Below are positions 1 through 34,675 of a stretch of 34,675 bases of DNA, in pieces. How positions within the stretch are numbered: the stretch's first letter is position 1; every line of letters begins with the position of its first letter. Source of the stretch: a bacterium (GTDB taxonomy: Bacteria > Armatimonadota > Chthonomonadetes > Chthonomonadales > CAJBBX01); the NCBI GenBank assembly GCA_021811565.1, contig JAJZOL010000231.1, positions 1-34,675 of the forward strand, in the 5' to 3' direction. A program made the translations under genes and the position numbers. The notes under the pieces are model-generated. The model was not told where the DNA came from and made no database searches. It saw only the letters and a program-made list of their open reading frames with translations.

Positions 1-88
1 AACCATCTGATACCGCACCTCCGATCATTAGGATAAATAAAATTGTCGTCAACAAGGTAAGCGCATACGGATATTTTTTTATAATCAT
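1..88 (-). CDS. N-terminal fragment of a membrane or secreted protein, truncated by the window edge
   Basis: The minus strand reads ATG at 88..86, then MIIKKYPYALTLLTTILFILMIGGAVSDG, open to the window edge. It has a hydrophobic N-terminal segment and a GAAGGA-like RBS upstream. Confidence 0.55.
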   Translation of the reverse strand, partial: MIIKKYPYALTLLTTILFILMIGGAVSDG

Positions 89-569
89 ACTCTTATCCTT
101 CGATGAAATAAAGACATTCCGGTTCAATTTTCGTCCAGTCGCATTCATGTCGCGTGGGTCGCAAGGAGCAATCCTTCCGTTAAAAGGTCGTGGGTGTCAG
201 GATATGCAATGTCCGTGATTATATTTGCATTGGGTTAGGAGGGTTCTCCAAACTATCGTCGTTTTAAGAGGTGATGCTTCTCGCTTGCCTTCCATTGTTC
301 CACCTTTTCGCCTCTCTACGCTACTGAATCTGAATCAAGGTGCGGCATCAGATGGTTCAACTATATTTCAAACTATTCTACCATACGAAGCGTTTGCACT
401 TTTTCGAGACCGAGCGTTATGCATCTCCCTTCGGGAATAGGTTGTATGGAACTCAACGCTTAATGTTTCCTTGCCTTACCGGTTATAATAAGTAAACTCA
501 GTCATCGGTTCATAAACGGTCCGATACTCGATTTTTGCAATTACCTGTTTAGTTTAAGGGAATAAGGAT

Positions 570-1592
570 ATGCGTGCGTTTTTAACGGGAGGGTCCGGTT
601 TTATCGGTGCACACGTTGCAAGGGCATTAAAGGATGAGGGATGGGAGGTTCAGGCACTCGTTCGCCCGACAAGCAGAACCGAAAATTTGAAGAAACTTCA
701 GTGCAATATCATCACGGGCGATTTGAGAGAGATGCAATCCCTCAAAGAGGGCATGGCTGGTTGCGACTTGGTCATGCATGTCGCCGCCGATTACCGATTA
801 TGGGCGCGAAACCCTGAGGACTTATACAAAAGCAACGTCGACGGCACTCGTAATATTTTGCAAGCCGCTCTGGATTTGAAAATCCCCAAGGTGGTTTACA
901 CCAGTTCCGTGGGTACGCTGGGCATTCCAGAAGATGGCACTCCCGGCAACGAGGAAACCCCGGTGACTCTTGAGGATATGATCGGACATTACAAGCGTAG
1001 CAAGTTTCTGGCTGAGAGAGAGGCGGAACGCTATTTCAAGGATTACAATCTCCCTGTGGTGATCGTCCATCCAAGCACTCCCGTAGGCGAGGAGGATGCC
1101 AAGCCGACGCCAACCGGAAAAATCATTGTCGATTTCCTGAACAACAGGATGCCCGCATACGTGCAGACAGGGCTGAATCTTGTGGATGTGCGAGATGTGG
1201 CAATGGGACATTTACTCGCCGCAAGGAAAGGCGAACCTGGGAGAAAATATATTCTAGGTTCGCAAAATATTACCTTCCGTGGTATATTAGAATTGCTTGC
1301 GCAATTAACGGGACGACGAGCGCCTGTCTTACAAATTCCGCATTCTGTTGTGAGCGTATTGGCGAATATTGACACTTTAATATTTGATAAGATACTTCAT
1401 AGGGAGCCACATATCCCCGTCGAGGCGGCGAGAATGGCGCGCAAATTCATGTTTTTCGATTCCTCTCGAGCGGTTCGTGAGTTGGGATTTCCTCAGCGCC
1501 CTGTGGAAGACGCTCTCGTACGCGCAATCAAATGGTATTGTGATAATGGATATGTATCCAAACGATCAATGAAAGAAATAAGATGCAAATAA
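570..1592 (+). CDS. hpnA: NAD-dependent sugar epimerase/dehydratase, hopanoid-associated (HpnA-like)
   Basis: 340 aa extended SDR: N-terminal TGGSGFIGAHVARAL Rossmann motif, YTSSVGTLG, and an SDR YKRSK motif. Overlaps ispH and is followed by an HpnG-like phosphorylase. Confidence 0.85.
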   Translation: MRAFLTGGSGFIGAHVARALKDEGWEVQALVRPTSRTENLKKLQCNIITGDLREMQSLKEGMAGCDLVMHVAADYRLWARNPEDLYKSNVDGTRNILQAALDLKIPKVVYTSSVGTLGIPEDGTPGNEETPVTLEDMIGHYKRSKFLAEREAERYFKDYNLPVVIVHPSTPVGEEDAKPTPTGKIIVDFLNNRMPAYVQTGLNLVDVRDVAMGHLLAARKGEPGRKYILGSQNITFRGILELLAQLTGRRAPVLQIPHSVVSVLANIDTLIFDKILHREPHIPVEAARMARKFMFFDSSRAVRELGFPQRPVEDALVRAIKWYCDNGYVSKRSMKEIRCK

Positions 1593-2533
1593 CGAAACAT
1601 GATGGGCGGACAAACCAAGACAACCCATTACATAAGTCAATTCGAAAGGTCACCTTGGCTAAGGAAGTTGGTTTCTGCTTCGGAGTGAAAAGAGCGATAA
1701 ACCTCACTCGGCAGGCAATTGCGGAGAGAGAGAATGTCTTTATCGTGGGGGATCTCGTTCATAACAAATCCGTAACTGATGAGCTTGAAAGCAAGGGGCT
1801 ACAAAAGATATCCGATTTCGATGAGCAGCGCAATGGCACAATGGTGATTCGCGCCCATGGAATTCCCAAAGTCAAATTAAACGACGCTCGCAACCGAGGT
1901 TTGGAGATTGTAAACGCCACATGTCCCATCGTGATGCGAGCGCAGGAAGCGGCGAAGAACCTGGAAAATCGCGGATGCCAGGTTGTTATCATCGGGGATC
2001 AAAACCACGCGGAAATCAAGGGAATTTTGGGAGCGTTGGATCAGCCGGCGCTTGTCATCGACAGCCTTGCGGAGTTACACGCCGCACGCGCGGAGCATCG
2101 TTTGAAGCGCAAGGTGGGGGTGATATTTCAAACCACACATGCATTGGAGTTATGCCGCGAAATTGTGAATGAGCTTGTTTTCATGTGCAAAGAGATCCAA
2201 ATCATAAACACCATATGTCGCCCTGTTCAAATGAGACAGGATGACGCCTTGGATTTGGCGGAGAAGGTGGATTTGATGCTCGTTGTTGGAAGCCGTACAA
2301 GCGCCAACACCATGGAACTTGCAAGTCTGTGTCGGCATCACAACCCGTATACCTTAACACTTCAAGACGAAGAGGAGCTACGGGATGAGGATTTCGAATG
2401 GGCGTATCATATCGGCATCGCTTCCGGACTTTCCACTCCCGAGGACATCGTGGAGAATCTAAGACAACGTATCCTTCGCTACGCTGGTCCCGTCATACCG
2501 GAGAAACGTCCGCAATTATCCTATGATGGATAA
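1583..2533 (+). CDS. ispH: 4-hydroxy-3-methylbut-2-enyl diphosphate reductase (IspH/LytB)
   Basis: 316 aa with EVGFCFGVKRAI, VIRAHGIPK, NATCPIV, GDQNHAEIKGILG, QTTH and NTICRPVQMRQDDA, matching the IspH Fe-S cysteines and active-site motifs. Confidence 0.93.
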   Translation: MQITKHDGRTNQDNPLHKSIRKVTLAKEVGFCFGVKRAINLTRQAIAERENVFIVGDLVHNKSVTDELESKGLQKISDFDEQRNGTMVIRAHGIPKVKLNDARNRGLEIVNATCPIVMRAQEAAKNLENRGCQVVIIGDQNHAEIKGILGALDQPALVIDSLAELHAARAEHRLKRKVGVIFQTTHALELCREIVNELVFMCKEIQIINTICRPVQMRQDDALDLAEKVDLMLVVGSRTSANTMELASLCRHHNPYTLTLQDEEELRDEDFEWAYHIGIASGLSTPEDIVENLRQRILRYAGPVIPEKRPQLSYDG

Positions 2534-3305
2534 TATATCGATGGAAACGGAATCCAAAGACAGTCCCATTGGAATCCTGACATCGGTGCGCCAGGAAATG
2601 GTGGCGATTGCGTGTCTGTTAAATCCCATCAGTTTATTTAAACGCAACGGAGTGTCCTACTATCACGGGGAAATCGATGGGATACCCGTCATACTCACTC
2701 GCTCGGGAATGGGGTGGGAAAGAGCGCAGCGAGCGGTAATAGGATTAATAAGAGACGGTTCCCCCAAATCGCTGATCATTGCCGGATTTGCAGCCTCATT
2801 ATCTCCGAATATTAAAAGAGGCGAGATCATCATCCCGGACTGTGTACAAGCGAGCCATAACCTCGCACCAGACTCACCTTCACTCATTCCCTCACATCCA
2901 CTGGTCAAGGCGATCAATATTCCTAATTTTCAAATAAGCAAAGGAGGATTGATCACTCATGACCGCATAGTGATACATGCATCCGAAAAACGTGCAATCG
3001 CCGGCGCCCACCCTAACTGCGCCTCATTGGATATGGAAAGTTACCCTATGGCGATGGAGGCGGAAAAGGCGAAAATCCCTTGGATAATCGTAAGAGGAAT
3101 CACCGACGATTTCAACGAGGACATGCCCTTGGATTTCAACCGTTACATTGGGGCGAACGGAGAAACCTCCACATCACTCGTGGCTATGGCGGTATGTCTG
3201 CGCTTTTGGAAAATCCCGGCTATGATCGATTTCGGTAAAAATGCTCAGCAAACCGCCGATAAGATCGCGAAAACGGTGAAAAACCTCATCCTCTCCTTGG
3301 CATGA
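2523..3305 (+). CDS. hpnG: Nucleoside phosphorylase-like protein, hopanoid-associated (HpnG-like)
   Basis: 260 aa. GILTSVRQEM, TRSGMGWERAQRAV, LIIAGFAASLSPNIKRGEIIIPD and LDMESYPMAMEAEKAKIPWIIVRGITDDFNED resemble the PNP/MTA-nucleosidase superfamily. Start overlaps the ispH end. Confidence 0.75.
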   Translation: MMDNISMETESKDSPIGILTSVRQEMVAIACLLNPISLFKRNGVSYYHGEIDGIPVILTRSGMGWERAQRAVIGLIRDGSPKSLIIAGFAASLSPNIKRGEIIIPDCVQASHNLAPDSPSLIPSHPLVKAINIPNFQISKGGLITHDRIVIHASEKRAIAGAHPNCASLDMESYPMAMEAEKAKIPWIIVRGITDDFNEDMPLDFNRYIGANGETSTSLVAMAVCLRFWKIPAMIDFGKNAQQTADKIAKTVKNLILSLA

Positions 3306-3352
3306 AATTCGCTTCCGCATTATTCCCGCGCAAGTGAATAGCTTTACACCTT

Positions 3353-3382
3353 TTGACCCCTATATGCATCGTGTGATATACT
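3353..3382 (+). promoter_or_regulatory. Sigma70-type promoter upstream of the 3424 CDS
   Basis: TTGACC (3353-3358), 18-nt spacer, TATACT (3377-3382), 42 bp before the ATG. Confidence 0.5.
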
Positions 3383-3423
3383 GAAAAATCATCCCGGCAT
3401 CGGCGAATATCGGAGGAAATCTC

Positions 3424-5583
3424 ATGAAATCGCTGCTTACGCGATTCAAGATGATTCTATTCCTTGGATCTATCTTTATACTCATATCCTATTTTAGCCA
3501 GGCGCAAACCCTCAATTATCAAACCACATGGCTAGGCAACTCATACGGCGGAAAAAATGACAAATGGGTGCAGGATTGGGTGGAGGCGATGTACGTGACC
3601 CCCGATGGCACGGTTTACACGGACGCCTTCTGGGATGAGGGCGGCAGAGAGGTCGGCGTTTACAAAGATGGCAAGATCATCGGCATGGCGGGACACACTC
3701 ATGGATGGGGTATGACCGGCGGCGGGGCAGTGACATCGAACGGTAAATACCTCTTCTTCGCCCAATCGGTGAACAACGAAGGCGGTCATCTCAAGGACGC
3801 CGGCACTTGGCCGCCGGTGGGGGATGTGTGGTATGGTGTGTCTCGTAGGTCCATTGCGAACATCCAAAATGCCGATCCCTTCGCTGGAGGCAAGGGAGGA
3901 GCAGGAGACACCCTGCGAGACACATTTTTGCTTGTAAACCAAACTGCATCCGATGTCCATGCGGAGATCAAGGGAATCGCGGCATCCGCAACACGCCTCT
4001 ACCTAAGCGATCCCGCAAACAGCCTCATACGTGTGTATGATTGCGATACAATGGCGCAGTTGGCGCAGTGGAAGGTGTCGCGTCCCGGCGCATTGACATT
4101 GTCGAAGGATGGCTCCATATGGGTCTTGCAAAGCGGAGATTCCCATGCCCCCGCTCGGATCCTTCATTTCGATTCGAAAGGGAAAAGACTGCCCCAATCC
4201 ATTGTGTTTCCAAATTGGATGACTCCGCGAGCCATCTGTTTCGATCCAAAAGGACGATTGCTCGTTGCGGATGACGGTCCTCAGCAAAACATAAAAATCT
4301 ATGATGATTTGAATAATACGCCCAAGCTAGCGCAAACATTCGGGGGGAAATATGGCGTGTTCGCGCATGGTGGAGTAATCGCTCCCCTCCGTTTCCACGA
4401 TCTCTCGGGAGTGGGTTGCGATGCCAAGGGAAATATCTACGTGGCAGGTGGCTATGGCGTCGCTGGGGACGGTGTGGGCACGGAGTTATCGGCATACACT
4501 CCCACAGGAAAGGAGTTATGGAGATTATACGGTCTGCTCTTTGTGGATGAATCGGAGACTGATCCCGCGAATGCAACCATGGCGTATTCCAAGCATGCCA
4601 TCTTCACTTTAAACTATCACAAAACACAGCCCGGATCGGAGTGGGGATACAAGGCGTTCACTCTGGATCGTTTTCGTTATCCGCAGGATCCAAGACTGCA
4701 CGTTTATCCGACCAATACATGGGTGCGACGGATTAAAGGACATTTGCTACTATACATGTGCGACATGTATTCGAGCTTTCTGGCAATCTACCGTTTTGAC
4801 AACGCCAAGCAGGGATACATCGCCATTCCCTGCGGCTTTTTTGCCAAGAGCCACTTCAAAGGGGATTGGCCCCCCAACCAACCCTCACAAGGCGAATGGA
4901 TATGGAGGGACAAAAATGGCAACGGTTCTTTCGATGCGGGTGAATTCGATAGCCTGAAACAGGACGCCCCAAGTCTATGGGGATGGTCGGTGGATTCACG
5001 TGGGAACATATGGCAGGCGACCGATAACTCCGGGGTGAGATATTTCCCACTGAGAGGCTTGGACAAGCACGGTTCCCCCATTTACACCTACGATTACATG
5101 AAGGTATTTCCCATGCCAAGCCCCTTCAATAATCTGCAGCGAGCCGATTACATTCCCTCATCTGACACGATGTATCTCGCGGGTTACACCAACGAGTATC
5201 CGAACGACCATGGTTACTGGAAGGTGATCGGAAGAGTTATCGCCCGATACGATCATTGGTCGAAGGGAAATCGAAAGCCAAGATGGGTTCTAAACGTATC
5301 GCATAGCGATTCCAAAGGCGATACGCTGATACCCGCCTCATTCTGCTTGTGCGGTAAATATCTATTCACTGTGGGGGTGCGGAGCGCTATGGTGCGAGTA
5401 TACGATAACTCCGATGCGAAATATGTCGGCTCAATCTCCCCCGGGCGGGAGGTGGGAAGAGAGAGCGGATGGGTAGACATCCCTTACGGCATCTGTGCTC
5501 GTCGACTGAAGGATGGGGAATATTTGATAACGGTAGAGGAGGATTGGCATGCCAAGAATATCCTTTACCGATGGAAACCATAG
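3424..5583 (+). CDS. Secreted beta-propeller (NHL-like) protein
   Basis: 719 aa with a signal peptide (LFLGSIFILISYFSQAQ) and repeated blades of the type LTLSKDGSIWVLQSGD, ICFDPKGRLLVADDG and VGCDAKGNIYVAGGYGVAGDG. RBS GGAGG. Confidence 0.75.
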   Translation: MKSLLTRFKMILFLGSIFILISYFSQAQTLNYQTTWLGNSYGGKNDKWVQDWVEAMYVTPDGTVYTDAFWDEGGREVGVYKDGKIIGMAGHTHGWGMTGGGAVTSNGKYLFFAQSVNNEGGHLKDAGTWPPVGDVWYGVSRRSIANIQNADPFAGGKGGAGDTLRDTFLLVNQTASDVHAEIKGIAASATRLYLSDPANSLIRVYDCDTMAQLAQWKVSRPGALTLSKDGSIWVLQSGDSHAPARILHFDSKGKRLPQSIVFPNWMTPRAICFDPKGRLLVADDGPQQNIKIYDDLNNTPKLAQTFGGKYGVFAHGGVIAPLRFHDLSGVGCDAKGNIYVAGGYGVAGDGVGTELSAYTPTGKELWRLYGLLFVDESETDPANATMAYSKHAIFTLNYHKTQPGSEWGYKAFTLDRFRYPQDPRLHVYPTNTWVRRIKGHLLLYMCDMYSSFLAIYRFDNAKQGYIAIPCGFFAKSHFKGDWPPNQPSQGEWIWRDKNGNGSFDAGEFDSLKQDAPSLWGWSVDSRGNIWQATDNSGVRYFPLRGLDKHGSPIYTYDYMKVFPMPSPFNNLQRADYIPSSDTMYLAGYTNEYPNDHGYWKVIGRVIARYDHWSKGNRKPRWVLNVSHSDSKGDTLIPASFCLCGKYLFTVGVRSAMVRVYDNSDAKYVGSISPGREVGRESGWVDIPYGICARRLKDGEYLITVEEDWHAKNILYRWKP

Positions 5584-5656
5584 AGCTATGAATAGAGCCT
5601 GATATATTTCATTCATTCACCTAATAAAGAAAAGTTTATTTTTTTTAAAAAACCCC

Positions 5657-5684
5657 TAAAGATACTGTGATGACCCGCCGATAA
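5657..5684 (+). promoter_or_regulatory. Sigma28/sigmaD (FliA-type) flagellar promoter
   Basis: TAAA (5657-5660), N16, GCCGATAA (5677-5684). The -10 is a perfect FliA consensus, immediately upstream of flgB. Confidence 0.75.
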
Positions 5685-5725
5685 TACGGGTAACACCGAA
5701 GAAGCCACCATGGAACTCGATACGA

Positions 5726-6169
5726 GTGGCTCACAAGAGTTCGGAAACACCGAACCAGTTCACGAAAGCGATCATGCCAATGCTGGAATCCCTGTTTTCC
5801 AATTCGTCATTCAAAATAGCGGAGGACGCACTCAACGGTCTTGCGGCGCGACAGACCGCGATAAGCAACAACATCGCCAATGTCAACACTCCGGGATACA
5901 AAAGGGAGGAAGTTCCCTTCGAGCAACAACTCGCCTCCGCAATAAACCAGAGTTATAATCCCTACACGGGCGTGAAGCAGACTCATGTATCCTCCTTTAC
6001 GCCGGAAACTGTTGAGGACACAAGCTCCTCTCTCAGACTTGACGGGAACAACGTGGATATCGACCGTGAAATGGTGATGTTAGCTGAAAACACACTGCGC
6101 TATGAAACGATGAGCGAGTATATGTCCTATTATTTCACGAATCTTAAAACGGCGATCAATGTCACTTAA
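5726..6169 (+). CDS. flgB: Flagellar basal-body rod protein FlgB
   Basis: LNGLAARQTAISNNIANVNTPGYKREEVPFEQQL and a C-terminal ENTLRYETMSEYMSYYFTNLKTAI. The true start may be the ATG at 5774 or 5780 (MLESLFSNSSFKIAEDAL). Confidence 0.9.
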   Translation: MAHKSSETPNQFTKAIMPMLESLFSNSSFKIAEDALNGLAARQTAISNNIANVNTPGYKREEVPFEQQLASAINQSYNPYTGVKQTHVSSFTPETVEDTSSSLRLDGNNVDIDREMVMLAENTLRYETMSEYMSYYFTNLKTAINVT

Positions 6170-6211
6170 TGCAAGACGATGGATAGGATTTTTTGGAAAG
6201 GAGCATATCCC

Positions 6212-6643
6212 ATGAGCATATCCGGGTCACTCGGAATCAGCGCCTCCGGTCTCACAGCCGAAAGATTGAGGATGGATGTCATCAGCAACAACTTGGCGAA
6301 TGTCAACACCACCCGCACGCCATCCGGAGGCCCCTATCGAAGAGAGCATGTGGTGCTGGAGGAGCGATTCAAAAACGATGGTTTCGGCTCTTTTCTCAAT
6401 AACGCCATGGGCAACGGGGTGGAGGTGGTTTCGGTGCAACCGGATAACACCCCATTGAAAAAAGTGTATGATCCAGGCAATCCGGATGCGGGTAAGGACG
6501 GATATGTGTTGATGCCTAATGTGGAACCTGTGATGGAGATGGTAGACTTAATATCAGCAACTCGTGCATATGAGGCTGGGGTCAGCGCCATAGATTCCGC
6601 CAAACAGATGCAATCGAGCGCGCTTAGCATAGGAAAGGCGTAG
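6212..6643 (+). CDS. flgC: Flagellar basal-body rod protein FlgC
   Basis: SLGISASGLTAERLRMDVISNNLANVNTTRTPSGGPYRREHVVLEE. Start placed at the ATG after AAAGGAG; the ORF track begins at 6179. Confidence 0.92.
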   Translation: MSISGSLGISASGLTAERLRMDVISNNLANVNTTRTPSGGPYRREHVVLEERFKNDGFGSFLNNAMGNGVEVVSVQPDNTPLKKVYDPGNPDAGKDGYVLMPNVEPVMEMVDLISATRAYEAGVSAIDSAKQMQSSALSIGKA

Positions 6644-6648
6644 TCGGG

Positions 6649-6969
6649 ATGAGAATAGATACGATATCCCCGGATATTTTAAACGGCATCGCCTCCGGGG
6701 CTCAACCGGATTTGCTATCCAAAACCATCCCTTCCGGCGAGGGAGCGGGGAAATCTTTCGGGCAGTTCCTGACGGAAGCCCTCGCGGAGGTGAATGGATC
6801 GCAACAAAACGCGAATGACATCATGTCGCGTTTCGCCGAAGGGCAACCCATAGACATTCATCAGGTTATGATCGCCATGGAGGAGGCATCCACCTCTCTC
6901 GCTTTGACCGTGCAGGTTCGAAACAAAATTGTGGAAGCTTATCAGCAGATAATGCAAACGCAAGTATAA
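6649..6969 (+). CDS. fliE: Flagellar hook-basal body complex protein FliE
   Basis: SFGQFLTEALAEVNGSQQNANDIMSRFAEGQPIDIHQVMIAMEEASTSLALTVQVRNKIVEAYQQIMQTQV is a typical FliE sequence. Confidence 0.93.
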   Translation: MRIDTISPDILNGIASGAQPDLLSKTIPSGEGAGKSFGQFLTEALAEVNGSQQNANDIMSRFAEGQPIDIHQVMIAMEEASTSLALTVQVRNKIVEAYQQIMQTQV

Positions 6970-7080
6970 CGGGAATCCCTTAACAAACGCATTGCGTTCT
7001 GGAGAGAGATCAAATTGTAAATTGACCGGATATATTCCCCGAAATATACCCGGCGTAAGCTGTTATATGGGGGTAACTCG

Positions 7081-8748
7081 ATGGGAAATGGCCTTAGCAA
7101 GTTGAAAGAGCTTTGGCAGAACACAAGCCGAACCAATCAGATCATGGTGGCGACACTGCTCGCGGCAATGATTTTGGTGGGGATCGGTTTTGTTTTTTAT
7201 GCGGATTCTCCGGATTACACAACGCTTGTATCCAATCCGGCATCCTCGGATTCCGCGAAAATTCTCGATTTGCTCAAGCAGCAGAAAGTACCGTTTCGAA
7301 TCAGTAACGACGGTACGTCGATTGAAGTGCCAAAAGCCGATGAGCCTGAGCTTAAAATGACACTGGCGGGACAGGGGCTCCTTAATTCCGGAGCTCCCGG
7401 CTACTCCTTGCTTGAAAACGCTCCGTTCGGAGAGACGCAGGCGTTGGAAAAGAGCAGAATACGGGAGGCGCTGGAGGGTGAGATGGAAAACGCCATCCAA
7501 TCACTGGACCCGGTTTCCTCGGCAAGTGTGAAATACGCACCGGGTGACGATTCTCCATTGGTCAATATCGATCAGAAAGCCCCATCAGCAAGCGTTATCG
7601 TTCATTTGAAGCCGGGAAGCCAATTGACGGACGCCAACATCAAGGCGATAGTCGATCTAGTTAAATCGGCGTACACCGGTCTCTCGGAGAAAAATATCAC
7701 ATTGGTGGACGGTGAAGGGAACCTTCTCTGGGATGGAGAGGAGATGAGTTCCGGGGTGCCCGGCTCCAATGACCGAATATCCGAAGAGAAAGCCTACTCG
7801 GATGCGCTCAAGCGACAGATAGAATCCCAGATCGATCAACTCGTGGGGCCGCATAAGTCCTCCGTTTTAGTGAGAGCTAGCCTGGATATGGACAAGCAAA
7901 CCCAAACGGTTCACACGGTTCTTCCGGGCCAGCGCACCTCCAAATCCATCGAAGAGGAAACGCTTACCGGAGGCGGATCCATATCCGGCGGAGCGCAACC
8001 CGCCGGAATAGCGTCGAACACCTCCACTAACTCCGCACCCCCTGTGTATGGTTCAGGAAACGTGAAAACCAGCGGGGGAAACTATTCTCACACCACAACC
8101 ACGGAAACCGATAGCGTAAGTACTTCTGATACGCAAACCGTCAAGGCCCCAGGGGATGTGCAAAATTTAAGAGTTTCCATAGCGCTCGATAGTTCGATCC
8201 CCCCAGCCACCGCCCAAGCGGTGCAGAGTATGATTCAGAATTACATCGGCGCCTCTCCCTCCACCCCAAATCGTCAGGTTGTGGTGCAATCGGTGCCATT
8301 CGACCAATCCGTATTGTTGAGTGAAAAGAAAGCGGCGAAACAACAAGCCACATCCGCAATGATTCACACGTATGTCAATTACATAGTTCCGTTATTGCTT
8401 ATCATCGTGATGCTTATCCTCCTTGCAAGAGGATTGAAACGCACGGTGATTCCATCTCGGGAATTGGCTCTGGCGGGTGGTGGCGGAAGCATTGCCGGTT
8501 ATGGAAGGAACAGCATGCAGACGGCAGGACTGGACATGACTGTTGGTCAAAACGATTCGAATGAGATGATTTTGGCGGATGGCGAAATGCCCAAGGTAAT
8601 CGGTGTGAATTCCGGAGAGAACGTACATACGTTCGAGGTGATAGAGGAAGCGTTTGATGCAAACCTGGAGAGCATCATGCACCTCGCCAAATCAAAACCG
8701 GAGACAATAGCGCGTCTTGTCAAAAGCATGATGAGCGAGGATAAATAA
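7081..8748 (+). CDS. fliF: Flagellar M-ring protein FliF
   Basis: 555 aa with two TM segments, YTTLVSNPASSDSAKILDLLKQQKVPFRISNDGTSIEVP, and VPGSNDRISEEKAYSDALKRQIESQIDQLVGP; in flagellar context. Confidence 0.93.
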   Translation: MGNGLSKLKELWQNTSRTNQIMVATLLAAMILVGIGFVFYADSPDYTTLVSNPASSDSAKILDLLKQQKVPFRISNDGTSIEVPKADEPELKMTLAGQGLLNSGAPGYSLLENAPFGETQALEKSRIREALEGEMENAIQSLDPVSSASVKYAPGDDSPLVNIDQKAPSASVIVHLKPGSQLTDANIKAIVDLVKSAYTGLSEKNITLVDGEGNLLWDGEEMSSGVPGSNDRISEEKAYSDALKRQIESQIDQLVGPHKSSVLVRASLDMDKQTQTVHTVLPGQRTSKSIEEETLTGGGSISGGAQPAGIASNTSTNSAPPVYGSGNVKTSGGNYSHTTTTETDSVSTSDTQTVKAPGDVQNLRVSIALDSSIPPATAQAVQSMIQNYIGASPSTPNRQVVVQSVPFDQSVLLSEKKAAKQQATSAMIHTYVNYIVPLLLIIVMLILLARGLKRTVIPSRELALAGGGGSIAGYGRNSMQTAGLDMTVGQNDSNEMILADGEMPKVIGVNSGENVHTFEVIEEAFDANLESIMHLAKSKPETIARLVKSMMSEDK

Positions 8749-8815
8749 GATATAGATATCTTACGATTGGGGCTTCTCGTTGAATGAATGGTAAGGAAAG
8801 GATGGCGAAGGAATA

Positions 8816-9826
8816 TTGGCTCGAACCTTGACGATATCTAACAAACAGAAAGCCGCTATTCTTATTATGGCTCTCGGACCAGAGATCACCAGCACTATTT
8901 TCCCCTACATGGCGGAACAGGACGTTGAGCAACTAATGATCGAGGTTGCGCGCCTAGGGCAGGTGGGTTCCGCTGAGAGAAACGCAGTGATCGCCGAGTT
9001 CCGCGAAATGTGCATGGCGCAGGAGTATATCTCCGAGGGAGGAATCGACCATGCAAGGCGCTTTCTGGAATCCGCATACGGCGCGGATCGAGCGAACTCC
9101 CTGATCAACCGCGTGGTTCAAGCGCTTCAGGTGATGCCGTTTGATTTCATCAAGAAAGCCGATCCCGCTCAGTTGCTCTCCTTCCTTCAAGAGGAGCATC
9201 CGCAGACAATCGCTTTGATATTGGTACACCTCGCCCCCAATCAAGCTGCGGCTGTGATATCGGGATTGCCGCAGGAGGTGCGCGCTGAGGTGGCGCGACG
9301 CATCGCCATCATGGATCGCACCCCTCCGGATGTTATTAATCAGATAGAGAAGGTTCTCCAGCAGAAGATGTCCTCCGTTGTGACGCAGAAATTCACTGCA
9401 GTGGGTGGCGTAAAGGCGTTGGTCGAGGTGCTGAACTGGGTGGACCGAACCACGGAAAAGACGATTTTGGAGACGCTCTCGGAAAATAATCCGGAGCTTG
9501 CGGACGAAGTCAAAAAGCTAATGTTCGTATTTGAAGATATTACTCTCCTGGATGACGCCTCCATCCAGAAAGTCCTCCGAGAGGTTGAGACCAAGGAGTT
9601 GGGGCTTGCACTCAAAGGAGTTGGGGAGGATGTGCAGAATCGGATTTTCAAGAATATGTCCGAACGCGCAAGCAATATGCTCCGGGAAGAGATGGAGTTC
9701 ATGGGACCTGTCCGATTGCGAAACGTGGAGGAGGCGCAACAACGGATCGTCGGCATCATCCGTCGGCTGGAGGAGGCTGGAGAGATTATCGTAGCCCGTG
9801 GAGGCGGCGAGGAATTGATCGTGTAG
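8816..9826 (+). CDS. fliG: Flagellar motor switch protein FliG (TTG start)
   Basis: LTISNKQKAAILIMALGPEITSTIFPYMAEQDVEQL, EEHPQTIALILVHLAPNQAAAVISGLP and VFEDITLLDDASIQKVLREVETKELGLALKG. Confidence 0.95.
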   Translation: MARTLTISNKQKAAILIMALGPEITSTIFPYMAEQDVEQLMIEVARLGQVGSAERNAVIAEFREMCMAQEYISEGGIDHARRFLESAYGADRANSLINRVVQALQVMPFDFIKKADPAQLLSFLQEEHPQTIALILVHLAPNQAAAVISGLPQEVRAEVARRIAIMDRTPPDVINQIEKVLQQKMSSVVTQKFTAVGGVKALVEVLNWVDRTTEKTILETLSENNPELADEVKKLMFVFEDITLLDDASIQKVLREVETKELGLALKGVGEDVQNRIFKNMSERASNMLREEMEFMGPVRLRNVEEAQQRIVGIIRRLEEAGEIIVARGGGEELIV

Positions 9827-9841
9827 TTTGGGAGTAAAATC

Positions 9842-10570
9842 GTGTCGAAAATAATAAAAACCACCGAACAGACTCACGCGGCGATATTCGAGGATATTGA
9901 ACAGATTGCGGAGGAGGAACGAAGTCGAATTTTCGGCGCCCCGTCAGAGCCCGAGGATATCCAGATACTCCGCGAGGAGACCCAAAAGGAATGCCAACGA
10001 CTCATCCTAGAAGCGAAGGAACAGGCGAAAGCGATTCGCGCCCAAGCGAAAGAGGAGGGCTATAATCAAGGCAAGGAGAATGGATACCGGCAAGGTTTTG
10101 AAAACGGTATGGCTCAAATGGCGGAGGAGAAAGAGCGTTATCGATCCCAACTGGAAAGCTTCGTCGCTTTGATCGAAGAAGAGAGATTGAGACTTTGGAA
10201 AGAGGCGGAACCTCAAATTGTGCAGTTCGCACTTGAGATAGCGCAAAAGATCGTCAAGGATGAGGCTCGTATCAATCACGAGGTGGCGATCTCCGTCATT
10301 AAGAACGCGATGAGACGCATCGTGGATACCAATAACATCCGCATACGTGTGAACGGCTCCGATCTCGAGGCCGTGCGCGGAGCGCGAGAGGATATCGCCC
10401 AGTTGGTGGATGGCATCCGCCATCTTGAGATCGTCGAGGATAGACGTGTGTCGCCGGGCGGATGCGTGGTGGAAACGAGCGGAGGGAATATCGATTCGCG
10501 CATTGAGACACAACTCGCGGAAGTGGAGAAACTGTTCACAACCGGATCCGCTAATTCCGCTGCTTCTTAA
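9842..10570 (+). CDS. fliH: Flagellar assembly protein FliH (GTG start)
   Basis: 242 aa charged coiled-coil. GYNQGKENGYRQGFENGMAQ, QFALEIAQKIVKDEA and VSPGGCVVETSGGNIDSRIETQLAEVEKLF are FliH-like. Located between fliG and fliI. Confidence 0.88.
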   Translation: MSKIIKTTEQTHAAIFEDIEQIAEEERSRIFGAPSEPEDIQILREETQKECQRLILEAKEQAKAIRAQAKEEGYNQGKENGYRQGFENGMAQMAEEKERYRSQLESFVALIEEERLRLWKEAEPQIVQFALEIAQKIVKDEARINHEVAISVIKNAMRRIVDTNNIRIRVNGSDLEAVRGAREDIAQLVDGIRHLEIVEDRRVSPGGCVVETSGGNIDSRIETQLAEVEKLFTTGSANSAAS

Positions 10571-10592
10571 CGTATGATGCAAGGAACTCACG

Positions 10593-11939
10593 ATGCAAGA
10601 CTTGAAGATTCCTTCCGAACCACTTCCTCCTATCAATTTGGACAGATATCGCCAAGCTCTGAGCCGATTCGACTCCGTGAAAATGAATGGAAGAGTGGTG
10701 CAGGTGATTGGCTTGGTGATAGAATCCTGCGGCCCCTCCGCGATGATAGGCGAAATATGCAATATCATAGTGGATCGCTTTAAACCTCCGGTTTTAGCGG
10801 AGGTGGTGGGTTTTCGCGAAAACAGGGCGTTGCTGATGCCGCTCGGGGTGATGGAGGGTATCAAGCCAGGCAGCGAGATCGTGGCGACTCGCTCCATGCA
10901 CCATATAAACGTCGGAGAGGAGCTACTGGGCAGAGTGTTGGATGGATTGGGCAATCCCATCGATGACAAAGGCTCCCTTCAAACCACCCAAAGCTATCCG
11001 GTTAATTCCTCCCCTCCAAACTCGCTGCAGAGGAAAAGAATTACCGATCCCCTCCCGATGGGGATAAGAGCCATCGATTCCTGCCTAACCATCGGCAGAG
11101 GACAACGTGTAGGGATATTCGCCGGTTCCGGAGTGGGAAAGAGCACCACGCTTGGTATGATCGCACGCAACTCCAAGGCGGATGTGAACGTGATTGCATT
11201 AACCGGTGAGCGCGGCAGGGAGGTGCGTGATTTCATTGAGGAGTCGTTGGGCGAGGAGGGATTGGCTAGATCCGTGGTGGTGGTCGCCACATCCGATCAG
11301 CCTGCACTCGTAAGAATAAAATCGGCGTTGGTCGCCACGACTATCGCGGAGTTTTTCCGAGACCAAGGGGCGGATGTCATCCTGATGATGGATTCCGTCA
11401 CTCGCCTCGCCTTGGCGCAGAGGGAGGTCGGATTGGCGATCGGAGAGCCTCCCGCAACTAGGGGATACACTCCATCGGTCTTCGCGTTGCTACCCAAATT
11501 ACTTGAAAGAGCGGGCACTTCGGACAAGGGAAGCATTACCGGGCTTTATACGGTTTTGGTGGAAGGGGATGACATGAACGAGCCGGTTGCGGACGCGGTT
11601 CGAGGGATATTGGACGGACACATCGTCCTATCTCGCGCCTTGGCTCACCAGAACCACTATCCCGCCATCGACGTCCTGCAGAGCGTCTCTCGTGTTATGC
11701 CCTCCATCACCTCCCCGGTGCATCGGACCGCAGCGGGAGAGTTGCGATCCTTACTATCGGCATATCGCGATGCGGAGGATCTGATTAACATTGGCGCGTA
11801 TGTGGAGGGTTCGAACCCGCTCATCGACCGCGCGAAACGGCATATCGACAAAATACGAGGCTTCCTGCGGCAGGATTCCTCGGAATCAGCGGACTATCAG
11901 AATTCATTGCAAAAGTTACAGGAGATTTTCATAACTTAG
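10593..11939 (+). CDS. fliI: Flagellum-specific ATPase FliI
   Basis: 448 aa with Walker A GIFAGSGVGKSTTLGMIARNS, Walker B VILMMDSVTRLALAQREVGLAIGEPPATRGYTPSVFALLPKLLERAG, and TVLVEGDDMNEPVADAVRGILDGHIVLSR. Confidence 0.96.
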   Translation: MQDLKIPSEPLPPINLDRYRQALSRFDSVKMNGRVVQVIGLVIESCGPSAMIGEICNIIVDRFKPPVLAEVVGFRENRALLMPLGVMEGIKPGSEIVATRSMHHINVGEELLGRVLDGLGNPIDDKGSLQTTQSYPVNSSPPNSLQRKRITDPLPMGIRAIDSCLTIGRGQRVGIFAGSGVGKSTTLGMIARNSKADVNVIALTGERGREVRDFIEESLGEEGLARSVVVVATSDQPALVRIKSALVATTIAEFFRDQGADVILMMDSVTRLALAQREVGLAIGEPPATRGYTPSVFALLPKLLERAGTSDKGSITGLYTVLVEGDDMNEPVADAVRGILDGHIVLSRALAHQNHYPAIDVLQSVSRVMPSITSPVHRTAAGELRSLLSAYRDAEDLINIGAYVEGSNPLIDRAKRHIDKIRGFLRQDSSESADYQNSLQKLQEIFIT

Positions 11940-12000
11940 TATTCACTCAGGGTTTGAGAGAATGAAACTCAATCCAAGACAACCGGTATAAACATGGATT

Positions 12001-12435
12001 ATGCGTAAATTTGAATTCCGATTTGAAACGGTTTTGAAACACCGAACCATAATAGAGGAGATGAAAGCCCTCGCTTTAGGAAGAGTTGAGCATGAGCTTT
12101 CTGAATGCGATGACCGAATCGCCCTTCTCCAAGCCAAAGTGAAAGAGACATACTCGCATTCGCCAATGTCATTTGCTGGAGACCCCTTGATAAGGGAAAG
12201 ATACTTGGAGGCGTTGCGAGAAAAGATACGACATGAAAATATCATACGTAATGAAATCATGACGCGTTTGAATCAAGCCAGAACCGAATTAGTTAAGGCG
12301 AGACAGGATCGTGAATCCATCGATAGGATAAAACAGAACGACCTTCTCATATACAAGCACGAAGCTCTCAAGAGCGAACAGGATACGCTCGACGACATAG
12401 CATCAATCCGTGCAAGAAGGAGAGATATGAAATGA
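12001..12435 (+). CDS. fliJ: Flagellar FliJ-like coiled-coil protein
   Basis: 144 aa: KFEFRFETVLKHRTIIEEMKALALGRVEHEL, a heptad-rich protein directly after fliI. Confidence 0.75.
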   Translation: MRKFEFRFETVLKHRTIIEEMKALALGRVEHELSECDDRIALLQAKVKETYSHSPMSFAGDPLIRERYLEALREKIRHENIIRNEIMTRLNQARTELVKARQDRESIDRIKQNDLLIYKHEALKSEQDTLDDIASIRARRRDMK

Positions 12436-13025
12436 GCATCGAATCCGTTCAAGCGCGCATAGCGGAGATAGAGGCGCGCATTCGAGCTTTGACGCCGGAA
12501 GCTCCCGCACCTCAACCCGTATTGCAAGACAAGAGTTATGTGGAGGGAGCGAATATTCCCACTCTTCCACCCGACAAGCCATTCAATGTGGCGTTGGCGG
12601 AGGCGACCGGAGGCGTGAACATAAAACCGGACAACCCACCGTTTTCCCCCGAGATCGAATCCCTGATTTCCAAATACAGCGCCCAATATGGATTGAATCC
12701 AAACTTGGTTAGAGCGGTGATTCGGGTTGAATCGGACGGGAACACAAAATGCGTCTCCTCCAAAGGGGCGATGGGTTTAATGCAATTGATGCCGGAGGAA
12801 TTGAACGAATACGGAGTGAGTAACCCTTTTAATCCCGATGAGAATATCGCTGCGGGGGTAAAGCAACTTTCCGATAAATTGAAACTATTCAATGGAGACT
12901 TGCCTCTCGCACTCGCCGCGTACAATGCCGGTTCCGGAGCCGTGGAAAAATATCACGGTGTTCCACCCTATCCGGAAACGCAACGATATGTTCAAAAGAT
13001 TCTACAAATGATCTCCAATCCATAA
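12432..13025 (+). CDS. Lytic transglycosylase (SLT domain), flagellum-associated
   Basis: ISKYSAQYGLNPNLVRAVIRVESDGNTKCVSSKGAMGLMQLMPEELNEYG...LPLALAAYNAGSGAVEKY. ATGA overlap with fliJ. Confidence 0.92.
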   Translation: MSIESVQARIAEIEARIRALTPEAPAPQPVLQDKSYVEGANIPTLPPDKPFNVALAEATGGVNIKPDNPPFSPEIESLISKYSAQYGLNPNLVRAVIRVESDGNTKCVSSKGAMGLMQLMPEELNEYGVSNPFNPDENIAAGVKQLSDKLKLFNGDLPLALAAYNAGSGAVEKYHGVPPYPETQRYVQKILQMISNP

Positions 13026-13040
13026 GGAGTCGCGAATACA

Positions 13041-13520
13041 TTGAAGTATGTTTTAGCGGTTTTGATACCGTTACTGATTATAGGAGGGGTGGTCTTCGGA
13101 TTGATGTATTCGAAGGTGGTCCCGTTCGCGTCCGTGAAAACAACCAAGGCGTCGAAACAAGCGTCAACACCGGCATCCACCGCAAGCTCTCCCACATACA
13201 CCGCCTCCAGCGCCAATTCCAAGCCGACCTCCAGCGCATCAAGCTATCCCGCTTCCATGAACACCTCGCCAAGCTACCCCTCTTCGACAGCGGCAACCGT
13301 GGTTTCCACCCCGGACCCGAACGCGGAAGAGAATGCGGCGCATCTGGCATCGGTTTACGAGCAGATGCAACCCCAGGACGCAGTGAAAATCCTCGCCAAA
13401 CTGCCGGATCCGATTGTTGTAAAATTGCTTGGCAAAATGGATAGCATGCAGGTCAGCAAAATATTGCCCCTCCTACCGGTGGATCGTTCCGTGCGGATCA
13501 CCAAGGAATTGATGAAATGA
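13041..13520 (+). CDS. MotE-like protein (TM, Ser/Thr/Pro linker, MgtE-N-like domain), TTG start
   Basis: N-terminal TM segment, S/T/P/A-rich linker, then LASVYEQMQPQDAVKILAKLPDPIVVKLLGKMDSMQVSKILPLLPVDRSVRIT. Confidence 0.75.
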   Translation: MKYVLAVLIPLLIIGGVVFGLMYSKVVPFASVKTTKASKQASTPASTASSPTYTASSANSKPTSSASSYPASMNTSPSYPSSTAATVVSTPDPNAEENAAHLASVYEQMQPQDAVKILAKLPDPIVVKLLGKMDSMQVSKILPLLPVDRSVRITKELMK

Positions 13521-14059
13521 ATGGCAAACACATCGCTTTGGTTATCATCGTATTGGCAGTATGCGCAGGGTGCTGGCGCTTGTGGTTAAAAAACAGTGCG
13601 CATATGGATGATCCGTTCGAGTCATGGAGCCCCACGCAAGAGGATATATTAAAAGCCGTGGGCGGAGGCGGCCCTGGCAACTGGCGAGATGAACGGCATC
13701 TCAAGTTCTCGGCAATGTTTCAGAAACGTTTTCGATCCAGAAGATACCCTGTTCGTATTTTCTTCACCAGCCCGAATAAGGCCATTCTCTTCTGCGGCGC
13801 AATGATCCCTGTCGGTCAGATAGCGCATATCTCGCTACAAGCGTTTAACGAGGCGAAAGGCGTATTCAATAAAAATTACGATGTGGAAGTGTTTGAAACC
13901 TATATCATGCTGCGCCCGCGCAAACTGGCGGACGTCCGGATGGACGGGAAATATGGCGTGCCGATATGCAAGTTCGTTTGGGCTGAACCGAACGAACGAC
14001 CTCAGTATCTAATTCACTACCCTACAAATCCAACCTCTAACGATGCTTCTCAGCCATAA
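13517..14059 (+). CDS. Uncharacterised membrane-anchored protein at the end of the flagellar operon
   Basis: 180 aa with N-terminal TM (IALVIIVLAVCAGCWRLWL). Its start overlaps the upstream stop. No family recognised. Confidence 0.7.
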   Translation: MNGKHIALVIIVLAVCAGCWRLWLKNSAHMDDPFESWSPTQEDILKAVGGGGPGNWRDERHLKFSAMFQKRFRSRRYPVRIFFTSPNKAILFCGAMIPVGQIAHISLQAFNEAKGVFNKNYDVEVFETYIMLRPRKLADVRMDGKYGVPICKFVWAEPNERPQYLIHYPTNPTSNDASQP

Positions 14060-14065
14060 GATGCG

Positions 14066-14263
14066 CTACGCGGCTTCGCGAATTTCGGGCGGGGTGTCCC
14101 AGCCGATAAGGCACATCGTGGTGGCGGCGGTGTGATGTTTTCCATGGGCGATGAAGATGACCACTTCACCGTAAATTTGAATTTCGGCGTGTTCGTAGTA
14201 GGTGCCGGCGCTATGTCCGGGTTCGGTGACGCTAAGTGTTCCCTTGCCTTCGATGATAATCAT
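14066..14263 (-). CDS. Small hypothetical protein (65 aa)
   Basis: MIIIEGKGTLSVTEPGHSAGTYYEHAEIQIYGEVVIFIAHGKHH..., with a clear RBS (AGGAGG before the ATG). The 5' part of the longer ORF (to 14485) is probably not translated. Confidence 0.6.
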   Translation of the reverse strand: MIIIEGKGTLSVTEPGHSAGTYYEHAEIQIYGEVVIFIAHGKHHTAATTMCLIGWDTPPEIREAA

Positions 14264-14618
14264 TTCCGTCCTCCTATTGATGCTCGCGAATTCACTGCCA
14301 TTGTTCCCATTATAACAAATCTTTGAAGGAGTCACAACTTTTATTTTTTGTGTGACTTGCAAAAAATCATTCCGCCCAATGGGCATTCCGGTTATTTCAC
14401 AACGTATATGATTGTATGAGGTAATAAAGCGAAACAAATATGGTTGTGAGGGAGGCATTTGCAAAATTCCGCGTAACGAAATCACAATGCGCGGTCTTCA
14501 TCTTAAAACAGGCGGGCAAAATCAATTTGCAATTTCCCGATCGGGCTGATGAAACACGGATTTGATAGTTCCTTGTTTAGTGAAGGTTTTCCGCAAGGTC
14601 TGATGGGAGGTGGTCCTA

Positions 14619-15083
14619 ATGAACCGAAGACTTGCATGCGTGGGAACGATGATCCTTTTATTAGGAGCGATGAGTGTCATGGCATACGGAGAGTCGGAGA
14701 AACCGGCGGATACGAATAAGCCCCTCTTCTCCTGTTCCGGATTGAGAAGTTCCATCAAGCAAAAAGAGACCGTTATTATCCATGACGCCAAGGCTTTCAG
14801 CGATTTGTGGCAGAGATACAACGGCGACAAGGATGTTTCCGTACCGAAAGTGGATTTCTCCAAGTACGACGTGGTGGCGGTGTTTGCTGGCATGAAACCC
14901 ACCGGCGGATACGCGGTGGAGATTGAGGATTTGCAAAAGAAGAACGGAAAGAATTTCATCCCCGTCAAACTGATCTCTCCATCCAAAGGAATGATAGTGG
15001 TGCAGATGATCACCTATCCCTTTGCCATGAAGGCGGTGCCTAAGCTCCCTGCGAACACGCAGATCGATTTCAATGAGAAATAA
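14619..15083 (+). CDS. Secreted protein with a PrcB C-terminal-like (protease-complex) domain
   Basis: Signal peptide (LACVGTMILLLGAMSVMAYG), then YDVVAVFAGMKPTGGYAVEIEDL...VKLISPSKGMIVVQMITYPFAMKAVPK, the PrcB_C pattern. Confidence 0.65.
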   Translation: MNRRLACVGTMILLLGAMSVMAYGESEKPADTNKPLFSCSGLRSSIKQKETVIIHDAKAFSDLWQRYNGDKDVSVPKVDFSKYDVVAVFAGMKPTGGYAVEIEDLQKKNGKNFIPVKLISPSKGMIVVQMITYPFAMKAVPKLPANTQIDFNEK

Positions 15084-15088
15084 AATTA

Positions 15089-15122
15089 GGCGTCGGCAGG
15101 GGATCTCCTCCGACGCCATTTT
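15089..15122. terminator. Bidirectional intrinsic terminator between convergent genes
   Basis: GGCGTCGG (15089-15096) and CCGACGCC (15110-15117), followed on + by ATTTTCGTTT and on - by TAATTTTATTTC. Confidence 0.75.
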
Positions 15123-15139
15123 CGTTTGCAGTTACGTGT

Positions 15140-15421
15140 CTATTCGGTGTAATCTTCGATCTCTTCGACTGTATCCTCTTCCAACTCATCATCCTCCAAA
15201 GCGATTTCAGCGGCTGCGCCAATGTGGTTCAGCTCTTCGAGATCATGCAAGTTGCGATGAATATCCACATCCGCCATGCCGGGAATGCGAGGATGCTTCT
15301 GACGGCACTCCTCGCACTGGAACTTCACCTTCGCTCCGGCAAGCCATGCCGGAATGGTGGATATCGGCTTTTTGCATTCGCAACAGTTTACTTCCTTTAA
15401 ATGTTGCTCATCGACTCTCAT
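15140..15421 (-). CDS. Small zinc-ribbon-like (two CxxC) protein with acidic tail
   Basis: VNCCECKKPIS...VKFQCEECRQKHP, then an acidic C-terminus (EDDELEEDTVEEIEDYTE). Confidence 0.65.
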   Translation of the reverse strand: MRVDEQHLKEVNCCECKKPISTIPAWLAGAKVKFQCEECRQKHPRIPGMADVDIHRNLHDLEELNHIGAAAEIALEDDELEEDTVEEIEDYTE

Positions 15422-15458
15422 TCATTGTCCTTTCCGTTTCAGACAAAATGTCTCATAT

Positions 15459-15701
15459 CTATTTATCGGAGGTCTTCTTCTGGGAGGGTTGCTGTGTGAC
15501 GGGCTTTTCATCATAGGATTTTAGCGTAAGAAAGCCATTCGCCAGCATGATTATCGCCCCCGCAAGATACTCCAAACTGGCGTAATGATTGATCGGTTGT
15601 CCTGGCTCCGATATAAGAACGCTATTCGTGGCGAACCCCGCAATGCTTAACACGAATAGAATTACGCCAATCACGATAAAACTATTGAAATATTTTAGCA
15701 A
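15459..15701 (-). CDS. Small membrane protein, hypothetical
   Basis: 80 aa with two hydrophobic segments (FIVIGVILFVLSIAGFA; LEYLAGAIIMLANGFL) and a charged tail. Confidence 0.5.
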   Translation of the reverse strand: MLKYFNSFIVIGVILFVLSIAGFATNSVLISEPGQPINHYASLEYLAGAIIMLANGFLTLKSYDEKPVTQQPSQKKTSDK

Positions 15702-15844
15702 TTCAAACCCCTTTTCGGATCACATCAAAGCGTATCAGTTCCTATCCATGCATATTTCCATGGGCTTTTCGCAATCCTTTATCGCAAGCGTGTAGTATAT
15801 CCGCAAACAATGCAAATGTCAAACATCCCGAGATTTTTTTGCAT

Positions 15845-16666
15845 CTACCCCTTCACCCCTATCCGAATCCTATAGCTGAAATACCATGGGGATGGCGTAT
15901 CCCCCATAATGCGCCTGCATTTTATACGCATTTCCTCCAAACCCAATTTCTCTTCGGACAAACCGGTTTTTAAAAGCGTTTCCACGCTCCCCTGACTCAG
16001 CAACAAACCCACCAACCGTTCCGCATCGCCCATTTCCATATGATGCATGCATATCTCTCTTACATACTGAAAATATCCCGATTCATTGATATTTGCAAGA
16101 TGCTTGTTCTTGCTCCACCGTTTGATCGGCTCGGTTGTTCCAAGCTCCCTTTCGAGGGCGTTAATTTTCGCGGCGGTCTCCCTATAGATCATCTCCGCCA
16201 TGGGAGTAATGACCGGGGGCCAGTCACAATCCACTGTGGCGAAGAGCCCGCCAGGGCGCAATATTCGGTTCACCTCCGCAAGTGTTGTGACAGGGTCCAT
16301 CCAATGAAACGATTGGGAGCAGGCGACGATATCCGCGGAGCCATCCGCAAGGGTGGTGTCGGCGGAGTGACCTTCGATGTAGCGGACAATGGTCCCCTGA
16401 TCCTCGGAAGGCGAGGCTGCCTGAGCGACTTCGCGCATGTCGGGGTTTGGCTCGACCCCGAGAACCTCGCGGGATTTACCGATCCATATTCGCGTGAAAA
16501 GCCCCGTTCCACTGCCAAGGTCCACCACCCTGTCCGCGACGCTCGAACCAAGGTATTGCAATAAAATCCTCGTCAAATCCGCCGGGGGTTGAGGTCGAAA
16601 GCGATCGTATAGATCGGCGTAACCGCTGAAACGCTCCACGTTGGCAACGTTGAATGCACTATTCAT
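15845..16666 (-). CDS. Class I SAM-dependent methyltransferase
   Basis: VVDLGSGTGLFTRIWIGKSREVLGVEPNPDMREVA (motif I), ADIVACSQSFHWMDPVTTLAEVNRILRPGGLFATVD. Confidence 0.9.
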   Translation of the reverse strand: MNSAFNVANVERFSGYADLYDRFRPQPPADLTRILLQYLGSSVADRVVDLGSGTGLFTRIWIGKSREVLGVEPNPDMREVAQAASPSEDQGTIVRYIEGHSADTTLADGSADIVACSQSFHWMDPVTTLAEVNRILRPGGLFATVDCDWPPVITPMAEMIYRETAAKINALERELGTTEPIKRWSKNKHLANINESGYFQYVREICMHHMEMGDAERLVGLLLSQGSVETLLKTGLSEEKLGLEEMRIKCRRIMGDTPSPWYFSYRIRIGVKG

Positions 16667-16765
16667 TTCTCTTTAAAATCCTCGTTATTCATGTAATTGC
16701 GATATTCTCTATGCGGGAGCTTGGTTACACGGGAGATGAATGAAGACGGTATCATCTTCCAATCC

Positions 16766-16785
16766 TTGAAACGCCTCCGTTTCAA
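16766..16785 (-). terminator. Hairpin directly after the stop codon; weak terminator candidate
   Basis: TTGAAACG-CCTC-CGTTTCAA: perfect 8-bp stem with a 4-nt loop abutting the stop at 16786. No strong T-tract. Confidence 0.35.
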
Positions 16786-19158
16786 CTATTTTGGAGTTGC
16801 CAACACCATGGGAAAGCCACAACCATATATCTCCTGCCCCACTTCTCCCGAAAGTGTCCAACCGTCGTTCACATCCTCCACGGGTATGTAAAGAGAGAGG
16901 TCGTTCGGATGGTTTCGACCGTTTATCGGTGTGACGGACCCCTTCGCCATGAACGGAGGCAGTGTGAACCGTAAAACCGTCGGGGCGTATCTTAAAAACT
17001 CTGAAACCATCTCCCGAGCGTCGGAGGGTATGTGGACGGATGCAACTCGTTCATACTCCTCCAACGCCATCATGCTCTGATACTCTTCGAACGCCGCGAC
17101 GTAGGCGCCGGGCATGGCGCTCACCGCGAAAAAGTAGCTGTCTTTTTTGTGATATCCGTAACTTGCATCCCATAACCAGCAATGACGAATGAAATTCGCC
17201 ACCGGTATGAGACTCAGTTTGAGGTAAGAATCATCTCCGGTTATCTTCCACATCCTTGCGCAAGCCGCTGCGGACAACGCCGTGAGATGCATTTCGTAGG
17301 AATAGTTTAAACCGTATGGCTCGATATGCTTCAAGGCTGCCTTAGCCTCGTTAAGGTAACTTCCCTCCTTGAATAGCTGATCCGCCTGCAGCATGAGATA
17401 GGCGTACGCGCCGGTGCAATCCGGCTCGGAATATTCGTGCGAACCCATCGTCTGCGGGTTGTAGAATACGGGAAATTGATAGTCGCAGACGTGGGCGTAG
17501 GTAATGAGATACGGTAAAGATTCCCGAACCAATACCTTCGCCTGACTGTTGCCGAGAATCGCCGCGCGTGATAGTTGTATCAAGGGAAATATCAGATACC
17601 AGCTATCCGCCTTGGTCGGTTGGTCACTCTTGTTCCAATCACTTAGCCAGTGGAGTGATGGAAGATAAAAAGCCCCCAAGCCATTGGCGACCTTCCCCAC
17701 CCAAGGCTCTTGGATTCCTTTGTTCCGTTCGTACATGAATGTGGCGACAAAGGGATCCAACTGTGTCATTAACTCCTCGGCTCCGGAATCCCAAGGCTCA
17801 TTCACATAGTTCCGAAAATAGCTTTTTTCCGTATTGGCGACGCATACTGGGAGAGTGAGATCATGCAAAGTCTTTTGCGCCACATCGTTCCAATCCGTTT
17901 GAACCGTCGGAGGATGGGGAAGTTCATGGTAAATCGCAGTGATCATACTCAGGTACTTCACCGATAACTCAAGAGGCTGCACGCTCTCACCGGGTTGCAG
18001 AATCAGATAACTATCCGCAAGCAACAGGTGCGTTCCTGCGGGAAAAATCATCTGCGAATTCACTGGAATCCGATATCCGAAACCGCTCATCTCCGCTTTT
18101 ACCGCCGCATCGGGGGAGACATGCGCGGCTTCGAAATAGGGGTCCAACGCCGAGTAGTTCTCCACATACAGCGCTGTCCCCCCTATAAACGGGTTGGCGG
18201 GGAGAAAAGCCTCCCCGGTTTCATAACCCACCTGTCCGAACTGATGCGCTGCCAGGAGATACGCTTGGGCGTTTGCCTCACCGTTAACCGACCATTTCGC
18301 CATGTAATGGCATTCGGGATCCTCCGAAGGCAAAGCATGAGGTTGTTTCCAGTCGGCGCTCACTGTCCAGTGGAGGATTGGCGTTCTCCCCGGCATCACG
18401 GTCATCCGCGTTTCAAAATCCACCCAATCCTTGGAGGAGTGCACAATGATCGTATTGGCGTTACTCTCCTTTTTCAGAGAATAAGATTGCATTGAAGACT
18501 CATATGGCAAAGGAATCGATATCCCGCCAACCGTTTGAGCGTTCCCGATAATGAATTGGGATGTCGAAGCGGAGAACCCACATCGCCAATCCCCGTCGCG
18601 TAACACCTCATTCTCCTTGATCTTTGCCGTCCCTCCGTAATTCGCGGACGAGGCAAGGAAGATGCGACCAAATGTCACCGTGGCGCCGGGTTGCCCGACG
18701 ACGAAGAGGCGCAGTTCGATGTTTTGACTGCCTTTCCATCCGCCCATCTCCCGGAGGTTCGTCAAATACAATCCGGTTTTATCGCCTCCGGGCGGATTGC
18801 CTTCGATGTCATGGGGGTTTTGAGGGTCGTAGGGGCGATTGTCCATCTTCAAAGCCCAGGACGCACCTTGTCCAAGGGATTTGACCTCGATTGCGAGGAA
18901 CGGAGTTTTGTCGACATTCACGGGAACGATGCGAGTCACCGCCGCCCATGTGCGCCCATCAGGCAGAGTCAAACGAAACCCCTCCCCTTGAACGGCGCTC
19001 ATCGTTGGCCGTCCGCCCCAATCGGGAAGACGCCACATCATCGTGTTTCCCAGATTTTGTGCGCAAACCAAAGCGGGGATTTCGATGAGGAGACATGCGA
19101 AAACGACGATAGCCGCCAGAGAATATGCGCCGCTATTCATTATCCGATTTCGTGACAT
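16786..19158 (-). CDS. Large secreted protein, possible six-hairpin/glycosidase-like C-terminal region
   Basis: 790 aa with signal peptide (AAIVVFACLLIEIPALVCAQ). The alpha-helical C-terminal half has repeated aromatic/His segments resembling six-hairpin folds. RBS GGAGG. Confidence 0.65.
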   Translation of the reverse strand: MSRNRIMNSGAYSLAAIVVFACLLIEIPALVCAQNLGNTMMWRLPDWGGRPTMSAVQGEGFRLTLPDGRTWAAVTRIVPVNVDKTPFLAIEVKSLGQGASWALKMDNRPYDPQNPHDIEGNPPGGDKTGLYLTNLREMGGWKGSQNIELRLFVVGQPGATVTFGRIFLASSANYGGTAKIKENEVLRDGDWRCGFSASTSQFIIGNAQTVGGISIPLPYESSMQSYSLKKESNANTIIVHSSKDWVDFETRMTVMPGRTPILHWTVSADWKQPHALPSEDPECHYMAKWSVNGEANAQAYLLAAHQFGQVGYETGEAFLPANPFIGGTALYVENYSALDPYFEAAHVSPDAAVKAEMSGFGYRIPVNSQMIFPAGTHLLLADSYLILQPGESVQPLELSVKYLSMITAIYHELPHPPTVQTDWNDVAQKTLHDLTLPVCVANTEKSYFRNYVNEPWDSGAEELMTQLDPFVATFMYERNKGIQEPWVGKVANGLGAFYLPSLHWLSDWNKSDQPTKADSWYLIFPLIQLSRAAILGNSQAKVLVRESLPYLITYAHVCDYQFPVFYNPQTMGSHEYSEPDCTGAYAYLMLQADQLFKEGSYLNEAKAALKHIEPYGLNYSYEMHLTALSAAACARMWKITGDDSYLKLSLIPVANFIRHCWLWDASYGYHKKDSYFFAVSAMPGAYVAAFEEYQSMMALEEYERVASVHIPSDAREMVSEFLRYAPTVLRFTLPPFMAKGSVTPINGRNHPNDLSLYIPVEDVNDGWTLSGEVGQEIYGCGFPMVLATPK

Positions 19159-19399
19159 TTGAAGGTATCCTCCAGTATAGGAATGAGAACGTTATCGCAA
19201 TCCTCTTTCAATTCGTTTTCGATGGGATTAGGCAATAAGGTGATCGCTATAATAGGATAGCACCTATTTTGGAACGCATGGAGAACCCATTTTTATTTTT
19301 TCCAAGCAACCTGTAATGGCCTCATCCAACATGGTCATGCTCTCGAATGCGAGTTGTGCGACTAATACAATTACCCGTGGTGTTGAGGATATATTTGGA

Positions 19400-19966
19400 A
19401 TGGATTTCGTCATCTCGGTTTGTTGGATCGTGTTTGTCTTGTATTGGGGCGTCAGCGCCATCGGAACAAAGAAAACGGCGGAGCGCCTAGGCATTGCGGC
19501 GTTGATCAAAAACAGACTTCCGGTGATCCTAGGAGTGATTTTGCTCTTTGCACCCACTCCCAAAACATACCTTCGTTTTCTTGGCGTGCGCATTGTACCG
19601 CATGACGCCGCTCTTATGATCATGGCGGATTTTTTCTGTTTGTCAGGATTGGCGGGAGCCATTTGGGCACGACGCACCATCGGCGGGAACTGGAGCGGCG
19701 ATGTGGTAATCAAGGAGAACCATACCTTGGTGGAGTACGGCCCGTATCGCTGGGTTCGTCATCCTATTTACACTGGTATGCTGCTGATGATGCTCGGAAC
19801 AGCAATGGCTACGGGACATATTGGGGACATTTTGGGTTGGGTCTTAATACTTTGCGGCCTGCTCGTAAAATTGAAGCAGGAAGAATCTCTCATGCTATCG
19901 CATTTCCCGGACGCCTATGCGGATTACATGTCCCGTGTAAAGAGACTCATACCCTACGTGTATTGA
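19400..19966 (+). CDS. Isoprenylcysteine carboxyl methyltransferase (ICMT)-family membrane protein
   Basis: GGNWSGDVVIKENHTLVEYGPYRWVRHPIYTGMLLMMLGTAMATG...KLKQEESLMLSHFPDAYADYMSRVKRLIPYVY. Start assigned to the ATG at 19400; the ORF track begins at 19316. Confidence 0.85.
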   Translation: MDFVISVCWIVFVLYWGVSAIGTKKTAERLGIAALIKNRLPVILGVILLFAPTPKTYLRFLGVRIVPHDAALMIMADFFCLSGLAGAIWARRTIGGNWSGDVVIKENHTLVEYGPYRWVRHPIYTGMLLMMLGTAMATGHIGDILGWVLILCGLLVKLKQEESLMLSHFPDAYADYMSRVKRLIPYVY

Positions 19967-20086
19967 TTTTTCCCCTCTACGGATTTGAATGGAAGAAGAA
20001 GCTATCCCCCCCCACCACTTCGATGAAAGAGTGCGGAGTTTGAATCCTTTCGGATTGATGACTTGTCACCCATCCACCTGACACTA

Positions 20087-20122
20087 AAAAAAAAATGGAG
20101 GATGCCTGGTCGGTCATCCTCC
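20087..20122 (-). terminator. Rho-independent terminator downstream of the DUF1559-type gene
   Basis: Minus strand reads GGAGGATG...CATCCTCC followed by a run of T's (ATTTTTTTTTTAG). Confidence 0.75.
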
Positions 20123-20269
20123 AAAGGGGGGCGTGTTCTCCATTGAATGCGGGAATTCTCTCCGCTATGAGGGCTATCGCGACCCTGGGCTTTTGTCCGC
20201 TCGAACGATGCCACCTATCCGTTGGGAATCTCTCCATCGGAATATGTTATTGTTGAGCCATAACCCTAA

Positions 20270-21205
20270 TCAGTTGCAGTTGGGGTGCGGCGCATTTTGA
20301 TCGGTCGCCCAATAACAGATATTATCTATCAGTTGGGCATAGGGTATGGCCTTCGCATGACCGTCCGTAAAGACGCAGTTCACCATTCCCATGTGCCTTG
20401 ACGCACCATCCTGGAGCGCCTGGGCGGGGGGAGTGTCCACCCACTGTCCGTTTTGCACATTCCAACTCCATTTCGAATTGCCGATGTTCTTCCAGTAATT
20501 CTGATAGAAAGGCGACTGGTAATTCGCATAGCTGAGATCCGCACCGTTCGCCGCCTCGTTGATAAGATGTCCGGTGACGTTGGCGACATCCGGCCCCGCG
20601 CCATAGTAGGTTGCGTCGCAAATGAGCACGATGGTTCGAGGCACCGCCGCTTCGTTCACCACCGATACAGCGCTGGAGTTGTCGGCGTATCGATTTGCGG
20701 GGCTGAGCCAGAGATCGTTGTGACCGTAGCTGTTTTGTCCGCCGTATCCCACGCCACCGCATCCCACGCTCGTATTGTTGGCTGATCCGCCGCATGGAAC
20801 CCCGTCGGTGTTCGTGCCAACCCAGGCGTTTGGATTATCAGGACACTTAAAGATATCCAAACTCTTCACGTAGGGCTGTAGGATGCTAATCCAGAAGGTT
20901 TTCACTGCAGCGGCGCCATTGATGGGGCTGTTCGCTCCCCCGGTGATTGGGATCATAGGATTGGTTCCCGGTCCCGAGTTCCAGCGATGGGGGTAAAATG
21001 TGCCATCGTAGTCCTGAAGATACATCATCGTGGCCAAGCCCATTTGCTTCATATTGGACAGGCAGACCGCCTGCTCCGCCTTCGATCGCGCCTGTGCGAA
21101 AACAGGGAAAAGAATCGCCGCCAATATCGCTATAATCGCGATAACCACGAGTAGCTCAATCAGCGTGAAACCGTTTCGATATTGTCTTTTCGTAAACACT
21201 TCCAT
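20270..21205 (-). CDS. Prepilin-type N-terminal, DUF1559-type protein (H-X9-DG C-terminal motif)
   Basis: N-terminal [45 protein letters not shown]-terminal [17 protein letters not shown] fits H-X9-DG. Confidence 0.9.
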
Positions 21206-21397
21206 CTCCTTTCCGAATCTGTCGAGTGTGAAAGGAAGCCCTCAAGAACCGCCATATCGCCTTTGACACTGCGCCTTTGCGGAATGCGTTCCCGGGTTTC
21301 ATGATCGTGTTTATTATAAGAGGTCAAGGTTAAAAGGGGTTTAAGGGAAGATTAATCTTTTGTAAATTTTACGGAGGAGGGCGAACGGGGATGGAGC

Positions 21398-23866
21398 CTA
21401 TTTAAACACCAAGAGCAATAAAAGAAACTCCTCCGAACCCATCACGCCCTCGCGCGTCCTTTTTTCCATCCAGTCAACGATAGCCTGAACGCTTTTTGAT
21501 TCCTTTTGATCGCTCGCATATCTTAACAGTATCTGCGCTGAATCCACAAACCGGCCGTCCTGATAGTGTTCGGCAGCCAACTGGAGGGATCGGTATCTTC
21601 GCTTGGCGCTAAAGGATTCCCTGCTTGTCGCTCGGTCTTTTCTGAGCATCTCCTGGAAAATCCTCGATACCGCTTGATCCCGTTCGTAACTTTCCATTGC
21701 TAGGATTGGATAGAGTCGATCCTCCACACCGACTAGGTTCCCGATCGCGTTAATGATCTGCTTTCGCGCTACGGGAGAGTGAACGACTTCCAGCGACGCC
21801 AAAAGGTTCGGGATGGCTTCCGAGGCGCCGCACATCGCCAGCGATACGGCAATGCGAGAGATCATGGCGGAATCGTTTTGCTGATCCAAGAGTTTCATCA
21901 ATGCGGAAGCGGATCTCTTGGAGCCGATATCCCCCAATGCTCGCACAATGGCGCGTTGCAAGGAGGCGTTACCGTTTTCCAAATACTGTTCAAGCTCTCT
22001 CGCAACCCTTTCCGACCCGGAATTCCCCAACGCTCGAATGCACGCCTCCGCCAAACCCGGCTTGTTTTTTGTGGTTTCGGAATTCAAAGCCTTAAGGAGC
22101 AACTCCTGAGACTCAACGCATCTTATTTTCCCAATGGCTTTGGCGGCGGCGAGGCTATCAATTGTTTCACCCGATTCAAGAACCTCGCCCAAGGCATTCA
22201 CCGCTTGGGAATCCCCGATGGAACCCAACGCCAGTGCACACTCCTCCACGATGCCTGACGCAGGATCGGCGAGTTTCGAAAGCAAGGCGGGCGTCGCTCG
22301 AACATCCCTGATCTCCCCCAATGCAATCGCCGCCTCTTCACGCACATGAAGGCTGGGGTCGTCCAAGGCTGCTATGAGTTCATCCACAGCCAATGTGGTG
22401 CGACTGCTTTTTAATGATTGCGCCGCCTCCAGTTTCTCCCCTTCGTTAGACGATTTTTGCAAACGTCTAATTTGCTTCCAGGAGCCAACCGGGGCACTGC
22501 CGAGCTGTGCCAAAACCTCCTTGGCGCTTGCCGAGCCCCTCTCCACCACCGGTTTCAAAGAGGCGAGTGCCACAAAGCGGAAGATGGTGTTAATGAAAAA
22601 TACGATCTGGTAATTCCCGACAAGGATATCCTCGACGACAAAATGAACCGGCTTAAAGGCTGTCATCAATATTCCGCTTAGGATGGGGGCGACACCCCCT
22701 GCTAATCCCACAACAGCGGACCATGCCCCGACGTAAACGGATTTATTCTTCATCGGAGTGGATGCTATCAGGAGATTGAACTGCCCTAATCCGACACCCG
22801 CCCAGAAAACACCTGATGCGGTATTAATGAACGTAACAATCAAATACGCCATCAAAAGATGTTTTCGCGTGGTGAAATCCCATATGAGAGGCAACAGAGC
22901 CACGCCGGCGGTTGAGATGGCAATGATAGGTTTGTTCCCGAACTTATCCCCGATGTAACCCCACAAGGGCAAGGATAGCATGGATAAAAGGCTAGTGTAT
23001 ACCGTAAATATCTGGATGACGGTGTAACTGAATTTTAGCTTTTCCAACTGGTACACGAGAAAAAATGGCGCGGCGAAGAACTGGGAGAAGGCGAACAGGC
23101 CGCCAAACAACACATATGCTCGAAACTCACGATCCAGAAATGGCATGCGATAGAAGGAGAGCGCCCCTTTCAAGCCTGCTTTGTGGTTCACATCGCTTCG
23201 AACCATGGGAGGCTCCGCCTGATGCATCAACGCCGCAAAACTCAACAAAGCGCAGACTACTGCCGTGGCGAACAGACAGGCGAAACCGATTCTCTCCGGA
23301 AAACGGTGATACTTTGTGGACTGATCCAGAAACCAGCCCGCAGGCATGGAGATGATGAGAGTCGTCAGTCCGCCCAACATATTCCGCTTACCAAAATAAC
23401 GCCCTCTCATATCCTGAGGAACTAGATCGGATATCCATGAGGACCAAGCCGGTTGTGTGATGCTAAGAAGCACATTGGATAGCAAGAAGAGTATGGCGAA
23501 AACAAGGAACCTAAAATGAGGAGGGACTATGAAAGGGATTAAAAGGATGGGCAGAAAAAGGATCCGACCTATCAACGAATAGGTACCGCAGAATCTTTTT
23601 CTATTTCCGCTCAACTCAACGAAATAGGAGGAGACGATTTGAAACAGTCCCGCCAGCATGGGGACTGAGAAGATGATCCCCATCCAGAAGTCGTTCGCCT
23701 TGAGATAAAGAGCGAAACCAGTTAGAAATGCTCCACCTGTAAGAATGGCGAACGCAGTGGCGTAAACGGCGTCCCAGTTGGAGTATTTCAGGGCGCGCAT
23801 GATCTCAAGGCGGTTTAACTGGGGTTTTTCAGCGTTCATTCGGGTGTTTGTCGCCTTCGTTCTCAA
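21398..23866 (-). CDS. MFS transporter with C-terminal HEAT/PBS-lyase-like repeat domain
   Basis: 822 aa. About 430 aa of TM segments (MRGRYFGKRNMLGGLTTLIISMPAG, LPLWGYIGDKFGNKPIIAIS), then repeats such as LDDPSLHVREEAAIALGEIRDVRATPALL, EECALALGSIGDSQAVNAL and QRAIVRALGDIGSKRSASALMKLL. Confidence 0.88.
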   Translation of the reverse strand: MRTKATNTRMNAEKPQLNRLEIMRALKYSNWDAVYATAFAILTGGAFLTGFALYLKANDFWMGIIFSVPMLAGLFQIVSSYFVELSGNRKRFCGTYSLIGRILFLPILLIPFIVPPHFRFLVFAILFLLSNVLLSITQPAWSSWISDLVPQDMRGRYFGKRNMLGGLTTLIISMPAGWFLDQSTKYHRFPERIGFACLFATAVVCALLSFAALMHQAEPPMVRSDVNHKAGLKGALSFYRMPFLDREFRAYVLFGGLFAFSQFFAAPFFLVYQLEKLKFSYTVIQIFTVYTSLLSMLSLPLWGYIGDKFGNKPIIAISTAGVALLPLIWDFTTRKHLLMAYLIVTFINTASGVFWAGVGLGQFNLLIASTPMKNKSVYVGAWSAVVGLAGGVAPILSGILMTAFKPVHFVVEDILVGNYQIVFFINTIFRFVALASLKPVVERGSASAKEVLAQLGSAPVGSWKQIRRLQKSSNEGEKLEAAQSLKSSRTTLAVDELIAALDDPSLHVREEAAIALGEIRDVRATPALLSKLADPASGIVEECALALGSIGDSQAVNALGEVLESGETIDSLAAAKAIGKIRCVESQELLLKALNSETTKNKPGLAEACIRALGNSGSERVARELEQYLENGNASLQRAIVRALGDIGSKRSASALMKLLDQQNDSAMISRIAVSLAMCGASEAIPNLLASLEVVHSPVARKQIINAIGNLVGVEDRLYPILAMESYERDQAVSRIFQEMLRKDRATSRESFSAKRRYRSLQLAAEHYQDGRFVDSAQILLRYASDQKESKSVQAIVDWMEKRTREGVMGSEEFLLLLLVFK

Positions 23867-23973
23867 AGTGAAGCATTATTGATACTTTGGAGCCGCCTTG
23901 GAAATGACTTCCTACAGCGCTCCATCCATCGTTTTCAAACTCAAAATGAACACCGTTTGCGGAGTTGCGCATA

Positions 23974-24005
23974 AAACGGCGCCCATATTATTATGGGCGC
24001 CGTTT
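23974..24005 (-). terminator. Strong hairpin terminator
   Basis: AAACGGCGCCCATA-TTAT-TATGGGCGCCGTTT: 14-bp perfect stem, with TTTTAT at the 3' side on the minus strand, downstream of the 24055..24450 gene. Confidence 0.75.
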
Positions 24006-24054
24006 ACTCGATTTAACACAAGAATGTGTTAAGCTTCCAAAACCTAATAAAGGC

Positions 24055-24450
24055 TTAGCTCTTCATCGGGCACATCGCACCGGATTTCTTGCTCATTCCG
24101 GACATGTTTTTCATATTCTTCATGCCTTTCATGCCCTTCATTTTCATCATCATCATATGCTGTTTCTTCAGAGCCACGGCAATCTTTTGATACTTTTGCT
24201 TTAAAGACAGCTTATTGAACATCGGGGGACAGCTTTTGCAGCAAAAAAGCACTTTATACTTGCCAACCACTTCGCTGCCTGCGCCCTTTCCCTTCACCCA
24301 TTGATCGGTGATAGGGCAAACACGCACCAGAACAAGCTTATGAATCGCTTTGGATTTGGGATGAGCCTTTGTTTTGGCATGAGCCACTCCATAAGACGCT
24401 CCACCTATTAAAAGAACCGCCACGACCCACGACAAAGCCTTTTTAACCAT
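24055..24450 (-). CDS. Secreted small protein: Cys pair motif (YHS/metal-binding-like) and Met/Lys-rich tail
   Basis: MVKKALSWVVAVLLIGGASYGVAHA signal; VCPITDQWVKGKGAGSEVVGKYKVLFCCKSCPPMF; tail HMMMMKMKGMKGMKNMKNMSGMSKKSGAMCPMKS. RBS GGAGG before the ATG at 24450. Confidence 0.75.
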   Translation of the reverse strand: MVKKALSWVVAVLLIGGASYGVAHAKTKAHPKSKAIHKLVLVRVCPITDQWVKGKGAGSEVVGKYKVLFCCKSCPPMFNKLSLKQKYQKIAVALKKQHMMMMKMKGMKGMKNMKNMSGMSKKSGAMCPMKS

Positions 24451-24645
24451 GTTAACCTCCATAAAAAATGTATCATCCGTCATAAGGTGAACGAATACAT
24501 TTTAGATACGCAACGAACACTTTAATAAGTTTCATCCTCGGTATATTTATTTATTCTTAAAAAGTATTGTCATTCATCATTTTCTGGCATTTCATCCAGC
24601 GTGATCGAAAAGATAAAAGCATATTTTTCTGATCTTGCTAACACC

Positions 24646-25065
24646 TCAGTAAGCCACTGGACGATCCGCCGTTCGATCCGCCGCCGGAAGGCTGTAATCC
24701 GTCTCCTCGAATTTGACCACTTTTCGGGACGCCGCAACTTGGAGCAGGTGCACATAGGAGCATCGGGACCAGATCGCCTCCCCACGGTTCCAGTAGATGA
24801 GAAGCGCCTGTTTCCCATCCGTGGTGGGGGTCCATCCGTCCACCCCGCCACCCGTAAAAAGCACTACCCGAGTGTAGGGCTTGATAGGCACATCATCCGT
24901 AAAGATATAAGTTTCCTGAGCCGACTTGCCGGCATTCCCCGAGAGCCATGCATCCCCTGTTAAAGCCCAGCCTTTGAGAGATACGGTCGATATGCCGAGA
25001 TTTTGCAACACAACGTATTCCTTGCCCGGAGTGTCTCCCGGATGCAGTTCCACAATTTTCAACAT
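24646..25065 (-). CDS. Lamin-tail-domain (LTD)-like protein
   Basis: MLKIVELHPGDTPGKEYVVLQNLGISTVSLKGWALTGDAW...IYIFTDDVPIKPYTRVVLFTGGG-like pattern (the actual segment reads ETYIFTDDVPIKPYTRVVLFTGGG). Start reassigned to the ATG with a GGAG RBS. Confidence 0.6.
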   Translation of the reverse strand: MLKIVELHPGDTPGKEYVVLQNLGISTVSLKGWALTGDAWLSGNAGKSAQETYIFTDDVPIKPYTRVVLFTGGGVDGWTPTTDGKQALLIYWNRGEAIWSRCSYVHLLQVAASRKVVKFEETDYSLPAADRTADRPVAY

Positions 25066-25118
25066 CGCCCCGCTCCTTTCGTGATGAATGATAATACGAT
25101 CGTTCCGAAGATGTGATA

Positions 25119-27902
25119 TTACGAACAACCCAGCACGGCGCCGCAGTTCAAACATTTGTAACAGGCGCCGTTACGCACCATGAGCGCCCCGCACTCCGAG
25201 CAGGCTGGAGCGTCGGATTGAAGCTGGAATATTTCCGCCTCCTTGGCGCTGAACCCGCTTGATGTGAGCTTCGTCTCCCGCGTTTCCATGGCGACGGAAC
25301 CGTTTCCATTAAGCGATTTCTCCTCCTTGGGAGGCTGGGAATCGCCCGGAAGAAATTTAACGCCCAGCCATCGGAAAATGTAATCCGGTATGGACTTGGC
25401 GAAACGAATCTCAGGGTTGGGCGTCATACCGGAAGGTTCGAATCGCATATGAGCGAACTTATTGCACAAAGTCTCCAAAGGCACGCCGTATTGCAGGGCG
25501 AGGGAGGTCATCGTGGCGATGGTGTCCATCAACCCCGAGATCGTGGAGCCCTCCTTGCTCATAGTGAGAAATATCTCGCCGGGGGTTCCATCATCATACA
25601 TTCCCACTGTGATATATCCCTCGTGCCCGGCGATACTGAACTTATGCGTAATCGCCTTCCTCTCATCCGGTAATTTCCGGCGAATCGGCATGAACTCTGG
25701 CGTTTCCCCCTTCGCAGTTGAAGCGTCCTTTTCACCCTCTGCCTTTTTAGTTTTCAAAGGTTGGGTGCGTTTGGAGCCGTCGCGATAAACGGCGATCGCC
25801 TTCAGACCAAGTTTCCAACCCTCCACGTACACTTGGGTGATATCCTCTCGGGAAGCGTCATTGGGCAGGTTCACGGTTTTACTGATAGCTCCGCTAATAA
25901 AGGGTTGAACGGCGGCCATCATTTTAACGTGCCCCATGTAATGAATGGAGCGGGAACCGTTGGCGGGAACGAAGGCGCAATCGAAAACCGAGAGTTGCTC
26001 GTTAAGCAGATGGGGCGCCCCTTCGATGGTGTCATTCGCGTCGATATATTCCAGGATATCGTTGATCTCCTGTGGAGAGTACCCCAGGTTTTCCAAAGCC
26101 TCGGGGACGGTATTATTCACCAGCTTCATCAAACCGCCGCCCACAAGCGTTTTGTATTTCACAATGGCTATGTCAGGCTCCACTCCGGTTGTGTCGCAAT
26201 CCATCATAAATCCAATGGTTCCCGTGGGGGCGAGCACAGTTGTTTGGGAATTGCGATACCCGTATTTCTCCCCCAGTTCAATCGCCTCATCCCAGCTCTT
26301 TCGTGCCGCGTCCATAAGAGGAGAGGGCGTATATTTCTCATCGATATGCTCTATGGCGGCGCGATGCATATGCATCACTTCCAGCATGGATTCCCTGTTC
26401 TCCGGGAATCGCGGAAACGCCCAACCATGGTCCCGCGCTAATATTGCGGATTGCCGATACGCCTCCCCCGTCATGATCGCTGTGATCACCGCAGCAAGGG
26501 CGCGCCCGGCGTCGCTGTCATACGCCAACCCATTCGCCATTAGAAGAGCTCCGAGATTGGCGTATCCCAAACCAAGCGGTCGGAAATCATGGCTGTTCAA
26601 GCCGATACGCTCCGTGGGATAGCTCGCGTTATCCACAATGATTTCCTGAGCGGTGATCAGAACGCGGCACGCATGCAGGAAGCTTTCAAGATCGATGGAT
26701 CGATCCTCATTGCGGAATTGCATCAGGTTCAAGGAGGCGAGATTGCAACTCGTATCGTCCAGGAACATGAACTCGCTGCATGGATTGCTGGCGCGAATAG
26801 GGCCCGTAGCCTTGCAGGTATGCCATCTGTTAATGGTGGTGTCGTATTGCATCCCCGGATCGCCGCATATCCATGCGCTGTTGGAAATCCACTCCATCAC
26901 ATCTCTCGCCTTAAATGTCTCCGCGATGGCACCGCCTTTCACATTGCGGGTGTGCCACTCCCTTCCCGCGAGAAAAGCCTCCATGAAATCGTCCGTGACG
27001 CGCACTGAGTGATTGGCGTTCTGATAACTCACGCTATCGTAAGCGCCGCCAGGCACATTGAAGTTGCCATCATATCCGGCATCTATCAACGCCCAAGCTT
27101 TTTTCTCCTCGTCCGCCTTGCAGGTGATGAAATGACGAATGTCGGGATGGTCCACATTCAAAATCACCATTTTCGCCGCACGGCGAGTCTTGCCTCCGGA
27201 TTTGATGACCCCCGCAAAGGCGTCGAACCCGCGCATGAAGGAGACGGGTCCGGAAGCGGTGCCTCCGCCTTGAAGAGTCTCCTTGGAGGAACGAAGCGAG
27301 GAAAGATTGGTTCCTGTTCCGGAGCCGAATTTGAAGAGCATGCCCTCCGTTTTCGCCAATGTGAGGATGCTCTCCATGGTGTCCTCGACGGAGTTTATGA
27401 AGCAAGCGGAGCATTGCGGATGAGGCTGATCCTCCAAACCGACGTTGAACCAAACGGGCGAATTAAACGCCGCCATCTGATGCAGCAGAAGATATGTTAA
27501 CTCGTCTCGAAATGCGAGAGTGTCCTCGTCGGTTGCGAAATATCTATTCCTTCCACCCCATTCCGCTATGGTGTAAGAGACTCTTTGGATAAGCTGCCTG
27601 ACGCTTTTTTCACGGTCTGGCGCGTTTAAGTGACCGCGAAAATACTTGGAGGCGACCACCTTGATCGCCTGCTGCGACCAGGATTGCGGTGCGTCGATGT
27701 CGTGTTGCTCGAACACCACCTCCCCCTTTCCCCCGGTGATGATCGCCGAACGCTTCTCCCATTCCACCGTCGCCCAGACATCCTGACCAGGCTTGGTATA
27801 TCGCCGCTCCATGCGAATGCCTTTCGGGGCATCGTTGGTTTCCTTCGTGCTGAAAGCGTGCACAGCGGCATCACTTTTTCCGTTATTTTTGTCTTGATTC
27901 AT
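25119..27902 (-). CDS. nrdJ: Adenosylcobalamin-dependent (class II) ribonucleoside-diphosphate reductase
   Basis: FNSPVWFNVGLEDQPHPQCSACFINSVEDTMESI, KFGSGTGTNLSSLRSS, NPCSEFMFLDDTSCNLASLNL, APTGTIGFMMDCDTTGVEPD, C-terminal CSECGALMVRNGACYKCLNCGAVLGCS. Start assigned to the ATG at 27902; the ORF extends to 28010. Confidence 0.95.
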   Translation of the reverse strand: MNQDKNNGKSDAAVHAFSTKETNDAPKGIRMERRYTKPGQDVWATVEWEKRSAIITGGKGEVVFEQHDIDAPQSWSQQAIKVVASKYFRGHLNAPDREKSVRQLIQRVSYTIAEWGGRNRYFATDEDTLAFRDELTYLLLHQMAAFNSPVWFNVGLEDQPHPQCSACFINSVEDTMESILTLAKTEGMLFKFGSGTGTNLSSLRSSKETLQGGGTASGPVSFMRGFDAFAGVIKSGGKTRRAAKMVILNVDHPDIRHFITCKADEEKKAWALIDAGYDGNFNVPGGAYDSVSYQNANHSVRVTDDFMEAFLAGREWHTRNVKGGAIAETFKARDVMEWISNSAWICGDPGMQYDTTINRWHTCKATGPIRASNPCSEFMFLDDTSCNLASLNLMQFRNEDRSIDLESFLHACRVLITAQEIIVDNASYPTERIGLNSHDFRPLGLGYANLGALLMANGLAYDSDAGRALAAVITAIMTGEAYRQSAILARDHGWAFPRFPENRESMLEVMHMHRAAIEHIDEKYTPSPLMDAARKSWDEAIELGEKYGYRNSQTTVLAPTGTIGFMMDCDTTGVEPDIAIVKYKTLVGGGLMKLVNNTVPEALENLGYSPQEINDILEYIDANDTIEGAPHLLNEQLSVFDCAFVPANGSRSIHYMGHVKMMAAVQPFISGAISKTVNLPNDASREDITQVYVEGWKLGLKAIAVYRDGSKRTQPLKTKKAEGEKDASTAKGETPEFMPIRRKLPDERKAITHKFSIAGHEGYITVGMYDDGTPGEIFLTMSKEGSTISGLMDTIATMTSLALQYGVPLETLCNKFAHMRFEPSGMTPNPEIRFAKSIPDYIFRWLGVKFLPGDSQPPKEEKSLNGNGSVAMETRETKLTSSGFSAKEAEIFQLQSDAPACSECGALMVRNGACYKCLNCGAVLGCS

Positions 27903-28129
27903 CCCGCTCAACCTTCCATAGTAAACAAGAGTTAATTGCAAAAGTTCAATAGCCGCACAATTACCGCGCGTATCACGCTTGAAAGTAACCCGACTGATTG
28001 AAGTTTGCATCTATTCCATATATATAAATCTTACGGCTGCAATTGCAAAATTCGGAAATGACGATTAATACCGTTCATTTCACGCTTGGGGAATCTTCGA
28101 ATATCGAATTCTGCAATCACCTGAGTGGA

Positions 28130-28270
28130 TCAGCTTTTCATGTTGGAGTGAGGCTTTAATACAATAGGCGGCAAATCCGCATCCAATAATGTCGGAACAT
28201 CGTTGAAAGTGAAGGGAGCGAATTCCACCGCTCTTTCACCTGCGTCAAAATGTCGTTCCGAAAGATTCAT
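28130..28270 (-). CDS. Small hypothetical protein between nrdR and nrdJ
   Basis: MNLSERHFDAGERAVEFAPFTFNDVPTLLDADLPPIVLKPHSNMKS (46 aa) with a GAGGGAAGC RBS before the ATG. Confidence 0.4.
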   Translation of the reverse strand: MNLSERHFDAGERAVEFAPFTFNDVPTLLDADLPPIVLKPHSNMKS

Positions 28271-28348
28271 GCTTCCCTCTTTTTGTACATACCAAGCGAG
28301 GAAAGAGCAATCCATTCGAAATACTCTTTTAGATTCGGATTGCATCAC

Positions 28349-28831
28349 TCACCTCTCCGTTTCCTTCTTGGATTTTCGCGTGAGCATGTTAACGATATCC
28401 CGAAATTCCGTTGCATCTTCGAACTGTTTATACACCGAGGCGAAACGAACATATGCAACCTGATCCAGCGACCTAAGTCGCTCCATCACGAGGTCGCCGA
28501 TCTCTCTGGAGTGCACCTCTTTCTCAAGACGGTTATAGAGCATGCGTTCGATATCATCCGCTATCTCCTCCAGATCGCTTGAGTTGACGGGGCGACCCGT
28601 GCACGCCAAATGCAAACCTTTCAACACTTTATCCCTGCTAAACGGCTCTCTACTCGCATTGCTCTTCACAACGTAAAGCTGCGTCTCCTCAATCTGTTCG
28701 AAAGTGGTGAAACGACGGTTGCATTCCTTGCACTCGCGTCTGCGTCGTATGATCTTACCGTCGGCGGCCTCTCTTGAATCCAACACATGATCTTCTCTCG
28801 AACCGCAGTAAGGACAAAGCATAGCTTTCAT
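28349..28831 (-). CDS. nrdR: Transcriptional repressor NrdR
   Basis: MKAMLCPYCGSREDHVLDSREAADGKIIRRRRECKECNRRFTTFEQIEETQLYVVKSN: zinc ribbon plus ATP-cone. Start assigned by the AAAGG RBS. Confidence 0.96.
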   Translation of the reverse strand: MKAMLCPYCGSREDHVLDSREAADGKIIRRRRECKECNRRFTTFEQIEETQLYVVKSNASREPFSRDKVLKGLHLACTGRPVNSSDLEEIADDIERMLYNRLEKEVHSREIGDLVMERLRSLDQVAYVRFASVYKQFEDATEFRDIVNMLTRKSKKETER

Positions 28832-28875
28832 CAACCTTTCAACATAAGATGTCCGCTCAATATGTTTGATGAATC

Positions 28876-28928
28876 TACCAATATCTTGTGGACATATAAT
28901 CATATCATCCCAATATGTTGCCTGTCAA
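28876..28928 (-). promoter_or_regulatory. nrdR promoter with two candidate NrdR boxes
   Basis: Minus strand: TTGACA (28928-28923), 18-nt spacer, TATGAT (28904-28899). CAATATNTTG-cored boxes begin at 28879 and 28911, exactly 32 bp apart. Confidence 0.55.
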
Positions 28929-29008
28929 GAACCATGAGAGTTTTTTTGAAAATATTTTTCCGAGAGGGATCACCTCATCCCGTCAAGCGGGATTTACTGT
29001 TTGTTTGC

Positions 29009-29037
29009 TTGACAGTCATGAGAAGATTGGATACAAT
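29009..29037 (+). promoter_or_regulatory. Sigma70 consensus promoter (plus strand)
   Basis: TTGACA (29009-29014), 17-nt spacer, TACAAT (29032-29037). Confidence 0.65.
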
Positions 29038-29435
29038 CAAATGAATGGATGCATTATCCAGTCATCTCCCATGCTCATTTAGACAGAGTAAGAGAAATGA
29101 CGACATGGATTCACCCCGCCACGACGCAACGCCCCTCGCCAGGTTATTGACGTCCATTTCACGCCTCCATATGGTTTGAACCCTTGATCACAGGATATAA
29201 GGTGATTGCAAAAAGCGGAAATCGAGGTTGTGCGCAATCAGCGCGGCATACGCGAATAATAAACGAGATTTTTCCTTTCACCGAACATAAGGGTTTTTGC
29301 ATTCTGATGGTATTGCATCATACGGAAGAAATGGCGATCACCGATCTTTTCGCTTTCGGTGATGACACCCGGGTGGTGAATTTCGCAATCACCTGTTCCT
29401 ATTGGATTTATATGTTATTTTTTTGCTGAGGGAAA

Positions 29436-30314
29436 GTGAGTCCTATGAATGGCAATGGCTTGAGAACGGACGATTGGCTTAAAAAACGATTGGAGAGATT
29501 AATCGAGCTACACTATTCCGATGTCAATCGGGGCTATCCGATCCGCATACGATTTGGTTCGCGCGCCCGATTCCGTTTCGGATCCATCTACTCCGTCAAT
29601 GAAGAGTGTCACATTCTCATCAATAAACTGTTCGCCTATCCCGAAGTCCCGGAATACGTCGTGGATTCCACTTTGGTTCATGAGTTGGCGCATTATGTGC
29701 ACGGATACGGATCGGGTCTGCGAAAAATGCACGCTCAGCCGCATCGCGGGGGCGTTGTGGACGAGGAAATGCGCAAACGCGGATGCGATCATTACGAAAT
29801 CGATGCGGCGGAATGGCGTAGATTGCATTGGAGAAACCTGTACGATCTCCATGCAAAAGATATCATAGACAAAAAGTCCGAACGGGAAAACCGGGATATC
29901 GCGATCTGGGAAAGATATCTGAAAACCCCTGGCTTCCATACGGAGGAGGAGTTAAGATCGCGATGGGGATACCTGAAACAGGTGTTTGATCAAACTGAAA
30001 ATGACACGAAAATTGAATGGCTCCACGGTTCCTTGCATCAAAACGGTTTGTCTTATCGTTATGGCAAGGAGGGCGTGGTACGCATGCACGGCGTTCTCGC
30101 CAACAAATCCGTTCCCGACTATGTCCTTGATTACGAAATGATCTATTGGCTCGCCGAGATGTCCTGTGACGGTTGGAGAGAGATCGAGGAAACCATAAAA
30201 AGGGCGGGGCTCTGGTCGACAGCGGAGAAGGCGATCGCATGGCGCACTCATCGTTGGAAAGGGTTTCTGAGGAAAAATCACCCTCTGCGCAAGAGAGCCG
30301 CCATCCAACAATAA
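29436..30314 (+). CDS. SprT-like zinc metalloprotein (HExxH) with a C-terminal degenerate duplicate
   Basis: VDSTLVHELAHYVHGYGSGLRKMHAQPHRGGVVDEEMRKRG is a SprT-like zincin motif. GTG at 29436 or ATG at 29445. Confidence 0.75.
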   Translation: MSPMNGNGLRTDDWLKKRLERLIELHYSDVNRGYPIRIRFGSRARFRFGSIYSVNEECHILINKLFAYPEVPEYVVDSTLVHELAHYVHGYGSGLRKMHAQPHRGGVVDEEMRKRGCDHYEIDAAEWRRLHWRNLYDLHAKDIIDKKSERENRDIAIWERYLKTPGFHTEEELRSRWGYLKQVFDQTENDTKIEWLHGSLHQNGLSYRYGKEGVVRMHGVLANKSVPDYVLDYEMIYWLAEMSCDGWREIEETIKRAGLWSTAEKAIAWRTHRWKGFLRKNHPLRKRAAIQQ

Positions 30315-30352
30315 TCCATTCGCGACTATGCGACATCAAATAGGGGGTTACA

Positions 30353-32392
30353 ATGCGCAAGGAACCATCCGGCGGCAAGAAAGTTACGAGGAGGATAGCT
30401 GGCTCCTCGCGAAGAGAGTTCCTCGGAAAGGTGAGCATGGCAACGGGTTTGCTGCTTGCAGGACTTCCGAATGCCCATGCGCTTCTCGATTCTTCGGCGA
30501 CAGCCACCGAATCCATTGGAGCCACCCTAATCCCCTTCTATACCGGCAATCTCAGCGTAACACCTTTCATGATATACTGGGGAACGGCGAAGAAGTCCGC
30601 CCTACCGGTTAAGGAAGTGGATTCCACCCTCCTCTCCACCCTGCGCAGGATCAGCGTTTTCGCGGACGTGGATTATCTGGCGTGGTGCCTTGCGGAAAAG
30701 AACAAGGGCACATGGGACTTCTCCTACTACGCCAACAACGCCAAGAGTCTGAACGAAGCTGGATTCAAATACGTCGTTTTCTGCTGGGTGCACTTCCCCC
30801 CGAAATGGGCGAAGGAGGGTGGGGATTTCACCCCTTACGCACGTTTGGAGGACGGGGTGACGACAAGGCAATTGTCGCCATGGGATCCTCGATTTAAAGA
30901 GATTTACGATAGGTTTTACGCAGCACTGAGTCACTCTCTCGGTTCGCGTATCGACTTCCTGCGCGTGGGATATCCGTCGGAGTACGGCGAGATGGGTTAT
31001 CCGAACGGAATGACCACCTGGCTCGTGCCGCAGGAGCATTCCGGTCCGGGATTCTGGTGCGCCGATCCCCATGCGAAGGCCGATTTCCGGCGAGTTTTTC
31101 TCGAACGCTACGGCTCGATTGCGGCGATAAACAAAGCATGGGGAACGGAATTCGCAAACGAACAGGATATCTCCATGCCGGAGGCGGTTAACTACGCCAC
31201 AGCCACTCTGGGGCGTAACCACGCGAACGTACAGGCTCGGTACCGATGGTTGGATTTCGTGAATTGGTATCAGGATCACGTGGATATATGCTTTAGCGCC
31301 ATATGCGAGGTGATCCGCCGCCACTTTCCGGGCAAAAGACTCGTGGGCAGCCTTGGATACGGGAGCGAGCAGTGCCGCTACGGTAACGACACCAGCCGAC
31401 ATGTGAAGATGCTGAAGAGGATCAACGCCTGTGCCCAGACACCCGGGGCGATCGGTTATTTCGCCACGCGCAGGGTCTCCAGCGCCTGCCATTTCTACAA
31501 AACACCATACTACACGGAACCGCCGGGAACGGTAGACCCCATGGATGAGATAAAACGCATCTGGATGGACTCCACAAACGGCTGTCAAGTCTATTTCGAC
31601 TATCCCAACAACCTAAATGGTGCCATCCCGGAGTTCAAGGAGTATAAAAAACTACTGAACGGCGATCGCTCCATCACGGATTTCGCATACCTCTTTCCAA
31701 GCTCCTCCTTCTGGCTGGAGGCTTCAACGGATTGGCCCATCATGACTTACGAACTCGGCGAACACCTGCGCTATCGTCTGGATTACGAGCTCATTGACGA
31801 GCAAATGATACAGGACGGTGCCTTGCAGGCGATGGGGATCAAAACGCTTGCTTGGGTTGAGGGAGCCTTTGCTGACGCTAAAACGCTCGATATGATCCGC
31901 AAATGGTTGGAGGACGGCGGGGTTTTGATCCGCCGAAAGAACGGCGAGATGTACGATCTGGAAGGACGCGAAGTAGACTGGCTGCACGGTCTCTCCGCAG
32001 GAGACTGTACTCAGGATTTTCAGCGGGTTTGGCGAGATTCCCTCCATTCCCTCGGAGAAGGAAAATTGCTGTTGATACAGGCGGAAGATTCCAACATGGA
32101 GCGTTTCGCGCGATGCATGCTGGAGTTCTCGGTGAACCGAACGCTTTACGGCGGCTCCGGGATGACGAACACTATGGATCTCAATCCCGATAACATTACG
32201 GATGTCTATTTAAGCCTATTCAAGGATCGCATCCTGATACTCAACGACTCCCGTACCAGCGCAGTCGATTTCCCCTTGAGATTGCGAGAAGAGGATTTCC
32301 GCAAGCGACATCTTCCCCTTCCGGAGACTCTCATCGCGACAATTCATATTCCGCCTCGTTCCATACGCACGATTCGGCTTAAAAAGGGATAA
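30353..32392 (+). CDS. Tat-exported protein, GH42/beta-galactosidase-like
   Basis: Twin-arginine signal SSRREFLGKVSMATGLLLAGLPNAHA. The TIM-barrel-like segment WDFSYYANNAKSLNEAGFKYVVFCWVHFPPKWAKEGGD and SRIDFLRVGYPSEYGEMGYP resembles GH42-type hydrolases. Confidence 0.65.
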   Translation: MRKEPSGGKKVTRRIAGSSRREFLGKVSMATGLLLAGLPNAHALLDSSATATESIGATLIPFYTGNLSVTPFMIYWGTAKKSALPVKEVDSTLLSTLRRISVFADVDYLAWCLAEKNKGTWDFSYYANNAKSLNEAGFKYVVFCWVHFPPKWAKEGGDFTPYARLEDGVTTRQLSPWDPRFKEIYDRFYAALSHSLGSRIDFLRVGYPSEYGEMGYPNGMTTWLVPQEHSGPGFWCADPHAKADFRRVFLERYGSIAAINKAWGTEFANEQDISMPEAVNYATATLGRNHANVQARYRWLDFVNWYQDHVDICFSAICEVIRRHFPGKRLVGSLGYGSEQCRYGNDTSRHVKMLKRINACAQTPGAIGYFATRRVSSACHFYKTPYYTEPPGTVDPMDEIKRIWMDSTNGCQVYFDYPNNLNGAIPEFKEYKKLLNGDRSITDFAYLFPSSSFWLEASTDWPIMTYELGEHLRYRLDYELIDEQMIQDGALQAMGIKTLAWVEGAFADAKTLDMIRKWLEDGGVLIRRKNGEMYDLEGREVDWLHGLSAGDCTQDFQRVWRDSLHSLGEGKLLLIQAEDSNMERFARCMLEFSVNRTLYGGSGMTNTMDLNPDNITDVYLSLFKDRILILNDSRTSAVDFPLRLREEDFRKRHLPLPETLIATIHIPPRSIRTIRLKKG

Positions 32393-32479
32393 ACTATTTC
32401 CGTATTTGGCGGAAGCGAGGCTTCAAATGCATGAGATGACCTCCGTTCCGCGGAAATGAAATAATTGGAGGAGGTTTGC

Positions 32480-32740
32480 ATGTCCGAGCCCGCTCTTTGG
32501 ACCGGGATGGCTGTATTGTTTGTGCTCACTAGCCTGTTGCATTTCGGCAAGGCGATCAGGAAGTCTGATAACCGTCGGTCGGCTCGCATCGCTCTCGGCG
32601 TCTCCAGCCTCTGTTGGGCTGCGTCCGCCCTTCTTTTTCGCTTCTACACTCCCATTACAGCGTATTGCTTCGCCGGCATGGGTGTTGTATGCATTATCGC
32701 GGGAGGAATCGTATCCGCAAGGAACAGGACTGGGATTTAA
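32480..32740 (+). CDS. Small membrane protein, hypothetical
   Basis: MSEPALWTGMAVLFVLTSLLHFGKAIRKS... with hydrophobic segments and a GGAGGAGG RBS. Confidence 0.6.
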   Translation: MSEPALWTGMAVLFVLTSLLHFGKAIRKSDNRRSARIALGVSSLCWAASALLFRFYTPITAYCFAGMGVVCIIAGGIVSARNRTGI

Positions 32741-32752
32741 AGGGATGTTGCA

Positions 32753-32835
32753 TGCCGGAGAAGGGAGTCGAACCCCCACGCGGTTGCCCGCAAGTGATTT
32801 TGAGTCACCCGTGTCTGCCATTCCACCACTCCGGC
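32753..32835 (-). tRNA. tRNA-Leu (CAA anticodon)
   Basis: Minus strand GCCGGAGTGGTGGAATGGCAGACACGGGTGACTCAAAATCACTTGCGGGCAACCGCGTGGGGGTTCGACTCCCTTCTCCGGCA: acceptor GCCGGAG/CTCCGGC, anticodon loop CTCAAAA, long class II variable arm, T-loop TTCGACT. CCA is not encoded. Confidence 0.95.
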
Positions 32836-33011
32836 ATGGATGTATATTATAGAACATGTTCGAAGGGGATGTCAAATTTCAAACGATCCGTAGAAAGGAA
32901 GTTGCCGCTCAATTTCACTTTTTTTCTGAATTAACAAAGGATGCGGAATTGGAGGAAAGACGAGATTTTTATGACTGCCATGCATTACAAATAATGGAAA
33001 TTGGTATGTTG

Positions 33012-33130
33012 GAGTGTGTTGCATAAATATAATCAGAATCAGTGCGCATACAATATATCGGATATATAACGGCTTGATTATGCATATATTGTATCAGTGT
33101 GCGGTTCAAATACATTTGTGCAACACACTC
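33012..33130. repeat. 119-bp interrupted palindrome
   Basis: GAGTGTGTTGCA (33012-33023) with TGCAACACACTC (33119-33130), and ATACAATATAT (33048-33058) with ATATATTGTAT (33084-33094). Both pairs share the centre 33071. Confidence 0.8.
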
Positions 33131-33158
33131 GTATGTTGATACTCTTTTTAAGCTCCCC

Positions 33159-33761
33159 CTATTTTATACATCGCTTTAAAATTCGCCGAAGGCGGCATGT
33201 TATTCTGTATAGACTCTGCCTCACGGACCGCTCGGATAGCTTCATGGAGAGCGCTATATCCCTAATCGATTCCCCGTTTCTGAAATGCCGCCGATACAGG
33301 TCGCGTTGGCGAGGGGTGAGAAACTCCGCCATCCCGTCCATCATCTCCATAAGCTCCTCATCGATTAGTTCCTGTACCGGATCGGTGAGAACCGAGCTGT
33401 TCCGAAACTCCTCCCATTCCTGCGAAGTCAAATGAACCTCTAAGCCATCATGACGCCGAATTTTCTCGTCGAAATCGATGGCATGGTTTTTCGCGCATTT
33501 GAAGACGTATTGAACGCTGCACATCCCGTTCGCCCTCTTCTCTAGCATCTCGACGCTCTCGCAGAAAGCCTTGATGAGAAACTCCTGGGCGCAATCCTTG
33601 GCGTTCTCCGGCGTAATGCGATACCGAATAATCCAGAATCGAATTGCGCGCATCAGGCAGGTCTCGCATACGGCGTAGGAGCGAGCGGGGCATCGACTCC
33701 CGGAATCATATGGAGTTAATCGCGGAGACTTTATCTCGAACTCGGAGTTGGCAAGGGTCAT
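33159..33761 (-). CDS. RNA polymerase sigma factor, sigma-70/ECF-like
   Basis: 200 aa with region 4-like FLTPRQRDLYRRHFRNGESIRDIALSMKLSERSVRQSLYRITCRLRRIL and region 2-like ITPENAKDCAQEFLIKAFCE. RBS GGAGG. Confidence 0.8.
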   Translation of the reverse strand: MTLANSEFEIKSPRLTPYDSGSRCPARSYAVCETCLMRAIRFWIIRYRITPENAKDCAQEFLIKAFCESVEMLEKRANGMCSVQYVFKCAKNHAIDFDEKIRRHDGLEVHLTSQEWEEFRNSSVLTDPVQELIDEELMEMMDGMAEFLTPRQRDLYRRHFRNGESIRDIALSMKLSERSVRQSLYRITCRLRRILKRCIK

Positions 33762-33808
33762 GTTTACCTCCTACCGGAGATGAAAAAAACGCAACGAAAC
33801 GCAAGGCA

Positions 33809-33836
33809 ATTATATCAAAATTCACGGAATTGTCAA
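33809..33836 (-). promoter_or_regulatory. Perfect sigma70 -35/-10 promoter of the sigma-factor gene
   Basis: Minus strand TTGACA, 16-nt spacer, TATAAT, about 48 bp upstream of the ATG at 33761. Confidence 0.75.
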
Positions 33837-33968
33837 GCGTTTTTTTATTTTAAGGCTTGTCGTACAAGTAATCCAAAGTTCGGCGAGTGCGCATTGTGAA
33901 TTGGGGTGTTTCCAACAATAGACGACCCGGTTCGATTTATGAAACTTCGCAATCGCCATAAGTAATCA

Positions 33969-34675
33969 TTACGCCACCCAGCGCCCCAGAGCGAAAAGAA
34001 CCATGAAAAACCCGGAGAGACATGCGAACAGAGGCAGGATCGAATCCCGCAGGCTCCCGCGCCGAGTCATCAGCGCAAGGGAGAGAAAGAGCGGAAAGAT
34101 ATCTAAATCGTAACGCATCATGGAAACCAGCAGTCCCGAGGAGATGATCACCAGCAGAGTCAATGCGGAATAGATCACATAACTCCCACGCATTATTCCC
34201 CAGGAATATACGACCAATACAATGGAAAGCAGGGTGAACGCAAGATCAATCATGGAGTGATCCGGTCCATGAACCACCAATGGGGAGTTGAAAAAATTGG
34301 CGAGGACAATCCAAGGCGCCGCCGGAATTCTATCCCATGAAGCTTGGGAAGTCACAAATATGAAAGGGTTATGATACTTCTCATACATATAAAGAGGCCA
34401 AATCGAAAAAATAACTCCAATCAAACCTATCCAAAGGACATCCCAGCGGATGCGGCGGATATGGAAATGGAGTTGATCCGCATATTCATAGAGATAAGGA
34501 ATCATTAGGAGGATCCCATATGGTCTCGCAATCGCGGCGAGCCCTCCTAACAACCCCGCCAACATCCAGCTGCCCTTTCGAGCGCTGTAAAAAGAGATAA
34601 GCGCTATGGCGAGAAAAAGGGATTCCGGATAGACTGCGGAGAGAAAGAGAGTGGAAGGGAAAACAAGCAGGAACA
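33969..34675 (-). CDS. PIG-V-like mannosyltransferase (GT-C), partial (N-terminus outside the window)
   Basis: The minus frame is open to the window edge: FLLVFPSTLFLSAVYPESLFLAIALISFYSARKGSWMLAGLLGGLAAIARPYGILLMIPYLYEY. YPESLFL and ARPYG are PIG-V-like motifs in a polytopic protein. Confidence 0.75.
   Translation of the reverse strand, partial: FLLVFPSTLFLSAVYPESLFLAIALISFYSARKGSWMLAGLLGGLAAIARPYGILLMIPYLYEYADQLHFHIRRIRWDVLWIGLIGVIFSIWPLYMYEKYHNPFIFVTSQASWDRIPAAPWIVLANFFNSPLVVHGPDHSMIDLAFTLLSIVLVVYSWGIMRGSYVIYSALTLLVIISSGLLVSMMRYDLDIFPLFLSLALMTRRGSLRDSILPLFACLSGFFMVLFALGRWVA

Follow-up and report, generated by a model that had tools for sequence, protein, structure and literature searches.

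An internally duplicated gene of the Chthonomonadales that almost certainly joins an active metalloprotease domain to a conserved dead copy

The window, a stretch of 34,675 nucleotides of Armatimonadota DNA, carries a gene formed by internal duplication. It is nearly certain that the encoded protein combines one active domain with one dead domain that has been conserved. The first-pass annotation had read the protein as one catalytic and one pseudo-metalloprotease domain, and this reading is well supported by the sequence, the predicted structure, and the conservation of both halves across 26 genomes. The open reading frame it described is present, and the segments it quoted match the sequence exactly. 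The interval it gave (29568 to 30173) lies inside the gene and covers only part of it, and its residue numbers are about 3 too high when counted from the ATG at position 29445. This ATG is likely the start, in preference to the GTG at position 29436, because a GAGGG stretch lies upstream of it and the N termini of the homologues begin there.

Table 1. Positions in the window of the tandem protease gene, its two halves, and the sites discussed in the text
Feature	Position	Strand	Basis
Tandem active/pseudo SprT-like metalloprotease gene (P0001)	29445..30314	+	289 aa, ATG start; ORF list, translation, and 26 full-length homologues
N-terminal half (aa 1-160), predicted catalytic-competent SprT/minigluzincin-like domain	29445..29924	+	AlphaFold2 model; weak Pfam SprT-like match at aa 32-91; Foldseek with the full model: jannalysin, selecase, SPRTN
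HELAH active-site motif (H79, E80, H83)	29679..29693	+	H79, E80, and H83 invariant in 26/26
H100, candidate third zinc ligand, in the PHRGG loop	29742..29744	+	Invariant in 26/26; ligand role suggested by analogy with SPRTN and minigluzincins
C-terminal half (aa 161-289), predicted pseudo-metalloprotease domain	29925..30311	+	Profile match to the N-terminal half; AlphaFold2 model of the half alone; ten best PDB matches all minigluzincins
YWLAE (Y234, W235, E238), degenerate counterpart of HELAH	30144..30158	+	W235 in 26/26, Y234 in 24/26; E238 position variable, mostly R
GAGGG, putative ribosome-binding site for the ATG at 29445	29428..29432	+	Read from the sequence

Internal duplication and its distribution

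Self-alignment, which the first-pass annotation had named as a check on the duplication, returned significant matches between the two halves. The window sequence alone gave a blastp E value of 3e-4, and trimmed profiles of the two halves, built from the 26 homologues, aligned with an hhalign E value of 2.7e-10 and a score of 59.9. The highest score in 300 column shuffles was 22.5 and that of the reversed profile was 13.7, which rules out chance similarity. The full half-profiles align end to end (E, 9.8e-13 over 122 columns). As in the first-pass annotation, the profiles pair HELAH with YWLAE. Separate matches are significant for the motif block (E, 4.1e-8) and for the helical tail at the C-terminal end, RGxx...A.xWR...W (E, 2.1e-7). 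These two blocks do not overlap and are collinear in both halves; the independent match of the tail rules out a similarity restricted to the segment quoted earlier. The N-half profile alone also recovers the C-half of another family member (genome G003; E, 0.0012).

Full-length members numbered 26 in a single-sequence search of 101 genomes, and a profile search of 292 Armatimonadota genomes likewise found 26, all in the Chthonomonadales and none in the 261 genomes outside this order. The same duplication is present in every one of the 26, which align end to end and share 31 to 93% identity with the window protein. The family occurs in 26 of the 31 Chthonomonadales genomes and spans three families; one of the five genomes without it is only 64% complete. 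A phylogenetic tree of all 52 halves resolves clean N and C clades with a split support of 1.0, and we therefore place a single duplication before the divergence of the order. Coverage beyond the Armatimonadota consisted solely of a scan of GTDB genomes for close relatives and of searches of viral, phage, and plasmid sequences. The only match in the former was a Chthonomonadales (Armatimonadota) metagenome-assembled genome at 93% identity, and a search for the tandem protease in phages, plasmids, viral contigs, PHROGs, and PADLOC returned no match, on which grounds a phage or plasmid origin was rejected.

Active site and its degenerate counterpart

All 26 homologues retain H79, E80, H83, and H100 in the N-half, while no C-half among them contains an HExxH motif. 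In the profile alignment, the counterpart of H79 is Y234, that of E80 is W235, and that of H83 is a variable position; the C-half has no counterpart of the PHRGG loop that carries H100. Other positions of the C-half are strongly conserved, including W192 and H215 (both invariant in 26/26) and the nearly invariant W266, W271, and S203-Y204 pair. Between the two congeners, the ratio of nonsynonymous to synonymous substitutions (Nei-Gojobori) reaches 0.12 in the N-half and 0.11 in the C-half, so selection constrains the dead half as much as the active one. This value, together with conservation in 26/26 members, rules out a decaying pseudogene, and the conserved Tyr-Trp pair in the dead site suggests from sequence that some function has been kept. 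In the family mean, the C-half is more basic (net charge, +7.5; pI, 10.0) than the N-half (+2.2; pI, 8.4).

Predicted structure and family assignment

An AlphaFold2 model of the full-length protein, built from the 26-member alignment, has a mean pLDDT of 95.3 and a pTM of 0.79. Its predicted elements pair one for one between the halves: the first helix, 9-23, with 167-180; strands 33-37, 46-51, and 54-59 with 189-193, 203-206, and 211-215; and helices 61-64, 70-85, 101-111, 115-136, and 138-159 with 216-219, 225-240, 244-253, 257-278, and 282-288, respectively. Foldseek searches of the PDB with the full model are led by jannalysin, SPRTN (6mdw), and selecase (probability, 0.98 to 1.00; E, 0.03 to 0.09), with 6mdw the second match (probability, 1.00; rmsd, 2.9 over 101 columns; E, 0.036). 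The C-half folded alone is also predicted with confidence (pLDDT, 95.0; pTM, 0.87), and its ten best PDB matches are selecase, jannalysin, and abylysin (E, 0.06 to 0.4; TM, about 0.4 to 0.6). No Foldseek match to the PDB fell below an E value of 0.001 for either model, and single-sequence and profile searches of PDB sequences found no solved relative. The shared order of elements and the independent fold matches suggest, at the level of these models, that the two halves are structurally alike.

The earlier label of the protein as SprT-like holds at the level of fold and clan and falls short of family membership. The window protein scores 16.5 bits against the Pfam SprT-like model (PF10263), below the gathering score of 25.6, and 23 of the 26 members match this model weakly (best E, 1.2e-4). 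YgjP-like (PF01863) is a weaker second candidate, which matches 7 of 26 members at an E value of 1 or less (best, 0.0062) and is not among the matches of the window protein. NCBIfam, PHROGs, and PADLOC contain no model for the tandem family. Its predicted fold places it in the SprT/YgjP/minigluzincin group, outside the curated threshold of every named family.

A search of the Chthonomonadales genomes found no SprT-like protein above the Pfam cutoff, and 87 genomes in the rest of the Armatimonadota encode such proteins. In roughly half of 28 SprT-like or borderline loci of the latter, HExxH is followed some 40 to 75 residues later by one or two CxxC motifs, the spacing that a Zn ribbon would have. 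None of the 26 tandem proteins contains a CxxC motif; their pseudo-domain occupies the position where many SprT-like proteins bear the Zn ribbon. The same duplication, sought among the 28 SprT-like or YgjP-like loci, was found in none. Two loci of other Armatimonadota (L168 and L170) encode SprT-like proteins in which the motif reads HEWAH and a small domain like VxFTDxxGxxxxGxVRRVNxxTxTI is present as two repeats toward the C terminus, another appendage variant.

Genomic neighborhood

A DinG/XPD-type helicase (Helicase_C_2 and DEAD_2) lies directly upstream of the tandem protease gene, on the same strand, in five genomes. Its stop overlaps the protease start by 4 bp in G003, G006, G008, and G010 and by 8 bp in G004. 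In G012, which belongs to another family, a DinG-type helicase ends 405 bp upstream. The loci at which such a helicase gene overlaps the protease gene or lies a short way upstream are L076, L077, L087, L094, L095, and L097. Linkage is therefore seen in 6 of 26 genomes; DinG is present apart from the protease in the others, including the window's own genome, where it is on another contig. The helicase and the tandem protease possibly form a two-gene repair operon. The genes of Chthonomonas have been reported to be poorly organized into operons (PMC4959169); the tight overlap carries more weight for this reason, and its absence elsewhere is uninformative.

An order-wide conserved neighborhood was rejected, as what recurs is DinG in the six genomes and otherwise unrelated local neighbors. 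A glycosyltransferase or galactokinase-like gene recurs beside the tandem protease in some f3 genomes, and, to judge from the positions and lengths of the ORFs, the congener G001 alone shares the NrdR-like upstream and GH-like downstream neighbors in the window. The former neighbor belongs to a region (25119 to 28903, minus strand) divergent from the protease gene that encodes a class II (B12-dependent) ribonucleotide reductase with a TSCPD domain and the NrdR repressor. The latter is a 679-residue protein (30353 to 32392, plus strand) that combines a GH14/GH42-type barrel with a twin-arginine-like stretch (SSRREFL) in its N-terminal part. Farther downstream on the minus strand are a tRNA-Leu (CAA) gene (32752 to 32836), overlapped by small and probably spurious ORFs, and a small sigma-70 region 4 protein (33159 to 33761) that is probably an ECF-type sigma factor.

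Proposed function and alternative explanations

We infer the protease activity, DNA binding, gating or autoinhibition, and substrate of the tandem protein. The reading that we tentatively favor, giving it a little less than an even chance, is by analogy a DNA-linked, SprT/SPRTN-like protease in which the pseudo-domain is a fused partner for DNA or substrate binding and gating. In this account, a whole SprT/minigluzincin-type domain was duplicated in tandem once, before the families of the Chthonomonadales diverged. The first copy would have remained catalytic, with HExxH plus H100. The second was left without any zinc ligand or catalytic glutamate, gained the conserved Tyr-Trp in their place, and was kept as a pseudo-protease domain. 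The product may act as a built-in heterodimer. Its basic pseudo-domain would stand in for the Zn-ribbon and basic region found in SPRTN-like proteins, bind DNA or a substrate on the DNA, and lie over the catalytic cleft or shape it. The first domain could then cut proteins trapped on DNA once a DinG-type helicase has exposed or cleared them. Human SPRTN binds DNA through a Zn-binding subdomain and a basic region that follow its protease domain, and this subdomain also shields the active site (PMC9240642). We favor DNA-linked gating because the duplicate domain, with its high mean charge and pI, sits in the position of this DNA-binding region. Counted against it are the linkage to DinG in a minority of genomes, which excludes the window's own; the window protein, whose C-half is no more basic than its N-half (+3 each); and the subthreshold Pfam score, the empty PDB sequence search, the Foldseek E values above 0.001, and the pTM of 0.79.

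The chief rival, which we consider unlikely, is that the pseudo-domain is mainly autoinhibitory, an intramolecular version of the inhibitory homodimers and oligomers of minigluzincins, whose dead half would block the cleft until a conformational change activates the enzyme, with no need for DNA specificity. Jannalysin, abylysin, and selecase, whose crystallized forms are titled zymogens, dimers, and tetramers, are the nearest folds of the C-half and also supply several of the best matches of the full model, and the conservation of Y234 and W235 in the dead site suggests a retained function. The DinG linkage and the exchange of a Zn ribbon for the duplicate point instead to a role at DNA. An arrangement as in M16 peptidases, in which the pseudo-half forms part of a substrate-binding chamber and is required for catalysis as in alpha-MPP or the C-half of insulysin-type enzymes, would also dispense with a special link to DNA. 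Fused active and pseudo-peptidase halves are known in M16A and M16C (PMC11266112), and the conservation of the pseudo-half in all members, under purifying selection equal to that on the N-half, speaks for it. We consider this explanation distinctly improbable; the domains here are much smaller, their fold is different, and there is no sign of a chamber. A purely structural C-half that stabilizes an N-half working like any SprT/YgjP-type protease is the least probable of the three. Its compact, confidently predicted fold agrees with such a role, and most of its conserved residues are aromatic, with W192 and W235 invariant and W266 and W271 almost invariant, as would suit a hydrophobic core, yet the invariant H215 and the nearly invariant S203-Y204 are more than packing easily accounts for.

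In its most specific form, which we regard as doubtful, the DNA-linked reading holds that the Chthonomonadales replaced the SPRTN-type DNA-sensing module with a dead protease duplicate, so that a self-contained active/pseudo-protease works with a DinG-type helicase in bacterial DNA-protein crosslink repair, the Tyr-Trp-filled pseudo-site serving as the sensor of DNA or substrate. The control of SprT-type proteases is a central question for this repair and is much less known in bacteria. A dead protease copy in place of the DNA-sensing appendage offers a simple test of the role required of that appendage, and the helicase linkage would be the first functional clue to a family without a name in NCBIfam, PHROGs, or PADLOC.

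Comparison with known protease families

A built-in pseudo-enzyme has apparently not been described before in the SprT-like protease group, as a search of the open-licence literature found no description of a SprT-like duplication, pseudoprotease, or tandem zincin; a fused pseudoprotease in such a group is of interest for this reason. In some Acidobacteria-type "SprT-like" proteins, a degenerate half at the N terminus may precede an active half at the C terminus; if so, the tandem family would be less novel.

The tandem family shares with SPRTN/Spartan and other SprT-like (PF10263) proteins the HExxH motif with a later histidine, the fold of a helix, three strands, and a helix, and, through DinG, a probable link to DNA repair; SPRTN is also one of the top PDB hits for the full model. 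It differs in scoring below the Pfam cutoff and in carrying an inactive second protease copy where SPRTN has its Zn-ribbon/CxxC region. The archaeal minigluzincins (jannalysin, selecase, and abylysin) are the best fold matches of the full model and also of the C-half on its own, but they are single-domain proteins of about 110 residues, whereas the tandem protein consists of two fused domains, one of them dead. The motif order of YgjP-like (PF01863) proteins, FGxRxR-GS-(I)xxN-xL-xxxP-xxVV-HELxH, resembles that of the N-half, and 7 of 26 members match weakly; however, the tandem protein lacks the YgjP N-terminal region, its match is weaker than that to SprT-like, and no duplication was seen in the Armatimonadota YgjP-type proteins examined. 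The M16 peptidases (alpha/beta-MPP and the fused M16A and M16C) and carboxypeptidase D likewise join an active metallopeptidase domain to an inactive homologue, but their folds and motifs are unrelated, and they provide a precedent for the working mode of the tandem protein rather than for its family.
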